Shown here: positions 1-64,000 of the stretch, in pieces | Layout: each line of letters starts with the position of its first letter | Numbering within the stretch: position 1 is the stretch's first letter | NCBI RefSeq assembly: GCF_030124175.1 | Contig: NZ_JASKMT010000006.1 | Span: 186,001-250,000, forward strand | Length of the DNA stretch: 64,000 nt | Source of the DNA: Streptomyces sp. 549 | GTDB lineage: Bacteria; Actinomycetota; Actinomycetes; Streptomycetales; Streptomycetaceae | Direction: 5' to 3' | The notes under the pieces: model-generated | Told to the model about the DNA's origin: nothing | The model's database searches: none | What the model saw: only the letters and a program-made list of their open reading frames with translations | Made by a program: the position numbers and the translations under genes

Positions 1-360
1 TGCCGTTGGCGGATCCTGAAGGAGGCGCGCTCATCTGTCCGGTCCCGTATCTGGTCGGTCGAGGTGCTGTCGGGTCGCTCTTCGCGGGCTGCCGCCTCGA
101 AGGGCTGGGACCACATCTACCAGAGTCGGGGCACCGCCCGTGGCCGTCCGGCGAGGTGCCCCCACGTTCCGGCGAACCCGTGCCCGCTGGCGTGACCGCG
201 CCCCTCGCCGGACGGACGGACTCCCGTGGAGGCCGCCGGAATCTCCGCGGAAGAAATGTCGCGAAGTCGCGTAAGGATCCGCGGCCGGCGCGCTCTCTGT
301 CCGTGCAGGGCCGTGAAGACCACGGACCGAGAGCGCAGACGGACAAGAAAGGGGCCGGTC
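1..360. other. Left-edge region without a supported gene
   Basis: No gene in this stretch is well supported. On the minus strand a frame starting with ATG at 116 (Met-Trp-Ser-Gln-Pro-Phe) stays open to the left edge with fairly GC-rich third positions, so the 5' end of a leftward gene could lie here. It has no convincing ribosome binding site and is too short to identify. The 3' part (about 200-360) is the upstream region of the ssgG-like gene. Confidence 0.35.
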
Positions 361-837
361 GTGACGCACACCGCTGTGGAGAGGGAACTGGAACTGAGGC
401 TGGTGCTGTCGCCGGAGCGGAGGATCGCCGTGCCGGCCCGGCTGAGCTACCGCAGCGACGACCCCTACGCCGTGCACATCGCCTTCCACATCGGTTCGCC
501 GAGCCCGGTGCACTGGACGTTCTCCCGGGACCTGCTGGTGGAGGGCGTGTTCCGGCCGAGCGGCCACGGCGACGTGCGGGTGTGGCCGACGAAGGTCGAC
601 GACCGCACCGTGGTGTGCGTGGCCCTCAGCTCGCCGGACGGCGACGCGCTGCTCCAGGCGCCGGTGGCGCCCGTGTCGGCATGGCTGGAGCGCACGCTGC
701 GGGTGGTGGCGCCGGGCACGGAGGGAGCGCAGTTGGGCATCGACAAGGCGATCGGCGCGCTGCTGGCGCCGGCGGGTGGTGACGACGCGCGGTTCGGCGG
801 ACGCACCGAGGAGGGCGGCGGCGACCAGGGTGCCTGA
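361..837 (+). CDS. ssgG: SsgA-like sporulation/cell-division protein (SsgG-like)
   Basis: This 158-residue protein belongs to the SsgA-like family (SALPs), found only in morphologically complex actinomycetes, whose members steer septum placement and peptidoglycan turnover during sporulation. The family pattern is clear: the DPYAVHIAFH core near residue 35, the W-x-FSRDLL segment near residue 57, GDVRVWP near residue 77 and the ALSSPDGDALL stretch near residue 98. I place the start at GTG 361, after a GAAAGG-like ribosome binding site; upstream in-frame ATGs would add an arginine-rich tail unlike the family. The ssgG assignment rests on position next to an FAD-linked oxidase in the hpd-murA region of Streptomyces; family membership is firmer than the paralogue name. 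Confidence 0.8.
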   Translation: MTHTAVERELELRLVLSPERRIAVPARLSYRSDDPYAVHIAFHIGSPSPVHWTFSRDLLVEGVFRPSGHGDVRVWPTKVDDRTVVCVALSSPDGDALLQAPVAPVSAWLERTLRVVAPGTEGAQLGIDKAIGALLAPAGGDDARFGGRTEEGGGDQGA

Positions 838-920
838 GTGCACGGGCGGGCGGGTGGCCGGGCGGACCGAGAAGGCAGTCAGCGGGCGGAGGGAACTCCG
901 GACTGCCGGCGTCCGCCCAC

Positions 921-989
921 CGTCACGTCGTCACGTCGTCACGTCGTCACGTCGTCACGTCGTCACGTCGTCACGTCGTCACGTCGTCA
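921..989. repeat. Tandem 8-bp repeat, about 8.6 copies
   Basis: The octamer CGTCACGT repeats head to tail eight times from 921 to 984 with a partial ninth copy. It ends exactly on the stop codon (987-989, read on the minus strand) of the FAD-linked oxidase and lies in the convergent space after the ssgG-like gene. The array has no spacers, so it is a microsatellite-like tract and not a CRISPR array. Confidence 0.95.
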
Positions 990-2354
990 GAACAGTTTGC
1001 CCGGGTTCAGAAGGCCCAGCGGGTCGAACACCTGCTTGACGCCGCGTTGCAACTCCACTCCCACGGGCCCCAGTTCCCGGGCGAGCCAGTCCTTCTTCAG
1101 CAGGCCGACGCCGTGTTCGCCGGTGATCGTGCCGCCCAGCTCCAGCCCGAGGGCCATGATCTCGTCGAACGAGATCCGGGCGCGGGCGGCCTCGTCGGGG
1201 TCGGCGGCGTCGAAGCACACCGTCGGGTGGGTGTTGCCGTCGCCGGCGTGCGCGCAGACGCCGATGGTCAGCCGGTGCCGGGCGGCGATGGCGGCGACGC
1301 CGTCGAGCATCTCGGCCAACCGGGAACGCGGCACGCACACGTCGTCGATCATCGTGGTGCCCTTGACCGCTTCCAGGGCGACCAGCGCGGAACGCCGTGC
1401 GGCGAGCAGCAGGTCGGACTCGGCGGCGTCCTCGGCCGGCACCACCTGGACGGCTCCGGCGGCCTCGCACAGCGCACCGACGGCCGCCAGGTCTGCGGCC
1501 GGGTCGGCGGTGTCGAAGGCGGCGAGCAGCAGCGCCTCGGTGGTCTCGGGCAGTCCCATGCGGGTGAGCCGGTTGACGGCCCGCAACGTGGTGCGGTCCA
1601 TGAGTTCCAGCAGCGAGGGGGTGTGGCCGCCCTCCATGATGCGGCAGACCGCGTCGCCGGCGGCCTTGGCGGAGGGGAACTCGGCGGCGAGCGCGAGCTG
1701 TTGCGGCGGCCGGGGGCGCAGGGCCAGCACGGCGCGCACGACGACGCCCAGGCTGCCCTCGGAGCCGACGAACAGACGGGTCAGGTCGTATCCGGCGACG
1801 CCTTTCGCGGTGCGGCGCCCGGTGGTCAGCAGCCGCCCGTCGGCGAGCACCACGTCCAGGCCGAGCACGTACTCGGCGGTGACTCCGTACTTGACGCAGC
1901 ACAGCCCGCCGGAGGCGGTGCCGATGTTGCCGCCGATCGTGCACTCCTCCCAGCTGGAGGGGTCGGGCGGGTAGGACAGGCCGACCTCGGCCACGGCCCG
2001 GGACAGCGCGGCGTTGACCACTCCCGGTTCGACGACGGCGATCCGGTCGACGGCGTTGACCTCCAGGATGCGGTCCATGCGCAGCAGCGACAGCACGATG
2101 CAGCCGTCGGTGGCGTTGGCGGCGCCGGACAGGCCGGTGCGGGCGCCCTGGGGGACGACGGGGGTGCGGGTCGCGGTGGCCGTCCGCATGACGTGCTGCA
2201 CCTCTTCGACGGTGCGCGGCAGGACCACCGCCACGGGGGTTCCGGCCTCGCAGAAGCCGGCCATGTCGTGGGTGTAGGCGGCCATGACGTCGGGGTCGGT
2301 GAGGACCGCGTCGGCCGGTAGCCCGTCCTTGAGCTGTGCGATCGTTGCGCCCAT
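987..2354 (-). CDS. FAD-linked oxidase, GlcD / D-2-hydroxyacid dehydrogenase type
   Basis: This 455-residue protein is a PCMH-type flavoprotein of the GlcD/D-lactate dehydrogenase family, which oxidises 2-hydroxyacids such as glycolate or D-lactate to 2-oxoacids. The N-terminal half shows the FAD-binding pattern PQGARTGLSGAA near residue 55, then SWEECTIGGNIGTASGG near 125 and DLTRLFVGSEGSLGVV near 175. The C-terminal FAD-oxidase domain carries the HAGDGNTHP signature near residue 370. The start is ATG 2354, preceded by GGGGAG at a normal distance. A longer frame to 2567 is open but would add an unrelated basic segment. The gene ends against the octamer repeat. The exact substrate cannot be told from sequence. 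Confidence 0.85.
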   Translation of the reverse strand: MGATIAQLKDGLPADAVLTDPDVMAAYTHDMAGFCEAGTPVAVVLPRTVEEVQHVMRTATATRTPVVPQGARTGLSGAANATDGCIVLSLLRMDRILEVNAVDRIAVVEPGVVNAALSRAVAEVGLSYPPDPSSWEECTIGGNIGTASGGLCCVKYGVTAEYVLGLDVVLADGRLLTTGRRTAKGVAGYDLTRLFVGSEGSLGVVVRAVLALRPRPPQQLALAAEFPSAKAAGDAVCRIMEGGHTPSLLELMDRTTLRAVNRLTRMGLPETTEALLLAAFDTADPAADLAAVGALCEAAGAVQVVPAEDAAESDLLLAARRSALVALEAVKGTTMIDDVCVPRSRLAEMLDGVAAIAARHRLTIGVCAHAGDGNTHPTVCFDAADPDEAARARISFDEIMALGLELGGTITGEHGVGLLKKDWLARELGPVGVELQRGVKQVFDPLGLLNPGKLF

Positions 2355-2568
2355 CTCCCCACCCTGGCACCCGCCGCCGGGCCGGACAACAGTGCGCGCC
2401 GGGGGTGCGACCGCCGGGGCGGCCCGCCGCCCTGCCCGGTGCACGGGCGGTTGCAGGGAGCAGGTGGCGCCGCCCCGGGGCGCAGGGCGGTGGCGCCATG
2501 TCGGAAGGGATGGCGCCACCGGGCGACGAAGGCAGCACGGGGGCCTGCCCTCGAACCCTGCGACCACG

Positions 2569-2594
2569 AACCTACCCTAACGAGAGGGTAGGTT
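2569..2594. promoter_or_regulatory. Perfect 10-bp palindrome between divergent genes
   Basis: AACCTACCCT and AGGGTAGGTT form perfect inverted arms separated by six bases. The site lies in the 355-bp space between the leftward FAD-linked oxidase (start 2354) and the rightward zinc-ribbon protein (start 2710). Since both genes point away from it, an operator is more likely than a terminator. The cognate regulator is unknown. Confidence 0.5.
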
Positions 2595-2598
2595 TGTA

Positions 2599-2615
2599 GT
2601 GCACCACAGGTGCAC
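2599..2615. promoter_or_regulatory. Second palindrome next to the first
   Basis: GTGCAC, five bases, GTGCAC. Each half is itself self-complementary. It sits four bases right of the 10-bp palindrome and about 95 bp upstream of the zinc-ribbon gene. It may be part of a compound operator or may be chance in GC-rich DNA. The rest of the 2355-2709 gap shows nothing I can name. Confidence 0.3.
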
Positions 2616-2709
2616 GTCGCTGCCGCATCCCGATCCGGTCTCGCCCCGACTCCGGACCGGACCGCGGCAGTTGCGGCGACCGCCCCGAGGACCGACGTCA
2701 GGAGAACCC

Positions 2710-3600
2710 GTGGCATCCTCCCCCGTGGAGTGTTCCTCCTGCGGCGAGACCGACGACCTGCGGGGCGCGCCGGAGGCCGGCGACATCCGGATCACCTGCG
2801 GCAGTTGCGGTGCGCACTGGCTGCGCGGCGGTCCGCGCTGCGCGACCTGCGGCGGCGGCGATCTCGTCGAGCGCCCGCAGGCGATGACACGTCATTCCCG
2901 GGGCACCCAGCTGTCCATCATCGGCTGGCAGCAGGTACCGCTGTGCCGGGTCTGCGACGCCGCGGCGCTGCGGACGTCCATCGCCGACAACGTGCCGCTC
3001 CCCCACACCTATGTGGCGGCCGCCCTGCGGGACGCGTCACCGGACACCCGGCCGCCCGCGACCGGCCCGGCCCGCCCGGCGGACGCACCGGCCCGGCCCG
3101 GCCCCCGCACCCGGTCCGCCCCGGCCGAGCCGCAGCCCGCCCCGCCCTCGAAGACGCCGAAGACCCCGCAGGCCGCGCAGGCCGCGCAGGCCGCGCAACC
3201 CCCGGCGGCGGGCGCGACCGGGGCGACCCGGCCGACGGGCGGCGGGGCGACTCGGCAGCCCGGCGGTCCACCCGCGCGCAGGCCGGGGACCAGGCCGCCC
3301 GCCGGTGCGGTGCCGACCGTCCGGCAGGCGATCCAGGCGTTCCTGACCGAGTCGTCGGGGGATGTCGACCACACCGCGCTGCTCCTGCTCGGCACGCACC
3401 TGGGGTCGGCCAGCCGGCTGTCGGTACTGGAGGAGCGGCAGGCCGCCGCCGACCTCGCCACCTGGGCTGCCGACCGCTGGCCCGACCGGCAGGCCGCCGC
3501 CCGCAGCCGCGCCCTCGACACCCTGTGCCGCGCGGTGGACTTCTGGGGTGCCCGGGGCTGGCTGGCCTCCGACCCGGCCGCGCACCTGCGTCCGGACTGA
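2710..3600 (+). CDS. Zinc-ribbon protein with Pro/Ala linker and C-terminal helical domain
   Basis: I do not recognise a named family for this 296-residue protein. The N-terminus has three C-x-x-C pairs (CSSC near residue 7, CGSC near 30, CATC near 44), consistent with one or two zinc ribbons. Residues about 105-195 are a Pro/Ala/Gly-rich linker with an AAQAAQAAQ run. The last ~95 residues are a compact helical domain (TVRQAIQAFLTE to HLRPD) that loosely recalls SAM-like core-binding folds, which is a guess only. The start is GTG 2710, after GGAG at good spacing. Zinc ribbon plus helical domain suggests nucleic-acid or protein binding in the cytoplasm. Confidence 0.7.
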   Translation: MASSPVECSSCGETDDLRGAPEAGDIRITCGSCGAHWLRGGPRCATCGGGDLVERPQAMTRHSRGTQLSIIGWQQVPLCRVCDAAALRTSIADNVPLPHTYVAAALRDASPDTRPPATGPARPADAPARPGPRTRSAPAEPQPAPPSKTPKTPQAAQAAQAAQPPAAGATGATRPTGGGATRQPGGPPARRPGTRPPAGAVPTVRQAIQAFLTESSGDVDHTALLLLGTHLGSASRLSVLEERQAAADLATWAADRWPDRQAAARSRALDTLCRAVDFWGARGWLASDPAAHLRPD

Positions 3601-3667
3601 GGCAGGGGGCAGGACGCCCCCTGCACACAGGGAGACGCGGGGCGGAGAGTTGCGCGGGTGCGGCGTC

Positions 3668-4066
3668 TCAGCCTGCGGCGTCCAGGCGCTTCCGCAGCGT
3701 GCGGGCGAAGTCCTCCGCCGCTGCCAGCGAGGCCCGCAGGGAGGCGCATCGCGCCTCGGCCACCTCCCGGTACGCGTCGAGCCGCTGCCGCAGCCGCTCC
3801 CGCTCTGCCGGGTCGTCCCCGTCCGACGCCTGCAGTGCGTCGGCGACCTCCAGCAGGTCCCGCATCTCGTCCAGGGAGAGGTCCAGCGGCTTCATCTGGC
3901 GCACGACCCGGAGGCGTTCGATGTCGGCCTCGTCGTAGAGCCGGAAACCTCCCTTGCTGCGGGCGCTCGGAGTGACGAGGCCGACGTCCTCGTAGTGGCG
4001 GATGGTGCGCAGCGACAGGCCGGTACGCTCGGCCACCTCGCCGATCTGCATCTGGCGTTCCGCCAT
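3668..4066 (-). CDS. MerR-family transcriptional regulator
   Basis: This 132-residue regulator has the MerR winged helix at its N-terminus: IGEVAERTGLSLRTIRHYED near residue 8, then GFRLYDEADIERL. A dimerisation coiled coil follows. The short C-terminus has no cysteine pattern for metals, so the signal is not obvious. The start is ATG 4066, preceded by GGAGAG. It is divergent from the SulP transporter, and a dyad resembling MerR operators lies just upstream of the transporter's transcript, so it probably controls that gene and perhaps itself. Confidence 0.85.
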   Translation of the reverse strand: MAERQMQIGEVAERTGLSLRTIRHYEDVGLVTPSARSKGGFRLYDEADIERLRVVRQMKPLDLSLDEMRDLLEVADALQASDGDDPAERERLRQRLDAYREVAEARCASLRASLAAAEDFARTLRKRLDAAG

Positions 4067-4206
4067 CCCGGTCGCTCTCCTCGGTCGTGTGGTGGGTGGG
4101 TCCACCCGGCGGGGACGCCTGCGAGTCCGAACAGCGGTCCAGTACGTGACGTTAATCACCAGGCCACGGCGTTCCTTTACCTGGTATTCACCGTTCCGAC
4201 CGCGCA

Positions 4207-4231
4207 TTCGACCCTCACGTCAGGGTAGAGT
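4207..4231 (+). promoter_or_regulatory. Candidate MerR-type promoter/operator
   Basis: ACCCT (4211-4215), six bases, AGGGT (4222-4226) is a dyad in the 406-bp space between the MerR gene and the SulP gene. A TTCGAC element at 4207-4212 could be a -35 hexamer, with AT-richer sequence after the dyad. MerR proteins act on dyads lying between -35 and -10. Beyond this, 4067-4472 contains no gene that I can support. Confidence 0.35.
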
Positions 4232-4472
4232 TTTACGTGGCTCACCGCGCTGTACACGCAGCCGCGTGGGCCGCCGCAGCGCGGACCGTGCAACCGGTCC
4301 CGGCGGCACCCACAGCCTTCCGGGCAATGATGCCCGACCGGCAGCCGAGACGCTGCCCCCGCCCCGGCGGGCCGCCATCGAGAGTGCGCCCGCTCCTTCG
4401 GTTCCACCACCGTGTGGGCCGTGCCCCGAAGTGCGTGCAGCGGTGTCTGTGCGCCTGAGCAGAAACGGTTGC

Positions 4473-5975
4473 ATGTCCTCCTCGCTGCCCGCGGCCTCCC
4501 GGCTGCGTCTGTCCCGGCCTGACTGGCTGGCGTCTCCGAAGGTGTTCCGTACCGAGGTCCTGGCCGGCCTGGTGGTCGCGCTGGCGTTGATCCCGGAGGC
4601 GATCTCGTTCTCCATCATCGCCGGTGTCGACCCGGCGGTGGGCCTGTTCGCCTCGTTCACGATGGCCGTGGTCATCTCCATCGTCGGTGGCCGCAAGGCC
4701 ATGATCTCCGCCGCGACCGGCGCGATGGCCCTGGTCATCGCGCCCCTGAACCACCAGTACGGGCTGGGCTACCTGATCGGCGCGGTCATCCTGGGCGGCC
4801 TGATGCAGATCGTCATGGGAGCCGTCGGCGTCGCCAAACTGATGCGGTTCGTACCCCGCTCGGTCATGGTCGGCTTCGTCAACGCCCTGGCCATCCTCAT
4901 CTTCATGGCCCAGATCCCCGAGATGCGCGACGTGCCGTGGGCGGTCTACCCGCTCGTCGTCGCCGGCCTCGCCCTGATGGTGTTCTTCCCGAAGATCACC
5001 ACCGTGGTCCCCGCACCCCTGGTCTCCATCGTCACCCTCACCGTCATCACCGTGGCCGCCGGCATCGCCGTGCCCAACGTCGGCGACAAGGGTGAGCTGC
5101 CCTCCTCGCTGCCCATCCCCGGCCTGCCCGACATGCCCCTGACCCTGGACGCGCTCACCACCATCGCCCCCTACGCGTTCGCCTTCGCACTGGTCGGCCT
5201 GATGGAGTCGCTGATGACGGCGAAACTCGTCGACGACATCACCGACACCCACTCCAACAAGACCCGCGAGTCCATCGGCCAGGGCGTCGCCAACGTCATC
5301 ACCGGCTTCTTCGGCGGCATGGGCGGCTGCGCCATGATCGGCCAGACCATGATCAACGTGAAGACCTCCGGCGCCCGCACCCGCCTGTCCACCTTCCTCT
5401 CCGGCGTCTTCCTGATGATCCTGGTCGTCGTCTTCGGACCCGTCGTCTCCACCATCCCCATGGCCGCGCTCGTCGCGGTGATGATCCTGGTCGCGTTCGC
5501 CACCTTCGACTGGCACTCCGTCCACCCCAAGACCCTCAGGCGCATGCCGCTGGGCGAGACCGTGGTCATGACCGTCACCGTCGTCGTGGTCGTCGCCACC
5601 CACAACCTCGCCATCGGCGTCATCGTCGGCTGCATCACCGCCATGGTCATCTTCGCCAAGCGCGTCGCCCGCCTCGCCGAGGTCTCCGGTGTGGTCGACC
5701 CCGACGGCAACCAGGTCGTCTACGCCGTCACCGGGGAGTTGTTCTTCGCCTCCTCCAACGACCTCGTCTACCAGTTCAACTACCGCGACGACCCCGACGA
5801 CGTCGTCATCGACCTCACCGACGCCCACATCTGGGACGCCTCCTCCGTCGCCGCCCTCGACGCCATCGAGACCAAGTACGCCACCCGCGGCAAGAAGGTC
5901 ACCATCATCGGCCTCAACAAGGTCAGCGCCGAGATGCACGACAAACTCGCCGGACAACTCACCGCCGGACACTGA
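4473..5975 (+). CDS. SulP-family anion transporter with STAS domain
   Basis: This 500-residue integral membrane protein is of the SulP/SLC26 family, which moves sulfate, bicarbonate or other anions. The transporter core spans residues 20-400, with [20 protein letters not shown] near residue 38 (first helices), [15 protein letters not shown] and [15 protein letters not shown] near 290. A cytoplasmic STAS domain occupies about residues 410-500 ([20 protein letters not shown]), matching SulP architecture. ATG 4473 gives a normal N-terminus; longer in-frame upstream sequence looks non-coding. It is divergent from a MerR regulator. Substrate is undetermined, since no sulfate-assimilation or carbonic-anhydrase gene is adjacent. 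Confidence 0.85.
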
Positions 5976-5983
5976 ACCGGCCG

Positions 5984-6018
5984 ACCGCCGGCGCCCGCCC
6001 CTCGCGGGTCCCGGCGGT
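5984..6018 (+). terminator. Hairpin after the SulP gene
   Basis: ACCGCCGG at 5984-5991 pairs with CCGGCGGT at 6011-6018, with further pairing inside, nine bases after the SulP stop codon. There is no T-run, as is common in Streptomyces. Confidence 0.6.
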
Positions 6019-6081
6019 CTTCCCGACCCGCGGTCGGACGGGTCATTCTGCCCTGACGGACCCGTCCGGCCGCGTCGCACC

Positions 6082-6095
6082 AGGAGGCACCGCTG
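6082..6095 (+). promoter_or_regulatory. Ribosome binding site that points to a CTG start
   Basis: A perfect AGGAGG (6082-6087) sits five bases before CTG 6093. The frame is open only from the stop codon at 6054, and no ATG, GTG or TTG lies in frame until ATG 6264. This site therefore decides the start of the MFS transporter. Confidence 0.65.
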
Positions 6096-7391
6096 AGTAC
6101 GCAGGCAGACCCCGCCGCACGGGCCGCGAAGGCCCGGCAGAGCGGAGAACCGCCCGCCGCCGGCGGGCGGTTCTCCGGGTGGCGGATCGTCGGCCTGAGC
6201 GCTGCGGCACTGGCCCTGACCGCACCGGGTCAGACCGCGGGCATCTCCGTCTTCGTCGACCCGATGATCGCCGACCTCGGGATCAGCCGCACGGCCGTCT
6301 CCACCGCCTACCTCACCGGCACGCTGGTGGGCGCGTGCGCGATGCCGTCGATCGGCCGCTGCGTGGACCGGTACGGCCCCCGCGCGGTGATGGCCGTGGT
6401 CGGCGCGGTCTTCGGCGCCGTCCTGCTGGCGCTGTCCTTCACCTCCGGCATCGTCGGCCTGACCGCCGGCTTCGCGGGCGTCCGCATGGCCGGCCAGGGC
6501 GCCCTCACGCTGGTGGCCACCACCACGGTCGCCTACTGGTTCGACCGGCGACGCGGGCTCGCCCTGGGCCTCACCAGCGCCGTCGGCGCCGCCGGCATCT
6601 CGCTGGCCCCCCTGCTGATCGAGGTGCTGATCGCCGACGTCGGCTGGCGCCGGGCCTGGGCCGTCGAGGGTGTGCTGATCTGGGCCCTGGTGGTGCCCAT
6701 CGCCCTGCTGGGCATCCGCAACCGGCCCGCGGACATCGGCCAGCACGTGGACGGCGTGCCGCCCGCGCCCGGCGCGGAGGACCACACAGCCGCGGGCTGG
6801 CCGCTGCGGCAGGTGCTGCGCAGCGGCATGTTCTGGGCGGTCGCGGCGTGCCTGTCGGCCAGCAGCATGCTGGTGACGGGCCTCAACTTCCACCAGATCG
6901 CCCTGCTCGGCGAGCGCGGACTGAGCCCGGTCGCCGCCGCGGCCAACTTCCTCCCGCAGACCCTCGCCGCGCTGCTGGCCGGCTTCGCGGCCGGGGCGCT
7001 GCTCGACCGCGTCTCCCCCAAGGCGGTGCTGACGGCGGCCATGGCGGTGCTCGCCGCGGCTGTGCTGTGCGTGCGCTTCGTGGAGCCCGGCTGGACGGCG
7101 CTGGCCTTCGGGTTCCTGCTCGGCGGCTCCGGCGGAGTGCTGCGGTCGGTGGAGGCCGCCGCGTTCCCGCGGTACTTCGGGACCGCCCACCTCGGGGCGA
7201 TCCGCGGTTGCGCCCACACCATCACGGTGGGGGCCAGCGCGTTCGGGCCGCTTGCGGTGGCGATGGGCCGGGATCTCACCGGCAGCTACGCCCCGGCGAT
7301 GCTCGCGTTCGCCGTTCTGCCGGCGGTCGCGGCCGTCCTGGTGCTGTGCGCCCGCGAGCCCGCCGTCCGAAAGGTACGGGATCAGTCGTGA
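6093..7391 (+). CDS. MFS transporter, probable CTG start
   Basis: This 432-residue major facilitator belongs to the group resembling CynX and oxalate/formate antiporters. Twelve hydrophobic segments are visible, with the loop motif GRCVDRYGPR after helix 2. Starting at CTG 6093 provides the first transmembrane segment (WRIVGLSAAALALTAPG). Starting at the first conventional codon, ATG 6264, would delete it. The cytoplasmic N-terminus (residues 17-29) is encoded by a long perfect hairpin. The 3' end overlaps the convergent TSUP permease by 10 bp. Substrate unknown. Confidence 0.75.
   Translation: MSTQADPAARAAKARQSGEPPAAGGRFSGWRIVGLSAAALALTAPGQTAGISVFVDPMIADLGISRTAVSTAYLTGTLVGACAMPSIGRCVDRYGPRAVMAVVGAVFGAVLLALSFTSGIVGLTAGFAGVRMAGQGALTLVATTTVAYWFDRRRGLALGLTSAVGAAGISLAPLLIEVLIADVGWRRAWAVEGVLIWALVVPIALLGIRNRPADIGQHVDGVPPAPGAEDHTAAGWPLRQVLRSGMFWAVAACLSASSMLVTGLNFHQIALLGERGLSPVAAAANFLPQTLAALLAGFAAGALLDRVSPKAVLTAAMAVLAAAVLCVRFVEPGWTALAFGFLLGGSGGVLRSVEAAAFPRYFGTAHLGAIRGCAHTITVGASAFGPLAVAMGRDLTGSYAPAMLAFAVLPAVAAVLVLCAREPAVRKVRDQS
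6143..6177. repeat. 16-bp perfect inverted repeat inside the MFS 5' coding region
   Basis: CGGAGAACCGCCCGCC (6143-6158) is complementary to 6162-6177 with a three-base loop. It lies about 50 bp after the CTG start. It could be a leaderless remnant of a terminator, an attenuator, or a site that makes translation structure-dependent. Confidence 0.85.
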
Positions 7392-8224
7392 CGGGCGAGC
7401 TTCACCGCGGAGACGAGCAGGATCACGGCCAGCACGGGCATGAGCACCAGGTCAGGGAAGACTCCCAGGAGCAGCCCGCCCAGCACCGCACCGACGACTG
7501 AGCCCACTGCCATGAGCAGGGCGAAGCGGAGGTTCGCGCCGAGGACAGCGAAACTGCCGTCCCGGCTGTAGCGGGCGAACGCGACCAGCATCGTCGGCAA
7601 CGACACCAGCAGCGAGAGGCTTCCCGCGGTCTTGATGTCCTCGCCGAACAGCAGCACGATCGTCGGGATCAGCAGCTCGCCCCCGGCGACCCCCATGATC
7701 GCCGCCACCACCCCGATACCGAACCCGGCAGCGACCCCGCAGGGGACCTGGGCCCACAGCGGCAGGGTGAGCGCGTCCACGGCGGTGGTGTGCGTGACCA
7801 CCAAGGCCACTGCCATGAGCACCATCAGAGCCGCCAGCACCCTGCACAGGGTGGCGCTGCGCATGCGCACGGCCCAGGTGGCCCCGACCCAGGCCCCCAG
7901 CAGGCTGCCCGCCAGCAGGTTGACCGCGACGGGCCAGCGCGCGGCCAGGTCGGCGGCGGGGACCACTGCCAGCCGCGCGGGCAGCGCGACCAGAACGACG
8001 ACCAGGCTCATCGCCTTGTTCAGGATGACTGCCGAGAGCGCGGCGAACCCGAAGAGGCTGATCAGCAGCGGCAGGCGGAACTCCGCGCCGCCCAGCCCGA
8101 TCATCCCGCCCAGCACGCCGACCGCCGCTCCCGCGCCGAACACCTCGGGCATCGAACGGGTCGAACGGGTCGAGCGGGTCGGGACCAGGTTCCGGTCAGT
8201 GGCCATGACGCGCATTCTCGCCAC
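7382..8224 (-). CDS. TSUP (TauE/SafE) family membrane permease
   Basis: A 280-residue membrane protein of the sulfite exporter TauE/SafE family, which moves sulfur-containing organic anions or sulfite. The two homologous halves are visible: GGMIGLGGAEFRLPLLIS near residue 40 and IMGVAGGELLIPTIVLLFG near 175, each followed by several hydrophobic helices. The N-terminus carries an Arg-Ser-Thr repeat from three 9-bp units (8153-8179). Start options are GTG 8224 or ATG 8206, and neither has a strong ribosome binding site. It converges with and overlaps the MFS gene by 10 bp, so the pair may interfere at the 3' ends. Confidence 0.8.
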   Translation of the reverse strand: MARMRVMATDRNLVPTRSTRSTRSMPEVFGAGAAVGVLGGMIGLGGAEFRLPLLISLFGFAALSAVILNKAMSLVVVLVALPARLAVVPAADLAARWPVAVNLLAGSLLGAWVGATWAVRMRSATLCRVLAALMVLMAVALVVTHTTAVDALTLPLWAQVPCGVAAGFGIGVVAAIMGVAGGELLIPTIVLLFGEDIKTAGSLSLLVSLPTMLVAFARYSRDGSFAVLGANLRFALLMAVGSVVGAVLGGLLLGVFPDLVLMPVLAVILLVSAVKLARHD

Positions 8225-8417
8225 TCACCGCCCCGGCCTGCCATGGAACAGGCGCGGCTTCGGAGCATGGCACCGGGCAGGCGCTCGGGACTTGTCCGAA
8301 CCGCCGTGACGACACCGTCGACGCAACCCGGTCGGAGTCGCGCACACCGCACCCCCGGCGGGGGCGGACCACCGGGGGTGCGAGTCGGGTGGGGCGGCGG
8401 CGGGCCGCCCGGGCGGG

Positions 8418-9625
<1,208 letters not shown>

Positions 9626-9696
9626 AGTAGATGGCCGGTAGGAGCGGGCGATCTGCACAGGATGACCACCGGAACGACCATCGGGAGAGGGCACGC

Positions 9697-10173
9697 ATGG
9701 GCATCGACGAGCTGGACGGCCGGCTGCTGGAGCTGCTCGCCGAGGAGCCGCGGGTGGGTGTGCTGGAGGCGTCACGGCGGTTGCAGGTCGCCCGCGGCAC
9801 CGTGCAGGCGCGGCTGGACCGCCTCCGGTCGTCGGGGGTGATCCGCGGTTTCGGCCCGGACGTCGACCCGGCGGCGCTGGGCTACCCGGTGACGGCGTTC
9901 GCCACGCTGGAGATCAAGCAGGGTCAGGGCGCGGACGTGCGGGCGCACCTGGCGACGGTGCCGGAGGTGCTGGAGCTGCACACCATCACCGGGCACGGCG
10001 ACATGCTGTGCCGCCTGGTGGCCCGGTCCAACGGGGACCTCCAGCGGGTCATCGACCGGGTGGTGGGCTTCGACGGCATCATGCGGGCTTCGACGGCGAT
10101 CGTGATGGAGAACCCGGTGCCGCTGCGCATCGTCCCGCTGGTGCGGCAGGCGTCCCGCGGCACAGGCGGCTGA
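9697..10173 (+). CDS. Lrp/AsnC-family transcriptional regulator
   Basis: A 158-residue regulator with an N-terminal helix-turn-helix (ELDGRLLELLAEEPRVGVLE, then RRLQVARGTVQARLDRLRSSG). The C-terminal RAM/AsnC ligand domain (about residues 65-145) includes the ELHTITGHGDMLCRL strand pattern. ATG 9697 follows GGGAGAGG at six bases. Such proteins are octameric or dimeric DNA-binding proteins that sense amino acids. Divergence from hpd suggests control of tyrosine degradation in response to an aromatic amino acid (inference). Confidence 0.9.
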   Translation: MGIDELDGRLLELLAEEPRVGVLEASRRLQVARGTVQARLDRLRSSGVIRGFGPDVDPAALGYPVTAFATLEIKQGQGADVRAHLATVPEVLELHTITGHGDMLCRLVARSNGDLQRVIDRVVGFDGIMRASTAIVMENPVPLRIVPLVRQASRGTGG

Positions 10174-10207
10174 GGGCACCTGTCGCGGCCCGCTTCGACC
10201 CCGTCCG

Positions 10208-11011
10208 TCAGCAGGTGGGGACGGGGCCGCCGTCGCGCAGGGCGGCGAGCGCGTCGAGCGCGCCGCCCAGCGTGGTGACGGGCACCAGCCGCAGCCCCTC
10301 GTGCAGTTGCGCGCCCGCGTCGGCGCACTCCGCCTCCGGCACCAGGAACACCGTGGCACCGTCCCGGCGGGCGGCCTGCGTCTTCAGCGGCACACCGCCC
10401 ACCGGCCCGACCGTGCCGTCTGCCTTGATGGTGCCGGTACCGGCGACGGTCCGGCCTCCCGTGAGGTCACCGCCGCTGCCGTCGCCCTCCAGCTTGTCGA
10501 TGACACCCAGGGTGAACATCAGCCCGGCACTCGGCCCGCCGACGTCCTCCAGGCGCAGCCGCACCTCCACCTCGTCGGGTGACAGCTCCAGGCGGCGCAG
10601 CGCGGCCTGGACCGCGGAGTCCTGGGAGCGCCGCATCTCGGCGGTGTTGTGCCGGCGGATCTCGTCGACGTTGCCGCCGACCGGGTACACCGCGTCGAGC
10701 GGCATCACGGCCCGCTGCCCGGAGAACCAGCCGCGGACCACCGCGGGCAGCCGCACCGGGTCGTCCGGGCCGGTCGCCGCGATGGTGGTCATCAGCAGCT
10801 CGCCCTCGGAGGTGCGTCCGTCGCCGCCGTCGGCGTCGGTGACCGTGATCACGGGCCGGCCGCGGTCCTCCCCGAGCACGTCGGTGGTGATCCCCGGCTG
10901 CGCCACCGCGTACGGCAGCGGGACGAGCGCGGCGACGGCGAGCAGGGCGGCGACCAGCGCGGCGCAGACGGCCAGGGCCGGGCCGCGGCGGAGGCGGGGA
11001 GAGGAGGTCAC
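10208..11011 (-). CDS. Membrane-anchored Lon-like serine protease
   Basis: This 267-residue protein has an N-terminal signal anchor (LAVCAALVAALLAVAALVPL) and a C-terminal Lon-type protease domain without an ATPase. The catalytic dyad is visible: Ser in GGPSAGLMFTLG near residue 166, and Lys in the GGVPLKTQAARR segment near 216. The IKADGTVGPVGG strand between them is typical. Length and layout fit the actinobacterial YlbL-like family, though a PDZ domain is only weakly visible in the middle. The start is GTG 11011, with a weak ribosome binding site. It likely acts outside the membrane on secreted or cell-surface proteins. Confidence 0.8.
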   Translation of the reverse strand: MTSSPRLRRGPALAVCAALVAALLAVAALVPLPYAVAQPGITTDVLGEDRGRPVITVTDADGGDGRTSEGELLMTTIAATGPDDPVRLPAVVRGWFSGQRAVMPLDAVYPVGGNVDEIRRHNTAEMRRSQDSAVQAALRRLELSPDEVEVRLRLEDVGGPSAGLMFTLGVIDKLEGDGSGGDLTGGRTVAGTGTIKADGTVGPVGGVPLKTQAARRDGATVFLVPEAECADAGAQLHEGLRLVPVTTLGGALDALAALRDGGPVPTC

Positions 11012-11074
11012 CCGTGCAATCTAGAGCACGGCCGCCCGCCGGGCCGCACCCGCCTCGGCCCCGCCGCGCGCCGC

Positions 11075-11719
11075 TCAGCTCAGCGCGTCGGCGACCTCCG
11101 TGGCGGCGGCGACCACCCGGTGGCCGACCTGCTCGGGCACCGACTCGGCGAGCATCACCACGCCGACGCTGCCCTCGATGCCGCCGACCCCGAGCAGGGG
11201 CGCGGCGGCGCCGCAGGCGCCGGCCTCCAACTCGCCGCGGGTGAGCACGAAGCCGGTGTCCAGTTCGTCGTCGGGGCGGCGGCCGGCGAGGATGGCCCGG
11301 CCGGCGGCGCCCCGGTCGAGCGGGTGGCGGAACCCGGTGCGGTAGGCGACGTGGTAGTCCGTCCAGCTGGGCTCGACCACGGCGACCGCCAGCGCCTCGT
11401 TGCCGTCGACGAGCGTGAGGTGGGCGGTCGCGCCCACCTCCTCCGCGAGCGAGCGCAGCGCGGGCAGCGCGGCCTCCCTGACCAGCGGGTGGACCTGCCT
11501 GCCCAGGCGCAGCACGCCGAGGCCGACCCGGGCCCGGCCGCCGAGGTCGCGGCGTATCAGGGAGTGCTGCTCCAGCGTGGCGAGCAGGCGGTAGATGACG
11601 GTCCGGTTGACCCCGAGTTTGTTGGACAGCTCGGTCACGGTCAGCCCGTGGTCGGTGTCGGCAAGCAGTTTCAGGACGCGAAGTCCCCGGTCGAGCGTCT
11701 GAGATGTCTCCGCGGTCAC
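11075..11719 (-). CDS. IclR-family transcriptional regulator
   Basis: A 214-residue regulator. The N-terminal winged helix is clear (LDRGLRVLKLLADTDHGLTV, ELSNKLGVNRTVIYRLLATL). The C-terminal effector domain begins near residue 80 and includes RTGFRHPLDRGAAGRAILAG, where IclR proteins bind small acids. It is slightly shorter than the usual 240-260 residues. The start is GTG 11719, preceded by GAGGAGGGG. It stands alone between two other leftward genes, so its target cannot be inferred, though autoregulation is likely because an inverted repeat lies upstream. Confidence 0.85.
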   Translation of the reverse strand: MTAETSQTLDRGLRVLKLLADTDHGLTVTELSNKLGVNRTVIYRLLATLEQHSLIRRDLGGRARVGLGVLRLGRQVHPLVREAALPALRSLAEEVGATAHLTLVDGNEALAVAVVEPSWTDYHVAYRTGFRHPLDRGAAGRAILAGRRPDDELDTGFVLTRGELEAGACGAAAPLLGVGGIEGSVGVVMLAESVPEQVGHRVVAAATEVADALS

Positions 11720-11771
11720 GACGCCCCTCCTCGTGTGAGTGGCGGCGGCGGTCTTCGGGTGAAGCAGGGTC

Positions 11772-11807
11772 GCGCATGCAGTGCCGGTCCCGCCGGGCAG
11801 CATGCGC
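11772..11807. promoter_or_regulatory. Inverted repeat upstream of the IclR gene
   Basis: GCGCATGC (11772-11779) and GCATGCGC (11800-11807) are perfect arms 20 bases apart, 53 bp upstream of the IclR start codon. A spaced operator or a hairpin is possible. The remainder of 11720-12068 has no supported gene. Confidence 0.35.
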
Positions 11808-12030
11808 AGAGAAGGCCACCGGCCGCGCTGGCAGGCCGCACCGGCTGCGCTCCGGGGCGGCGCTGCCACGGGGCGTGTGCGTGACCGGAAACCTAGCGAT
11901 CGGCACCGCTCACCGGAAGACCACGTCCAGAATCCGGGCAATATCTCGGCAAAGCCGTCCGCTTTGCGAGTGTTTGCCCGGGGCGCGCAGTCAGCTTCCG
12001 GGCACTCCCGGCGTGCAGAACCACGCGGAC

Positions 12031-12050
12031 GGTGCGCCGGTCGGCGCACC
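12031..12050 (-). terminator. Hairpin after the helicase
   Basis: GGTGCGCC, four bases, GGCGCACC form a perfect 8-bp stem 19 bases downstream of the helicase stop codon on the minus strand. Confidence 0.55.
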
Positions 12051-12068
12051 CGGTCGCGCTTCCGCCGG

Positions 12069-13856
12069 TCAGCGCATGCGGGTGGCCCACTCCCGGACCT
12101 TGTCGATGCGCTGCTTGAGCTGCCCCGCGGTCGCCTCGGCGCTCGGCGGACCGCCGCACAGCCGCCGCAGCTCGGTGTGGATCACGCCGTGCGGCTTGCC
12201 GCTCTGGTGGGAGTAGGCACCCACGAGGGAGTTCAGCTGCTTGCGCAGCTCCAGCAGCTCCTTGTGGGTGACGACGGGCCGCCGCTCGGCCGGCACCTCC
12301 AGCAGGTCGGCCTCCGTGTCGGGGCGCTTGCGGCTGTGCGCGATCTGCTTGGCCTGCCGCTTCTGCAGCAGCATCTGCACCTGGTCCGGCTCCAGCAGCC
12401 CGGGAATGCCGAGGTAGTCCTGCTCCTCCTCGCTGCCGGGGTGCGCCTGCATGCCGAACTCGGCGCCGTCGTACATGACCCGGTCGAAGACCGCGTCCGA
12501 CTCCAGGGCCTCGAAGGGCAGTTGGTCACCGTCGCCGGTGTCCTCGTCCTGCTGCTTCTCGGCCTCCTTGAGCAGCGCGTCCTCCTCCGCGTACGGGTCG
12601 TCCTCGCTGTCCTTCTTCGGCTTGTCCAGGACGTGGTCGCGCTCGACCTCCATCTCGTGGGCGAAGCCCATCAGCATGGGGATCGTCGGCAGGAACACCG
12701 ACGCCGTCTCGCCGCGCCGCCTGGACCGCACGAAGCGGCCCACCGCCTGCGCGAAGAACAGCGGCGTGGAGATGGTCGTGGCGTAGACGCCGACCGCCAG
12801 CCGCGGCACGTCCACCCCCTCGGACACCATGCGGACGGCGACCATCCAGCGGTCGTCGGAGTGGGTGAAGTCCTCGATCCGCTGCGAGGCGCCGGTGTCG
12901 TCGGACAGCACCACCGTCGCGGACCGGCCGGTGATCTCGCGCAGCAGCTTGGCGTAGGCGCGGGCGGAGTCCTGGTCGCTGGCGATGACCAGCGCACCGG
13001 CGTCCGGGATGCCCTTGCGCACCTCGGTGAGCCGCCGGTCGGCGGCCCGCAGCACGCTGGGCATCCACTCGCCGCGCGGGTCCAGCGCGGTCCGCCAGGC
13101 CTGCGAGACGGCGTCCTTGGTCATCGGCTCACCCAGCCGGGCGGCGATCTCGTCACCGGCCTTCGTCCGCCAGCGCATGCTGCCGCTGTAGGACAGGAAG
13201 ATCACCGGCCGGACCACGCCGTCCCCGAGCGCGTGCCCGTAGCCGTAGGTGAAGTCCGCGACGGACCGGCGGATGCCGTCCGAGCCCTCCGCGTACGTCA
13301 CATAGGGGATCGGGTTGGTGTCGGACCGGAACGGGGTGCCGGTAAGCGTCAGCCGCCGGGTCGCCGGGTCGAACGCCTCCGCGCACGCCTCGCCCCACGA
13401 CTTGGAGTCGCCCGCGTGGTGGATCTCGTCCAGGATCACCAGCGTCTTGCGCTGCTCGCAGCGGTTGCGGTGCAGCATCGGCCGCACCCCGACACCGGCG
13501 TACGTCACGGCGACGCCGTGGTACTCCTTGCCGACCGGACCGGCGCTGTACCCCGGGTCGAGCTTGATCCCTATCCGGGCGGCGGCCTCGGCCCACTGCT
13601 TCTTCAGGTGCTCGGTAGGCGCGACCACGGTGACCTGCTGCACCACGTGGTGGTGCAGCAGCCAGGACGCCAGGGTGAGCGCGAAGGTGGTCTTGCCCGC
13701 GCCCGGGGTGGCCACCGCGAGGAAGTCCCTGGGCTGCTTCTCCAGGTACTGGTCCATCGCGGCCTGCTGCCAGGCGCGCAGCTTGCCCGCGGTGCCCCAG
13801 GGGGCACGTCCGGGGAAGGCCGGGGACAGGTGATGGGAGGAGGTGGTGGTAGTCAC
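12069..13856 (-). CDS. Superfamily II DEAD/DEAH-type helicase
   Basis: A 595-residue ATP-dependent helicase or translocase. Motif I is ATPGAGKTTFA near residue 48. Motif II is ILDEIHHAGDS near 145, a DEIH variant. Motif III is LTLTGTPFRSD near 178, and motif VI is QAVGRFVRSRRRGE near 370. The C-terminal 200 residues are acidic then basic and are typical of the Streptomyces orthologues, with no known nuclease. The start is GTG 13856. No restriction or nuclease partner is adjacent, so a repair or nucleic-acid remodelling role is more likely than a defence role. The next genes leftward and rightward belong to other units. Confidence 0.8.
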   Translation of the reverse strand: MTTTTSSHHLSPAFPGRAPWGTAGKLRAWQQAAMDQYLEKQPRDFLAVATPGAGKTTFALTLASWLLHHHVVQQVTVVAPTEHLKKQWAEAAARIGIKLDPGYSAGPVGKEYHGVAVTYAGVGVRPMLHRNRCEQRKTLVILDEIHHAGDSKSWGEACAEAFDPATRRLTLTGTPFRSDTNPIPYVTYAEGSDGIRRSVADFTYGYGHALGDGVVRPVIFLSYSGSMRWRTKAGDEIAARLGEPMTKDAVSQAWRTALDPRGEWMPSVLRAADRRLTEVRKGIPDAGALVIASDQDSARAYAKLLREITGRSATVVLSDDTGASQRIEDFTHSDDRWMVAVRMVSEGVDVPRLAVGVYATTISTPLFFAQAVGRFVRSRRRGETASVFLPTIPMLMGFAHEMEVERDHVLDKPKKDSEDDPYAEEDALLKEAEKQQDEDTGDGDQLPFEALESDAVFDRVMYDGAEFGMQAHPGSEEEQDYLGIPGLLEPDQVQMLLQKRQAKQIAHSRKRPDTEADLLEVPAERRPVVTHKELLELRKQLNSLVGAYSHQSGKPHGVIHTELRRLCGGPPSAEATAGQLKQRIDKVREWATRMR

Positions 13857-13961
13857 GGTCTCCGTCGGGCTGGGTCGGCGATCGGCAACCGCGTCAGCCT
13901 ACCGGTGCTGCCGCACCCGCCCCCGGCGGACGCCGCCAACGCCCGCCAAGTGCGGCGTGCG

Positions 13962-14354
13962 TCACACCCCGCCACCGCCCTCCCGCAGGCGGCGCAGTTC
14001 CTCGGCGATCGGCTTGACCTCGTCGAGGCCGCCGGTGGCCACCGAGATGACAAGCCGCTCGGCGGCGTCGGTGTCCACCCGCAGCGTCTCACCGTTCAGA
14101 CGCAGGAACGTGACGCAGGACAGCCACGCCGTGCGCTTGTTGCCGTCCACGAGCGGGCGGTTGACGGCGAGCGACTGGAGCAGGGCGGCTGCCTTGTCGA
14201 AGAGGTCCGCGTAGGCCTCCTGGCCGAACATGGCGGCGGAGGGGCGGTGCACGGCCGATTCGAGCAGGCCGATGTCGCGCACCGCCACCGGACCCTCGCA
14301 GGCGTACTCGGCGGGGGTGAGCACTTCCTCCGCGGAAAGGTAGAAGTAGGTCAC
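13962..14354 (-). CDS. Doc-like (Fic-fold) toxin with His-to-Arg change
   Basis: A 130-residue death-on-curing family protein. Doc enzymes phosphorylate EF-Tu using a Fic motif, normally H-x-F/L-x-D-G-N-K-R. Here the motif reads NRPLVDGNKRTAW near residue 65: everything is intact except the catalytic His, which is Arg (a CAC to CGC change would suffice). The rest of the fold is present (IGLLESAVHRP, YADLFDKAAAL). The start GTG 14354 overlaps the antitoxin stop by 4 bp, so the pair is translationally coupled. The protein may be catalytically dead, or a sequencing/assembly change may be involved. Confidence 0.8.
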   Translation of the reverse strand: MTYFYLSAEEVLTPAEYACEGPVAVRDIGLLESAVHRPSAAMFGQEAYADLFDKAAALLQSLAVNRPLVDGNKRTAWLSCVTFLRLNGETLRVDTDAAERLVISVATGGLDEVKPIAEELRRLREGGGGV

Positions 14355-14551
14355 TTCAGCCGGTCCATCAGCTCACGCCACCGCGCCGCCTCCTGCGACG
14401 CCACCTCTCGCACCATGGCGTCGCGGGCGTTCTTGGCGAGGTAGTCGTCCACCGCTCGGAGCACTACGGCGTGCATGCTGCGCCCCTCGCGCTCGGCCTG
14501 CGTCCTGAGCGCCTCGGTCCGGTCGTCGTCCAACCGCAGGTTCATAGCCAT
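14351..14551 (-). CDS. Ribbon-helix-helix-type antitoxin of the Doc-like toxin
   Basis: A 66-residue protein with a short N-terminal strand (MNLRLDDDRTEAL) followed by two helices, the pattern of a ribbon-helix-helix DNA-binding domain. A C-terminal helical tail (about residues 45-66) is likely to clamp the toxin. The gene precedes the toxin and overlaps it by GTGA, the usual antitoxin-first order with autoregulation. Start may be ATG 14551 or ATG 14545. Family placement rests on these features and the neighbour. Confidence 0.75.
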   Translation of the reverse strand: MAMNLRLDDDRTEALRTQAEREGRSMHAVVLRAVDDYLAKNARDAMVREVASQEAARWRELMDRLK

Positions 14552-14618
14552 ACCACGACGGCACCACCGCTTGACCCCACGGTGGTACCGAATTGTGGCG
14601 GGCGGGCCCGCCCCCGGG

Positions 14619-16934
14619 TCAGCCGGTGACGACGGCGGCCTGGGGGCGGATCGGGAGGCGGTTGACGGGGCGGCCGGTGGCCGCGCGCACTGCGGCGGCG
14701 ACGGCGGCCGGGGCGACCACCACCGGCACCGAGCTGACCGACTTCGCGCCGAACGGGGCGACGACGTCCCGCTCCTCGACCAGCTTGACGATGCGCAGCG
14801 CGGGCGCGTCCAGCGACGTCGGCAGGGGGTAGCCGGTGAGGTCGGGGTGGCGTACGACGCCCTTGGCGACCCGCAGGTGCTCGAAGAGCGCGGCGCCCAT
14901 GCCCTGCACCAGCCCGGCCTCGATCCGGGCCCGGACCTGCTCCGGGTTGAGCACCCGGCCGACGTCCTGGGCGAGCGCCAGCTCCACCACCCGTACCGTG
15001 CCCAGCTCGACGTCCACGTCGACCACGGCCCGCACGGCGGCGAACGCCATGCCGACGAAGGCGTCACCCTGGCCGGTGTCGTCCAGCGGCTCGGTGGGGT
15101 GCGGGCGGCACTGCGCGGTGGCCCACAGCTCCTTGCCGTCCAGCGCCTCCGCGACGGTGGTGGACAGCACGCCGTCGTAGGAGGTGATCTTGCCGTCGGC
15201 GATGGACAGCAGTTCGGCGGACATGCCGAACTTCGCGGCCAGCGGCTGGAGCAGCTGCGTCCTGACCATCTTCGCGGCGCGCTCGACGGCGCCGCCCGAC
15301 ACCCAGGTGTGCCGGCCCCTGGCGGCCGGGCCTGCGGGCGGCTGGTCGGTGTCGACGGGCGCGACGTACACCTCGTCGACGCCGAGTGTCTCCTGCACGA
15401 TCTGCCGGGCGAGCGTGGTGAAGCCCTGGCCGGTGTCGACGGCGGCGCACAGCACGGTGGCCACCGGCCCGTCGACCTTGACGGTCGCGGTGGACACCTC
15501 GTCGGCGCCCTCCGCGCCGAGGACGTTGACCATGCCGAGCGCGTAGCCGACCCCGCGCCGAACGGCGCTCGGCTCGCCCGCGCCCTCGGGTCCGCCGGGC
15601 AGCAGCCACTCGTCCTCGGGGAGTTCGCTGGGCAGCGCGGGCAGCGGCGCCTCGCGGACCGCGGCGAGCAGTTCGGCGACGGGTGCCGGGCAGGTGACGG
15701 TCTGCCCGGTGGGCAGCAGGTCGCCGGTTCCCATCACGTTGCGGGCGCGCAGCTCGGCCGGCTCGATGCCCAGTTGATGCGCGAGCTTGTCCATCTGGCC
15801 CTCGTACGCGGCGCACACCTGGAGTGCGCCCTCTCCGCGGACGTGCCCGGCCGGCGGGTTGTTGGTGCGCACAGCCCAGCCGTCGACGACGGCGTGCGGC
15901 ACCACGTACGGCCCGGCGGCGAAGGCGACGGCGGCGGCCAGCGCCTCGGACGAGCCGTCGGCGTACGCACCGGCGTCCATCAGGATCTGCGCCTCGACCT
16001 TCAGCAGCCGGCCCTCGGCGTCGGCGTGGTGGCGGTAGCGCAGCAGCGTGGGGTGGCGGTGGGCGTGGCCGAGGAAGGACTCCTCGCGGTTGGCGGCGAG
16101 CTTCACCGGGCAGCCGGTGCGCATCGCCAGCAGCCCCAGCGGCAGCTGGATGCTGAGGTCCTCGCGGTCGGCCATCGCCCCGGGCACGCCGGTGACGACG
16201 ATCTTCACCTGGTCGGGGGTGAGGCCGAAGCAGGCGGCGGCGAGGTCCCGGTCGGTGTGCGGGTCGGTGCAGGCGGTGTAGATCTCCACGCCGCCGTCGG
16301 GCCGGGGGACGGCGAGTCCGGCCTCGGCGCCGATCGGCGCCGGGTCCTGCCGGCCGACGCGGTACAGGCCCTCCACGACGACGTCGCCGGTGACGTCCGG
16401 GTCGCCGTAGCGCAGCGGGATGTGGCGGACGAGGTTGCCGTCGGGGTGGACGGGGTCGGACTCGAAGGACTTCTCCGGGTCGGTGACCGGTTCCAGCACC
16501 TCGTACTCGACGGCGATCGCGGCGACCGCCAGACGCGCGGTGTCGGGGTGGTCGGCGGCGACGGCGGCGACCGGCTCGCCGTAGTGGCGGACCACGTCAC
16601 GGGCGAACGCGGGCCGGTCGGCGGCGGTGCGGCCGTGGTTGGCGTCGCCGGGCACGTCCTCGTGGGTGATGACGGCGCGCACCCCGGGCATCGCCGCCGC
16701 CTCGGAGGTGTCGACCGACACGATCCGGGCGTGCGGGTGCGGTGCGCGCAGCACGGCGGCCCACAGCAGGCCCTCGGCCCACAGGTCCGCGGCGTACGGA
16801 AAGGTGCCCTGGGCCTTGGCCTGGGCGTCGGCCGGCCGGAGCGAGGTGCCGAGGCCGTGCGGTTCGGCGGACACCGGCGGCGGAAGCGGGGAGCCTCCGA
16901 CCTGCGTCGTGGTCGCGGCATCGCTGGACGTCAC
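14619..16934 (-). CDS. Molybdenum hydroxylase large subunit (xanthine dehydrogenase-like), atypical active site
   Basis: A 771-residue molybdopterin-binding subunit of the xanthine dehydrogenase/aldehyde oxidase family. The N-terminal a/b-hammerhead domain (residues 25-140) includes HYGEPVAAVAAD. The molybdopterin domains follow. Two key motifs deviate. The usual RGFG-x-x-Q reads RGEGALQ near residue 370. The C-terminal GAKGxGE that supplies the catalytic Glu reads FGAKSVSS near residue 735, so the Glu is missing. It overlaps the 2Fe-2S gene upstream (GTGA). With its FAD and iron-sulfur partners it is surely a hydroxylase by ancestry, but substrate and activity are doubtful. Confidence 0.8.
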   Translation of the reverse strand: MTSSDAATTTQVGGSPLPPPVSAEPHGLGTSLRPADAQAKAQGTFPYAADLWAEGLLWAAVLRAPHPHARIVSVDTSEAAAMPGVRAVITHEDVPGDANHGRTAADRPAFARDVVRHYGEPVAAVAADHPDTARLAVAAIAVEYEVLEPVTDPEKSFESDPVHPDGNLVRHIPLRYGDPDVTGDVVVEGLYRVGRQDPAPIGAEAGLAVPRPDGGVEIYTACTDPHTDRDLAAACFGLTPDQVKIVVTGVPGAMADREDLSIQLPLGLLAMRTGCPVKLAANREESFLGHAHRHPTLLRYRHHADAEGRLLKVEAQILMDAGAYADGSSEALAAAVAFAAGPYVVPHAVVDGWAVRTNNPPAGHVRGEGALQVCAAYEGQMDKLAHQLGIEPAELRARNVMGTGDLLPTGQTVTCPAPVAELLAAVREAPLPALPSELPEDEWLLPGGPEGAGEPSAVRRGVGYALGMVNVLGAEGADEVSTATVKVDGPVATVLCAAVDTGQGFTTLARQIVQETLGVDEVYVAPVDTDQPPAGPAARGRHTWVSGGAVERAAKMVRTQLLQPLAAKFGMSAELLSIADGKITSYDGVLSTTVAEALDGKELWATAQCRPHPTEPLDDTGQGDAFVGMAFAAVRAVVDVDVELGTVRVVELALAQDVGRVLNPEQVRARIEAGLVQGMGAALFEHLRVAKGVVRHPDLTGYPLPTSLDAPALRIVKLVEERDVVAPFGAKSVSSVPVVVAPAAVAAAVRAATGRPVNRLPIRPQAAVVTG

Positions 16935-18220
16935 TGCACGCCTCCCTCGTCACCGGGGCCCGGCTGCTGGGGAATGTGGGGACCGCCGTGCTCGCCGTGC
17001 GCCTCGGCGGCCTCCGCCGCGGCCCGCTGCGCGGCGGCGGCCCGTTCGGCGGTGACCTCGCGGACCGCTTCCAGCACGCCCCGGTAGCCGGAGCAGCGGC
17101 ACAGGTTGCCGCAGAGCGCCTTGCGCGTCTCCAGTTCGGTGGGGGCGTGGTTGCCTTCGAGCAGGTCGTGCACGGTCATCGCCATGCCGGGCACGCAGAA
17201 GCCGCACTGCGCGCCGCCGCGGGCGGCGAGGGCGCGCTGCACGTCGGAGGGGGCACCGGGGGCGCCGAGCCCCTCGACGGTGCGGATCTCCGCGCCGGCG
17301 GCGGTGGCGCCGGGCACCAGGCAGGACGCGACGAGGCGGCCGTCGACCTGTACCGAGCAGGCGCCGCACTCGCCCTGCGAGCAGCCGTCCTTGGCCCCGG
17401 CGAGGCCGAGCCGCTCCCGCAGCACGTAGAGCAGGGACTCGCCGATCCACGCGTCGGTGACGGGCCGGTCGGCGCCGTTGACGTGCAGCACGTAGGAGGC
17501 GTGCGGGTGTTCGCTGGGGCGCCCGTCGAGGGCGCCGTCCGGTTCGGCGTCGAAGTCGCCGTCCTCGGGGCCGTCGTCCGCGAGGCTGCCGCTGCGGGAG
17601 GGCCCCTCGGCGGGGTCCGCGTCGTGGCCGGGGCGCTCGGGCGGGCCGTCGGCGGAGGGGTGCGGACCGTCGGCGGAGTACGGACCGTGGTGCTCCGGCT
17701 CGCCGCGGCCGGGCGGCACCGGGAACTCGCCGGAGTCGTCGACGCCGTGCCGGTCGGCGGGCGACGGCCACTGGCCGGCCGCTTCGCCGTGCCCGGCGAA
17801 GCCGTGGTCGGCCGCACGGTCGGAGCCCGCGGGCGGGGTGTGGTGGTCCTGCCACTGGGCGCCGGGGGCGGGTTGCACGCGGGCCTCGTGCGAGCCGGCC
17901 AGCGCGGCGGCTGCGCCCTGGCCCATGGCGGCGGCCGGGGTGGTGGGCGCGGGCGGTTCGGGGTCGGCCGGGGCGGCGTCGGCGAAGGGCAGGGTCCAGT
18001 GGCCGGTGGACGCGGGGTCGAGGGAGGCCGCAGCGGTCATCGGCGGGCCCAGCGTCGGCGGGGCCCAGCCCGCGCCGGTGCCGGGCGCGGCCAGCGGCGT
18101 CTCGCCGTCGGCGGAGTCGGGCCCGGGAAGCTGTATGAAGGCGGTGGAGTCACCGTCGTACTCGCCGCCCCAGCCGCCGGTCGGCGGGGTGGACGGCGAC
18201 GGCTGCTGGTCGTTGCTCAT
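16931..18220 (-). CDS. 2Fe-2S subunit of the molybdenum hydroxylase with long disordered N-terminus
   Basis: The last ~185 residues are a normal CoxS/XdhC-like subunit carrying two 2Fe-2S clusters: CSQGECGACS near residue 285 with its fourth Cys in LVASCLVPG, then CGFCVPGM and CGNLCRCSGY in the helical domain. The first ~245 of 429 residues are an added Pro/Gly/Asp/His-rich, low-complexity segment without a recognisable fold; usual subunits are 150-190 residues. The start ATG 18220 overlaps the preceding gene by ATGA. The subunit passes electrons from the molybdenum centre to FAD. The extension might mediate assembly or tethering (inference). Confidence 0.85.
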   Translation of the reverse strand: MSNDQQPSPSTPPTGGWGGEYDGDSTAFIQLPGPDSADGETPLAAPGTGAGWAPPTLGPPMTAAASLDPASTGHWTLPFADAAPADPEPPAPTTPAAAMGQGAAAALAGSHEARVQPAPGAQWQDHHTPPAGSDRAADHGFAGHGEAAGQWPSPADRHGVDDSGEFPVPPGRGEPEHHGPYSADGPHPSADGPPERPGHDADPAEGPSRSGSLADDGPEDGDFDAEPDGALDGRPSEHPHASYVLHVNGADRPVTDAWIGESLLYVLRERLGLAGAKDGCSQGECGACSVQVDGRLVASCLVPGATAAGAEIRTVEGLGAPGAPSDVQRALAARGGAQCGFCVPGMAMTVHDLLEGNHAPTELETRKALCGNLCRCSGYRGVLEAVREVTAERAAAAQRAAAEAAEAHGEHGGPHIPQQPGPGDEGGVQ

Positions 18221-19137
18221 GCGAGCGCCCTCCCCAGTCCCCGGCGGGCCAGTGCGGCCACAGTACGCCGCAACTGGAGGGCGGCGGGCGGAAGTGCCGG
18301 AGCGTCGGCCCCGGCTTCGGCCGGCACCGGGTCGGGAATGCAGGCCATCGCGACATACTCTCCAAAAGCGTGCAGTGCCTCCGGGGCGAGCGCGGTCGCA
18401 CCGCGCTCGGAGACCACCGACCAGTCGATCAGCGACGCCACCCAGTTCTCCGCCTCCAGGGGCCGCAGCGGCATGGGGGCGACCGCGCCGATCGCGCACC
18501 GCACCCCGCGGCGGGCCGGGTCGAGCACCACCGCGGCGGAGGCGATGGCCCGGCTGGGGCCGGTCCGGCCGGTGGCCTTGATGAAGGTCTGCGGTGCGTG
18601 CAGCAGCGGGACGCGCAGGTGGCCGATGACCTCGCCGGGCTGCAGCATCTCCACGCCCGCGAGCAGGTGGCCGACGGGGATCTCGCGGCGGGTTCCCGCC
18701 GGTCCGGCGACCAGCAGCACGGCTTCGAGCGCGGCCAGCACCGGCAGGGTGTCGCCGGCCGGGGCGGCGCTCGCCACGTTGCCGCCCAGGGTGCCGGCGT
18801 TGCGCACCTGCGGCGGTCCTGCGGAGCGGGCGGCGGCGGCCAGCGCCGGGAAGAGGGCGGCGAAGTCGGGGCGGCCCATCCGGGCGAGCGTCAGCCCGGC
18901 GCCGAGCAGGCCGTGCCGGTCCTGGTACTCCCAGCCGCGGATCTCGCTGATGCGGCCGAGTCCCACCAGCGCGGCGGGGCGCAGCCGCCCGGAGTTCACC
19001 GCGACCATCAGGTCGGTACCGCCGGCCACCGGCACCGCCGCGGGCATGGCGGCGAGCGCGGCCACGGCCTCGTCGAGCGTGGCCGGCAGGGTGACGGCCC
19101 CCGCCGTCCCCGGGCCGTGCGGTGCGTGCGTGCTCAC
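18217..19137 (-). CDS. FAD-binding subunit of the molybdenum hydroxylase
   Basis: A 306-residue CoxM/XdhB-like subunit. The FAD-binding PCMH domain shows VAGGTDLMVAVNSGRLRP near residue 33 and AGTLGGNVASAAPAGD near 105. The C-terminal CO-dehydrogenase flavoprotein domain follows (AIASAAVVLD). It is first in the operon FAD, 2Fe-2S, molybdopterin subunit. The start is GTG 19137, after GGAAGGGG; a longer frame to 19275 lacks a ribosome binding site. It takes electrons from the iron-sulfur clusters and hands them to NAD or oxygen. Confidence 0.85.
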   Translation of the reverse strand: MSTHAPHGPGTAGAVTLPATLDEAVAALAAMPAAVPVAGGTDLMVAVNSGRLRPAALVGLGRISEIRGWEYQDRHGLLGAGLTLARMGRPDFAALFPALAAAARSAGPPQVRNAGTLGGNVASAAPAGDTLPVLAALEAVLLVAGPAGTRREIPVGHLLAGVEMLQPGEVIGHLRVPLLHAPQTFIKATGRTGPSRAIASAAVVLDPARRGVRCAIGAVAPMPLRPLEAENWVASLIDWSVVSERGATALAPEALHAFGEYVAMACIPDPVPAEAGADAPALPPAALQLRRTVAALARRGLGRALA

Positions 19138-19356
19138 TCCAGCTGCCCCTTCCCCGGTCGTCCCGGTGCCCAGCCGTACGGTACGTGCTGAGGACCCGGA
19201 CGTGGCAACTCTGGCACATCTCACGGCCGCTGCGACGCGAGGGTCCGGGAAGGGTGTTCGCACCCGCACCGTCATCGTTCACCCGCTTTCGCACCGATGT
19301 CGCCCGAGCGGCGCACCAGATACCGCTTGTCACCCTTGGCGGCTTTTGCAGGGATT

Positions 19357-19389
19357 GCGGAAAACCGGGTGCGGGCCCCGGTTTTCCGC
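19357..19389 (-). terminator. Hairpin after the hexosaminidase gene
   Basis: GCGGAAAACCGGG (19357-19369) and its complement (19377-19389) form a perfect 13-bp stem with a seven-base loop, 35 bases past the hexosaminidase stop on the minus strand. The 19138-19423 gap otherwise holds only the promoter of the hydroxylase operon. Confidence 0.7.
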
Positions 19390-19423
19390 CGTCGCGGGGA
19401 GCCATGCCTGCGGGGCGGCAGGG

Positions 19424-21127
19424 TCACACGATCGGGGGGCTCCCTTCGATCGGACGTCCGAGGACTCCGGGCCGCTGCTGCCAGGGCCGGGGTCCGGCGG
19501 GCGGCCGGTAGTCGACGCCGAACGCGTCCAGGCGTGCGTAGTGGGCGTCGTGCATGCGGCGTTCGAAGTCCGCCCAGTCGCGGTTCTCCCGGGGGCTCCA
19601 GGCGACCTCGGCGAACGCGGCGAGGCGCGGGAAGAGCTGGTAGTCGATGCGCTGCCGGGTCTCGGTGACCTCCGTCCACATGTTGGCCTGGGTGCCGATG
19701 ACGTGCTTCTCCCGCTCGGTTCCGGCCAGTTGCGGCGGCACCGGCTCGAAGTGGTAGACGTCGCGCAGGCTGCGCACGTAGCCGATCGGCACCGGCTCGC
19801 CGGGTCCGTCGGCCTGCCGGTGGTCGAGGTAGACCTGCTGCTCGGGGCACATCACCACGTCGTGGCCGGCTTCGGCGGCGGCGATGCCGCCCGCGTAGCC
19901 GCGCCAGGAGGAGACGGCCGTGCCGGCGGGCAGGCCGCCTTCGAGGATCTCGTCCCAGCCGATGAGGCGGCGTCCGCGGGCGGCCAGCCACTGGGCGAAG
20001 TGCCCGATGAACCAGGACTGGAGGCCGTCCTCGTCCTTGACGCCGAGGTCGGCGATGCGCTGCTGCGCGGTGGCCGACGCCCGCCACTCGTCCTTGACGC
20101 ACTCGTCGCCGCCGATGTGCACGTAAGGGCTGGGGAAGAGGTCGAGCACCTCCTCCAGCACCCCCTCGTAGAAGCGCAGCGTGCGCTCGGTGGGGGCCAG
20201 CACGTGCGGGCTGACGCCCCAGTCCGTCCACACGCCGAGCGCGGTGGTGTCGACGACGTCGGTGTTGCCCAGTTCGGGGTAGGCGGTGATGGCGGCCTGG
20301 GAGTGCCCGGGGATGTCGATCTCGGGCACGACGGTGACGTGTCGCCGGGCGGCGTAGGCGACGATCTCGCGGATGTCGTCCTGGGTGTAGTAGCCGCCGT
20401 GCGGGCGTTCGTCCCAGATGTCGGAGGCGCGGTGGCCGACCCGGGTGCGCGGGCGCCAGGCGCCCTGCTCGGTGAGGCGGGGGTGCCGTTTGATCTCGAC
20501 GCGCCAGCCCTGGTCGTCGGTCAGGTGGAAGTGCAGCACGTTCAGTTTGTGGGCTGCGAGCAGGTCGATGTACCGCAGCACGCCGTCCTTGGGCGTGAAG
20601 TGCCGGGACACGTCGAGCATCAGGCCGCGCCAGGCGAACCGCGGCCGGTCGGTGAGGGTGCCGCGCGGCAGCGGCCACCGGTCGCGGCCGGTGACGGGGG
20701 CGCGGCGGCAGGCGTCGGGGCCGAGCAGCTGGCGCAGGGTCTGGGCGCCCCAGAACACCCCGGCGGCGGCGCCGCCGTGGAGGGTGACGCCCCGCTCGTC
20801 GACCGTCAGCCGGTAGCCCTCGGGACCGAGTTCACCGGCCACGTCGTCGGACACGGCGAGGTGGACGGCGGTGTGCCCGTCCGCCGCGGGGGCTTCCTCC
20901 CCGGGAGCGTCCGCCGAGCCGTCCGCCGGGCCGGCGGGGGGCAGCGGCAGGCCGGTGGCGGCGCCGACGGTGGCGCGCAGCCAGCGGGCGGTGTCCTCGG
21001 TGCCCGGTCCGGCGTGGAGCACGGTGCGGGCGTCGAGCACGGTCGGCGGTCCGTCCGGCGCGCCGGGCGGGCCGGCGGGGGCGGGCACCAGGGCGGGGGC
21101 GTGCGGGTCGGTCACTGCGGAGTCCAT
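19424..21127 (-). CDS. Beta-N-acetylhexosaminidase, GH20
   Basis: A 567-residue glycoside hydrolase family 20 enzyme that removes terminal N-acetylglucosamine or N-acetylgalactosamine. The GH20b lead-in domain is at residues 40-160. The barrel follows with HKLNVLHFHLTDDQGWRVEI near 190 and the catalytic Asp-Glu pair in VHIGGDECVKDEW near 335. No signal peptide is evident, so it may act in the cytoplasm on imported oligosaccharides. It is the last gene of an operon with a sugar ABC importer, three bases after the permease stop. The pairing suggests uptake and trimming of chitooligosaccharides or similar amino sugars. Confidence 0.93.
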   Translation of the reverse strand: MDSAVTDPHAPALVPAPAGPPGAPDGPPTVLDARTVLHAGPGTEDTARWLRATVGAATGLPLPPAGPADGSADAPGEEAPAADGHTAVHLAVSDDVAGELGPEGYRLTVDERGVTLHGGAAAGVFWGAQTLRQLLGPDACRRAPVTGRDRWPLPRGTLTDRPRFAWRGLMLDVSRHFTPKDGVLRYIDLLAAHKLNVLHFHLTDDQGWRVEIKRHPRLTEQGAWRPRTRVGHRASDIWDERPHGGYYTQDDIREIVAYAARRHVTVVPEIDIPGHSQAAITAYPELGNTDVVDTTALGVWTDWGVSPHVLAPTERTLRFYEGVLEEVLDLFPSPYVHIGGDECVKDEWRASATAQQRIADLGVKDEDGLQSWFIGHFAQWLAARGRRLIGWDEILEGGLPAGTAVSSWRGYAGGIAAAEAGHDVVMCPEQQVYLDHRQADGPGEPVPIGYVRSLRDVYHFEPVPPQLAGTEREKHVIGTQANMWTEVTETRQRIDYQLFPRLAAFAEVAWSPRENRDWADFERRMHDAHYARLDAFGVDYRPPAGPRPWQQRPGVLGRPIEGSPPIV

Positions 21128-21130
21128 GGG

Positions 21131-21979
21131 TCAATCCTTCACTGCGCCGCCGAGTCCGGAGACCAGGCGTCGCTGGACGAGGACGAAGAAGACGAGCACG
21201 GGCACGGTCATGACGGTCGACGCCGCCATGACACCGCCCCAGTCGGGTGTGTCGGTGTCGAAGAAGACCAGCAGCGCCATGGGCAGGGTTGAGTTCTCGG
21301 TGGCGCTGATGATGAACGACTTGGCGAACAGGAAGTCGTTCCAGGCGGAGATGAAGGAGAAGACGCTGACCGCGGCGAGGCCGGGGAAGACCAGCGGGAA
21401 GAGGATCTGCCACAGGAACCGGGTGCGGCTCGCCCCGTCGATGTAGGCCTGCTCCTCCAGTGCCTCCGGCACCGCCCGGACGAAGCCGCGCAGCATCCAG
21501 ATGGCGAACGGCAGCGAGAACGCCAGGTGGGGCAGGATGAGCGAACCGAGGGTGTTGAGCAGCCCGGCGTCGCGCATCAGGAAGAACATCGGGATGGTGA
21601 GCGCCTCGATGGGCACCATCTGGGCGATGAGGAACATGATCAGCAGCGTGGTGCGGAACCGGAAGCGGAACCGGGTGACGGCCGTCGCCGCCAGGAACGC
21701 GATGAGGGTGGAGGCCACCACGACGGTTCCGGCGACGAGCAGGCTGTTGACGAAGTAGCGGCCCAGGTCCTGCTGTTCGAAGACGCGGCGGAAGGAGTCC
21801 AGCGTCGGGGCGAGCGTCCAGGGGCGCGGCTGCGCGGACTGCACCTCTCCGGCCGGCTTGAACGCGGACAGCACCATCCAGTACAGCGGGAAGGCGACGA
21901 CGGCCGCGACGAGCAGCGCCGAGGCCTCGGCGGCGAGCCGCCAGGGCTTCCTGACGGTGAAACGGAGCGGGCTGCTCAC
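21131..21979 (-). CDS. Carbohydrate ABC transporter permease (MalG type)
   Basis: A 282-residue inner-membrane permease with six hydrophobic segments. The EAA loop that contacts the ATPase is visible as EALEEQAYIDGASRTRFLWQ near residue 180. The start GTG 21979 overlaps the preceding permease stop by four bases. No ATPase gene is in the operon; Streptomyces CUT1 importers commonly share the MsiK ATPase encoded elsewhere (established for this genus). It works with the adjacent permease and lipoprotein to import a carbohydrate. Confidence 0.9.
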   Translation of the reverse strand: MSSPLRFTVRKPWRLAAEASALLVAAVVAFPLYWMVLSAFKPAGEVQSAQPRPWTLAPTLDSFRRVFEQQDLGRYFVNSLLVAGTVVVASTLIAFLAATAVTRFRFRFRTTLLIMFLIAQMVPIEALTIPMFFLMRDAGLLNTLGSLILPHLAFSLPFAIWMLRGFVRAVPEALEEQAYIDGASRTRFLWQILFPLVFPGLAAVSVFSFISAWNDFLFAKSFIISATENSTLPMALLVFFDTDTPDWGGVMAASTVMTVPVLVFFVLVQRRLVSGLGGAVKD

Positions 21980-22875
21980 AGCTCCTCCCCCTTGCGTCGG
22001 ATCAGTCGCAGGTAGACGAGCGTCACGGCCAGCAGGATCAGCAGCATGACGACGCCGATGGCCGAGCCGAGGCTGTACTGCGAGGAGGCGAACGCCTTCT
22101 GGTAGGCGTAGACGTTGAGCACGAGGTTCTGGCCGGCGATGCCGCCGCCGCCCGTCATCACGTAGATCTGCGTGAAGATCTTGAAGTCCCAGATGATCGA
22201 CTGGATCGTCACCACGACGAGGATGGGCTTGAGCATCGGCGCCATGATGCTGCGCCAGGTCCGCCAGGTGGAGGAGCCGTCGAGCGAGGCGGCCTCCAGC
22301 ACCTCGGAGGGGATCGCGCGGATTCCGGCGTACATGGTGACCATCACGAAGGGGAACGAGCACCACACGACGGCGAACAGCACCAGCGCGAAGGCGCTGT
22401 AGCGGCCGTACGTCCAGGAGAAGTCGGTCAGTCCGAGCAGCTTGTTGACCGGCCCGAAGTCGGCGTCGAAGAGGAACACCCACACGGTCGAGCCGGTGAT
22501 GGCCGGGGTGGCCCACGCGCCCATGGCGGCGATCATCAGCAGCAGCCGGGGCACGGCCCTGATGCGGGTGAGCAGCACCGCCAGGGCGCAGCCGACGGCG
22601 AGCGTGGAGATGACGCAGGCGGCGGCGAAGACGACGGTGGCGGTGAGCACGCTCCAGAACTGGCTGTCGCCGAAGAGTTCGGCGTAGTTGTCCAGTCCCC
22701 GGAAGGTGGTGGGGGCACCGCCGCTGACCTGGGCCTGGTTGTACTCCAGGAAGGAGATCAGGCCCAGCTGGTAGATCGGGTAGACGAGCAGTCCGGCGAG
22801 GACGACCAGCGCGGGGGCGAGATAGAGCCAGGGCGTCCAGGCGCCCCCGCGCGGTGCGGCGGTGGTGCGGGCCAT
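21976..22875 (-). CDS. Carbohydrate ABC transporter permease (MalF type)
   Basis: A 299-residue membrane permease with six to seven hydrophobic segments, beginning with WLYLAPALVVLAGLLVYPIY. The EAA loop reads SEVLEAASLDGSSTWRTWRS near residue 195. It is the partner of the MalG-type permease in a heterodimeric CUT1 importer. It starts four bases after the binding-protein stop codon and is coupled to the next gene by GTGA, so the order is binding protein, two permeases, hexosaminidase. Confidence 0.9.
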   Translation of the reverse strand: MARTTAAPRGGAWTPWLYLAPALVVLAGLLVYPIYQLGLISFLEYNQAQVSGGAPTTFRGLDNYAELFGDSQFWSVLTATVVFAAACVISTLAVGCALAVLLTRIRAVPRLLLMIAAMGAWATPAITGSTVWVFLFDADFGPVNKLLGLTDFSWTYGRYSAFALVLFAVVWCSFPFVMVTMYAGIRAIPSEVLEAASLDGSSTWRTWRSIMAPMLKPILVVVTIQSIIWDFKIFTQIYVMTGGGGIAGQNLVLNVYAYQKAFASSQYSLGSAIGVVMLLILLAVTLVYLRLIRRKGEEL

Positions 22876-22879
22876 CGGG

Positions 22880-24238
22880 TCAGTCCTGGGCCTTCTGGAA
22901 GGCGTCGTCCATCTTCTTCGCGGCGTCCCGGGCCGCGGTGTCGACGTCCTTGCGGCCGGTGGCGACCTCCTGGAGCATCGTGGGCAGGACCTGGCCGGCG
23001 TCGATCTGGGCCCAGGCGGGGGTGGCGGGAACGAACTTGGCGCCGGCCTCCAGGGTGCGCACGAACGGCTCGACGAAGGGCTCGTCGGAGGCGACCTGCT
23101 GGCGGGTGTCGGAGAAGGTGGGCAGGAAGCCCATGGCGTCGAACAGCTTGCGCTGGGTCTCCTTGCCGGCGAGTTCGCGCATCAGGTCGACGGCGAGCGT
23201 GCGGTGCGAACTGCTCTTGAGCACGCCGAGGTTGTTGCCGCCCGCGAACGCCGGGGCGATGTCGCCCTTGTTGACGCCGGGCAGCGGGACGACCTTGTAC
23301 TTGCCCTTGACCGCGCCGTCCTCCATGGCCTGCCGGCTGAAGTCGCCGCCGACGACCATGGCGGACTTGCCGCCCGCGAACGTCTGCACGTTGTCGTTGC
23401 CGCCCATCTGGGCGCACTTGGCGGCGGGGCAGTTGTCGGTGCCGAAGAGGTCGGTGTACGCCTTGATGCCCTTCTTCGCCTCGGGGCTGTCGACGGCGGC
23501 GGTGTGACCGCCGTCCTTCTCCTCGGCGAGTTCGCCGCCGTGGGCCCACAGGAACGGCATCGCGCCGTAGGTGTTGGCACCGCCGACCGCGAGGCCGTAC
23601 AGCTCGGGGCGCTCCTTGCGGATCTTCTTCGCCGTGGCGGCCACCTCGCCGAGCGTGGTGGGGACCTCCAGGTTGAGGTCGTCGAAGACGTCGGTGCGGT
23701 AGTACAGGGCCCGCACGCCGACGAACAGCGGGGCGCCGTACACCTTGCCGTCGACGGTGACCGACTCCTTCGCGGCGGGGTCGGTGTCGGAGGCCTCGTC
23801 CCAGTCGCCGAACTCCTCGGTGACGTCGGCCAGTCCGCCGTCGGCGACGTAGCCGGCGGTGTCGGTGTTGCCGTACTCGATCAGGTCGGGTGCGGAGGAG
23901 GGGTCGTTGAAGGCGGCCTTCATCTTCTCGGCCCGGCTGTCGACGGGTATGTACTGCACGTCGACCTTGACGTCGTCGTGGCGTGCGGTGAACGCGCTGA
24001 CGGCGTCCTGCACGATGTCGGCCTTCGGCTTGTTGTTGACCTCCTGGAACAGCCACACCCGCAGGGTGCCGCTCTTGTTGTCCTCGGAGGCGCCGTTGCC
24101 GGCGGAGGTGCCGGGGGCGCAGCCGGTGGCGGTGACCCCGGCGAGGGCGAGTGCGGCCAGGGGAACGGCCAGGCGGGTGGGAAGGCGGGTGGGAAGGCGG
24201 TGGGACCTGCGGGACGGAACGCGGGCGGAGAGCTTCAT
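22880..24238 (-). CDS. Sugar-binding lipoprotein of the ABC importer
   Basis: A 452-residue extracellular solute-binding protein family 1 member. The lipoprotein signal ends in VTATGC near residue 45, and the mature protein would be anchored by that Cys. The Leu-Pro-Thr-Arg repeat in the n-region arises from a 12-bp tandem repeat at 24171-24194. The central part has NNLGVLKSS and GDFSRQAME patterns typical of CUT1 binding proteins. The start ATG 24238 avoids an unlikely extension. It captures the substrate for the two permeases. Given the hexosaminidase, amino-sugar oligomers are the best guess. Confidence 0.88.
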   Translation of the reverse strand: MKLSARVPSRRSHRLPTRLPTRLAVPLAALALAGVTATGCAPGTSAGNGASEDNKSGTLRVWLFQEVNNKPKADIVQDAVSAFTARHDDVKVDVQYIPVDSRAEKMKAAFNDPSSAPDLIEYGNTDTAGYVADGGLADVTEEFGDWDEASDTDPAAKESVTVDGKVYGAPLFVGVRALYYRTDVFDDLNLEVPTTLGEVAATAKKIRKERPELYGLAVGGANTYGAMPFLWAHGGELAEEKDGGHTAAVDSPEAKKGIKAYTDLFGTDNCPAAKCAQMGGNDNVQTFAGGKSAMVVGGDFSRQAMEDGAVKGKYKVVPLPGVNKGDIAPAFAGGNNLGVLKSSSHRTLAVDLMRELAGKETQRKLFDAMGFLPTFSDTRQQVASDEPFVEPFVRTLEAGAKFVPATPAWAQIDAGQVLPTMLQEVATGRKDVDTAARDAAKKMDDAFQKAQD

Positions 24239-24262
24239 GGTGGTACTCCCGGCGGATCGGCA

Positions 24263-24300
24263 TTGCAGCATGTGCAACGTGTGTTTCGTGCTGCACAACT
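24263..24300. promoter_or_regulatory. Candidate operator upstream of the sugar importer operon
   Basis: TTGCA, five bases, TGCAA (24263-24277) is an inverted repeat lying 25-40 bp upstream of the lipoprotein start codon. A related GTGCTGCACAAC element follows at 24288-24299. LacI- or GntR-type control of the importer is plausible. No DasR-type site was recognised. The rest of 24239-24632 is the divergent upstream region of cstA without a supported gene. Confidence 0.4.
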
Positions 24301-24632
24301 TCGCTGGAGGCTATGGCTCATCCGGGCACGACGACAAGAGGTCTCGACCATTTCGTGACGTGCGGGCGCACTGCGTGCAACGCCGGACCGGCGGCGCCTG
24401 CCGGGCGGCGACACACCTCTGACCCGCGCCCGGAACTTCGACGCAATCCGCTGTCAACCGAATCGGGACCCTCGACAACTCTTGGATAACCGCCGGGCGG
24501 CTGGCTCGCGGCATCCGCACAGGAGGTAGACGCACCGGTGGTCGGCAGCGGGGACGGACCCGCACCGTGCCGGTGGCGCACGTCCCGTGCCGGGCGGCGA
24601 CTCCAGCTCCCTGAACCCAGAAGGCATCTTCC

Positions 24633-26333
24633 ATGAACGCCATTCCGCTGCTGTTGATCGGCCTTGCGATGTTCGCAGGCGGATACGTCCTCTACTCGAA
24701 GTTCCTGGGCGACCGGGTCTACAGGCTTGACGCGTCCTTCACCACGCCCGCGCACGAACTGCAGGACGGCGTGGACCACGTCCCGACCAACAAGTTCGTC
24801 CTGTGGGGCCACCACTTCACCTCGGTCGCGGGCGCGGCGCCGATCGTCGGCCCCGCAGTCGCCGTGATCTGGGGCTGGCTGCCCGCGTTCCTGTGGGTCA
24901 CGCTCGGCACGGTCTTCTTCGCGGGCATGCACGACCTGGGCGCCCTGTGGGCCTCGGTGCGCAACAAGGGCCGCTCGATGGGCACGCTCTCCGGCCGCTA
25001 CATCGGCCGCCGGGGCGCGAACCTCTTCCTCGTCGTGATCTTCCTGCTGCTCCTGATGGTGATCGCGGCCTTCGCGGTGGTCATCACGAACCTGCTGGTC
25101 TCCACCCCCTCGGCCGTGATCCCAGCCTGGGGCGCGGTCGCGGTGGCGCTGCTGGTCGGCCAGGCGATCTACCGCTACAAGATGAGCCTCGGCCTGGTCA
25201 CCGTGGTCGGTGTCGTGGCGCTCTACGGCCTGATCCTGCTCGGTGACGCCGTCCCGGTGGAGCTGCCCGACCCGATCCTGGGCATGTCCCCGGCGACCTT
25301 CTGGATCGTGGCCCTCTTCGTCTACGCCGGCACTGCCTCCCTGCTGCCCGTGTGGGTGCTGCTCCAGCCGCGTGACTACATCAACGGCATCCAGCTCTTC
25401 GTCGGGCTCGGCATCCTGTTCGTCTCGGTGCTGCTGAGCGCCCCGACGGTCGTCGCCCCGGCCTTCAACGACGCCGTCCCCGCGGGCACCCCGGACCTCC
25501 TGCCGCTGCTCTTCGTCACCATCGCGTGCGGTGCGATCTCCGGCTTCCACGGCATGGTCTCCTCGGGCACCACGTCGAAGCAGCTGGACAAGGAGACCGA
25601 CGCCCGCTTCGTCGGCTACTTCGGCGCGGTCGGCGAGGGCATGCTCGCGCTCGGCGCGATCATCGCCGCCGTCGCGGGCTTCCGCACCCTGGCCGACTGG
25701 GAGGCCGTCTACACCGCCTTCGGCCAGGGCGGGGTCGGGGCGTTCGTCACGGGCGGCGGCCAGATCGTCAACAGCGGTCTGGGCCTGCCGGCCTCGCTCA
25801 GCTCGACGGTCCTGGCCACCATGGCGATCCTGTTCGCCGCCACCACCATGGACACCGGCGTGCGCCTGCTGCGCTTCGTCGTCCAGGAGGCCGGCGAGGT
25901 CGCGAGGTTGAAGATCAACAACGGTGTCGGCACCCTCGTCGTGCTCGCCGCCGGCATGGGACTCACCTTCAGCCAGGGCGCCGACGGCGCCGGCGGCCTC
26001 CGCATCTGGCCGCTGTTCGGCACCAGCAACCAGCTGCTGGCCGCCCTGACCCTGTCCATCGTCGCGGTCATGCTGATCCGCAAGCGCCGCAACCCGGCGC
26101 CCGTGCTGGTGCCGCTCGTGTTCGTGTTCGCAATGGCCTTCTGGGCCGCGCTCGCACAGCTCGGCGACCTCTACGAGGCCGGGGACTGGCTGCTGCTGGC
26201 CATCGACGTCGTCATCATCGTCGCCGCCGTGTGGGTCGCCTTCGAGGCGGTCGTCGCGATGCGGCGGGCGTCCCAGGAGCCGCCGGAGGCCCTTGACGCC
26301 GACGCGACGGAGAACGCCGGGCTGAGGAGGTGA
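24633..26333 (+). CDS. cstA: CstA/BtsT-family carbon-starvation (pyruvate-type) transporter
   Basis: A 566-residue membrane protein of the CstA family, whose characterised members take up pyruvate or peptides. Family signatures are visible: THELQDGVD-like AHELQDGVDHVPTNKFVLWG near residue 45, HHFTSVAGAAPIVGPAVAVI near 65, CGAISGFHGMVSSGTTSKQL near 300, and TTMDTGVRLLRF near 408. It is shorter than E. coli CstA (about 700), as usual in Actinobacteria. The start is ATG 24633. The next gene overlaps by four bases and encodes a protein ending in Cys-Cys, like the small YbdD/YjiX partners of E. coli CstA/BtsT. Confidence 0.9.
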   Translation: MNAIPLLLIGLAMFAGGYVLYSKFLGDRVYRLDASFTTPAHELQDGVDHVPTNKFVLWGHHFTSVAGAAPIVGPAVAVIWGWLPAFLWVTLGTVFFAGMHDLGALWASVRNKGRSMGTLSGRYIGRRGANLFLVVIFLLLLMVIAAFAVVITNLLVSTPSAVIPAWGAVAVALLVGQAIYRYKMSLGLVTVVGVVALYGLILLGDAVPVELPDPILGMSPATFWIVALFVYAGTASLLPVWVLLQPRDYINGIQLFVGLGILFVSVLLSAPTVVAPAFNDAVPAGTPDLLPLLFVTIACGAISGFHGMVSSGTTSKQLDKETDARFVGYFGAVGEGMLALGAIIAAVAGFRTLADWEAVYTAFGQGGVGAFVTGGGQIVNSGLGLPASLSSTVLATMAILFAATTMDTGVRLLRFVVQEAGEVARLKINNGVGTLVVLAAGMGLTFSQGADGAGGLRIWPLFGTSNQLLAALTLSIVAVMLIRKRRNPAPVLVPLVFVFAMAFWAALAQLGDLYEAGDWLLLAIDVVIIVAAVWVAFEAVVAMRRASQEPPEALDADATENAGLRR

Positions 26334-26587
26334 CAACCCGCTGGGCCTCGCTCCGGGCCGGGCTGGAGGAGTTCTACGCCGGCCCCTACCGGCGTACCTT
26401 CGCCCGCGCCCGGCGCGAGGAGGACGACCTCTTCCGGATGGTCGTCCTCGCGGAGGCCTTGGGCGTACCCGACCCGGCGGCGTACTACACCGTCGAGCTG
26501 ATGCCCGCCCTCTACGAGGACTTCCACGCCTGGCACCTTCGGATGGGCATGGACCACTCGCCACTGGAGCACGTCGGATGCTGCTAG
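26330..26587 (+). CDS. Small CysCys-terminated partner protein (cory-CC-star-like)
   Basis: An 85-residue protein with no transmembrane segment. It is rich in charged and aromatic residues (LEEFYAGPYRRTF, EEDDLFRMVVLAEALG, MPALYEDFHAWHLRMGMDHS) and ends in Gly-Cys-Cys. Its GTG start overlaps the cstA stop, and its end overlaps the next ATG by 10 bp, so all three genes are translationally coupled. I recognise it as the family called cory-CC-star; its function is not known to me. The C-terminal Cys-Cys recalls E. coli YbdD/YjiX, the accessory proteins needed by CstA/BtsT transporters. Confidence 0.7.
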   Translation: MTTRWASLRAGLEEFYAGPYRRTFARARREEDDLFRMVVLAEALGVPDPAAYYTVELMPALYEDFHAWHLRMGMDHSPLEHVGCC

Positions 26588-27567
26588 ACCTCATCACCTC
26601 GCGCAGGGTCGTCTTCGTCGGCGGCAAGGGCGGGGTCGGCAAGACGTCCGTCGCCGCAGCGCTCGCCCTCGGCCGGGCCTGGGCGGGCGCCCGCGTGCTG
26701 CTGGTCTCCACCGACCCCGCCCACAACCTCGGCCACCTCTGGGACCGCCCCGTGGGCGACGAGCCCACGCGCCTCGCCGGCCCCGGGGACCTCACCCCCG
26801 GGGCCGGGACGGCGGGGTGCGTCGACGGGCTGGAGATCGACCCGGAGCGCACGGTCGAGCAGCACCTGTCCGCTGTCGCCGGGACGATGCGGCGTCTGCT
26901 CCCCGAGCGGATGCACGCACCGGCCGCCCGGCACCTGGAGCTGGCCCGGCAGGCCCCCGGCACCCACGAGTCGGCGGTGCTGGAGCGGATCGCCGAGGCG
27001 GTGGAGCTCGGGGAGGAGGCGTACGACCTGGTCGTCTTCGACACCGCCCCGTCCGGCCACACGCTGCGGCTGCTCGCACTGCCCGAGCAGCTCACCTCCT
27101 GGACCGAGGCCCTGCTCGCCAACCGTGACCGGTCCGAGCGGTTCGGCGACGCGCTGCGCGGCCTCGGCGGCGGCGAGGAGACCGACCGCGACGCCGAGCT
27201 GCGCCGGATCCTCGTCACCCGGCGCGACCGCTTCGCCCGGCTGCGCGAAGTGGTGACGGACCCGACCAGGACCGGGTTCGTGGTCGTGCTGGCCGCCGAG
27301 CTGCTGCCGATCGCCGAGACCATGGAGGTGTACGACAGACTCACCGGCCTCGGCGTCGACGTGTCCGCTCTCGTCGCCAACCGCCGTTCCCCGGCGGACG
27401 CCGGTGAGCTGCTCGCCCGGCGCCGGGAGCAGGAGGACCGGCACCTCGTCCGACTGCGGCAGCAGATCCCGGACGTACCGCTGCTCGACGTGCCGCTGCT
27501 GCCGGGGGATCTGGTGGGCACCGAGGCACTCGCCGCGCTGGCCGACCGGCTCGGACCCTCCTCCTGA
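26578..27567 (+). CDS. ArsA/Get3-family ATPase
   Basis: A 329-residue cytosolic ATPase of the ArsA/GET3 group. The deviant P-loop GGKGGVGKTSVAAA begins near residue 15. Switch-like STDPAHNLGHLW follows near 44, and the family signature DTAPSGHTLRLL near 155. Get3 delivers tail-anchored proteins and ArsA drives arsenite export, but no arsenic genes are nearby and the protein is single-domain. Start ATG 26578 lies inside the small Cys-Cys gene. The coupling to a transporter suggests a chaperone or energy-coupling role for CstA or its partner (inference). Confidence 0.85.
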   Translation: MLLDLITSRRVVFVGGKGGVGKTSVAAALALGRAWAGARVLLVSTDPAHNLGHLWDRPVGDEPTRLAGPGDLTPGAGTAGCVDGLEIDPERTVEQHLSAVAGTMRRLLPERMHAPAARHLELARQAPGTHESAVLERIAEAVELGEEAYDLVVFDTAPSGHTLRLLALPEQLTSWTEALLANRDRSERFGDALRGLGGGEETDRDAELRRILVTRRDRFARLREVVTDPTRTGFVVVLAAELLPIAETMEVYDRLTGLGVDVSALVANRRSPADAGELLARRREQEDRHLVRLRQQIPDVPLLDVPLLPGDLVGTEALAALADRLGPSS

Positions 27568-27603
27568 GTTCCGGACACCCGGCCCGGCCGGGCCCGTGCG
27601 GGA

Positions 27604-27822
27604 TCAGCCGCGACGGTCCCGGTCCGTCAGCGCGTACGCGGCGAGCAGGCAGAGGGCGCACCCCGGCACCCAGGCGAGCTGGTACCAGTAGAAGAACGGC
27701 GTCCCGGCGAGCATCGGGCTCGCACCGGCGTACCAGGGGACCCACAGCAGGCCTGCGGCGGGCGCGAGAAGCAGTACGGCGATCGCGACGCGCCGCAGCC
27801 GCTGAGGACCCCTACGCCCCAT
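27604..27822 (-). CDS. DUF3311 small membrane protein
   Basis: A 72-residue protein with two hydrophobic helices (VAIAVLLLAPAAGLLWVPWY and FFYWYQLAWVPGCALCLLAA). The FYWYQL core marks DUF3311, a family normally encoded just upstream of and co-directional with an SSS monocarboxylate symporter. Here it points away from the symporter at 27991, so the two are divergent. The start is ATG 27822, with a GAGAGGAG ribosome binding site. It probably forms a complex with or stabilises the symporter (inference from family context). Confidence 0.8.
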   Translation of the reverse strand: MGRRGPQRLRRVAIAVLLLAPAAGLLWVPWYAGASPMLAGTPFFYWYQLAWVPGCALCLLAAYALTDRDRRG

Positions 27823-27990
27823 GACCTGCGCTCCTCTCCCGCTCGATGCCGGTCTGTGCAAGAGTTGCCCAGCCGCCTGAACCGGTTGACAGCAAGTTTC
27901 CACGAGATTTCCCCCCGGTTCCCCTGTCCTCCGGACAGGCCCCCGGCGCAACTCTTCTGCGAGGGCACAGGCACGCAAGGACGGTGACCC

Positions 27991-29547
27991 ATGGCCGACG
28001 TCGCCATGACCGCGACGTTCCTCGCCGTGATCGGCGGAGCGTCACTGCTCGCCATGACCGCGCGCCGCCTGCACCCCAATGACAAGCTGCCCTCGCTGGA
28101 GGGCTGGGCGCTGGCCGACCGCAGCCTCGGCCCCGTCTGGACCTGGCTGCTGCTCGGCGGCACGATCTTCACCGCCTACACCTTCACCGCCGTCCCCGGA
28201 CTGGCGTACGGCAACGGCGGCGCCGCCTTCTTCGCGGTGCCGTACACGGTGATCGTCTGCCCGATCGCCTTCGTCCTGCTGAGCCGCCTGTGGACCGTGG
28301 CCCGCCGGAACGGCTACGTCACCGTCGCCGACTTCGTACGCGGACGCTACGGGTCGCCGCCGCTGGCCCTGGTGGTCGCGCTGACCGGCATCCTGGCGAC
28401 CATGCCGTATCTGGCGCTTCAACTGCTCGGCATACGCGCGGTGCTGACCGCCGGCGGCGTGTACCCGCAGGGGGCGGCCGGCGCCCTGGTGATGGTGGCG
28501 CTGTTCGCGGGGCTCGCGGTGGCCACCTACCGGCACGGGCTGCGCGCCCCCACCGTCATCTCCGCGCTCAAGGCGGTGGCGGTCTTCGTCTCCCTGACCG
28601 CCGTGTGCTGGCTGGTCCTGGAGCGGCTCGGCGGGCCCGGCGCCGTGTTCGAGGGCGCGGCCCGGCGGCTCGGCGGCACGGACGTGGCCCACTCCCCCCT
28701 GCTCCTGTCCCCCGAGCAGCAGCCCGCCTACGCCACACTCGCCCTCGGCTCCGCGCTTGCCCTGCTGATGTACCCCCACGTGCTCACCGCCGCCTTCGCC
28801 GCCGACAGCCCGCGCACCCTGCGCAAGGTGAGCGTGGCGCTTCCCGCCTGGACGGGGCTCCTCGCACTGTTCGGATTCCTGGGTATCGCCGCGCTCGCGG
28901 CGGGAGTGCGGGCACCTCTGGGAGGCGCCGAGTCCGCCGTGCCGATGCTGGTCGACCAGCTGATGCCGGGGGCGCTGGCCGGGCTGGTGTTCGGCGCGAT
29001 CACCGTGGGGGCGCTCGTCCCGGCCGCCGTGATGTCCATCGCGGCGGCCACCAGCTTCGTACGCAACGTGTACGTCGAGTACGTCCACCCCACCGCCACG
29101 CCCAAGCGCCAGGTGCGCATCGCCAAGGCGGTGTCGCTCACCGCCAAGGTGGGCGCGGTGGCCTTCGTGTTCGGCCTGCGCGACCAGGACGCCATCAACC
29201 TCCAGCTCCTCGGCGGGGTCTGGATTCTGCAGATCTTCCCCGCGGTGGCCGTGGGGCTGTTCACCGCGCGGCTGCATCCGCGGGCACTGCTCGCCGGGTG
29301 GGGCGTGGGCATGGTCGCCGGGACCTTCATGGTCGTGCGCGAAGGGTTCTCCCCCCTCGTGCCGCTGGGCTCCGGACCGCTGGAGATCTACGCGGGGCTT
29401 GCCGCCCTGCTGCTCAACCTGACCGTCGCCGCGGCCGGGACCGCGGCCCTCGAACGCCTCGGCGTCGCACGCGGCGCCGATCTGACCGGCCTGCCGTCGC
29501 GCCTTACCGCCAGGTGGCGCCCGGAGACAGGAGCAGACAACCCGTGA
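27991..29547 (+). CDS. SSS-family sodium:solute symporter (monocarboxylate permease type)
   Basis: A 518-residue membrane protein with about 13 hydrophobic segments. GWALADRSLGPVWTWLLLGG near residue 36 and GNGGAAFFAVPYTVIV near 75 are typical of the MctP-like group that takes up lactate, pyruvate or acetate. The ATG start follows GGACGGTGA, with moderate complementarity. Its stop overlaps the start of a sigma-factor gene (GTGA), linking transport with transcription control. Together with the CstA unit just upstream, this block looks devoted to monocarboxylate uptake. Confidence 0.85.
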   Translation: MADVAMTATFLAVIGGASLLAMTARRLHPNDKLPSLEGWALADRSLGPVWTWLLLGGTIFTAYTFTAVPGLAYGNGGAAFFAVPYTVIVCPIAFVLLSRLWTVARRNGYVTVADFVRGRYGSPPLALVVALTGILATMPYLALQLLGIRAVLTAGGVYPQGAAGALVMVALFAGLAVATYRHGLRAPTVISALKAVAVFVSLTAVCWLVLERLGGPGAVFEGAARRLGGTDVAHSPLLLSPEQQPAYATLALGSALALLMYPHVLTAAFAADSPRTLRKVSVALPAWTGLLALFGFLGIAALAAGVRAPLGGAESAVPMLVDQLMPGALAGLVFGAITVGALVPAAVMSIAAATSFVRNVYVEYVHPTATPKRQVRIAKAVSLTAKVGAVAFVFGLRDQDAINLQLLGGVWILQIFPAVAVGLFTARLHPRALLAGWGVGMVAGTFMVVREGFSPLVPLGSGPLEIYAGLAALLLNLTVAAAGTAALERLGVARGADLTGLPSRLTARWRPETGADNP

Positions 29548-30122
29548 GACGCAGACACACGACCCCCCTGCGGGAACCCTCCACCGCACAGCCGGCCGAG
29601 CCCCTCGCGCCCCCGCCGGCAGATCCGGCCGACCTGGAACGCGAGGCCGGCCTCGCCCGGCTCTTCGAGCTGCACTACTCCTCGATGCTGCGCCTCGCCG
29701 TCCTGCTCGGCGCGGACGACCCGGAGAACGTGGTGGCGGAGGCCTACTACCAGATCTACCGCAGGTGGCGGCGCCTGCGGGACGTCGAGACCGCTGAGGC
29801 GTATCTGCGCTCCACCGTGTGCAACCTGACCCGTATGCGGATACGCCACCTCCAGGTCGCCCGCAAGCACGTGGAGACCCCGACGGACGAGACCGTCGCG
29901 TCCGCCGAGAGCACCGTGCTGCTGCGCGAGGACCAGCGGGTCCTCATCGACGCGCTCCAGCAACTGCCGCCGCGCCAGCGCGAGGCGCTCGTGCTGCGGC
30001 ACTGGCTCGGACTGAAGGAGAGCGAGATCGCCGCCGCGATGGGCATCTCCTGCGGTTCGGTGAAGACACACACCTCACGCGGCACCACCGCGCTGACCCA
30101 GGCCATGGAGGCCCGGCGATGA
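29544..30122 (+). CDS. Sigma-70 family (ECF/SigE-type) sigma factor
   Basis: A 192-residue sigma factor. Region 2 spans about residues 45-105 (LFELHYSSMLRLAVLLGADD, AEAYYQIYRRWRRLRD). Region 4 spans 135-190 (QQLPPRQREALVLRHWLGLK, EIAAAMGISCGSVKTHTSRG). The N-terminal ~30 residues are a Pro-rich tail. It is coupled to the SSS symporter upstream and to a single-pass membrane protein downstream. The downstream protein is the natural candidate for a membrane anti-sigma factor, although it lacks a zinc-binding motif. Confidence 0.85.
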   Translation: MRRRHTTPLREPSTAQPAEPLAPPPADPADLEREAGLARLFELHYSSMLRLAVLLGADDPENVVAEAYYQIYRRWRRLRDVETAEAYLRSTVCNLTRMRIRHLQVARKHVETPTDETVASAESTVLLREDQRVLIDALQQLPPRQREALVLRHWLGLKESEIAAAMGISCGSVKTHTSRGTTALTQAMEARR

Positions 30123-30409
30123 ACAACACCAGTCCGGACCGCACGGAGCGGGAGCTGCGCGAGGCCCTGCAGGCACTGGCCGACGGCGTGCACGCCGCAC
30201 CCGACGCCTACCGCACGGCACGCGGCGAGTGGTTGCGCCGCGAACGCCGACGGCGGCTCGTCCTCGCGGTGCTCATCGCGGTCGTCTTCGCCGCGGCCAC
30301 GCTGATCGGCCTGTGGGTCCTGAACCAGACCCCGTCCACTCAGGGCGTGATCTTCTCCGGCGCCGACGGCCGGCTCAGCCTGGCATCACTCCTGCGGCCA
30401 CACCCCTGA
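30119..30409 (+). CDS. Single-pass membrane protein following the sigma factor (possible anti-sigma)
   Basis: A 96-residue protein: an N-terminal helical, acidic cytoplasmic region (RTERELREALQALADGVHA), a basic stop (RRERRRRL), one transmembrane helix at about residues 42-63 (VLAVLIAVVFAAATLIGLWV) and a short outer tail. It overlaps the sigma gene (ATGA). The topology fits a membrane anti-sigma factor, but there is no HxxxCxxC motif and the family is not one I recognise. Confidence 0.7.
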   Translation: MNNTSPDRTERELREALQALADGVHAAPDAYRTARGEWLRRERRRRLVLAVLIAVVFAAATLIGLWVLNQTPSTQGVIFSGADGRLSLASLLRPHP

Positions 30410-30422
30410 CTGAGGGCGGCGC

Positions 30423-30563
30423 TCACTTCGGGGCGTGATCGCCCACGTAGAACAGCAGCATGACGAAGAAGGCGAAGAGATGGGTGGCGAAGACGTAGAT
30501 GAACACGCGCAGCCAGACGCTGCGCTCCTTCCACCGCTCGGTGCCTGCTCCGTGCTGGGCCAT
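30423..30563 (-). CDS. DUF6126-like tiny membrane protein
   Basis: A 46-residue protein with one helix (LRVFIYVFATHLFAFFVMLL) after a basic N-terminus and a short GDHAPK tail. The ATHLFAFF-x-x-LLFYVG pattern is that of the small Streptomyces DUF6126 proteins. The start is ATG 30563. It converges with the sigma/membrane-protein operon with a 13-bp gap. Function unknown. Confidence 0.65.
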   Translation of the reverse strand: MAQHGAGTERWKERSVWLRVFIYVFATHLFAFFVMLLFYVGDHAPK

Positions 30564-30705
30564 CGCGGGCCGCCCCTCTCCGTGCCGACCCGCGCCACCG
30601 CACCGGGCAGCCGGACGGCGCCCCGCGAGTACGCCACCACGGTGCCACGCCGGTGCGGCGGTCCGTACCCCGGGGCCCGACCCGCTCAGCCGGCCCGCGG
30701 CGGCC

Positions 30706-30744
30706 CAGCCGGCGGCGAGGCGGCTCAGCCGGCGGCGAGGCGGG
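30706..30744. repeat. 20-bp tandem duplication across a stop codon
   Basis: CAGCCGGCGGCGAGGCGGCT at 30706-30725 is repeated at 30726-30744 (19 of 20 bases). The stop codon of the TPR protein (30725-30727) lies at the junction of the two copies. Confidence 0.9.
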
Positions 30745-31948
30745 CGACGCGGAACTGCCGCACCGCATTGCCGAGCATGCCGCCGACCGCCCAGAGCGCG
30801 TGCAGCCCGGTCAGGGCCAACCACCAGCCGGTACCGACCGCGCCCGGCCAGGAGGCCGCCGCCAGCGTGACCACCGCGAACGCCGCGTTGACCGCCGGCT
30901 GCCAGCCCACCGGCCGCAGCGGCGCCACCGCCGTCCGCAGGAAACCGGCGCCGTACCACCAGCGCAGCAGCGCGGCGCCCAGCGCCAGCAGCGCGAGCGA
31001 GGCGAGAGCCGCGGCCAGCACACCCGCCCACGGCCACAGCCTGCCCTCGGCCCCGTAAGCGGCGGCGATGCCGGTGGTGGCGAACGCCGCCAGCGGCACC
31101 AGCGCCACCGCGCCCAGGCCGGCCGTCCGGCGCCGCACCGGATCGGTCTGCCACTCCTCGCGGGCGATCGCCCGCGCCGCCTGGAGCCGGTCGAAGGGCC
31201 GGCCACCGCGGCGCCGGTGCGCCAGCAGCACGACGGCGGCGAAGGCGGCGTGCACCAGCACCACCAGGGCCAGGCCCCACCACAGGTGCACCGTCATCAC
31301 GGCGAGCGGCCCCACCACCAGCACGACCCGCAGCACCGCCTCGGCCCGCAGGCGTCCGCGCCGCGTCGTCTCGCCCTCGGCGCCCAGCACCGACGCGCGC
31401 TGCCGCGCCTCGTCCCGCTCGGCGCGGGCCCGGCGGGCGCCCTCGCCGAAGCGGCCCAGGCCCTGCGGATACCGCTCCAGGGACCGGGCCAGCGCCAGCT
31501 GGGCCTCTCCCTCGTGCGGGGCGAGCGCCACCGCGCGCCGGGCCGCGGCTATGCCCTGCGGCACCCGGCCCAGCTCCACGTACGCGTCGGCGAGCAGCAC
31601 GGGCGGACGCCAGTCGTGCGGGTCGTCGGCCGCCGCCCGGCGGGCGACGGCCAGCGCCCGGTGCTCGTCGCCCAGCGCCAGCAGCACGTGCCCGGCCAGG
31701 CAGAGCAGGTCCAGGCGGCCGGGCACGTCGTCCTGCATGCTCAGCAGCGCCCAGTCCACGGCCTCGCGGCTACGCTGCGGCTCGCCCTTCAGGGCGTTCA
31801 CGTAGGCCCGCAGCAGGTAGCCGCGGCTGCCGGACCGGCGCACCCAGTCGTCGTCGAGCATCGCCTCGGCCTGGCCGAACAGTCCGGCGCCGCACAGCTC
31901 CTGCACGAGCCGCACCCGGTCCTCGTCGGCCAGCTCGCCTTCGGCCAC
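30725..31948 (-). CDS. TPR-repeat membrane protein
   Basis: A 407-residue protein. The first ~165 residues are helical repeats of tetratricopeptide type (AEAMLDDDWVRR, ALAVARRAAADDPHDWRPPV, GIAAARRAVALAPHEGEAQL). After a charged linker, about six hydrophobic segments follow between residues 200 and 390. The start is GTG 31948, preceded by GGGGACGAGG. GTG 32002 is an alternative with a weaker site. The soluble TPR part would face the cytoplasm and bind partner proteins. No specific role is known. Confidence 0.7.
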   Translation of the reverse strand: MAEGELADEDRVRLVQELCGAGLFGQAEAMLDDDWVRRSGSRGYLLRAYVNALKGEPQRSREAVDWALLSMQDDVPGRLDLLCLAGHVLLALGDEHRALAVARRAAADDPHDWRPPVLLADAYVELGRVPQGIAAARRAVALAPHEGEAQLALARSLERYPQGLGRFGEGARRARAERDEARQRASVLGAEGETTRRGRLRAEAVLRVVLVVGPLAVMTVHLWWGLALVVLVHAAFAAVVLLAHRRRGGRPFDRLQAARAIAREEWQTDPVRRRTAGLGAVALVPLAAFATTGIAAAYGAEGRLWPWAGVLAAALASLALLALGAALLRWWYGAGFLRTAVAPLRPVGWQPAVNAAFAVVTLAAASWPGAVGTGWWLALTGLHALWAVGGMLGNAVRQFRVARLAAG

Positions 31949-32060
31949 CCTCGTCCCCTCCGCGTCAGCCCGCCGTGACGACAGGTCGGCCCCCGGGCGC
32001 ACCGAGGCGCGCCGGGGGCCGGTCCGAGCCCTGCGGGTCAGCGTCCGCCGTGGCGTGCGG

Positions 32061-32354
32061 CTACTTCTTGCCGCCGCCCTTGCCGTCCTTGCCCTTGTCG
32101 CCGCCGGAGTTCATGGACTCGTAGATCTCCTTGCACATGGGGCAGACCGGGTACTTCTTCGGGTCCCGGCCCGGCACCCAGACCTTGCCGCAGAGCGCGA
32201 CGACGGGCGTACCGTCGAGCGCGCTGGCCATGATCTTGTCCTTCTGGACGTAGTGGGCGTACCGCTCGTGGTCGCCGTCGCCGTGGGAGACCTGCGGGGT
32301 CGGCTCGACGAGGGTGCCGGTTCCCGTGCCGCGCTCGGGCTCAAGAGTGCTCAT
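32061..32354 (-). CDS. DUF3039 protein
   Basis: A 97-residue protein of the actinobacterial DUF3039 family. The core YAHYVQKDKIMASALDGTPV near residue 33 is followed by ALCGKVW and CPMCKEIYE, giving a C...CxxC set that may bind zinc. The C-terminus is a low-complexity Gly/Lys tail (DKGKDGKGGGKK). Start ATG 32354 is preferred over TTG 32363. Such proteins are conserved near yqgE in Streptomyces; function is unknown. Confidence 0.75.
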   Translation of the reverse strand: MSTLEPERGTGTGTLVEPTPQVSHGDGDHERYAHYVQKDKIMASALDGTPVVALCGKVWVPGRDPKKYPVCPMCKEIYESMNSGGDKGKDGKGGGKK

Positions 32355-32439
32355 GGAATCCAAGGGTACTCAAGCCGGGTTGGCCGCGTCCGCACCCCGC
32401 GCCCCGACTCCGCCCGGGGCGTCCCGGCGCCGGACGGGC

Positions 32440-33000
32440 TCAGTTGAGGGTGGCGTCGTCCGGGTAGGTGGCGACCATGGCCAGTTCGCTGCGCTGTCGG
32501 CGCAGCACCGCGCGCCACAGGCGTTCGGGGGACGGCGAGGAGACGTCGCCCGGCTCGGACTCCACCACGTACCAAGCGCCCTCGGCCAGCTCGTCCTCCA
32601 GCTGCCCCGGCCCCCAGCCGGCGTATCCGGCGAAGATGCGCAGCGAGCCGAGCGCCGCGGCGAGCTTCTCCGGCGGGGCCTCCAGGTCGACGAGGCCGAT
32701 CGCGCCGTGCACCCGCCGCCAGCCCTTAGGGCCCTCGGCGCCGGGGATGACGGCGACGCCCAGCGCCGCGTCGAGCGAGACCGGGCCGCCCTGGAACACC
32801 ACCCCGGGGTCGTCGGCCAGCGACGCCCAGGGTTCCAGGATGTCGCCGACGCCCACGGGAGTGGGCCGGTTCAGGACCACGCCGAGTGAGCCCTCCTCGT
32901 CGTGGTCGAGGAGGAGCACGACCGCGCGGTCGAAGTTCGGGTCGGCCAGTGCCGGTGTCGCGACCAGCAGCCGTCCGGTGAGCAAGGACGCCTCGGGCAT
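32440..33000 (-). CDS. YqgE/AlgH family protein
   Basis: A 186-residue UPF0301 (YqgE/AlgH) protein. Family hallmarks are LTGRLLVATPALADPNFDRA at the start, then GSLGVVLNRPT near residue 38, VFQGGPVS near 68, and FAGYAGWGPGQLEDEL near 122. The start is ATG 33000. The fold is known but the biochemical role in Actinobacteria is not established. It is upstream-adjacent to and divergent from murA. Confidence 0.88.
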   Translation of the reverse strand: MPEASLLTGRLLVATPALADPNFDRAVVLLLDHDEEGSLGVVLNRPTPVGVGDILEPWASLADDPGVVFQGGPVSLDAALGVAVIPGAEGPKGWRRVHGAIGLVDLEAPPEKLAAALGSLRIFAGYAGWGPGQLEDELAEGAWYVVESEPGDVSSPSPERLWRAVLRRQRSELAMVATYPDDATLN

Positions 33001-33180
33001 GCCCCAATGATCCCGCACGGGGGCGGTTTCCGGGACGCCAACGGGGAGAACCGGGGCCGGTCACCTCACGCGTTCGCCCGCACGCGGAGCGTGGCACCGG
33101 TGCGCGGGTCTACGGATCCGCTGCCGTCGGCCGTTAGCATTCCTTTTGTCCCCAGCCCGCATGTAGAGATCGCGAGTTCC

Positions 33181-34509
33181 ATGACCGGCACCGATGATGT
33201 ACTGCTCGTCCACGGCGGCACCCCGCTCGAGGGCGAGATCCGCGTCCGCGGCGCGAAGAACCTCGTGCCCAAGGCCATGGTCGCCGCCCTGCTCGGCAGT
33301 GAGCCGAGCCGCCTGCGCAACGTGCCCGACATCCGCGACGTTCGGGTGGTGCGCGGCCTGCTCCAGCTGCACGGGGTGACGGTCCGCGGCGGCGAGGAGG
33401 CCGCTGAGCTGGTGCTCGACCCCTCGCACGTGGAGAGCGCCAACGTCGCCGACATCGACGCGCACGCCGGTTCGTCCCGCATCCCGATCCTCTTCTGCGG
33501 CCCGCTGCTGCACCGCCTGGGGCACGCCTTCATCCCCGGTCTGGGCGGCTGCGACATCGGCGGACGGCCGATCGACTTCCACTTCGACGTGCTACGCCAG
33601 TTCGGCGCGGTCATCGAGAAGCGCCCCGAGGGCCAGTACCTGGAGGCACCGCACGGCCTGCGCGGCACCAAGATCAAACTGCCGTACCCGTCGGTCGGGA
33701 CCACCGAGCAGGTGCTGCTGACGGCCGTTCTGGCCGAAGGTGTGACCGAACTCTCCAACGCGGCCGTCGAGCCCGAGATCGAGGACCTCATCTGCGTGCT
33801 GCAGAAGATGGGCGCGATGATCTCGATGGACACCGACCGCACGATCCGCATCACCGGTGTGGACAAGCTCGGCGGCTACAACCACCAGGCGCTGCCCGAC
33901 CGGCTGGAAGCCGCGTCCTGGGCCTGCGCCGCCCTGGCCACCGAGGGCAGCGTGTACGTGCGCGGCGCCGGCCAGCGCGAGATGATGACCTTCCTCAACA
34001 CCTACCGCAGGGTGGGCGGCCAGTTCGAGATCGACAACGACGGCATCCGCTTCTGGCACCCCGGCGGCCCGCTGAAGGCCATCGCGCTGGAGACGGACGT
34101 GCACCCCGGCTTCCAGACCGACTGGCAGCAGCCGCTGGTCGTCGCGCTGACCCAGGCGTCGGGCCTGTCGATCGTGCACGAGACGGTCTACGAGTCCCGG
34201 CTGGGCTTCACCGAGGCGCTCAACCAGATGGGCGCACACATCCAGCTCTACCGCGAGTGCCTGGGCGGCACGCCCTGCCGCTTCGGGCAGCGCAACTTCC
34301 TGCACTCGGCGGTCGTCTCCGGCCCGACCAAGCTCCAGGCCGCCGACCTGGTCATCCCCGACCTGCGCGGCGGTTTCTCGTACCTGATCGCGGCGCTGGC
34401 CGCGCAGGGCACGTCCCGGGTGCACGGCATCGACCTGATCAACCGCGGCTACGAGAACTTCATGGAGAAGCTCCCGGCGCTGGGCGCCAAGGTGGAGCTG
34501 CCCGCCTAG
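33181..34509 (+). CDS. murA: UDP-N-acetylglucosamine 1-carboxyvinyltransferase
   Basis: This 442-residue enzyme catalyses the first committed step of peptidoglycan synthesis, adding enolpyruvate from phosphoenolpyruvate to UDP-GlcNAc in the cytoplasm. The two inside-out a/b domains are seen, with RGAKNLVPKAMVAALL near residue 21. The catalytic loop is GLGGCDIGGRPIDFHF near residue 125; its Cys is the fosfomycin target, unlike the Asp in mycobacteria. The C-terminal RGGFSYLIAALAAQGTSRVH is typical. The start is ATG 33181. A 17-bp terminator stem follows. Confidence 0.95.
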   Translation: MTGTDDVLLVHGGTPLEGEIRVRGAKNLVPKAMVAALLGSEPSRLRNVPDIRDVRVVRGLLQLHGVTVRGGEEAAELVLDPSHVESANVADIDAHAGSSRIPILFCGPLLHRLGHAFIPGLGGCDIGGRPIDFHFDVLRQFGAVIEKRPEGQYLEAPHGLRGTKIKLPYPSVGTTEQVLLTAVLAEGVTELSNAAVEPEIEDLICVLQKMGAMISMDTDRTIRITGVDKLGGYNHQALPDRLEAASWACAALATEGSVYVRGAGQREMMTFLNTYRRVGGQFEIDNDGIRFWHPGGPLKAIALETDVHPGFQTDWQQPLVVALTQASGLSIVHETVYESRLGFTEALNQMGAHIQLYRECLGGTPCRFGQRNFLHSAVVSGPTKLQAADLVIPDLRGGFSYLIAALAAQGTSRVHGIDLINRGYENFMEKLPALGAKVELPA

Positions 34510-34530
34510 GCGGTCCGTCGCTCCCGCGTC

Positions 34531-34569
34531 CCGAAGGGGGCGGTCGCCGTGCGCGACCGCCCCCTTCGG
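34531..34569 (+). terminator. Strong terminator of murA
   Basis: 34531-34547 pairs perfectly with 34553-34569 over 17 bp with a five-base loop, 21 bases after the murA stop. The remaining gap to 34853 contains no gene I can support. Confidence 0.85.
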
Positions 34570-34853
34570 CGTCCCGGCGGCCTGCCGCGCCGCCCCGGCG
34601 GACGCGCCACCGCCGGCCCACCGGAGGCGTCACCTGTATGGACAAGGTGCGCGGGACCCGTCCTGTGCCCACTCCCCCGCGCCGCGCCGTCCCGGACCGT
34701 GAACTGCCTTGCGACCTGGCTCCCTTGGCGGGCCGGATGCGGCTCGCGGTACGGCCGCCGGTTCCCGCCGCCCGCCCGGGTGGGCCCGCCGCTGCACACA
34801 GGTGGCATCATCGGCAGCGGTGTGGCAGGCGGCACGACGATGCGAGGAGCCCC

Positions 34854-35594
34854 GTGATCCGACGGCACGAGCAGATCGCCGAGGAACTGCGCCGGGCGAT
34901 CGCCCGCGGCAGGTACCCGGTGGGCACCACCCTGCCGTCGGAGGCCGAACTCGCCGACGTGCACCAGGTCTCGCGCGGCACCGTGCGGCAGGCGGTGAGC
35001 GCCCTCCAGTCGGAGGGGCTGATCGGCTCGCGGCAGGGTGCCCGCCGGGTGGTGCTCTCCGCCGCGCCCAGCCAGTCGTTCGCCGAGCTGCGCAGCTTCG
35101 CCCAGTGGGCCCGCGCCGGCGGCCACCGCCCCGGCGGGCTGGTCCTGGAGTCGGCGGTGGGCTCCGCCACGGGCGAGGAGGCCACACTGCTGCAACTGGC
35201 CCCCGGGGCGGACGTGCTGCGCGTGCTGCGGGTGCGCACCCTGGACGGCTCGCCGGTGCTGCTGGAGCGCACGGTGTACGCGGGGTGGATCGCCCCTGCC
35301 GTGCAGGCCCTCGCGGACGACTGCGTCTCCGTCACCGAGCAGCTGTACGCCGACACCGGGCTGGTGTGCGCGCACGGCGAGCACCACATCGACGCGGTCG
35401 CCGCCGGCACGGTCGACGCGGCCCGCCTGTCGGTGCGGCGCGGCAGTCCGCTGCTGCGGGTGCGCCGGACCACGACCACGGCCGAGGGCCGTCCGGTGGA
35501 GAGTTCCGACGACCGCTACCGGCCCGGCTCGGTCGTCTTCACCGTGCGCAACTCCACCCAGGTGAACCCGCTCGCCCGCAACACGAGGTCCTGA
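34854..35594 (+). CDS. GntR-family (HutC/UTRA subfamily) regulator
   Basis: A 246-residue regulator. The N-terminal winged helix is classic (EELRRAIARGRYPVGTTLPS, ELADVHQVSRGTVRQAVSAL). The C-terminal UTRA effector domain, about residues 85-240, includes LLERTVYAGWIAPAVQAL and DDRYRPGSVVFTVRNST. The GTG start follows GAGGAG. UTRA domains sense sugar phosphates or similar small ligands. It stands alone before a HAD phosphatase, so its regulon is unclear. Confidence 0.85.
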   Translation: MIRRHEQIAEELRRAIARGRYPVGTTLPSEAELADVHQVSRGTVRQAVSALQSEGLIGSRQGARRVVLSAAPSQSFAELRSFAQWARAGGHRPGGLVLESAVGSATGEEATLLQLAPGADVLRVLRVRTLDGSPVLLERTVYAGWIAPAVQALADDCVSVTEQLYADTGLVCAHGEHHIDAVAAGTVDAARLSVRRGSPLLRVRRTTTTAEGRPVESSDDRYRPGSVVFTVRNSTQVNPLARNTRS

Positions 35595-35718
35595 GCCCAC
35601 CGGGCCCCGGGCCGCCCCGCCGGTCCCCAGCCGCTGTACGCCCGTCCCCGGACCGCCCCGCCCGTCCCTTCCGCCCCGCCCGTCCCGTACGCCTCCGCGC
35701 AGAATCGAGCGACGCCGC

Positions 35719-36438
35719 ATGCCCGCCTCCTTCCCTCCCCCTCCCCCTCAGGGCCGTCCCGTCCCGGGCCGTCCCGCCGCGCTGCTGTGCGACATGGACG
35801 GCACGCTTGTCGACACCGAGCACGAGTGGCTGCTGACCGTCGCCGAGCTGCTGGAGCATGTCGGGGCGGAGAAGGGCACCGGTGTTTCAGGGGTGACGGA
35901 GTTCGCGGGGTTGACGGTGGCTGACGCCGCCACCCGTGTGGCGGCATGCACCGTGTTGACCGAGGCGGACGCGGCCGGGCGGCTGGACGCGGAGTTCACC
36001 CGCCGGGTGGCCGCCGGGGTGCGGGTGCAGCCGGGCGCGCTGGAGCTGCTGGACGCCGCCCGCGCGATGGGGGTTCCGGTGGCGCTGGTGACCGCGTCGG
36101 AGCGGCCGGTGGCGGACCTGGTGCTGGCGGCGCTGGGCACCGAGCGGTTCGTGCTGTCGGTGGCCAACGGGGAGAGCGCCCGGGGCAAGCCCCACCCGGA
36201 GCCGTATCTGGCCGCCTGCACACGGCTCGGTGTCGATCCGGCGGACTGCCTCGCCGTGGAGGACACCCCCACCGGCGTACGGGCGGCTCTGGCGGCGGGC
36301 TGCCGGGTCCTGGCGGTGCCGTCGGTGCCGGGCATCGAGCCGGGCCCGCGCACGACGGTGACGGACTCGCTGCGCTCGGTGCGGCTGGCCGACTTCCCCT
36401 TCGACGCGCCCGCGGGCACGGCCCTGCCGCCGGCCTGA
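35719..36438 (+). CDS. HAD-family phosphatase
   Basis: A 239-residue haloacid-dehalogenase-type phosphatase. Motif I is LLCDMDGTLVDTEHEW near residue 22 (nucleophile Asp), motif II is LVTASERP near 124, motif III Lys is in ARGKPHPEPYLA near 155, and motif IV is DCLAVEDTPTGVRAA near 172. The helical cap lies between motifs I and II, as in beta-phosphoglucomutase-like enzymes. The first ~17 residues are Pro-rich. Likely acts on a phosphorylated metabolite; substrate unknown. Confidence 0.85.
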   Translation: MPASFPPPPPQGRPVPGRPAALLCDMDGTLVDTEHEWLLTVAELLEHVGAEKGTGVSGVTEFAGLTVADAATRVAACTVLTEADAAGRLDAEFTRRVAAGVRVQPGALELLDAARAMGVPVALVTASERPVADLVLAALGTERFVLSVANGESARGKPHPEPYLAACTRLGVDPADCLAVEDTPTGVRAALAAGCRVLAVPSVPGIEPGPRTTVTDSLRSVRLADFPFDAPAGTALPPA

Positions 36439-36472
36439 CCTGCGGCAGCGCCGTGGCAGCACAGCCGCGGCC

Positions 36473-36538
36473 ACAGGCCCGGTGACAGGCGACGACAGGC
36501 CCGGTGACACGCGATGGCAGGCCCGGCAACAGGCCGGT
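36473..36538. repeat. Degenerate 22-bp repeat, three copies
   Basis: ACAGGCCCGGTGACA-type units begin at 36473, 36495 and 36517. The first two are nearly identical and the third is degraded. They sit between the HAD phosphatase and the terminator before hupA. Confidence 0.8.
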
Positions 36539-36544
36539 GACAGC

Positions 36545-36585
36545 ACGACGGGGCGGCCACCCCTGTGGGATGGCCGCCCCGTCGT
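36545..36585. terminator. Bidirectional terminator between HAD phosphatase and hupA
   Basis: 36545-36559 and 36571-36585 are perfect 15-bp complements with an 11-base loop, 12 bases past the hupA stop codon and about 110 bases past the HAD phosphatase stop. Confidence 0.85.
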
Positions 36586-36597
36586 CCGTCGTGGGAC

Positions 36598-36879
36598 TTA
36601 CTTGCCCTTGGCGGCTTCCTTGAGCTTGGAGCCCGCGGAGACCTTGACGCTGTACCCGGCCGGGATCTGGATCGGGTCGCCGGTCTGCGGGTTGCGGGCG
36701 GTGCGAGCGGCGCGGTGCGTGCGCTCGAAGGTCAGGAAGCCCGGGATGGTGACCTTCTCGTCGCCCTTGGCGACGATCTCGCCGACGGTCTCGGCGAAGG
36801 CGGCCAGCACGGCGTCGGCGTCCTTGCGGGTCACCTCGGCGCGGTCGGCCAGGGCGGCCACCAGCTCACTGCGGTTCAT
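36598..36879 (-). CDS. hupA: DNA-binding protein HU
   Basis: A 93-residue HU/IHF-family nucleoid protein that bends DNA as a dimer. NRSELVAALADRAEVTRKDA begins the protein, FGxF-type VTIPGFLTFERTHRAA is at residues 43-58, and the arm NPQTGDPIQIPAGYSVKV is intact. The Lys-rich C-terminal tail of HupS-type proteins is absent, so this is the vegetative single-domain HU. The start is ATG 36879. Confidence 0.95.
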   Translation of the reverse strand: MNRSELVAALADRAEVTRKDADAVLAAFAETVGEIVAKGDEKVTIPGFLTFERTHRAARTARNPQTGDPIQIPAGYSVKVSAGSKLKEAAKGK

Positions 36880-37179
36880 AGTCTGTTACTCCCGTGTTCT
36901 TCTTGCCGATGAGGCGTGAGATCGAAGCCGATGCTGCCAGGGCGTTAGGACAATCCCCGGACCGGGTCTGCGCACAGACCCTCGCGCCCGGAACGCATCC
37001 TGCCCCCACCAGCGGCGGGAAAGCCAATCCGGCGCCCTGCCGGGCCCTGCCACAGCACCGGCGTTTCACCGCGGTGGCGCTCCCGGGCCCGAGGCCCGTC
37101 ACGTCTGCCGCAACCCTAAGCGCGCGGACGGCCCCGCAGGGCCCGCGACGCGCCGGGGATCAGGCGTTCGTGGCGGTGC

Positions 37180-38604
37180 TCACACCGTTTCGGAGCGGTC
37201 CGCGGCGGCCTTGGCGGCCTCCCGGACGGCGTCGGCCACCGCGCCGGCCACCTTCTCGTTGAAGACGCTGGGCACGATGTAGTTGGCGTTGAGCTCGTCC
37301 TCACCGACCACGTCGGCGAGCGCGCGGGCCGCGGCGAGCATCATCTCGTCGTTGACGGTCCGCGACTGGGCGTCGAGCAGGCCGCGGAAGACGCCCGGGA
37401 AGACCAGCACGTTGTTGATCTGGTTGGGGAAGTCCGAGCGGCCCGTGGCGACGACGGCGGCGGTCTGCCGTGCCACCGCCGGGTCCACCTCGGGGTCGGG
37501 GTTGGCAAGCGCGAAGACGATCGCGCCCTCCGCCATGCTGGCGACGTCCTCGGCGTCCAGCACGTTGGGGGCGGAGACACCGATGAAGACGTCCGCACCG
37601 GCGACGGCCTGCTTGAGCGTGCCGGTGACGCCCTCGGGGTTGGTGTTGTCCGCGATCCAGCGCAGCGCCGAGCCGTTGCCGTCGCCGGCCAGGTCGGCAC
37701 GTTCGGCGTGCACCACGCCGTGGATGTCGGCGACCACGGCGTGCTTGACGCCTGCGGCCATCAGCAGCTTCAGGATCGCCGTGCCGGCCGCCCCGGCGCC
37801 GGACATCACGACCCGCACCGCGCCGATGTCCTTGCCGACCACCCGCAGCGCGTTGTACAGGGCGGAGAGCACCACGATGGCGGTTCCGTGCTGGTCGTCG
37901 TGGAAGACCGGGATGTCGAGGGCCTCGCGCAGCCGGGCCTCGATCTCGAAGCAGCGCGGCGCGGAGATGTCCTCCAGGTTGATGCCGGCGAAGCCGGGCG
38001 CGATGGCCTTGACGATCTGCACGATGGCGTCGGTGTCCTGGGTGTCCAGGCACAGCGGCCAGGCGTCGATCCCGGCGAACCGCTTGAACAGCGCCGCCTT
38101 GCCCTCCATGACGGGCAGCGCGGCCTTGGGCCCGATGTTGCCCAGGCCGAGGACGGCTGAGCCGTCGGTCACGACCGCGACGCTGTTGCGCTTGATCGTC
38201 AGTCGGCGCGCGTCCTCGGGGTTCTCCGCGATCTGCGTGCACACCCGCGCCACGCCCGGCGTGTAGATCATCGAGAGGTCGTCGCGATTGCGAATGGGAT
38301 GCTTCGAGGTCATCTCGATCTTGCCGCCGAGGTGCATCAGGAAGGTCCGGTCGGAGACCTTGCCGAGGGCGACGCCCTCGATGCGGCCCAGCTCCTCGAC
38401 GATCTCCGCCGCGTGGTCGGTGGACCGGGCCGCGACCGTCACGTCGATGCGCAGGCGCTCGTGACCGGAGGCGGTGACGTCGAGGCCGGTGACGTGCCCG
38501 CCGGAGGATTCCACGACCGTGGTGAGCTGCCCGACCGAACTGCCCCCGGCCGGGACCTCCAGTCGGACGGTCATCGAGTACGAGACGCTGGGCGCCGTTG
38601 CCAT
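37180..38604 (-). CDS. Malic enzyme with N-terminal ACT domain
   Basis: A 474-residue oxidative decarboxylase that converts malate to pyruvate, linking the TCA cycle with pyruvate and supplying NAD(P)H. Residues 1-85 form an ACT domain (ESSGGHVTGLDVTASGHERL). The malic N-domain has SMIYTPGVARVC near residue 98. The NAD-binding domain has the metal and cofactor motifs FHDDQHGTAIVVLSAL near 224 and VVMSGAGAAGTAILKLL near 258. The start ATG 38604 follows GAGGGA. The ACT domain implies small-molecule allosteric control. Cofactor preference cannot be assigned safely. Confidence 0.9.
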   Translation of the reverse strand: MATAPSVSYSMTVRLEVPAGGSSVGQLTTVVESSGGHVTGLDVTASGHERLRIDVTVAARSTDHAAEIVEELGRIEGVALGKVSDRTFLMHLGGKIEMTSKHPIRNRDDLSMIYTPGVARVCTQIAENPEDARRLTIKRNSVAVVTDGSAVLGLGNIGPKAALPVMEGKAALFKRFAGIDAWPLCLDTQDTDAIVQIVKAIAPGFAGINLEDISAPRCFEIEARLREALDIPVFHDDQHGTAIVVLSALYNALRVVGKDIGAVRVVMSGAGAAGTAILKLLMAAGVKHAVVADIHGVVHAERADLAGDGNGSALRWIADNTNPEGVTGTLKQAVAGADVFIGVSAPNVLDAEDVASMAEGAIVFALANPDPEVDPAVARQTAAVVATGRSDFPNQINNVLVFPGVFRGLLDAQSRTVNDEMMLAAARALADVVGEDELNANYIVPSVFNEKVAGAVADAVREAAKAAADRSETV

Positions 38605-38861
38605 GGTCGTGTCCCTCTGCTGTTCCTGGATCGCTTGTTCGCGCGTGCTCCCGAATGGTCCCACCTACCGTCCGGTACGAGGTAACCACCCCGGAGTTCT
38701 GGAAATAAAGTTTCCACCATGCGAGAGGGCGTCAGCACCGGTGCCGCCACCACTCCTTAGCGGGAAATCTCCGCCGGGAATCCGTTCCGGGGGCCGTGCG
38801 GCGAATCCCACAGCCCTCAGGCTCTGCCTCGCACAGCCTCAAGACCTCCAGGAGCAGCAGC

Positions 38862-39164
38862 ATGGTCCAGGGAACCGTGAAGTGGTCCAACGCCGAGAAG
38901 GGTTTCGGCTTCATCGAGCAGGCGGACGGCGGACCTGACGTATTCGTCCACTACAGCTCGATCACCGGGAACGGCTACCGCAGCCTCGACGAGGCGGCGC
39001 GGGTGGAGTTCGAGATCTCGCAGGGCCAGAAGGGCCCGCAGGCGGACCAGGTGCGCGTCCTCGGCTGGCAGCGCTTGCAGGCGCGGACCGGGTGCAGGCG
39101 CGGACCTAGTGGAAGTAGGTGGCACCGACCCGCCAGCTCGCCTCGCGGCAAGTGGTCGCTCTGA
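38862..39164 (+). CDS. Cold-shock domain protein with stop-loss extension
   Basis: The first ~67 residues are a CspA-like domain that binds single-stranded RNA or DNA: RNP1 is KGFGFIEQ and RNP2 is DVFVHYS. The usual KWFN reads KWSN. Typical proteins end near residue 67-75; this one continues to 100 residues with a basic, low-complexity tail. A 17-bp duplication at 39076-39106 explains it: removing one unit makes the frame end in TAG after residue 75. The start ATG 38862 follows AGGAG. Confidence 0.85.
39076..39106. repeat. 17-bp duplication at the cold-shock gene end
   Basis: TGCAGGCGCGGACC occurs at 39076-39089 and 39093-39106, offset by 17 bp. TAG directly follows the second copy but is out of the present frame. 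Confidence 0.95.
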
Positions 39165-39260
39165 GCGACGATGGTTGGGCCCGGGGGCATGGATCGGGCC
39201 GGTGCCAAGACCAGGCTAACAAACCCCCGCCCGAACTGTCTCCCGCGCGTGAACTGGGAC

Positions 39261-39316
39261 AACGCCCGGGAGCGGGCCGTCGACCCCGGAGGCGCAACGG
39301 CCCGCTCCCGGGCGTT
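39261..39316. terminator. 20-bp-stem bidirectional terminator
   Basis: 39261-39280 and 39297-39316 are perfect 20-bp complements around a 16-base loop. The element lies between the convergent cold-shock gene and helD, 27 bases past the helD stop. Confidence 0.9.
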
Positions 39317-39342
39317 CCGGGACGGGGAGCGGGCCCGCGCGC

Positions 39343-41670
39343 TCAGTCGCGGAGCAGGTCCGGCACTCCCTCGGCGTCGGGCAGGTCGCGCTCGGTCGCG
39401 ACGATCGACAGCTGCTGGGTGGCCCGGGTGAGGGCGACGTAGAGCACCCGCAGCCCGGCCGGCGACTCGTCGGCGATCTCCGCCGGGGAGACCACCAGCG
39501 TCGCGTCGTACTCCAGGCCCTTGGCCTCCAGGCTGCCAAGCGCCACCACCCGGTCGCCCAAGCCGTCCAGCCAGCGCGCGGCCTCCTCACGGCGGGTCAT
39601 GGCCACCACCACGCCCACCGTTCCGTCCACCTCACCGAGCAGCCGGGCGGCCTCCTCCCGCACGGCGGCGGCCAGTCCACCTGCCGTCGCCGTCACGAAG
39701 CGCGGCACCAGCCCGGTTGAGCGCACCGCGCGCGGCGGCTGCACGCCCGGCATGGCGAGCGCCAGAACGCGGGACGCCAGCTCGGCGACCTCGGACGGGT
39801 TGCGGTAGTTGACGGTCAGCTCGAAGCGGCGCCGGGGCCTGGCTCCCAGCGCCTCGTCCCGGGCCTCGGCGGCCTCCTCGGGGTCGGACCAGGAGCTCTG
39901 CGCCGGGTCCCCGACCACCGTCCAGGTCGCCTGCCGGCCGCGGCGGCCGATCATGCGCCACTGCATGGGGGTGACGTCCTGCGCCTCGTCCACGATGACG
40001 TGCGCGTAGTCGCGGCGCTCGTCCTCGGGCCGTTCGGCGCGTTCCGAGCGGTGCCGTCGGCGGGTGGGGTCGCGGTCGGCGAAGGTGCTCAGTTCGGCCA
40101 GGCCGGTGAGCTGGTCCAGCGGGTCGGCGACCCGCTTGCGCGGCCGGGCCGGGAGGCCGAGCAGGGTCTGGAGCTCGTCGAGCAGGGCCACGTCGTGCAC
40201 GGACAGCGGCCCGCTGCCCTGCGCGTCGAGGCGGGACAGCGAGCGGGCCAGCCGCCGGATGTCGCGGGGCGACAGGATGCGCCGCGCCCAGCGCCCCAGG
40301 CGCCGTTCGTCACCCATCGCGGCCAGCACCTGCCGGGGCGTCAGCTCGGGCCACCAGGCGTCGAGGAAGCCGGTGAAGTCGTCCTCGGTGGAGATGTCCT
40401 CGTCGAACGCCTCGCGGGCCTCCGCGGCGAGTTCGGGGTCGCTGTAGCGGCTGCGGGCGCCGGACTTCTCCCACAGCGCGTCCAGCAGCAGCCGCCGGGC
40501 GCGCGGGCGCAGCAGGTTGACGGGCGCGGTGCCGCCGAAGGCGGTCTCGCGGATGGCGGCCAGCCGGTCCGCGTCCAGTTCGACGCGGGCGCCGAACGCG
40601 ACGACGCGCAGCCGCTCCCCCGCCCCGGCGGCTGCCGCCGCGGCTGCGGCGCGGTCCTCCAGCGTGCCGCGCGCGGCCCGGCGCAGCACCTTGCACATCC
40701 GGCCCGAGCCCTTGACCCGGGCGACGGGCTGCGGGTCGTACACCTCGGCCTCGGCGCCCTCGACGAGCGAGCCGAGCGCGCGGATGGCGACCTGGCCCTC
40801 CTCACCGAGCGAGGGCAGCACGCCCTCGGTGTAGGACACCAGCAGCGGGGTGGGGCTGACGATGAGGATGCCGCCGGAGTAGCGGCGCCGGTCCTGGTAG
40901 AGCAGGTAGGCGGCGCGGTGCAGGGCGACGGCGGTCTTGCCGGTGCCGGGGCCGCCCTCGACCTCGGTGACGGAGGCGGCGGGCGCCCGGATCACCATGT
41001 CCTGCTCGGCCTGGATGGAGGACACGATGTCGCGCATGGCGTGCGTGCGGGCCCGTCCGAGCGCGGCCATCAGCGCGCCGTCGCCGACCACGGCGAGTTC
41101 CCGGCCGTCCAGCGCGGCCGTCACCTCCGGGCGCAGCAGGTCGTCCTCGACGCCCAGGACGCGGCGGCCCCGGGAGCGGATCACCCGGCGCCGGACGACG
41201 CGGCCCGGCGCCACCGGGGTGGACCGGTAGAAGGGCGCGGCGGCCGGTGCCCGCCAGTCGATGACCAGCGGGGTGTACTCGGCGTCGAGCACGCCGATCC
41301 GCCCGATGTGCAGCGTCTCGGCGATGTCGGCGGTGCCGTCCGGGCGCAGTGCGTCGTCGGCGGGCTCGACCGAGGTGAACGCCCCGTCCGGTCCGCGTTT
41401 GCCGTCCTTGCCGGCGAGCAGGTCGATGCGGCCGAAGAGGAAGTCCTCGAACTCGTTGTTGAGCCGGCTGAGGTGGACTCCCGCCTGGAACACCTGGGCG
41501 TCCCGCTCGGCGAGCGCGCCGGGCGTGCCCACCTGGGCACGCTTGGCGGCGTCGTCCATGAGGAACTCCGCCTCGTGGATCTTCTCCTCCAGACGGCGGT
41601 ACACCGCGTCCAGATGGGCCTGCTCACCGTTGACTTCGCGGTCACGCACGCCTGTGTCCTGCGCCTTCAA
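39343..41670 (-). CDS. helD: HelD-like RNA polymerase-associated ATPase
   Basis: A 775-residue UvrD/Rep-like helicase of the HelD type. It has an N-terminal coiled coil (YRRLEEKIHEAEFLMDDAAK), then IDWRAPAAAPFYRST near residue 115 and motif I EVEGGPGTGKTAVALHRAAY near 215. The DEAQD box is in HVIVDEAQDVTPMQWRMIGR near 575 and ALTRATQQLSIVAT near the end. HelD proteins remove stalled RNA polymerase from DNA, and the HelR variant protects it from rifamycins. I saw no rifamycin-associated element upstream. The start TTG 41670 follows AGAAGGGGG; GTG 41649 is an alternative. Confidence 0.85.
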   Translation of the reverse strand: MKAQDTGVRDREVNGEQAHLDAVYRRLEEKIHEAEFLMDDAAKRAQVGTPGALAERDAQVFQAGVHLSRLNNEFEDFLFGRIDLLAGKDGKRGPDGAFTSVEPADDALRPDGTADIAETLHIGRIGVLDAEYTPLVIDWRAPAAAPFYRSTPVAPGRVVRRRVIRSRGRRVLGVEDDLLRPEVTAALDGRELAVVGDGALMAALGRARTHAMRDIVSSIQAEQDMVIRAPAASVTEVEGGPGTGKTAVALHRAAYLLYQDRRRYSGGILIVSPTPLLVSYTEGVLPSLGEEGQVAIRALGSLVEGAEAEVYDPQPVARVKGSGRMCKVLRRAARGTLEDRAAAAAAAAGAGERLRVVAFGARVELDADRLAAIRETAFGGTAPVNLLRPRARRLLLDALWEKSGARSRYSDPELAAEAREAFDEDISTEDDFTGFLDAWWPELTPRQVLAAMGDERRLGRWARRILSPRDIRRLARSLSRLDAQGSGPLSVHDVALLDELQTLLGLPARPRKRVADPLDQLTGLAELSTFADRDPTRRRHRSERAERPEDERRDYAHVIVDEAQDVTPMQWRMIGRRGRQATWTVVGDPAQSSWSDPEEAAEARDEALGARPRRRFELTVNYRNPSEVAELASRVLALAMPGVQPPRAVRSTGLVPRFVTATAGGLAAAVREEAARLLGEVDGTVGVVVAMTRREEAARWLDGLGDRVVALGSLEAKGLEYDATLVVSPAEIADESPAGLRVLYVALTRATQQLSIVATERDLPDAEGVPDLLRD

Positions 41671-41788
41671 CGCGGGCCCCCTTCTGCTGTCACCCAGGGC
41701 AGCCGTTAACCGTACGCGACTGCGGAGGTGATGGCGCACACGGTAGGCGTGAAGGGGGCGCGCGTCGTCAGGTGGTCACGGTGGAGCG

Positions 41789-42487
41789 TCAGGCGGTCAC
41801 CGTGACGAGTTTCTCGCCTTCGATGGTGCGGACCTCGAAGCGGTCGATCTCGTCCCGCTCGTAGGCGGCCCCGCCGTGGTAGATGCGGGCCTTCTTCCAA
41901 CCGCCGCCCTCGGGCACCGCCCAGGTGGTGACGGTCTGCTCGGTGCCGTCCTTGCCGACCGCGACAAGCCCGCAGACGCGCGGCCCTGAGACGTTGGCCA
42001 GCTTGAGGGAGACCTCGGTGCCCCACTCCTTGTCGTTGAGCGAGACGACGGCGTCGGCCTTGGTGTTCGGATCGGTGGCGGTCAGTTTGTCGCCGCTCTC
42101 GAACATGGCTTGAACCGTACTGTTCTGCGGCGCCTGGTCGCCGCCGCCGAGCAGTGCGGCGCCGGCCAGCGGGCCGCCGACGACCAGTGCCGCGGCAGCC
42201 GCCACCAGGTACAGCCGGCGGCGCTTGCGCCCCCGGCGTTCGGCGACGACGGTCCCCATGAGGTTGTCCATCAGCTGCCTGCTGGGACGGGGGGTGAGGG
42301 AGGGGATGTCGGGGGCGGTGTGGCTGTACTCGGCCAGCAGCGGGCCGAGGCCCATCAGTTCTTCCAGCTCGATGGCGCAGCGCTGGCAGGCTGCGAGATG
42401 TTCCTCGAAGCGGGCCGCGTCGGCCGAGTCGAGCGCACCGATCGCGTATGCGCCGACGTCGGTGTGGTGCGCGGGCGGCGAGGTCAT
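41789..42487 (-). CDS. rsuA: Zinc anti-sigma factor (RsuA)
   Basis: A 232-residue membrane anti-sigma factor. The cytoplasmic ZAS motif is HLAACQRC near residue 30 (H-x3-C-x2-C). One transmembrane helix at about residues 90-112 (LYLVAAAAALVVGGPLAGAA) is followed by an outer domain of ~120 residues. Its ATG overlaps the stop of the sigma gene upstream, so the two are made together. It sequesters SigU until an unknown surface signal releases it. The rsuA/sigU naming relies on order beside helD, hupA and malic enzyme. Confidence 0.88.
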   Translation of the reverse strand: MTSPPAHHTDVGAYAIGALDSADAARFEEHLAACQRCAIELEELMGLGPLLAEYSHTAPDIPSLTPRPSRQLMDNLMGTVVAERRGRKRRRLYLVAAAAALVVGGPLAGAALLGGGDQAPQNSTVQAMFESGDKLTATDPNTKADAVVSLNDKEWGTEVSLKLANVSGPRVCGLVAVGKDGTEQTVTTWAVPEGGGWKKARIYHGGAAYERDEIDRFEVRTIEGEKLVTVTA

Positions 42488-43023
42488 GCTGTCACTCCTC
42501 TTTCCTCAAGCGAGAGCTTCATGGAGCGCAGCGCGTAGAAGACCCGGGAACGCACCGTTCCCGGAGGGACCTGGAGCACTGCCGCCGCCTCATTCACCGT
42601 TCGCCCCTTGAAGTACGTCTCGACCAGCGCCTCGCGGTGCGCGTCGGTCAAGTCTGACAAAGCTTCGGAGATCGTCATCAGGCGAAGTGCCCGATCTATC
42701 TCGTCCGCTGCCGGCATCGACTCCAGCGGAGCCGCGTCCACCTCCTGCGGCCGTGCCTGCCGGCTGCGGTGCCCGTCGATGACGATGCGCCGGGCAACCG
42801 TCACCAGCCACGGACGTATGGAGCCGGTTGCGCGTTGCAGTTGGTCCGCGTTGCGCCAAGCGCGCAGCAGGGTCTCCTGCACCACGTCTTCTGCCCGGTA
42901 ACGATCTCCGCCCACCAGTCTGAGGACGAATCCGAGCAGAGGCCCGGCGTGCTCGTCGTAGAGGGCCTTCATGAGGGCGTCGTCCTGCGACGTTCTGTCA
43001 GCCACGCAGGCATCCTCACTCAC
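42484..43023 (-). CDS. sigU: ECF sigma factor (SigU)
   Basis: An ECF sigma factor of about 179 residues. Region 2 is LYDEHAGPLLGFVLRLVGG, then YRAEDVVQETLLRAWRNAD. Region 4 is DAHREALVETYFKGRTVNEA, then LQVPPGTVRSRVFYALRSMK. In S. coelicolor SigU influences secretion of extracellular proteins. Start choices are GTG 43023 (after AGGGGG), GTG 43005 or ATG 42972; the first is taken. It is first in the sigU-rsuA operon. Confidence 0.88.
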   Translation of the reverse strand: MSEDACVADRTSQDDALMKALYDEHAGPLLGFVLRLVGGDRYRAEDVVQETLLRAWRNADQLQRATGSIRPWLVTVARRIVIDGHRSRQARPQEVDAAPLESMPAADEIDRALRLMTISEALSDLTDAHREALVETYFKGRTVNEAAAVLQVPPGTVRSRVFYALRSMKLSLEERGVTA

Positions 43024-43280
43024 GCTTGCCCCCTGGTCGATACCGTGCAACGTTTCTTGTCACACTCATACGCAGTCCTGGCCGGGGGCGTTCAGCGCCG
43101 ACCGGATTCGCCGTCGTCGACTTTCCGGCGGCCCGCCGGGGCACCGCCCCGTGCGGGCCGTCACCGCTGGTCAGGGGTGAGCCGGAGATGGTGGGCGGGG
43201 ACATGCGGTGAGAGGGCCGGGTGGACGCGGGCCCTGCGGAGTGCCCCCGCTCCGAGGGGGCCTCACCACACGAGCACGGA

Positions 43281-43310
43281 GTCCCCGTCAGCGAAGTCCC
43301 CGTCAGCGAA
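43281..43310. repeat. 15-bp exact tandem repeat
   Basis: GTCCCCGTCAGCGAA occurs at 43281-43295 and directly again at 43296-43310, in the 338-bp region upstream of sigU. That region (43024-43361) has no supported gene. Confidence 0.95.
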
Positions 43311-43330
43311 ACGACGGGGGACTCATGAAC

Positions 43331-43368
43331 GCGGGACAGCCCTCAGGGAGCGGGACAGCCCTCAGGGA
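43331..43368. repeat. 19-bp exact tandem repeat overlapping a stop codon
   Basis: GCGGGACAGCCCTCAGGGA occurs at 43331-43349 and 43350-43368. The second copy contains the stop codon (43362-43364, minus strand) of a small putative membrane protein. Confidence 0.95.
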
Positions 43369-43511
43369 GACGCCCCGCCGAACAGCAGCAGCAGGTGGCC
43401 AGTCAGGACCAGCCCGACAAGCAACCAGATGGTTGAGGTGCCCTGGTTCACCTTGTTGAGGAGTCCCAGGACTCCGAACGTGATGGCGAGGGGACCCAGC
43501 ACGATCGCCAC
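43362..43511 (-). CDS. Putative 49-residue membrane protein
   Basis: A small frame starting at GTG 43511 encodes two hydrophobic segments (VAIVLGPLAITFGVLGLL and STIWLLVGLVLTGHLLLLFG) joined by a polar NKVNQGT turn. It lies 56 bp downstream of the lipoprotein gene on the same strand. The ribosome binding site is weak, so it may be translated by coupling or not at all. Family unknown. Confidence 0.4.
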   Translation of the reverse strand: MAIVLGPLAITFGVLGLLNKVNQGTSTIWLLVGLVLTGHLLLLFGGASP

Positions 43512-43567
43512 TCCAGCTGTGATAGCGGCATCAGGAACAACCCGATTGCGGCCGGCACTCGGAGACC

Positions 43568-44257
43568 TTATTGCGGGTCATCGTCCCGAGTGCCGTCGCA
43601 GTAGTCCTGGCCGTCCACGCGGGGAATGCCGTTGCCGCAGGCGATGGCGCTCCACTCCGTGTCGAGGGTGTAGGACCTGCCGTTCGCCCGGTAGTCGATC
43701 AGGAGGTTTGTCATGTAGGCTCCGCGCTTGTCCACGCGGAATTGAGTGAAGAGTTCGGTATAACCGTTCTCGGTCTTCTCACTTATCTCATCGCAGTGCT
43801 GGGAGACCTTCATACCGGGCTTCGCTTGGGAGATCCGACCGGCGATTTTGACCCCTTCGAGGACCGGTAGCCTGCCGACTCCACCGTATTGCACGATGTA
43901 CGGCGTGGTGTCCCCGTCCTCCCAGTCGGCGGGCAGGTCAGCGGGCCGCAGCGTCCGCAGCAGCAGTTCCTCCTTGAGCGGTTCCACCTCCATCGACAGC
44001 CGAAAGCGCTCGATCTCGATTTCGGAGCCGTCCGTCGTGCACAGCAGATGGCCGCCGAAGGCCACGTCCCAGGGAGTGGACTTCGGGGCGTGTGCCGAAA
44101 GGGTCGTCCCCATCGACTGATCGGAGAGCGGACCTTCACCGTCCGCGTGCTTCACCCTCTCCCCATCGGCCGATGAGCAGGAGGCCACGAAGAGGATCGC
44201 GGATACCAGCGCCAGTCCCGCCGAGCGGGAAGCCCGCCGGAAGCGTGCCTGCGGCAT
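43568..44257 (-). CDS. Lipoprotein of unknown function
   Basis: A 229-residue protein with a lipoprotein signal (LALVSAILFVASC, lipobox near residue 25) preceded by Arg-rich sequence. The mature part is soluble and mostly beta/loop, with three further Cys residues (LLCTTDG, SQHCDEI, IACGNG) plus DYCDG near the end. I recognise no family. The start ATG 44257 is preferred; the frame is open to 44374. GC is a little lower than in the core genes. It sits between a small membrane protein and a secreted protein on the same strand, suggesting an envelope-related accessory set. Confidence 0.65.
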   Translation of the reverse strand: MPQARFRRASRSAGLALVSAILFVASCSSADGERVKHADGEGPLSDQSMGTTLSAHAPKSTPWDVAFGGHLLCTTDGSEIEIERFRLSMEVEPLKEELLLRTLRPADLPADWEDGDTTPYIVQYGGVGRLPVLEGVKIAGRISQAKPGMKVSQHCDEISEKTENGYTELFTQFRVDKRGAYMTNLLIDYRANGRSYTLDTEWSAIACGNGIPRVDGQDYCDGTRDDDPQ

Positions 44258-44316
44258 GCTCCGGCGGGCGTCCTCTGTTCTTCTCACTGCACCGTTCCTC
44301 TTGGTCGCGGTACTGC

Positions 44317-45537
44317 TCAGTTGCGGTACTGGGCGATCTTGCCTGCCAGACCGGGCTTCTCGTTGTTGCCGCACAGCTTGCGAGTGGACGACGAGAGGTT
44401 GTACGTGAGCTTCGAGTTCGACGCGTAGTTGCGGTTGGTGCTGAGATCGATGCCGATGACCTTCTTGATCTTCACGCCGCCGGCGAGGGAGTAGCTCTTG
44501 CCGCTGGAACTGGTCCTGCTCCAGCTGCCCGTCGGCAGCGTGCCGCAGTGAGCCGCCTTCTTGTTCCAGGTCGGACGGCTGCTCAATGTGGCCTCACCGG
44601 TGACTCCGGTCTCCACGATCGGTCGCCACGTACGGTAAAGCTCGATCCCGTCCTTGTTCATGTGGGAGTAGAGCCCGTACCGCACCTGGGTACGGTGGGA
44701 GCGCATGGACTTCTTCGACGCCCAGGTGAACTCGTAGCCGTTGCTGATGCTCTTGCTGCCCGAGGCGGTCCAGCTCGAGTAGTTGACAGCCGCGCCGTAG
44801 GTGATCGCCCTGTTGGAACCGTGGAACATCGACGCCTTCTGGTCGCCGATCGGGTAGGTCGCCCCGATGACGGCCGTTCGGTTGGACGTCTTCAGCAGCC
44901 TCTCGATGGCCGACTGCGTACCCACGTCCCCAGCGGACCGGGCCGCCGCACTTCGGGTGGCCTTCTTGGTCACGGCCGATGGCAGGGGGTGCGGCTTCAT
45001 CTTCACCCGGACAGGCTTGGAGGCCACAGGGGCGGCGGCCCTGACCCCGGCCCCGCTCTTCGCAGTCTCCACCACGTGGTTCGGGTCACTCCAGCTCTTC
45101 CCGTCAACGAGCCGCAAACTCGCCATCGTCACGGAAATGGAGTTCGTGTCGGGGAGGTAGACCTCCACACTCACGGTCGCGAGGCCATCGCTCCCGATGA
45201 AGCGGTCTCCGAGGTCTGCGGGCCGGACACCGAGCGAGAACTCGTTGCCTTCCACCTTCACCAGTTCGGCGGGAAGTTCCAGCGAAGGAACCACTTCACC
45301 GACATTCACCGCCTCATCGATCTCCGACGCCGGCTGCGCCCGGACCGTGAACCGTGCGTTATTCAGCGATACGTCACCGGGAAGTTCACCGACGAGAGCC
45401 AAAGGCGCCTCGGCGCCTCCCCCCGCCCCCGCAGCGTGCGCGACAGGCGCACCGCCGAGCGCCAACGGCACGGTGAGGGTGCATGCGACCCCTCCCGCAA
45501 TCCCCTTCCAGTGCTTCATTCTTCTGTTGTTCTTCAT
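44317..45537 (-). CDS. Secreted protein of unknown function
   Basis: A 406-residue protein with a Sec signal (MKHWKGIAGGVACTL, cleaved near APVAHAAG). The mature protein is Ser/Thr-rich, with a beta-rich N-terminal half (NNARFTVRAQPASEIDEA) and a C-terminal half in which aromatic and Ser-rich strands repeat (ITYGAAVNYSSWTASGSKS, GYEFTWASKKSMRS). Two Cys (AHCGTL, KLCGNN) could pair. I do not recognise the family. Start may be ATG 45537 or ATG 45519. The upstream region carries a 21-bp tandem repeat with a palindrome. Lower GC than the flanks suggests acquired DNA. Confidence 0.65.
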   Translation of the reverse strand: MKNNRRMKHWKGIAGGVACTLTVPLALGGAPVAHAAGAGGGAEAPLALVGELPGDVSLNNARFTVRAQPASEIDEAVNVGEVVPSLELPAELVKVEGNEFSLGVRPADLGDRFIGSDGLATVSVEVYLPDTNSISVTMASLRLVDGKSWSDPNHVVETAKSGAGVRAAAPVASKPVRVKMKPHPLPSAVTKKATRSAAARSAGDVGTQSAIERLLKTSNRTAVIGATYPIGDQKASMFHGSNRAITYGAAVNYSSWTASGSKSISNGYEFTWASKKSMRSHRTQVRYGLYSHMNKDGIELYRTWRPIVETGVTGEATLSSRPTWNKKAAHCGTLPTGSWSRTSSSGKSYSLAGGVKIKKVIGIDLSTNRNYASNSKLTYNLSSSTRKLCGNNEKPGLAGKIAQYRN

Positions 45538-45577
45538 GTTCGTACCGGCCCCCGGTTTTGGTGTCCGTGCGAGGACA

Positions 45578-45623
45578 AAGGGCGGCCCTCGACCGCCCTT
45601 CAGCGGCCCTCGACCGCCCTTCA
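45578..45623. promoter_or_regulatory. 21-bp tandem repeat with palindrome upstream of the secreted protein
   Basis: An exact 21-bp unit occupies 45582-45602 and 45603-45623. The first copy completes the palindrome AAGGGCGG, seven bases, CCGCCCTT. It lies 40-85 bp upstream of the secreted-protein start, where repeated operators would sit. Confidence 0.5.
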
Positions 45624-45790
45624 ATGGTCACCTTCAACCTAAAGCATTGACTGGCCACGATCAATGGCCGTCCGTGAACTTGAGGATCAGTTGAGGTATC
45701 CCCCGCTTGGGCCCGAACAGACGAGGCACGTAATCGCCGTACCGGAAAGGACGGTTCCTCTTTATACGGTGCGACAGCCCTTAGAGCGGC

Positions 45791-46921
45791 TCAGCCCGCG
45801 TACTTGGAGTCGGCCGTCGGGTCCATGGCGAGGCGGTAGCCGCGCTTGACGACGGTCTGGATGAGCCTGGGCGCGCCGAGGGAGGACCGCAGCCGGGCCA
45901 TCGCCGTCTCGACGGCGTGCTCGTCCCGCCCGGAGCCGGGCAGGGCCCGCAGCAGCTCGGCCCGGGGCACGACCCAGCCGGGGCGCCGGGCGAGGGCGCG
46001 CAGCAGCGCCATGCCGGCCGGGGGCACCGGACGCAGGTCGCCGTCGACGACCGCGGCGTGGCCACGGATCTCGACCCGGTGCCCGGCCAGCGGCAGCACG
46101 CGGGTGCGGCCGGGCAGTTCGTGGCAGAGCAGCTGCACCAGAGGCCCGAGCCGGTAGCGGTCGGGCATCGTGGTGGGCACGTCGTGGGCCTGGAGCGGCA
46201 TGGCGGTGACGGGTCCGACGCAGGCGCAGAGCACGTCGCGGCGCAGCGCGCCGAGCAGTTCCTCGCGCACGCCGAGCTGTTCGGCCCGGTCGATCAGGGA
46301 CGCGGCGGCGGGTGCGCTGGTGAAGGTGACGGCGTCGACGCCGCCGCCGATGACGGCCTCGACGAGCCGGTCGAGCGGAGTGAGGTCCTGCGGGGGCCTC
46401 CAGCGGTACACGGGCACGGTGACGACCTCGGCGCCGCTGTCGCGCAGCGCCTCGCAGAAGCCGGGCAGGGGTTCGCCGTGGAGCTGGACGGCGATGCGGC
46501 GGCCGGCGACGCCTTCGGCGAGCAGCCGGTCCAGTACCTCGGCCATGGACTCCGACGCCGGGGACCACTTCTCCTTCAGGCCCGCCGCCCGGATGGCGCC
46601 ACGCACCTTGGGCCCGCGGGCGAGGAGTTCGACGGTGCCCAGGCGGGCGAGCAGCGCCTCGCCCAGGCCCCAGCCGTCGGCGGCCTCGATCCAGCCGCGG
46701 AAGCCGATGGCGGTGGCGGCGATCACGGTGTCGGGGGCGTCGGCGAGCAGGTGCTCGGTGGCGCGCAGCAGTTCGCTGTCGTCGGCGAGCGGCACGATGC
46801 GCAGCGCCGGTGCGTGCTGCACGGTCGCGCCGCGGCGGGTGAGCAGGGTGCCGAGTTCCTCGGCCCTGCGGGCAGCGGTCACCCCGATGGTGAATCCGTC
46901 GAGTGGTTTGACCTCGTGCAT
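45791..46921 (-). CDS. nnaR: NnaR: HemD-like domain fused to winged helix, nitrate assimilation regulator
   Basis: A 376-residue fusion. Residues 1-255 form a uroporphyrinogen-III synthase-like domain (GFTIGVTAARRAEELGTLLT, VDAVTFTSAPAAASLIDRAE). Residues 285-370 form an OmpR-type winged helix (PPAGMALLRALARRPGWVVP, ETAMARLRSSLGAPRLIQTV, VVKRGYRLA). This matches NnaR of S. coelicolor, described as a co-activator with GlnR of nitrate and nitrite assimilation genes; the HemD domain is not proven to make uroporphyrinogen. It lies downstream of narK on the same strand, separated by 258 bp with a 23-bp repeat array. Confidence 0.88.
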   Translation of the reverse strand: MHEVKPLDGFTIGVTAARRAEELGTLLTRRGATVQHAPALRIVPLADDSELLRATEHLLADAPDTVIAATAIGFRGWIEAADGWGLGEALLARLGTVELLARGPKVRGAIRAAGLKEKWSPASESMAEVLDRLLAEGVAGRRIAVQLHGEPLPGFCEALRDSGAEVVTVPVYRWRPPQDLTPLDRLVEAVIGGGVDAVTFTSAPAAASLIDRAEQLGVREELLGALRRDVLCACVGPVTAMPLQAHDVPTTMPDRYRLGPLVQLLCHELPGRTRVLPLAGHRVEIRGHAAVVDGDLRPVPPAGMALLRALARRPGWVVPRAELLRALPGSGRDEHAVETAMARLRSSLGAPRLIQTVVKRGYRLAMDPTADSKYAG

Positions 46922-46970
46922 GGGTTGCGGCCCTCGTCCTGCGTTGTGTGCCTCGGTGTGGCCCGGCGGC

Positions 46971-47039
46971 CCGGTGTGACCCGGTGCCCCGGCCCGGTGT
47001 GACCAGGTGCCCCGGCCCGGTGTGACCAGGTGTCCTGGC
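46971..47039. repeat. 23-bp tandem repeat, three copies, upstream of nnaR
   Basis: Units start at 46971, 46994 and 47017 (core CCGGTGTGACCAGGTG). Copies two and three differ at only two bases. The array ends 50 bp upstream of the nnaR start codon. Confidence 0.92.
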
Positions 47040-47179
47040 CGGTCGCCGGGTGGCTTTCCGCCCGACCGCTACCGAGCCTGCCGGTGCGGCGTGACAGGCT
47101 CGGTTCGGCTGGATTTCCGCTGCGTTACGGGGTGCGGGTCGCCGTGCCCGCCGCACCGGGGTGCGACGGGCGGTCGGGG

Positions 47180-48568
47180 TCAGACCCGGGCGAAGGCGGG
47201 GGCGGTTTCGGCCGGCTGGGCGGTGCCGTCGGCGGCGGGTGCGGTTGAGGTGGGGCGCGGGCGGCGCAGGTATACGGCCCAGGTGACTGCGCCGCACACC
47301 AGGTAGAAGCCGAGGAAGACGACGAACGCGCTGGTGCCGCTGCCGGAGGTGAGGAAGGACTGCCGGAAGGCGAGGTTGATGCCGAGCCCGCCGACGGCGC
47401 CGACCGCTCCGATGAGGCCGATGGCGGCACCGGAGAGGCGTCGTCCGTAGCGGGACGCCTCCTCGCCGGTGAGTCCGAGCGAGACGGCCTTGGCGTGGTA
47501 GATGCCGGGGATCATCTTGTAGGTGGAACCGTTGCCGAGGCCGGTGAGGACGAAGAGGCAGACGAAACCGATGAGGAACACCGGCAGCGACTCGCGGACG
47601 GACGCGGCGATGACGATGCCCGTGGCGGCGGCCATCGCGGCGAAGTTCCACAGCGTGATGCGGGCGCCGCCCCAGCGGTCGGCGAGCCAGCCGCCGACCG
47701 GGCGGATCAGGGAGCCCAGCAGCGGTCCGATGAAGGTGAGCGAGGCGGCCTGGAGCGGGGTGCGGTCGAACTGGTTCTGGAGGACCAGGCCGAACGCGAA
47801 GCTGTAGCCGATGAACGAGCCGAAGGTGCCGACGTAGAGGAACGACATGATCCAGGTGTGCGGGTCGCGGACGGACTCGCGGGCGGCGCCGGTGTCGTTG
47901 CGGACGGGCGCCAGGTTGTCCATGTACCGCCACGCGCAGTAGGCCGAGAGCAGGATCAGCGGCAGGTAGATGCCGAGCAGCAGCCGGGGCGAGCCGGCTC
48001 CGGCGGTGGCGATGACCAGCAGCGCGACGAGCTGGATGACGGGCACGCCGATGTTGCCGCCGCCCGCGTTGAGGCCCAGCGCCCAGCCCTTCTTCCGCAG
48101 CGGGAAGAAGGAGTTGATGTTGGTCATGGAGGAGGCGAAGTTGCCGCCGCCGATGCCGGTGAGCAGGGCGACCAGCATGAACGTGGTGTAGGAGGTGCCG
48201 GGTTCCATGACGACGAAGGCGGCGATGGTCGGCAGCAGCAGCATGCCTGCGGCGAACACCGTCCAGTTGCGCCCGCCGAACCGGGCGACGGCGAAGGTGT
48301 ACGGGACCCGGATGCAGGCGCCGACCAGGGTCGCCATGGCCACCAGGAAGAACTTGCCGGCCGGGTCGATGCCGTACTCGGGTCCCATGAAGAGCACCAG
48401 GACGGACCACAGCGTCCAGATGGAGAAGCCGATGTGCTCGGACAGGATGGAGAACATCAGGTTGCGGCGGGCGACTCGTTCGCCGCCGGACTTCCAGAAG
48501 GTCTCGTCCTCCGGGTCCCACTTCTCGATCCAGCGGCCTCCCTCGCGTGTGCCGGGCCGGGCTGTCAT
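47180..48568 (-). CDS. narK: NarK-type nitrate/nitrite MFS transporter
   Basis: A 462-residue membrane transporter of the nitrate/nitrite porter group. The first nitrate signature is GIGGGNFASSMTNINSFFP near residue 120 and the second is GLNAGGGNIGVPVIQ near 145; both Gly-rich helices are intact. About 12 hydrophobic segments are present. The N-terminal WDPEDETFWKSGGERVARRN is typical of actinobacterial NarK. The start ATG 48568 follows AGGAGG. It imports nitrate or exports nitrite, and pairing with nnaR and a GlnR-like site supports a role in assimilation. Confidence 0.92.
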   Translation of the reverse strand: MTARPGTREGGRWIEKWDPEDETFWKSGGERVARRNLMFSILSEHIGFSIWTLWSVLVLFMGPEYGIDPAGKFFLVAMATLVGACIRVPYTFAVARFGGRNWTVFAAGMLLLPTIAAFVVMEPGTSYTTFMLVALLTGIGGGNFASSMTNINSFFPLRKKGWALGLNAGGGNIGVPVIQLVALLVIATAGAGSPRLLLGIYLPLILLSAYCAWRYMDNLAPVRNDTGAARESVRDPHTWIMSFLYVGTFGSFIGYSFAFGLVLQNQFDRTPLQAASLTFIGPLLGSLIRPVGGWLADRWGGARITLWNFAAMAAATGIVIAASVRESLPVFLIGFVCLFVLTGLGNGSTYKMIPGIYHAKAVSLGLTGEEASRYGRRLSGAAIGLIGAVGAVGGLGINLAFRQSFLTSGSGTSAFVVFLGFYLVCGAVTWAVYLRRPRPTSTAPAADGTAQPAETAPAFARV

Positions 48569-48618
48569 GGCGCCTCCTGGAGGGTTCGGGGTGTGACTCC
48601 CGAAGGTAGGAAGCGCGG

Positions 48619-48655
48619 GTTTCGTGGTTGTGGCGGCACGTGACGTGGGCGAAAC
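48619..48655. promoter_or_regulatory. GlnR-like box upstream of narK
   Basis: GTGAC, six bases, GAAAC at 48640-48655 fits the Streptomyces GlnR half-site pair gTnAC-n6-GaAAC. Five bases to its left an opposed, slightly degenerate copy reads GTTTC, six bases, GTGGC (48619-48634). The element lies 50-90 bp upstream of the narK start codon. The 48569-48851 gap contains no gene. Confidence 0.55.
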
Positions 48656-48851
48656 CTTGCTCTCACGCGGCGTGCGGGCGCTCGGTGAGCGGCCCTGCCG
48701 CGCCCGGCGCACGCCCGGCGGCGGAGCCCAGCGATGGCGCCCGCGGTGGCGCCCGGCGGTGGCGCTCGGGTGGCGCCCTGCGGGGAGGGGGAACCCGGCG
48801 GGTCCGGCCGCGGTGGGGGACGCGGGCGGACCCGGCCGGGTCGTCTGGGGG

Positions 48852-49718
48852 TCAGCCGGCCTGGGCGTGGTCGGCTGGTGGTGGCAGGTCGAGCTGTGCG
48901 GCGACGGTCAGCGCGCACAGCCCGCTGTCGCGGCCGGCGCCGGGCCGGGCGGTCAGCAGCCGCGGCCCGTCGGGCGTGGCGGCGACGGACACCAGGGACG
49001 GGCCGACGCGGTAGTCGATGGCGTCCAGGACGTCACCGACCAGGCGGCGAATCGGTTCTTCATCGAGGTCCTCGTCGGGGCGCAGGTCGGGACGGACGGC
49101 GAGCACGGTGTGTGCGCCGCCGAAGGAGTGCGCCTCGGCCTCGTAGCGCGGGCCCGGCAGGTACTGCTCGACGAGCAGCGGCGCGTCGTCGGGCAGCGTG
49201 GTCGCCAGCTCCCGGGCGGACGCAGCGTCCCGCAGGGTGTGGTTCCCGGCCGGGGTGGTGCCGCGCGGCACCACCGTGCAGGGGAAGCCGACCTTGGCCG
49301 CGGCCTTCGCCAGCGCGGCGGGCTCGCACAGCTCGAAGCGCACCGGGTGGGCGGTGAACTGGTTGGTGCGGTCCCTCAGCACCGCCGGGTCGGTCAGCGC
49401 TGCGACCACCGGTGGGGGGTTGCCCGGCAGTCGCAGCGCTGCGTTGGCCCACGAGGCGGCGAGCGCGCTGGCGGGGTCGAAGCCGAAGACGGCCGCGCGG
49501 TCGTGGCGGGCGAACGCGCCGAGCGCGCCGACGAGAGCGCGGCGGTCGCTCCAGTCGGCCTCGATCATGCCGTCGGCCTCTGCGGCGGTCTGCCGCATGC
49601 CGGGCGCCGCGAGGTCGGGGCCCACCACGAGGGTGCGGGCCCCGACCCTGCGTGCCGCCCTTACCGTCCGCAGGCGGGGGCTGAGCAGGACGGCGGTGGG
49701 CGTGGGGGGTGGTCTCAT
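48852..49718 (-). CDS. Divergent ATP-grasp-like protein
   Basis: A 288-residue protein resembling the ATP-grasp ligases of the next gene but degraded at key sites. Where the family has the ATP-binding V-K-P lysine, this protein reads CTVVPRGTTPAGN near residue 150. The following LLVEQYLPGPRYEAEAHSFG segment is well kept. The C-terminus (SVAATPDGPRLLTARPGAGR) lacks the usual metal-binding E-x-N. It overlaps the upstream ligase gene by ATGA. It may be a non-catalytic partner that binds a peptide or the active ligase, or an enzyme with altered chemistry. Confidence 0.65.
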   Translation of the reverse strand: MRPPPTPTAVLLSPRLRTVRAARRVGARTLVVGPDLAAPGMRQTAAEADGMIEADWSDRRALVGALGAFARHDRAAVFGFDPASALAASWANAALRLPGNPPPVVAALTDPAVLRDRTNQFTAHPVRFELCEPAALAKAAAKVGFPCTVVPRGTTPAGNHTLRDAASARELATTLPDDAPLLVEQYLPGPRYEAEAHSFGGAHTVLAVRPDLRPDEDLDEEPIRRLVGDVLDAIDYRVGPSLVSVAATPDGPRLLTARPGAGRDSGLCALTVAAQLDLPPPADHAQAG

Positions 49719-50920
49719 GGGGCGGGCTCCGGAGCGCCGTGGACCACGTGCTCCTCAAGCCAGCCTTCGCAGGTGTGCAGCCGGTCCATCAGTTCGCTGG
49801 AGTCGCCGCCGGCCACGATGGTCCAGCAGACGCCTGCGGCGCTGTGCAGCGGTCCGGCACTGACGTCACCGGGTGCGAGGTTGGGTACGTGCTCCCGCAC
49901 CCAGTCGAAGGGCGGCGGCCCGGGGACGGACACCACCCGTCCGGGGCGGGGGGTGATGCACAGTTCTCCGTGCACCGCGCGCGGCACCTCAAGGGGTTCC
50001 GCGCGGAGCGGCAGTCCGGTGGCGAGCCGGAACCAGGTCTCCTTCGGGTCGATGCCGTAGGTGCGGCGGATGAGCTGCGGGATGCGAGCTCCACCCACCC
50101 GCGAGGCGACCTCGCAGAGCAGCAGGCGATCATCGAGTGTGTGGAACACCTCCAGGTGGTATGCGCCGACCTCCGGCGCGGGCATCACTTTCATCAGCGT
50201 GTCGAAGAAGTCGGCGAGCCGTGCCGACATCGGTTCGTGCGGGTGGAGCAGGACCGAGCCGTTGTTGGCGCCGGACAGCGCCTCCAGGCAGCCGGTGTAG
50301 TAGCGGCCGGCCGACACGAAGCGGAAGTCCGGGGCGATGACCGCGTCGACGTGGTACACCTCGCCGCGGACGAACTCCTCCGCCATCAGGTCGTGCCGCC
50401 ACCTCCGTGCGCCGAAGGCGGCGAGGTCCGACTGCGACCTCAGTACCGTCACCCCGCGCGAGCCGCCCTCGCTGACGGGTTTCACCACCACCGGGTACCC
50501 CCGCTCGGCGACGAACCCCTCCAGGTCGCGGAAGGACCGCAGCCGGGTGTACGCCGGAACGGGCACCCCCTGCGCGGCCAGGTCCTTCATCAGTGCCTTG
50601 TCCCGGAAGGCCCGGGCGCTGGCCTCGCTCTGGCCGGGCACGGCGAGCCGGTCCCGCAGCCGGCCGACCCGTTCGAGGTCGTACTCGTTGTCCGTGAGGA
50701 CGTGCTCGAAGGGCGCCTGACCGACTGCCCGGGCGGCCATCCGCAGAGCGGCCAGCTCGGCGTAAGACCCGGCCGCGATGCCGGTGACCTGCTCGTAGTG
50801 CGCGTACCGCTCAGGTCCGGGCAGCGGATTCCCGGTGAACACCACCATGTCGGAGGCGAGTTCCGGAAGCATCTCCGCGTAGTCGTCGCTCGGACCACCG
50901 TTGACGACGAGCGTGGTCAT
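49715..50920 (-). CDS. ATP-grasp ligase
   Basis: A 401-residue ATP-grasp enzyme, a fold that activates a carboxylate as acyl-phosphate and joins it to an amine, hydroxyl or thiol. The preATP-grasp domain is at residues 1-110. The ATP site shows GYPVVVKPVSEGGSRGVTVL near residue 146 (Lys and Gly-rich loop) and LMAEEFVRGEVYHVDAV near 185. The metal site is HLEVFHTLDDRLLLCEVASR near 260; the typical Asn of E-x-N is Ser. It lies 40 bp downstream of the small peptide gene on the same strand, so the peptide is the likeliest substrate (inference). Confidence 0.85.
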   Translation of the reverse strand: MTTLVVNGGPSDDYAEMLPELASDMVVFTGNPLPGPERYAHYEQVTGIAAGSYAELAALRMAARAVGQAPFEHVLTDNEYDLERVGRLRDRLAVPGQSEASARAFRDKALMKDLAAQGVPVPAYTRLRSFRDLEGFVAERGYPVVVKPVSEGGSRGVTVLRSQSDLAAFGARRWRHDLMAEEFVRGEVYHVDAVIAPDFRFVSAGRYYTGCLEALSGANNGSVLLHPHEPMSARLADFFDTLMKVMPAPEVGAYHLEVFHTLDDRLLLCEVASRVGGARIPQLIRRTYGIDPKETWFRLATGLPLRAEPLEVPRAVHGELCITPRPGRVVSVPGPPPFDWVREHVPNLAPGDVSAGPLHSAAGVCWTIVAGGDSSELMDRLHTCEGWLEEHVVHGAPEPAP

Positions 50921-50960
50921 CTGCAGATTCTCCGAGTGTCAGCCGGCTGCGACGGGAGTG

Positions 50961-51107
50961 TCAGCCCCAGGACCAGCTGGTGTCCCCGGACGCCTCGACC
51001 TGTGCCGCGACGGGTGCCTGGCTCGCCCCCGAGGAGGCCAGCTGGGCGCCGCCGAACGCCAGCGCGATGATGAAAGGTACGGCAAAGACGCGAGTGAACC
51101 TCTTCAC
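50961..51107 (-). CDS. Small leader-bearing peptide, candidate ATP-grasp substrate
   Basis: A 48-residue peptide. A Sec-like signal spans roughly residues 1-30 (MKRFTRVFAVPFIIALAFGG, then AQLASSGASQA). The remaining tail reads PVAAQVEASGDTSWSWG: Glu, Asp, Ser, Thr and two Trp in the last ten residues. The GTG start at 51107 follows AGGGAGGA at five bases, one of the best ribosome binding sites in the window. It is the first gene of the unit with two ATP-grasp proteins and is divergent from a LuxR regulator. It could be a modified peptide precursor or a signalling peptide. Confidence 0.75.
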   Translation of the reverse strand: MKRFTRVFAVPFIIALAFGGAQLASSGASQAPVAAQVEASGDTSWSWG

Positions 51108-51207
51108 AAGATTCCTCCCTGTTGAACTCGGCAGCGTCCCCAACCGACCGCTGCATTCCACGGTTGATATTCACGTGGCGCGGCAGCGGTTCCAAGGGGT
51201 TTGCCCT

Positions 51208-51236
51208 GGCGGCATGTCGCCTGGCACGTTGTCGCC
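51208..51236 (+). promoter_or_regulatory. Direct repeats in the peptide/LuxR divergent promoter
   Basis: GGCGGCATGTCGCC (51208-51221) and GGCACGTTGTCGCC (51223-51236) share GGC-n4/5-TGTCGCC and lie 15 bp apart. They sit 37-65 bp upstream of the LuxR start codon. A binding site for the LuxR protein is plausible. Confidence 0.4.
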
Positions 51237-51272
51237 TCAGGAGGCTCGGATGAGATCAAGGAAGCTGGGACT

Positions 51273-52313
51273 GTGCTGGAGACAGGCGAAATAGACGCGA
51301 CGGCCTCCCGGGTCTACCGGCTTCGGGTCATCCACGCCACCGACACCGCCGAACGCATCGCGGCACGTGCCGGACTCACCGCCGAGGCCGTCGCCGCGGC
51401 GGAGGCCCGGCTCGCCGCGCTGGGCCTGCTCCAGACGGCGCCCGGTGGCGGCTGGGCCGCGGTCAGCCCGGAGACCGCCGCGGACACGCTGCTGGCCAAC
51501 GCGCAGAAGGACGTACTGGAGCGCCAGACGGCCATCGCGAGCACCCGGGCGCGGCTGCACGCCCTCACCGGCGAGTACCTGGAAGCCCGCAGCATGCGCT
51601 CGGACAAGGGCAGCATCGAGGTCATCGAGGGCATCGACAGCATCCGCTCGGTGATGGACGACCTGGCGCGGCACTGCACGACGGCGGTCGACGCTCTGGT
51701 GCCGGGCGGCGGCATGAACGAGGCGAGCATCGGCTCGGCCCTCCCCCTGGACCTGGAGACGCTGGCCCGCGGCGTGCGGATGCGCACCCTGTTCCAGCAC
51801 AGCGCGCAGAAGCACCGGCCCACCGCCCGGTACGCGGCGCGGATCAGCGCGGCGGGCGCACAGGTGCGCAGCACCGGGGTGCTGCCGTCGCGCATGCTCA
51901 TCACCGACCGCGGTTCGGCGGTGCTGCCGGTCGATCCGGCGAACCCGGCGGCCGGTGTCGTCCTGGTCCGCGACCCGGCGATGCTGGGCTTCCTGCGGCG
52001 GCTGTTCGACCACCACTGGGAGCGCGGCCTGGAGTTCACCGCGCCGCAGGAGGCCGAGCGGGAGGGCGCCGGAGGCGACGAGGGCGGTGTGGGCAGTGTG
52101 GGACTGGAAGGTGGCGGCTCCGAGCCGAGCGAGCTGGAACGGGACGTGCTGCTGCTGATGGCGGGCGGCAAGAAGAACGAGGTGATCGCGCACCAGCTCG
52201 GCATCTCGCCGCGTTCGGTCAGCCGCATCGTCGCCAACCTGATGGACCGGCTGGATGCCACCAGCCGCTTCCAGGCCGGGGTGCGCGCCGCCATGAACGG
52301 CTGGCTCTCCTGA
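51273..52313 (+). CDS. LuxR-type regulator with TrmB-like N-terminus
   Basis: A 346-residue regulator. Residues 1-70 are a TrmB-like winged helix (YRLRVIHATDTAERIAARAG, AEAVAAAEARLAALGLLQTA). Residues 110-245 form a phospholipase-D-like sensing fold typical of this group (SIEVIEGIDSIRSVMDDLAR). The C-terminal LuxR helix-turn-helix is LERDVLLLMAGGKKNEVIAH, then LGISPRSVSRIVANLMDRLD. The GTG 51273 start is chosen by position after AAGGAAG. It is divergent from the small peptide and probably controls the peptide/ATP-grasp unit. Confidence 0.8.
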   Translation: MLETGEIDATASRVYRLRVIHATDTAERIAARAGLTAEAVAAAEARLAALGLLQTAPGGGWAAVSPETAADTLLANAQKDVLERQTAIASTRARLHALTGEYLEARSMRSDKGSIEVIEGIDSIRSVMDDLARHCTTAVDALVPGGGMNEASIGSALPLDLETLARGVRMRTLFQHSAQKHRPTARYAARISAAGAQVRSTGVLPSRMLITDRGSAVLPVDPANPAAGVVLVRDPAMLGFLRRLFDHHWERGLEFTAPQEAEREGAGGDEGGVGSVGLEGGGSEPSELERDVLLLMAGGKKNEVIAHQLGISPRSVSRIVANLMDRLDATSRFQAGVRAAMNGWLS

Positions 52314-52572
52314 CGCGCGTCCCGCCCGGCGGGAGTGCCGGTGCCCGGCCGTGCACCCCCGGTCGCCGAAAGGATCGCGCACCCCGGTCGCCGAGAACGA
52401 TTCGGCGAAGTGATCCGCGGCTGCGTTGAGCGTCCCGCCGCCGCGCTGCGTATTCCGTCGGAGGGAACTCGCACGGCTGCGGAGAACTGGCGGGCCGGGC
52501 GGGGTGAGGTCAGGTCAGGTCAGGCAGTACATGCGGAGCCACCCGCGCAGGCATGCGGCACAGGAGGTTGTG

Positions 52573-53325
52573 ATGGCACCCCGGCACGGGTCCCACTCGT
52601 GGGAGGACGACCTGCATTTGTTCCGCAACGCGGACGGCCGGTCCGCACCCGGACCGGCCGGGCCGGAGGACGCCACCCAGGTGATGTCCGCGACCCGGCT
52701 CATTCCGCCGATCCGGGACGAGGACCCCGGCTTCCTGCCGTCGATGCGGCACGAGTCCGACTGGGAACAGGCGCAGCGCAGGCGCCGCCGCCCACTGCGG
52801 GCCGCCGCCTGGACGGTGCTGACCGGCAGCGCGGGCTTCGCGCTCGCCATCACGCTGCTGTCCTCCGGCGCGCTGCCGCCGCTGGAGGAGTGGGGCGCGT
52901 TCGGCACCTCGCAGCAGTCCTCGGCCCAGCAGGGCGCACCCGGCGCACCGCCGAGCGCCGGGGCGGGCGACCCGTCAGCCGGCGCGGGTGCGGACGGCGG
53001 CACGGGTGTGAACGGCGGCGCGGACGAGGACGCGGAGCCACCGATCACGGCCCCGCTGCCGCCGGCCGCACCCGTGCCGCCGCAGCCGGAACCGGACACG
53101 GTCGGCGGTGCACTGCAGCGCGGCGACACCGGCCCGGCGGTGTCCGACCTCCAGACCCGGTTGAGCGGCCTCCCGTCGATCTACCCGCAGCGGCGGGTGG
53201 ACGGCACGTTCGACGAGGACCTGAGCCGCGCGGTCGCCCAGTACCAGACGTTCTTCGGCATCACCGGTGACGCACCGGGGGTGTACGGCGACCGGACCCG
53301 GGCGGATCTGGAAGCACGTACCTGA
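52573..53325 (+). CDS. Membrane-anchored peptidoglycan-binding protein
   Basis: A 250-residue protein. An N-terminal cytoplasmic part (about 80 residues) is followed by one transmembrane helix (AAAWTVLTGSAGFALAITLL), a Gly/Ala/Pro-rich linker, and a C-terminal PG_binding_1 domain (LQRGDTGPAVSDLQTRLSGL, FDEDLSRAVAQYQTFFGI). ATG 52573 follows AGGAGG at five bases. It likely ties the membrane to cell wall. Its last 65 bp overlap the convergent ATPase gene. Confidence 0.8.
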   Translation: MAPRHGSHSWEDDLHLFRNADGRSAPGPAGPEDATQVMSATRLIPPIRDEDPGFLPSMRHESDWEQAQRRRRRPLRAAAWTVLTGSAGFALAITLLSSGALPPLEEWGAFGTSQQSSAQQGAPGAPPSAGAGDPSAGAGADGGTGVNGGADEDAEPPITAPLPPAAPVPPQPEPDTVGGALQRGDTGPAVSDLQTRLSGLPSIYPQRRVDGTFDEDLSRAVAQYQTFFGITGDAPGVYGDRTRADLEART

Positions 53326-53827
53326 GCGGGACGACCGCCCCCGGCGCCCCCGCCGGACCGCACGCCCCTGCCGGGCCCGGTGTGCGCACCGGCTCGGGAG
53401 GGTCGAACACACACCAGACGACTTTGCCAGGGCAACGGTCCCGCACACCCCACTCGTCCGCCAGCGCCCGAACCAGCAGCAGCCCGCGCCCGCTCTCACA
53501 GCGAGCCGCCGCCTCCGCCCCGGCCTCGTCCCCATCCGATAGCTGCGGGATGTGCGGCTGTCCGCCACCGCTGTCATGGGCCTCCACCGTCAGGCACCCG
53601 TCCAGGGTCAGCCCGACGCGCATCCGGAAGCCGCGTCCCGGCGGCACGCCGTGCAGCAGGGCGTTGGTGGCGAGTTCGCTGACGCACAGCAGTACGTCCT
53701 CGGCACGGCCGAGCTGGTCCCACTCCAGGAGCGCGCGGGCGGCGAACACCCGAGCGGCCGGTACCGAGCGGCGCTCCCGGCGGAAGAGGCGTTCCCGGAG
53801 CCGCTTGTGTTGAAAGTCCTCTTGCAT
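53261..53827 (-). CDS. RsbW-like anti-sigma/regulatory histidine-kinase-type ATPase
   Basis: A 188-residue HATPase_c_2 protein. The N box is VLLCVSELATNALLHGVPPG near residue 46. The G1 box is LTVEAHDSGGGQP near 80, and the G2 box ESGRGLLLVRALADEWGV near 110. This is the Streptomyces ATP-binding-protein group related to anti-sigma kinases. The C-terminal ~40 residues are Pro/Gly-rich and overlap the convergent neighbour. It is divergent from an XRE regulator followed by DUF397, a trio seen repeatedly in Streptomyces. Confidence 0.85.
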   Translation of the reverse strand: MQEDFQHKRLRERLFRRERRSVPAARVFAARALLEWDQLGRAEDVLLCVSELATNALLHGVPPGRGFRMRVGLTLDGCLTVEAHDSGGGQPHIPQLSDGDEAGAEAAARCESGRGLLLVRALADEWGVRDRCPGKVVWCVFDPPEPVRTPGPAGACGPAGAPGAVVPLRYVLPDPPGSGRRTPPVRHR

Positions 53828-53940
53828 GCCCCGATGGTCGCGTCCAGTGACTAGCCTTCACCACGGAGTGATCCCGTACAGATTGTCCGTACGGGTCGAT
53901 TTCCGGTCGTTTCCGGGTCGGCAGGGGGAGTAACGCACGT

Positions 53941-54777
53941 ATGCAGCCACGTACATCACCGCGCAAGCAGCGCAGGAAGAACGCCTCGGCGATGAGGCTG
54001 GTCGGCGCCCAGGTGGGCCTGTTCCGGCGCAACGCCGGACTCACCCAGGAGCAGTTGGCGGCCCGGGTGTGCGCCGAGTACGAGACGGTCGCCTCGATCG
54101 AGCAGGGCAGGCGCCCGCTGAAACCGGAGCTGGCCGAGGAACTGGACACCCTGCTGCACACCGGCGGCGCGTTGGCGGTGGCACTGGAGCACCTGCCGGA
54201 GATGGACAAGTACCCGGTCTGGGCCGCCGAGTTCGTAGACCGCGAACGCGAGGCGCTGACCCTTTCGTCGTTCCAGAACCAGGTGGTGCCGGGTCTGCTT
54301 CAGACCGAGGCCTACGCACGAGCGGTGTTCCGCAGCCGCGTCCCCGTGCTCGACGAGGACGAGATCGAGCAGCAGGTGGCGTCCCGGATGGAACGCCAGG
54401 AGATCCTCCAGCAACGGGTGCCGCCGAGTGTGAGCTTTGTGGTCTCCCACGCCGTGCTGATGGACCGCCTGGGCGGCATGGAGACCTGGCGGGAGATGAT
54501 GCGCCACCTGCGGGCGAGCTGCGGCACACCGGGCGTCACCGTGCAGATCATGCCCTTCGGCCGCCGCACCCACGCAGGGCTGGACGGGCCCTTCGTCCTG
54601 CTGGAGACCCCCGACCACGAACACCTGGCCTATACCGAGACCCAGCGCGGCAGTCAGCTGGTTTCCGAGCCCGACGAGGTCAGCATCCTGGCCAGGAAAT
54701 ATGCGATGCTGCGGACCCAGGCTCTCAACTCCGAGGAGAGCAGGGACCTGTTGGACCGACTGCTGGGAGAGGCATGA
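53941..54777 (+). CDS. XRE-family regulator with DUF5753 domain
   Basis: A 278-residue protein. The N-terminal Cro/CI helix-turn-helix is LVGAQVGLFRRNAGLTQEQL, then AARVCAEYETVASIEQGRRP. The DUF5753 domain at residues 95-275 includes VVPGLLQTEAYARAVFRS and TPGVTVQIMPFGRRTHAGLD. Such regulators pair with DUF397 proteins, as in the WhiJ-like systems of Streptomyces. The ATG start is at 53941. Its stop overlaps the DUF397 start (ATGA). Confidence 0.9.
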   Translation: MQPRTSPRKQRRKNASAMRLVGAQVGLFRRNAGLTQEQLAARVCAEYETVASIEQGRRPLKPELAEELDTLLHTGGALAVALEHLPEMDKYPVWAAEFVDREREALTLSSFQNQVVPGLLQTEAYARAVFRSRVPVLDEDEIEQQVASRMERQEILQQRVPPSVSFVVSHAVLMDRLGGMETWREMMRHLRASCGTPGVTVQIMPFGRRTHAGLDGPFVLLETPDHEHLAYTETQRGSQLVSEPDEVSILARKYAMLRTQALNSEESRDLLDRLLGEA

Positions 54778-55022
54778 GCACCGCACTGAACTGGTTCAAG
54801 TCCAGCCACAGCGGCGACGAAGGCGGCGCCTGCCTCGAAGTCGCCTACCAGTGGCGCAAGTCCTCCTACAGCGGCAGTGAGGGCGGCGACTGCGTCGAGG
54901 TCGCCACCTGCCCCGACGCCGTCCACATCCGCGACTCCAAGAACCCCGACGGCCCCGTCCTCACCGTCACCCCCGCAGCCTTCACCGCCCTCACCACCCA
55001 CGCCCGCCGCCAGTCCCACTGA
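54774..55022 (+). CDS. DUF397 protein with duplicated N-terminal motif
   Basis: An 82-residue DUF397 protein, partner of the preceding DUF5753 regulator. The family motif W-x-KSS-x-SG-x-EGG-x-C-x-EV appears twice: WFKSSHSGDEGGACLEV at residue 7 and WRKSSYSGSEGGDCVEV at residue 28. The single C-terminal half follows (VHIRDSKNPDGPVLTV). Usual proteins have one copy and are 60-70 residues. Proposed to modulate the XRE regulator, perhaps as an antitoxin-like or co-regulator protein. Confidence 0.88.
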   Translation: MSTALNWFKSSHSGDEGGACLEVAYQWRKSSYSGSEGGDCVEVATCPDAVHIRDSKNPDGPVLTVTPAAFTALTTHARRQSH

Positions 55023-55139
55023 CCCCGGGCGTTCCGGGCGCCCCGAACGCCGCGCGTCCGCGTGGGACGTCCCACGCGGACCGCCGCATCGGCGGTATCC
55101 CCCGGACGTGGCATCACCGGAGTCGGACCCAACGCCCCC

Positions 55140-55877
55140 TCAGGCGGCCGGGCGCAGCTCCGGTGCCCTCAGAGTGCGTGCGAGCCGACCGAGGAGCACG
55201 GCGTTGAACAGCCCGGACAGGACCGCGCCGACGATGAACACCAGCGGGTGCAGCCAGATAAGCGAGGAATACTCCGCCGGTATCGACACCAGGAAGGCCA
55301 GGAGACCGAACGGCGCCGTGGCCAAGATCGTCCAGGCCGCGGTGTATCCCGGGTCCGGCATCAGATACATGGTGCCGAGGTAGAGACCCAGCGCCCCCGC
55401 AACCACGACCAGGTACCCGCGCGCGAGCCAGTTGTCCACCGCGGGCGCCAGCAGGGTCCGGGCCCTCCGCAGGCGGGAGTGTGCAGTAAGCGCCTCTTCC
55501 GACACCTGCCGTGTGGAAGGAACCGAGAGCTGCGGGAGCGACTCACGCAGGCTGGGTGATGCGGGGACCCTCTTGACGAGGGCACCGAGCACGGCGGCGT
55601 TCGCCAAGGCACACAGGAGAAGCCATACGGTCCAGAGGCCGAGGGCCAGCACCCCGACCGCCATGCTGCTCGCAGTGCCGGGGCCGAAGGGGAGGAACAG
55701 GACTAGAAAGGAGAGGGGTGCCGTGAGCATCAGGGGGTTTGGAAAGAAGACACTCGCCGGGAAGAAGAACGAGGCGACGACGAGGGCCAAGTAGCCCCGG
55801 GCGAGCCAGTTGTCCGTGGCAAGCACAAGGAGCCGACGCGTGCGCGGGAGGCGGCGCGGGGTGGAGGCATGCGGCAT
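55140..55877 (-). CDS. Integral membrane protein with internal duplication
   Basis: A 245-residue membrane protein built from two similar halves. TDNWLARGYLALVVASFF near residue 18 recurs as VDNWLARGYLVVVAGALG near 150, each followed by two or three hydrophobic segments and an N-A-V-L-x-x-x-L end (ANAAVLGALVKR, FNAVLLGRLART). No named family is recognised. The start ATG 55877 follows AAGGA. The gene converges with the DUF397 gene. No catalytic residues are apparent. Confidence 0.7.
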   Translation of the reverse strand: MPHASTPRRLPRTRRLLVLATDNWLARGYLALVVASFFFPASVFFPNPLMLTAPLSFLVLFLPFGPGTASSMAVGVLALGLWTVWLLLCALANAAVLGALVKRVPASPSLRESLPQLSVPSTRQVSEEALTAHSRLRRARTLLAPAVDNWLARGYLVVVAGALGLYLGTMYLMPDPGYTAAWTILATAPFGLLAFLVSIPAEYSSLIWLHPLVFIVGAVLSGLFNAVLLGRLARTLRAPELRPAA

Positions 55878-56190
55878 CGCGAGTTCCTTCGGGTTGCTCA
55901 GGTTGACGCTCTCCACACTGGACCGGGATGCGCGATCAAGCATGAGTACAGGTACTCACAGCGGCACGGGTTTCGAAGAGTGCCAGAACCCCCACCGCGA
56001 TTCATGCATCGCTTCTGGCCGCGTCCGGAGGTGGCCAGGGAGAAAAGCAACCTCGGTGAGCGTGAAATCGCCGCCCAGCACGACAACTACCGCAGAGAAA
56101 CCGAGCAGCCATTTTCCCCATGTACCGGCGAGGCCCCCACAGACGCGCTCGACCGGTTCCTACGCCATCTGACGCCGCAGGCCGCTGAGA

Positions 56191-56221
56191 CCGGGCGCCC
56201 GCACGGGGGTCGGGCGCCCGG
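56191..56221 (-). terminator. Hairpin after the DHFR-like gene
   Basis: CCGGGCGCCCG (56191-56201) and CGGGCGCCCGG (56211-56221) pair perfectly with a nine-base loop, just past the stop at 56226 on the minus strand. The rest of 55878-56190 is the upstream region of the membrane-protein gene with no supported gene. Confidence 0.75.
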
Positions 56222-56225
56222 AGGC

Positions 56226-56825
56226 TCAGCTGGGAATGGGCGTGTTCACCGGCGCGGGGGCGGGCCGGTAGACGAGTTCCTGAATGCGGCCGTCGAACGT
56301 CCGGCTCCCGAGCAGTTCGAGGTCGAAGTCGGCTGCACCCGCGAAGACCGGGTCGGTTCCGGTCCTGCCGCTGATCACGGGGAAGACGGTCACCTGGACG
56401 CGGTCTACGAGCCCTGCGGCCATCAGCGCCCGGTTCAGCGACAGGCTGCCGTGCGAGCGCAGCGGCACCTCGGACTCCTCCTTGAGCCGGGCGACGACCT
56501 CAACGGCGTCGCCAGCCGCCACGGTCACGTCCGGCCCTGCGACGGGTCCCGCGAGCGTCTTCGACACCACCGTCGTCGGCATGCTTCGCATCCGGGAGTT
56601 CACCGGGTCGAGGTCGGCCTCCGGGATCGGGCCCAGCAGCTCCACGAACTGGCGAAAGGTGTTGGCCCCGAGAACCATCCGCTGCTCCTCGCTGATCGAG
56701 GCAAGGCGGTCTTCAAGGAACTCGGGCCCCTGCTTTCCCCAGTAGCCACCCCCGTCGCCGTCGGGCCCGTAGGAGCCGTATCCGTCGAGCGTGGTGAAGA
56801 CGTCCCAGGTGTAGGCAGCGGTCAT
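56226..56825 (-). CDS. Dihydrofolate reductase-like (RibD C-terminal) protein
   Basis: A 199-residue protein of the RibD C-terminal/DHFR-like superfamily. AAYTWDVFTTLDGYGSYGPD begins the fold. VLGANTFRQFVELL near residue 50 and MPTTVVSKTLAGP near 83 are typical, and VPLRSHGSLSLNRALMAAGL near 120 forms the NADPH-binding helix. The genuine RibD deaminase half is absent, so riboflavin synthesis is not implied. It is an NADPH-dependent reductase of unknown substrate. The start is ATG 56825. Confidence 0.8.
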   Translation of the reverse strand: MTAAYTWDVFTTLDGYGSYGPDGDGGGYWGKQGPEFLEDRLASISEEQRMVLGANTFRQFVELLGPIPEADLDPVNSRMRSMPTTVVSKTLAGPVAGPDVTVAAGDAVEVVARLKEESEVPLRSHGSLSLNRALMAAGLVDRVQVTVFPVISGRTGTDPVFAGAADFDLELLGSRTFDGRIQELVYRPAPAPVNTPIPS

Positions 56826-57516
56826 GGCGCTCTCCTCGCATGCGGTTGATGGCGCGTTGTGGATACGGACGAGGGCGCATGGCAGAACTCATCGCGCGTG
56901 GAACGCCGAGTCCGACTGCCAGCCGGATCTGCCGCATTCACGGCATCGCCGCGCACGGGCACGGGTGCCGGAGTTCGACCGGCTGTGCACTGCCGGTCAA
57001 CCATCCGTGCGTCACCGGTCAAAGACGAACACGTGGGTCTCTGGGAATCTTCAAGGGAAGGCGGTTGCCGGGGGCGGGGTGAGCGCCTTGCGCATGGCCC
57101 GGCGTTCGACATCGGGCGATGACCCTAAAGGGAAGAGGCGGAGCATGAGCGCGGAATGGTTGCTCGTTCGCTGTCGGCAGTGGCACTCGGTGTCGGTCGA
57201 GGATGGGGAGGGCTGATCGGACCGGCACGCGGCAGTCGCCGCCGCAGGGAGGATGGCTTGGGAATCCGTCGATGCGAGATTCTCCCGCCTGTCCTTGCCT
57301 CGCCACGGTGTCAATCTCCTACTGATCAGAAATTCAGCCGCTTCACTGTATTCGTTGAGAATTTCCAGGGCGATGAGGTGATCCGGCCCCACGGCTACCA
57401 GCCAACCGTGTAGTAGCTGCGTGTTGATTCGGGCGGTGGTCTCATTGCCCGACGAGCGGGGGGGGTACGGGGCTTTTTCCAGCTCGTGAGTGCTCCTCCT
57501 TGACAAAGGAGTGAAA
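56826..57516. other. Long gap, lower GC, no firmly supported gene
   Basis: No gene with good family support is visible. A 23-codon frame at 57145-57216 follows a GGCGGAG site but is too short to judge. On the minus strand a 208-codon frame (57677 to 57051) contains the protein-like stretch LVAVGPDHLIALEILNEYSE. It runs opposite the secreted-protein gene, so only one of the two can be real over 57517-57677. GC falls below the core level, which fits acquired or decaying DNA. Confidence 0.5.
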
Positions 57517-57969
57517 TTGTCTTTCTCTTCACGGATCGTCAGTACGGGAACTGGTGTGCTCCTGGTGGCGACGACAGTCCTGTCGCTGTCGGGGTCGGCA
57601 GTGGCCTCCCAGGAGAAGAACAGCGCCTCCCCTGCCATGGTAGGCCTGGAGGCCGAGGGTGACTTCTCGGCTCTCAATCAGTGCCTGCTCAGGACGTATC
57701 AGCCATACAAGAACGGCAGCAACGTGGAGGGTGTCGTCCAGTCGAACAACTACTGCAAGTACCACAAGCTCTCCGGCTATCTGCAGCGTCATCGGTGGCA
57801 TGGGTGGAGCACGATGGATTCGGTGAAGGACAAGAGTGACTACCTCCACGTCAGGTTCGTGAAAAGCTGCAAGGACAGCGGGAACCAGAACTACCGAACT
57901 CACGGCACGGTGCGTCGTGGCACCCAGAGTGGTAGCGGTTCAAGCCCCTCAAATCGCTTCACCTGCTGA
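57517..57969 (+). CDS. Secreted four-cysteine protein
   Basis: A 150-residue protein with a Sec signal (STGTGVLLVATTVLSLSG, cleaved near SAVASQ). The mature part holds four Cys: NQCLLR, NYCKYH, KSCKDS and the C-terminal residue itself (RFTC). It is rich in Tyr, His and basic residues. The start is uncertain: TTG 57517 has AAGGAG at five bases, while GTG 57490 and GTG 57511 are in frame. No family recognised. Codon third positions are less GC-rich than in the core. Confidence 0.6.
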   Translation: MSFSSRIVSTGTGVLLVATTVLSLSGSAVASQEKNSASPAMVGLEAEGDFSALNQCLLRTYQPYKNGSNVEGVVQSNNYCKYHKLSGYLQRHRWHGWSTMDSVKDKSDYLHVRFVKSCKDSGNQNYRTHGTVRRGTQSGSGSSPSNRFTC

Positions 57970-58086
57970 TCGGTAACGCTGGAATTGCAGGTCGGGGTGG
58001 CTGGTCACAGTTGGAGCCGGCCACCCCGTAGCACCAGTTCCGAGGAATCTCGCAGCTCATTGTGGAGCGCAGTGGGGGTGGATGGC

Positions 58087-58743
58087 GTGGAAAGAGCGAA
58101 GAAAGCGTCGCCGCTTGTCCTGGTGGTCGTTGCGGTCTTTGGCGGCATCCTGATCCCGATTGGATGCGCCGAGTCGCAGCCCTCGGCCGACAGGGACACA
58201 GAAACGCTTCGGGTGACTTTTCGTGAGACGTCAGATCTTGGAAGTACGCCTCGGGATGACCCCCGAGGCTCAACGGGCACTAGCGTCAACATCTCTGCCC
58301 TCCACCGGTCGGGTGATATATCTGTAATCCACTTCCGCATCGAAGGTGACTACGGCCTGGCCGAGGAGCGCTGGTGGGAATCGGAGAGCCCTGAGAAACT
58401 GGAGATCCGTGACTGGCGTGCATGTTCCCAGTCCACAGACGTCATGCCTGAACCCCATCCAATCACCGTTCGAGTACTACTGAAGGAGCTCTTCGGACCC
58501 AAGGCGATCCCTGATGACGCCAAGGTCACCAAAGGTGGGGCCAAATGGGAGCGGAATGACGGATTCATCACTTTCGAATACGTGGATCATGGTGGTGAAT
58601 ACCCCGACCGCACGGTCACCACTATCGGACCTGACGGCGGTGGCGGAAGTCGAATCAGTGAGGTCGTGACTGCTGCCAGCACCGATGCGCCTCGGTGGGG
58701 GGAGGGGTGGAAGTCATGCGCGGCACCGGCGCCGGCTGAGTGA
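58087..58743 (+). CDS. Lipoprotein of unknown function
   Basis: A 218-residue protein with a lipoprotein signal (SPLVLVVVAVFGGILIPIGC). The mature part is acidic and soluble (REGTSVNISALHRS-like region, EERWWESESPEKLEIRDW, WERNDGFITFEYVDHGG). Three Cys lie in it: IGC, RACSQS and KSCAAP. Start may be GTG 58087, 58078 or 58072. No family recognised. It follows another exported protein in a lower-GC region. Confidence 0.6.
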   Translation: MERAKKASPLVLVVVAVFGGILIPIGCAESQPSADRDTETLRVTFRETSDLGSTPRDDPRGSTGTSVNISALHRSGDISVIHFRIEGDYGLAEERWWESESPEKLEIRDWRACSQSTDVMPEPHPITVRVLLKELFGPKAIPDDAKVTKGGAKWERNDGFITFEYVDHGGEYPDRTVTTIGPDGGGGSRISEVVTAASTDAPRWGEGWKSCAAPAPAE

Positions 58744-58803
58744 GCGTTCTCAGCGTGGCCACTGATCGGGTGGCGCTGGTGAGGGCGGTGCACACTCCCG
58801 CCG

Positions 58804-58953
58804 GACCAGCGTGCGCTCGCCGCTCTGCTGTACCTGCGCCGCCACGACGCCCTCGCCCGTATCGCGGCCGGATCCGGGAAATCCGTCGGCACCGCCCACG
58901 CATCCGTCCTGGCAGATCTTCCGCAGAGCCCGCACATCAGCCCGAACGGCTGA
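58804..58953 (+). pseudogene. Transposase remnant (IS5-type N-terminal helix-turn-helix)
   Basis: In one frame this stretch reads DQRALAALLYLRRHDALARI, then AAGSGKSVGTAHASVLADL, close to the helix-turn-helix segment at the start of IS5/IS112-type transposases of Streptomyces (patterns such as ALLAHLR...LAAGFGVGTATAWRYV). It stops at TGA 58951. The catalytic domain is missing and no inverted repeats are seen, so it is a fragment. Confidence 0.5.
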
Positions 58954-59159
58954 CAGTCATCACCAAGGCCGTTCTCACCCTGGAGAGACGGCGCTGAGAG
59001 TGCTCGCTGGCTTTGTGGATGGCCAGGTTGCCTCTACCGATCGCTCCAAGGGCTGGGAGACTGTAGGCAGGCCACACCGATCGGGAAAGGCAACTGGTGA
59101 CCTCCAGCTTCCTGCCGTTGGTGCGAAGCCTGAGGGCGACCGCGTGACCAGGGGGAACT

Positions 59160-60278
59160 GTGCTGACGGAGAAGCTCTATTTCAACACGGCCGAGGTGCC
59201 GGCTGCGGAACGGTTCGAGCGGTGGCGGGAGTACATGGCGGGTTCGCTGTCTCCAATGGAAGTGCACAGCCCCCATCACCAGGATTTCCGCGCGGAGCTA
59301 CGGGTGCTGGAGCTGGGCGCGCTCTCCGTGTGGCCGGCGAGCTATCACGCTCTGACCTTCGACCGTTCTGCGAGCCTGGTCAGGCAGACGGACCCCGAGA
59401 CGTGCCATGTCTTCCTCATAGTGAGCGGCGGCGCGGAGGCCGCCTGGGGGAAGTCCGGGACCCGTTACGGCAGTGACGACCTGCTCACCACGGTGTCCTC
59501 CGCACCCGCGCGGGTGCGGACCGGACCCGCCGCCGAGGGCGCACTCGTGCAGTCGGTCGGGGTGGAGGTACCACGAACTGCCATCCCGCTCGCTCCCCGC
59601 CAGGTGGACCGCGCAGTCGGCCAGCGCCTCTCCGGCCGTGAAGGCGTAGGGGCACTGCTTGCGCTCTGCCTGACCCAACTCTGTCGGAACTCCGGCTACC
59701 AAGCGGCCGACGCCCCACGACTTGAGTTGATCCTTCTCGACCTTCTCACCGCCTTTCTCGCTCGGGCATCCGACACGGAGAACACGCAGCCGCCGGAGAC
59801 CCGCAGCCGGGTACTGCGGTTACGGATTCGGGCATTCATACAGGAGAACCTGGCAGACCCCGAGTTGTGCCCCGCTCTGGTGGCAGGTGCCCACCACATC
59901 TCGGTCCGCTACCTGCATCGACTGTTCGAGGGCGAGCAGGAGCCGGTAGCGCAGAGCATCCGCCGACAGCGACTCGCAGGAGCGCATCGTGACCTGTCCG
60001 ACCCAGCGCTAGCAGCGGTGCCGGTCCATGAAATCGCCGCTCGCTGGGGCTTTCGGCATCAAGCCGTATTCACCCGATCCTTCCGCAACACATTTGCCGT
60101 GTCCCCTTCCGAGCACCGCAACATCGCTCCAGCCGACTCACCAACGCCCCGCAGCACACCCCCAACACGCCCCGAAGGCTCGCCCCCTGTCTCCGGTGCC
60201 GCCACCGACTCCGCATGGCCATGCCCACCACCGGGTTCCGGTCGGCTCGAGGATTCGGCTTCCCGCCGCGCAGAGTGA
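59160..60278 (+). CDS. AraC-family transcriptional regulator
   Basis: A 372-residue regulator. The N-terminal AraC-binding-like domain (about residues 10-190) includes FNTAEVPAAERFERWREYMA. The C-terminal HTH_18 domain is at 220-320 (HHISVRYLHRLFEGEQEPVA, EIAARWGFRHQAVFTRSFRN). A Pro/Ser-rich tail of ~50 residues follows and seems non-essential. The GTG start at 59160 has no strong site. It lies just past the transposase remnant. Targets are unknown. Confidence 0.8.
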   Translation: MLTEKLYFNTAEVPAAERFERWREYMAGSLSPMEVHSPHHQDFRAELRVLELGALSVWPASYHALTFDRSASLVRQTDPETCHVFLIVSGGAEAAWGKSGTRYGSDDLLTTVSSAPARVRTGPAAEGALVQSVGVEVPRTAIPLAPRQVDRAVGQRLSGREGVGALLALCLTQLCRNSGYQAADAPRLELILLDLLTAFLARASDTENTQPPETRSRVLRLRIRAFIQENLADPELCPALVAGAHHISVRYLHRLFEGEQEPVAQSIRRQRLAGAHRDLSDPALAAVPVHEIAARWGFRHQAVFTRSFRNTFAVSPSEHRNIAPADSPTPRSTPPTRPEGSPPVSGAATDSAWPCPPPGSGRLEDSASRRAE

Positions 60279-60400
60279 ACGGTTCGTTCCTGACCGCTGG
60301 CACGGACAATCAACTGGCCGTGCACCGGTGGTCGAAGACGCGCGTCACAACTCCTGGAAGCCTTGCTCCCACAAGCCGTCGACTTTGGGAGATCAAACGT

Positions 60401-60799
60401 ATGCCTCGTACGATCCCGCGCGTCTTCCCCGTGGTCGCAGCCGCCGCCATAGCGATGTCCTTGAACGCCGGCGTGGCCGGCGCTACCCCGAATGCCGGTT
60501 CTGAGCAGACTGCGGAGACGGTAGCCCCTATCGAGTCCAGTTCTTCCAGAAGCCTGACTATCCTCTGCGGGCCCACACCGGTCGCTGGCCAGGCCACCCT
60601 GCGCTGGAAGAAGGGAATAACCACTACCACTGTGCACTACAACAATCCGTGTCTGCGGAACTTCTACGTGGAGGTGCGGATGGCAAGCGCAGACGAATAC
60701 CACATCGAGTGCCTACTCGTGCCCGCGAACAAGGTGGGAAGCAAGAAGTACTCACACGGAACGACTGGCCTTGTCACCCGGGTGAGCAACGGCTGTTGA
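60401..60799 (+). CDS. Secreted four-cysteine protein, C-terminal Cys
   Basis: A 132-residue protein with a Sec signal (VFPVVAAAAIAMSLNAGVAG). The mature part has four Cys: LTILCGP, NPCLRNF, IECLLVP, and the final residue (VSNGC). The body is beta-rich (TLRWKKGITTTTVHYNN). It resembles the protein at 57517 in size, export, four cysteines and a terminal Cys, but I see no clear sequence identity. Start ATG 60401 follows GGGAGA. Confidence 0.6.
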   Translation: MPRTIPRVFPVVAAAAIAMSLNAGVAGATPNAGSEQTAETVAPIESSSSRSLTILCGPTPVAGQATLRWKKGITTTTVHYNNPCLRNFYVEVRMASADEYHIECLLVPANKVGSKKYSHGTTGLVTRVSNGC

Positions 60800-60990
60800 A
60801 ACGGGCAGCCCCCGAATAGGGCTTCATCACCCTCACGATCGGCTGGATACCAGGTGAACCCCTTGAGGCCGCGAGGACGCCTCGGGTCACGGTGTTACGA
60901 GCACCAAGCCAGTACGGCGAACACGCCAAGCCGCGCCGTTATTGGTAGCACGCCCCCAGCAGAACCCGCCACGTCAGAAGGAGGAGCGCC

Positions 60991-61305
60991 GTGTCGCAGT
61001 CAGAGGCCGGACCTGTCCGTGAGGACGGGACGATGTCCACCGGACGTCGCGTCGCCCTGGGGGCGTGGCTGGTGTGCATGGCGCTGATCGCGGCCTACCC
61101 GTGGGTGCGCGACGTGCGGGACGCCGGGTGGGGCACCGTCGTGCTCCCGTTCCGGCACTGGCCTTCGGCACTGCTCGGCGTGCTGGTCTTCGCCGCGTAC
61201 GCGGTCCCGGCCGTCAGGCGGCGGGAGTGGATCGGCGGGCTGCTGGTCGGAGTTCTCGTGGCGTGGTCGGTCAGCGCGGTGGTGTCGCTCTACCTCCTCA
61301 ACTGA
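60991..61305 (+). CDS. Small three-helix membrane protein
   Basis: A 104-residue membrane protein with three hydrophobic segments (RVALGAWLVCMALIAAYPWV, ALLGVLVFAAYAVPAV, GLLVGVLVAWSVSAVVSLYL). GTG 60991 follows GAAGGAGGA at a good distance. No named family is recognised. It converges with the acyltransferase, and a strong terminator lies between them. Confidence 0.65.
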   Translation: MSQSEAGPVREDGTMSTGRRVALGAWLVCMALIAAYPWVRDVRDAGWGTVVLPFRHWPSALLGVLVFAAYAVPAVRRREWIGGLLVGVLVAWSVSAVVSLYLLN

Positions 61306-61307
61306 CC

Positions 61308-61337
61308 GGGCGCCCGGACCGCGTGGTCCGGGCGCCC
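61308..61337. terminator. Bidirectional terminator
   Basis: GGGCGCCCGGACC (61308-61320) pairs perfectly with 61325-61337 around a four-base loop, between the convergent small membrane-protein and acyltransferase genes. Confidence 0.85.
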
Positions 61338-61351
61338 TGCGGCTCAGCGGC

Positions 61352-62503
61352 TCAGCGGGTGGTGGGCCAGAGGCGGGGGCGGCGTTTGGCCGCCACGTCC
61401 TCGGCCCAGCCGACGAGCAGGATGAACAGCGCGGTGAGCGGCCACACCAGGATGAACATCAGCGGCGGGTACATGCTGGTGAGCAGGTCCGCGTGGTCGG
61501 GCCACACGCCGGGGATCTTCCACAGCGGGTCGAGCAGCGGGATGGTCGCGATCAGCGCGATCTCGTGCCACAGGTAGAGCGTCACCGCCCGGTTGTTGGC
61601 GAGCGTGACGGGTTTCTCCCAGCGAGCCAGCCGGCCCGGCAGCCGCTCCCAGCTCGGGCTGAAGCTGAGCAGGATCAGGCAGAAGCCGAACGACCAGAAA
61701 GCCTGTGCCAGCGGGATGTCGTTCAGGTCCAGGCCGTCCGGCCCTGGATGTGCCGTCGCCCACCACAGCCCGAAGACCATCAGGAACGGTGCCACCGAGG
61801 GTGCGAGATAGCCGGGGATCTTCTTCAGCAGCCCGTCCTGGTGGGCGAAGCCCAGCACCCAGCAGGCGCCGAAGGTGGCGAAGTCGGTGACCGCGCTGCC
61901 GGTCTGGCCGGGAATGGTGACCAGGCCGGTGCCGACGATCGCCGTGAGGCCCAGCGGCGCCAGCAGCGTCGTCCACGGCATGCGGCGGAACGCCTTCAGC
62001 AGCAGCGGCGACAGCAGCACGAACCAGAAGTAGGCGCGCAGGTACCACAGCGGGGCGGCGGCCTGCACCGCCCAGGTGTCGGTGAGGAAGCCGTCCTCGC
62101 TGCCGATGTGCCACGGGAACGGCGGGCTGCCGACGGGCACGACCCAGCAGACGATGCGCAGCCAGAACCACGTCTCCTCGCCCTTCGCCGGGCCCCAGCC
62201 CTGGGCGAAGAGGATGCTGAGCACCAGCACGCCGTACAGCCACAGCGGCAGCAGCAGCCGCCGGACGCGGCTGCGGATGACGCCGAGCGCCGGGCGTTGC
62301 AGCGAACGTGCCATCAGCGAGCCGGCCAGCGCGAACATCACGCCCATGGACGGGAAGAGGAACGTCAGCCAGGCCCAGCCGAACGTGTGGTAGACGACCA
62401 CGCGTACCAGGGCGAGGGCCCGCAGCAGGTCGAGGTAGCGGTCCCGGACGACAGGCGGGCGCGCCGCCTCCGCCCCGGGACGGGCGGGAGTGCTGGTGGT
62501 CAT
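61352..62503 (-). CDS. Acyltransferase-3 family membrane protein
   Basis: A 383-residue membrane protein of the acyltransferase-3/OafA-like family, which O-acetylates or otherwise acylates sugars and antibiotics. The first segment has RYLDLLRALALVRVVVYHTF near residue 22 with the conserved Arg and His. About ten hydrophobic helices follow (WLYGVLVLSILFAQ, WFVLLSPLLLKAFR). Its ATG overlaps the stop of the glycosyltransferase upstream (ATGA), so they form an exopolysaccharide operon and the acyltransferase may decorate that polymer. Confidence 0.85.
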   Translation of the reverse strand: MTTSTPARPGAEAARPPVVRDRYLDLLRALALVRVVVYHTFGWAWLTFLFPSMGVMFALAGSLMARSLQRPALGVIRSRVRRLLLPLWLYGVLVLSILFAQGWGPAKGEETWFWLRIVCWVVPVGSPPFPWHIGSEDGFLTDTWAVQAAAPLWYLRAYFWFVLLSPLLLKAFRRMPWTTLLAPLGLTAIVGTGLVTIPGQTGSAVTDFATFGACWVLGFAHQDGLLKKIPGYLAPSVAPFLMVFGLWWATAHPGPDGLDLNDIPLAQAFWSFGFCLILLSFSPSWERLPGRLARWEKPVTLANNRAVTLYLWHEIALIATIPLLDPLWKIPGVWPDHADLLTSMYPPLMFILVWPLTALFILLVGWAEDVAAKRRPRLWPTTR

Positions 62504-64000
62504 ACGACGGGCCTCTTGTCGCCGTTGGGGTAGCCGCCGTCCGGGTATCCGCCGTCCCGGAAGCCGCCGCCGGGGAAGCCGTCACCGTCCGGGAAGCCGC
62601 CGCCGGGGTGGCCGCCGTACGGGCGGGCGTCACCGCGGGGAAAGCCGTCGTCCGGGAAGCCACCCGGGTAGGGGCGGCCGTCCTGGCCGGTGCCGTGGTC
62701 GGCCAGGTGGCCGGGGGCGCGGACGGGCTGGGCCAGGTGGTCCGGGCCGGGGTCGGGGCGGGGGATGCCGCGCCCGTATCGCTCGTCGCGGGCGTACAGG
62801 TCGTCGAGCGCGTAGCGCGCGCCGCCCTGGGGTGTGGGCGCGGTGTGCGGCGCGGTGGTGTCGTCCTCGTGACGGCTGCCGTCCTGGTAGGGACTGTCGT
62901 CCACGTAAGGGCTGCCGTCCACGTAAGGGCTGCCGTCCACGTAGGGGCTTCCGTCCTCGTAGGGGAAGGCGCGCGACGGGGTGTCGCGCCGCGCCTGCGG
63001 CAGCGGCCGGGTGCCGTCGTCCGCGGTGGGCTGCGCGACGGGCGGCGCGGCGGGCCGCGCGCCCGTCGCCGCCGCGACCGGGCGGGCGGCGGGGGCGGGG
63101 GCGCCACCGGCGCCGGACGGGCCGGACGTGCCGGGGGCGGCCTCGACGTTGCCGGTGCGGCGCAGCTTCTGCCACCGCAGCCGACCACCGGTCAGCGCGG
63201 TGATCCACGACTGGAGCAGCACCACGTACATCAGCTGCCGGTACAGGATCTGCTGGAGCGGCAGCGAGATGAGGTGCGTCATGCGTTCCCGGTCCAGGCG
63301 GAACGCGTAGGCCGCGCAGATCAGTTGGATGCCGAGCACCGCGCCCCAGGCGGCGACGGTCTTGCCGGTCGGGCCGAAGATGATGCCGTACAGCAGGAAC
63401 ACGTCGATGAGCGGCGCCAGCAGCGGCGCGACGACCATGAACGCCGACACCAGCGGCAGTCCGACCCGGCCGAACCGGCCCGACGGGCCGCTCTCGATCA
63501 CCGCCCGGCGGTGCTTCCAGATCGCCTGCATGGTGCCGTAGCTCCAGCGGTACCGCTGCGACCACAGCTGCTGCACCGACTCGGGCGCCTCGGTCCAGGC
63601 GCGGGCGTTCTCCGCGTAGACGACGTCCCAGCCGTCGCGGTGCAGCGCCATGGTGATGTCGGTGTCCTCGGCGAGCGTGTCCTCGCTCATGCCGCCGACC
63701 CGGTCCAGCGCCTCGCGGCGGAACGCGCCGACCGCGCCGGGGATCGTCGGCATGCAGCGCAGCACGTCGTACAGGCGGCGGTCCAGGTTGAAGCCCATCA
63801 CGTACTCGATGTGCTGCCAAGCGCCGATCAGCTTGTCGCGGTTGCCGACCTTGGCGTTGCCCGCCACGGCCCCCACCCGGGCGTCACCGAAGGGCTGGAC
63901 CAGTTCGCGCACGGTGGACGGCTCGAAGACGGTGTCGCCGTCCATCATCACGATGATGTCGTGCGAGGCGTTGCGGATGCCGTTGTTGAGCGCGGCTGGC
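62500..64000 (-). CDS. GT2 polysaccharide synthase, truncated at the window edge
   Basis: The 5' end lies beyond the right edge; about 500 C-terminal residues are visible. The GT2 core shows VMMDGDTVF (DxD-type motif), GFRREALDRVGGMSEDTLAEDT-like ED segment, and the acceptor motif QQLWSQRYRWSYG. Four transmembrane segments follow. The last ~220 residues are a disordered cytoplasmic tail with four 18-bp repeats (GSPYVD units) and Gly/Pro/Asp-rich repeats. By position next to nnaR-narK it may be MatB, the enzyme for the mycelial-aggregation exopolymer in Streptomyces, but the deacetylase half of that protein is out of view. Confidence 0.8.
   Translation of the reverse strand, partial: PAALNNGIRNASHDIIVMMDGDTVFEPSTVRELVQPFGDARVGAVAGNAKVGNRDKLIGAWQHIEYVMGFNLDRRLYDVLRCMPTIPGAVGAFRREALDRVGGMSEDTLAEDTDITMALHRDGWDVVYAENARAWTEAPESVQQLWSQRYRWSYGTMQAIWKHRRAVIESGPSGRFGRVGLPLVSAFMVVAPLLAPLIDVFLLYGIIFGPTGKTVAAWGAVLGIQLICAAYAFRLDRERMTHLISLPLQQILYRQLMYVVLLQSWITALTGGRLRWQKLRRTGNVEAAPGTSGPSGAGGAPAPAARPVAAATGARPAAPPVAQPTADDGTRPLPQARRDTPSRAFPYEDGSPYVDGSPYVDGSPYVDDSPYQDGSRHEDDTTAPHTAPTPQGGARYALDDLYARDERYGRGIPRPDPGPDHLAQPVRAPGHLADHGTGQDGRPYPGGFPDDGFPRGDARPYGGHPGGGFPDGDGFPGGGFRDGGYPDGGYPNGDKRPVV
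62887..62958. repeat. 18-bp tandem repeat, four copies, in the synthase tail
   Basis: Units start at 62887, 62905, 62923 and 62941 (type GTAAGGGCTGCCGTCCAC). The middle two are identical. They encode Asp-Gly-Ser-Pro-Tyr-Val repeats on the minus strand and keep the frame. Confidence 0.95.

Follow-up and report, generated by a model that had tools for sequence, protein, structure and literature searches.

A tryptophan-tailed peptide beside a predicted TrmB-PLD-LuxR regulator and two ATP-grasp genes in Streptomyces: a candidate peptide-signal circuit

A small peptide gene, divergent from a LuxR-type regulator and followed by two ATP-grasp genes, probably belongs to a peptide-signal circuit in which an ATP-grasp enzyme of the L-amino-acid-ligase type is the output. 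The locus was found in the window analyzed here, a stretch of 64,000 nucleotides from Streptomyces sp. 549. The initial annotation offered two uses for the peptide. A putative signal sensed by the LuxR protein is the best fit to the comparative evidence. The other, a new ribosomal peptide modified by ATP-grasp, loses weight because loci with relatives of the intact ATP-grasp gene (agA) showed no such peptide directly upstream and the tail is conserved only in a tryptophan at or next to its end; we rank it as a rival, ATP-grasp genes being exceptional among the peptide-bearing loci. The wider reading, for and against which we find the case evenly balanced, is that Streptomyces and relatives use a widespread peptide language not previously described: precursors exported with one to six copies of a short tryptophan-ending peptide would each have their own TrmB-PLD-LuxR receptor, often with a third protein of ~100 residues, and would serve varied biosynthetic clusters, an amino-acid-ligase enzyme being controlled in the window. 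No published description of these peptides with these regulators was found in a search that mostly left out subscription journals and bioRxiv, and an earlier report in print is possible. The features of the locus are as follows.

48852-49718, minus strand: agB, degenerate ATP-grasp, 288 aa, overlapping agA by 4 bases
49715-50920, minus strand: agA, intact ATP-grasp ligase of the L-amino-acid-ligase type, 401 aa
50961-51107, minus strand: peptide precursor gene, 48 aa, GTG start, called from the sequence, MKRFTRVFAVPFIIALAFGGAQLASSGASQAPVAAQVEASGDTSWSWG
51207-51236, no strand assigned: conserved 30-bp element of two related 15-bp halves in the divergent intergenic region, from the 10-locus alignment
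51273-52313, plus strand: regulator, proposed peptide receptor, 346 aa, with a predicted TrmB-like winged helix, long helix, PLD-like domain, and LuxR HTH

The 48-residue peptide of the initial annotation, with its signal-like leader and tail ending in GDTSWSWG, holds in coordinates and reading frame, and a gggagga ribosome-binding site (51113-51119) precedes its GTG start. Both agA and agB lie downstream, and because the peptide stop is 40 bases from the agA start and agA and agB overlap by 4 bases, the three genes are likely to be carried on one transcript. The same peptide gene was found in the same place in 3 of 392 genomes at E < 1e-20 in a three-row peptide search, with the leader MKRFTR.FA retained in the L003/L054 and L004/L055 versions, and an equivalent peptide occupies the same position in 7 further genomes; the peptide is therefore beyond chance. 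The three-row search returned 353 of the 392 genomes at E <= 1, the best value after the top three being 2.3e-6, and it is insensitive, since the seven sibling peptides were not recovered (e.g., a best E of 0.84 in G037). The leader resembles a Sec signal, and neither an importer nor a protease could be recognized in the window locus.

Each of the 10 window-subfamily loci retains the peptide, an ATP-grasp gene downstream of it, and the divergent regulator together. Two ATP-grasp lineages fill the slot after the peptide, one having replaced the other. In the 7 genomes carrying the next-closest regulators, these lie opposite a full-length ATP-grasp gene of another kind and, again, a small signal-bearing peptide whose C terminus reads NIWA, NIWF, SLWY, SVWD, or NYWE. 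The conservation of the tail across species that was anticipated for a modified peptide goes no further than tryptophan: the ten tails share only this residue, last or next to last, and in several (NIWA, NIWF) there is no acid near it. A core of the graspetide type, with Ser/Thr/Lys acceptors and Asp/Glu donors, is not conserved across the ten.

One ATP-grasp protein had been called intact and the other degenerate, and alignment bears this out. The Pfam ATP-grasp model scores 34.5 bits on agA (cut-off, 27), and K147, R206, E257, and E270 are invariant in 12 of 12 aligned sequences, so that the ATP-grasp lysine and glutamates are retained; LAL_C2, at 18.6, is under its cut-off of 29.4. By sequence profile, the solved structure closest to agA is the L-amino acid ligase 4wd3 (for agA and agB together, 4wd3 and 3vot), and L-amino acid ligases and PurK/Ddl-like proteins are the NCBIfam and PDB profile matches among those listed (25 of 49 for NCBIfam). 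In the alignment agB is without the lysine and two glutamates of its full-length relatives and without the C-terminal ~120 residues, and no Pfam family matched it at E 0.1. It is 58% identical to its counterpart in L054, only about 95 residues are recognizable in L055, and the full-length relative in L120 reaches 48.8 bits for LAL_C2, above the same cut-off; agB appears to be a former enzyme in decay. The pair resembles L-amino acid ligases (BL00235, BacD type) in the ATP-grasp domain and, through the L120 relative, in LAL_C2, from which the window agB differs in having neither the catalytic residues nor LAL_C2.

The divergent TrmB-LuxR regulator was likewise borne out. Its GTG start agrees with the start of its relatives, and GerE scores 42.6 bits against a cut-off of 23.5, whereas Pfam TrmB is below cut-off and covers the C-terminal HTH alone. 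The predicted model (mean pLDDT, 89.5; pTM, 0.67) matches TrmBL2 (5bpd, E 1.3e-11) and Nuc (1byr, E 5.6e-6) in Foldseek, and the predicted fold is a TrmB winged helix plus a PLD-like domain and a LuxR HTH. As in archaeal TrmB and TrmBL proteins (5bpd, 3qph, 2f5t), a winged helix and a long helix lead into a PLD-like domain in this model, with whole-chain TM-scores that are low (0.3 to 0.45). Unlike archaeal TrmB, the regulator has an extra C-terminal LuxR HTH and a small peptide gene as its neighbor, and the known ligand of 2f5t, a TrmB of similar fold, is a sugar rather than a peptide, judging from the structure title. To our knowledge, the TrmB-PLD-LuxR fold is not known as a peptide receptor.

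Tryptophan-tailed peptides recur across the regulator family, and the window peptide appears to be one of many in a large family. Forty further regulator loci were taken as the matches that follow L088 in list order, several places coming from one genome. By eye, 33 of them have within 2.2 kb a signal-bearing peptide carrying a tryptophan motif at the C terminus or close to it, and no such peptide was found in the other 7 (L148, L154, L161, L164, L166, L178, and L180). Under a strict rule (divergent, within 1 kb, signal-like, tryptophan within the last 4 residues), 23 of the 40 pass, compared with 8 of 234 control genes; the 8 are near-identical ORFs that share one position in related agA-cluster loci, with one locus counted twice. 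The rule was drawn up once the pattern was known; these loci had been retrieved blind to their peptides but were viewed before the rule was fixed. It is also passed by 9 of the 18 loci L125-L142, drawn from the 20 automatic loci L069-L088 (all but those of G102 and G226) after peptides had been seen in some. A class-wide sample with flanks of just 1.5 kb (L183 and L185-L212) contains a peptide by eye in about 8 of 29 loci. Among three plasmid loci, L216 and L217 encode a peptide and none was found in L215. Weak NCBIfam matches of five peptides were below cut-off and were dismissed.

The tails are built of short motifs of 4 to 5 residues, mostly ending at the tryptophan plus zero to two residues. 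The motif occurs in at least two copies in 24 of 52 peptides (e.g., VIGWD, SINWD, GAGWD, and DPIWG), a set that omits L137 and L152, which the script did not recover, and the unlabeled L149 and L181. The regulator tree requires 24 changes in the residues flanking the tryptophan, against a shuffled mean of 40.4 and minimum of 36 (200 shuffles), with labels assigned manually to 55 of the 75 rows and second or third tandem regulator copies and unlabeled loci left out. By this measure the peptide motif tracks the regulator tree, a coupling that co-inheritance alone could explain, related loci being non-independent.

The gap between peptide and regulator is 155 to 165 bp in the 8 window-family loci with a clear regulator start, and it holds the 30-bp element, a proposed operator and/or promoter that may simply be a conserved promoter. 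Its halves are identical at 8 to 13 of 15 positions (7 elements compared). Each of the 10 genomes searched has one match, at this gap, and no second site; because the pattern was derived from these same ten genomes, only the lack of further sites is informative. The reversed pattern gave 1 match across the 10 genomes, in G000. A palindrome, TGGCA-N4-6-TGCCA with at most 1 mismatch, picked after the INWD loci had been viewed, precedes 17 of 68 regulators; the rate is 3.4% both in shuffles and among 208 control genes, and the window itself has no match.

Gene order, co-conservation, motif repeats, motif-regulator coupling, and the conserved element emerge directly from the comparison of loci. 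The circuit that we infer would begin with a precursor exported by Sec and trimmed outside the cell to its C-terminal, tryptophan-bearing tail, a short signal that would re-enter through a peptide importer. The divergent regulator would then bind it, with the PLD-like middle domain as the most likely site. The loaded regulator would act at the conserved element and switch the peptide-agA-agB operon; the peptide would therefore amplify its own synthesis and turn on the agA enzyme, whose product may be a small amide or dipeptide.

The nearest known parallel is RRNPP peptide quorum sensing in Firmicutes (Rgg/SHP, PlcR/PapR, NprR, and Rap/Phr). Here too, a short propeptide gene, its product exported to judge from the leader, adjoins a cytosolic DNA-binding regulator with a local target promoter, and the signal is expected from the C-terminal end. 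Unlike the TPR receptors of RRNPP systems, the regulator is predicted to combine a TrmB winged helix, a PLD-like domain, and a LuxR HTH; the peptides end in a tryptophan motif that is often multicopy, and they are found in Streptomyces and relatives. Signaling in Streptomyces is known mainly through small molecules, e.g., gamma-butyrolactones, and short tryptophan-ending peptides beside their own regulators are a possible undescribed switch for gene clusters in antibiotic-making bacteria. If the peptides are signals, bacterial quorum sensing gains a new peptide-receptor fold, and many predictable peptides of 4 to 8 residues could be synthesized and tested for waking silent biosynthetic clusters. 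The motif indicates which peptide suits which cluster, so the signal idea is directly testable.

Were the peptide a ribosomal product, the ATP-grasp enzyme would ligate or cross-link its tail before export and the regulator would control the cluster. We consider this unlikely. As with graspetides (the microviridin group) and pheganomycin, a small peptide gene adjoins an ATP-grasp gene, and both the constancy of that gene in the window subfamily and its two lineages speak for such a product, as does a third lineage in L136, which follows a peptide ending in PLSLNWD about 7 kb from a regulator. In addition, decRiPPter reported many candidate RiPP families with ATP-grasp enzymes in Streptomyces, a large group that does not resemble those already known (PMC7794033). 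Against it, agA and agB are closest to free L-amino acid ligases among the matches listed, the tails keep no acceptor/donor pattern (no conserved Thr/Ser-Asp/Glu core), and the leader is Sec-like. No accessory genes of the pheganomycin kind were noticed in the window locus. The co-occurrence of peptide and ATP-grasp genes stands within the window subfamily and breaks down across the regulator family, where ATP-grasps of the agA and agB kinds were found in only 10 of 67 loci, 40 of the 67 being just 4 to 6 kb long; most of the remaining 57 have a peptide. Moreover, the 500 bases upstream of the agA relatives in 24 other loci (23 places, L005 and L039 being identical) yielded no such peptide, contrary to what an orthologous modification system would predict.

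Two further alternatives appear still less probable. In one, the regulator would control the peptide as an exported effector, of antimicrobial, cell-wall, or surface type, without using it as a ligand. In favor are the peptide's apparent export, a family including Rpf-like transglycosylases near 14 of the 67 regulators, and diversification of a kind seen in effectors too; the short, often-repeated tails are instead what released signals would look like, and neighboring functions vary widely around the regulator as the constant partner. Equally improbable is that the two ATP-grasp genes form a small biosynthetic unit of their own, inserted beside the peptide-regulator pair without being related to it or controlled by it. 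Genes in the slot have indeed been swapped or lost (an agB remnant in L055; a DUF1015 gene absent, with agA instead), but agA starts 40 to 54 bases past the peptide stop in 3 of 3 window-clade loci, and because of that the two should share a transcript. A peptide-signal circuit with the ATP-grasp enzyme as output remains our preferred reading.

As a general partner of the peptide, agA is ruled out, its ~50% relatives having shown no such peptide upstream. Several of these relatives cluster with a PALP-type PLP enzyme, an MFS gene, and agB-like and glutathione-synthetase-like ATP-grasps. Near the distant ATP-grasp relatives L008-L031, no tryptophan-tailed peptide was recognized by eye; L019 instead encodes a TNAGPG-repeat peptide. 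In the agA locus of S. ficellus (L048), a regulator and a peptide (...TTNDLTWGP) lie about 3 kb off.

As initially annotated, a gene for a 48-residue peptide lies with an intact and a degenerate ATP-grasp gene (here agA and agB), divergent from a TrmB-LuxR regulator gene, an arrangement borne out by the coordinates:

45791-46921, HemD-like gene, flanking
47180-48568, MFS gene, flanking
48852-49718, minus strand, agB, degenerate ATP-grasp
49715-50920, minus strand, agA, intact ATP-grasp
50961-51107, minus strand, peptide gene, 48 residues
51273-52313, plus strand, regulator, divergent from the peptide gene

The peptide stop and the agA start are separated by 40 bases, and agA and agB overlap by 4 bases. 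The MFS and HemD-like genes are conserved surroundings, outside the system. The genome comprises 6.0 Mb in 72 contigs.

The identical gene arrangement is present in two further genomes, G089 and G202, with agA 74% and the regulator 72 to 73% identical to those of the window. Conservation of the peptide tail across species, the lack of which the initial annotation named as a refutation, did not hold: among the window peptide and those of G089 and G202 (MKRFTRTFAASLILALALGGAQLSAAGAAAASEPSTGSEVSSEGNYWG and MKRFTRIFAGAMIAALAVVGAPLASAAVSAPTATVAGDDSFTAW), the leader is conserved and the tail is variable, apart from a tryptophan at or beside its end. When the three peptides were searched against 392 genomes of the genus, a fourth copy did not appear at E < 1e-20, and the best remaining match was at 2.3e-6. 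The agB of G089 is 58% identical to that of the window, and in G202, only about 95 residues of it are still recognizable within the ∼390 bases separating agA and the MFS gene.

The next regulator relatives were identified in seven genomes (G037, G113, G120, G121, G135, G156, and G186), all of which contain two or three regulator copies in tandem (57 to 63% identity by blastp, closest copy per genome); where the contig is long enough, in four of the seven, the HemD-like and MFS neighbors are the same as in the window. At these loci, the peptide gene is followed by a full-length ATP-grasp gene of the agB lineage (about 410 amino acids; ATP-grasp_4 and LAL_C2 above the Pfam cutoff in L120) and, in five of the seven, by a downstream DUF1015 gene (a single family in L118 to L122; Pfam on three members). 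The peptides end in NIWA, NIWF, SLWY, SVWD, or NYWE, the last being present twice in those of G113 and G135. Alignment with the full-length relatives indicates that window agB has lost the lysine, the glutamates, and the C-terminal domain. Thus, in the window clade, the slot is taken by agA, no DUF1015 gene is present, and agB is degraded, with the peptide and regulator retained.

More distant regulators, about 31 to 39% identical, likewise adjoin small signal-bearing peptides with tryptophan motifs, including VIGWD (2 to 5 copies), SINWDTAP and GAGWDTAP repeats, DPIWG, DLPWT, DDQWG, DMIWQ, and AGWQ. To the 40 regulator matches after L088 in the E-value list of the regulator search, a mechanical rule was applied: an ORF of 28 to 110 amino acids, divergent and ≤1 kb upstream of the regulator, with a Shine-Dalgarno-like stretch, a basic start, a hydrophobic stretch, and a tryptophan in the last 4 residues. 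Such an ORF was found at 23 of the 40 regulators versus 8 of 234 other genes, with the peptide/regulator counts inflated by kinship among loci and one control locus entering twice, under the names L039 and L056. The eight control ORFs are near identical, come from one place in related agA-cluster loci, and are antisense to an MFS-type gene wherever that gene was called (4/8). By eye, allowing any arrangement within 2.2 kb, a tryptophan peptide was visible at 33 of the 40 regulators and not at L148, L154, L161, L164, L166, L178, and L180. Across this sample and the earlier loci, the motif occurs at least twice in 24 of 52 peptides. On a tree of 75 regulators (55 labeled rows), the two residues flanking the tryptophan change 24 times; 200 shuffles gave 40.4 changes on average and never fewer than 36. 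This agreement shows co-inheritance and fits receptor-ligand pairing, short of proof.

Outside the genus, L187, L189, and L194 exemplify the pattern, with a peptide at only about 8 of 29 loci in a class-wide sample. A peptide ending in DDLGWQ is encoded on Streptomyces yangpuensis plasmid psa3239; plasmid copies in named strains are annotated only as a helix-turn-helix regulator and a hypothetical protein. No account of such peptides with these regulators was found in the literature searched, a search that did not reach most subscription journals.

In the regulator, the LuxR part alone scored above the Pfam cutoffs. The structural model (mean pLDDT 89.5, pTM 0.67) runs from a winged helix at the N terminus through a long helix and a PLD-like domain to a LuxR helix-turn-helix at the C terminus; Foldseek matched it to archaeal TrmBL2 (5bpd; E = 1.3e-11, whole-chain TM 0.34/0.44), Nuc (1byr; E = 5.6e-6, TM 0.73 over the target), and the TrmB sugar-binding domain (2f5t; E = 8.2e-5).

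The intergenic region of the 10 window-family loci contains a conserved 30-bp element composed of two related 15-bp halves. With ≤3 mismatches, it matches once per genome, at this place only, in 10 of 10 genomes, and the pattern read backwards matches once in the same ten; because the pattern was derived from these loci, the informative part is the absence of a second site. Other subfamilies show a palindrome, TGGCA-N4-6-TGCCA, which, allowing ≤1 mismatch, is located upstream of 17 of 68 regulators; its frequency was 3.4% both in shuffles and among 208 control genes. Since it was selected after the INWD loci had been viewed, and no match as good occurs in the window family, it is a lead.

A small protein of about 90 to 115 residues adjoins the regulator or peptide in 35 of 70 loci searched (including L125, L127, L158, L173, L216, and L217) and may be a third circuit component. 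Searches of the window family (L002, L054, L055, and L118 to L124) did not turn it up, and it occurs in L135, L154, and L180, three loci at which no peptide was visible; five scanned members had no Pfam family above the cutoff.

The most likely reading is that the peptide serves as the precursor of a signal and the regulator as its receptor, with the peptide and ATP-grasp enzyme under regulator control. The peptide would be exported and trimmed, reenter the cell, and be bound by the regulator. The repeats are compatible with release of several signal copies from precursors such as SINWD-TAP-...-SINWD by extracellular peptidases. Streptomyces tripeptidyl aminopeptidases, which remove Ala-Pro-containing tripeptides, are candidate enzymes for this processing. 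The adjoining ATP-grasp enzyme may instead modify the peptide tail, a possibility kept alive by the invariable pairing of the two genes in the window family (10/10 loci), and the seven of 40 regulators without a visible peptide argue against a signal. Under the signal reading, the output in the window would probably be a small amide, as free L-amino acid ligases (4wd3) come closest to agA and BL00235 (3vot) to agB. Elsewhere, the neighbors include EPSP-synthase and FemAB/GNAT-like genes (with ArsR in one plasmid locus), FabF-like synthases, 4′-phosphopantetheinyl transferases, an MbnB-type enzyme, and Rpf-like proteins, a variety expected if the signal serves many clusters.

Several other loci deserve mention. 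In the window's own genome, a second regulator of the family (L213; G000:C26:14949-15806) is divergent from a signal-bearing peptide ending in VVLGHQSWGP; because a LysW-type carrier protein ending in EDWGE follows, this is probably a carrier-protein biosynthetic cluster. No such peptide was seen at a third regulator (L214). GAGWD-repeat peptides occur with FemAB/GNAT-like and EPSP-synthase-like genes in L137, L144, L146, L149, L150, L152, L157, and L217; the last additionally carries gpmI, ArsR, and a permease, a set presumably reminiscent of organoarsenic clusters. In L136 (876-2407), a peptide ending in DDVYPLSLNWD is directly upstream of a third-lineage ATP-grasp gene and then a class II tRNA-synthetase-like gene; in L165 (4035-5768), one ending in DNMGWQ precedes an MbnB/TglH/ChrH-type enzyme. 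In L019 (reoriented 2796-3116), an agA-like ATP-grasp gene is followed by a peptide that has TNAGPG repeats and a signal-like start but no tryptophan and is perhaps another peptide class. The L056 cluster (3035-8819) combines a PALP-type PLP enzyme, agA, MFS, an agB-like ATP-grasp, and a glutathione-synthetase-like ATP-grasp (Pfam, L056 only) and looks like a ligase pathway making a small peptide; by eye, gene orders are similar in L033, L036, and L057. Finally, a gene family including Rpf-like transglycosylases (assigned by Pfam for the L125 and L168 members) lies near regulator/peptide pairs at 14 of 67 loci, for example, L125, L127, and L128, and may link these pairs to germination or cell-wall growth.
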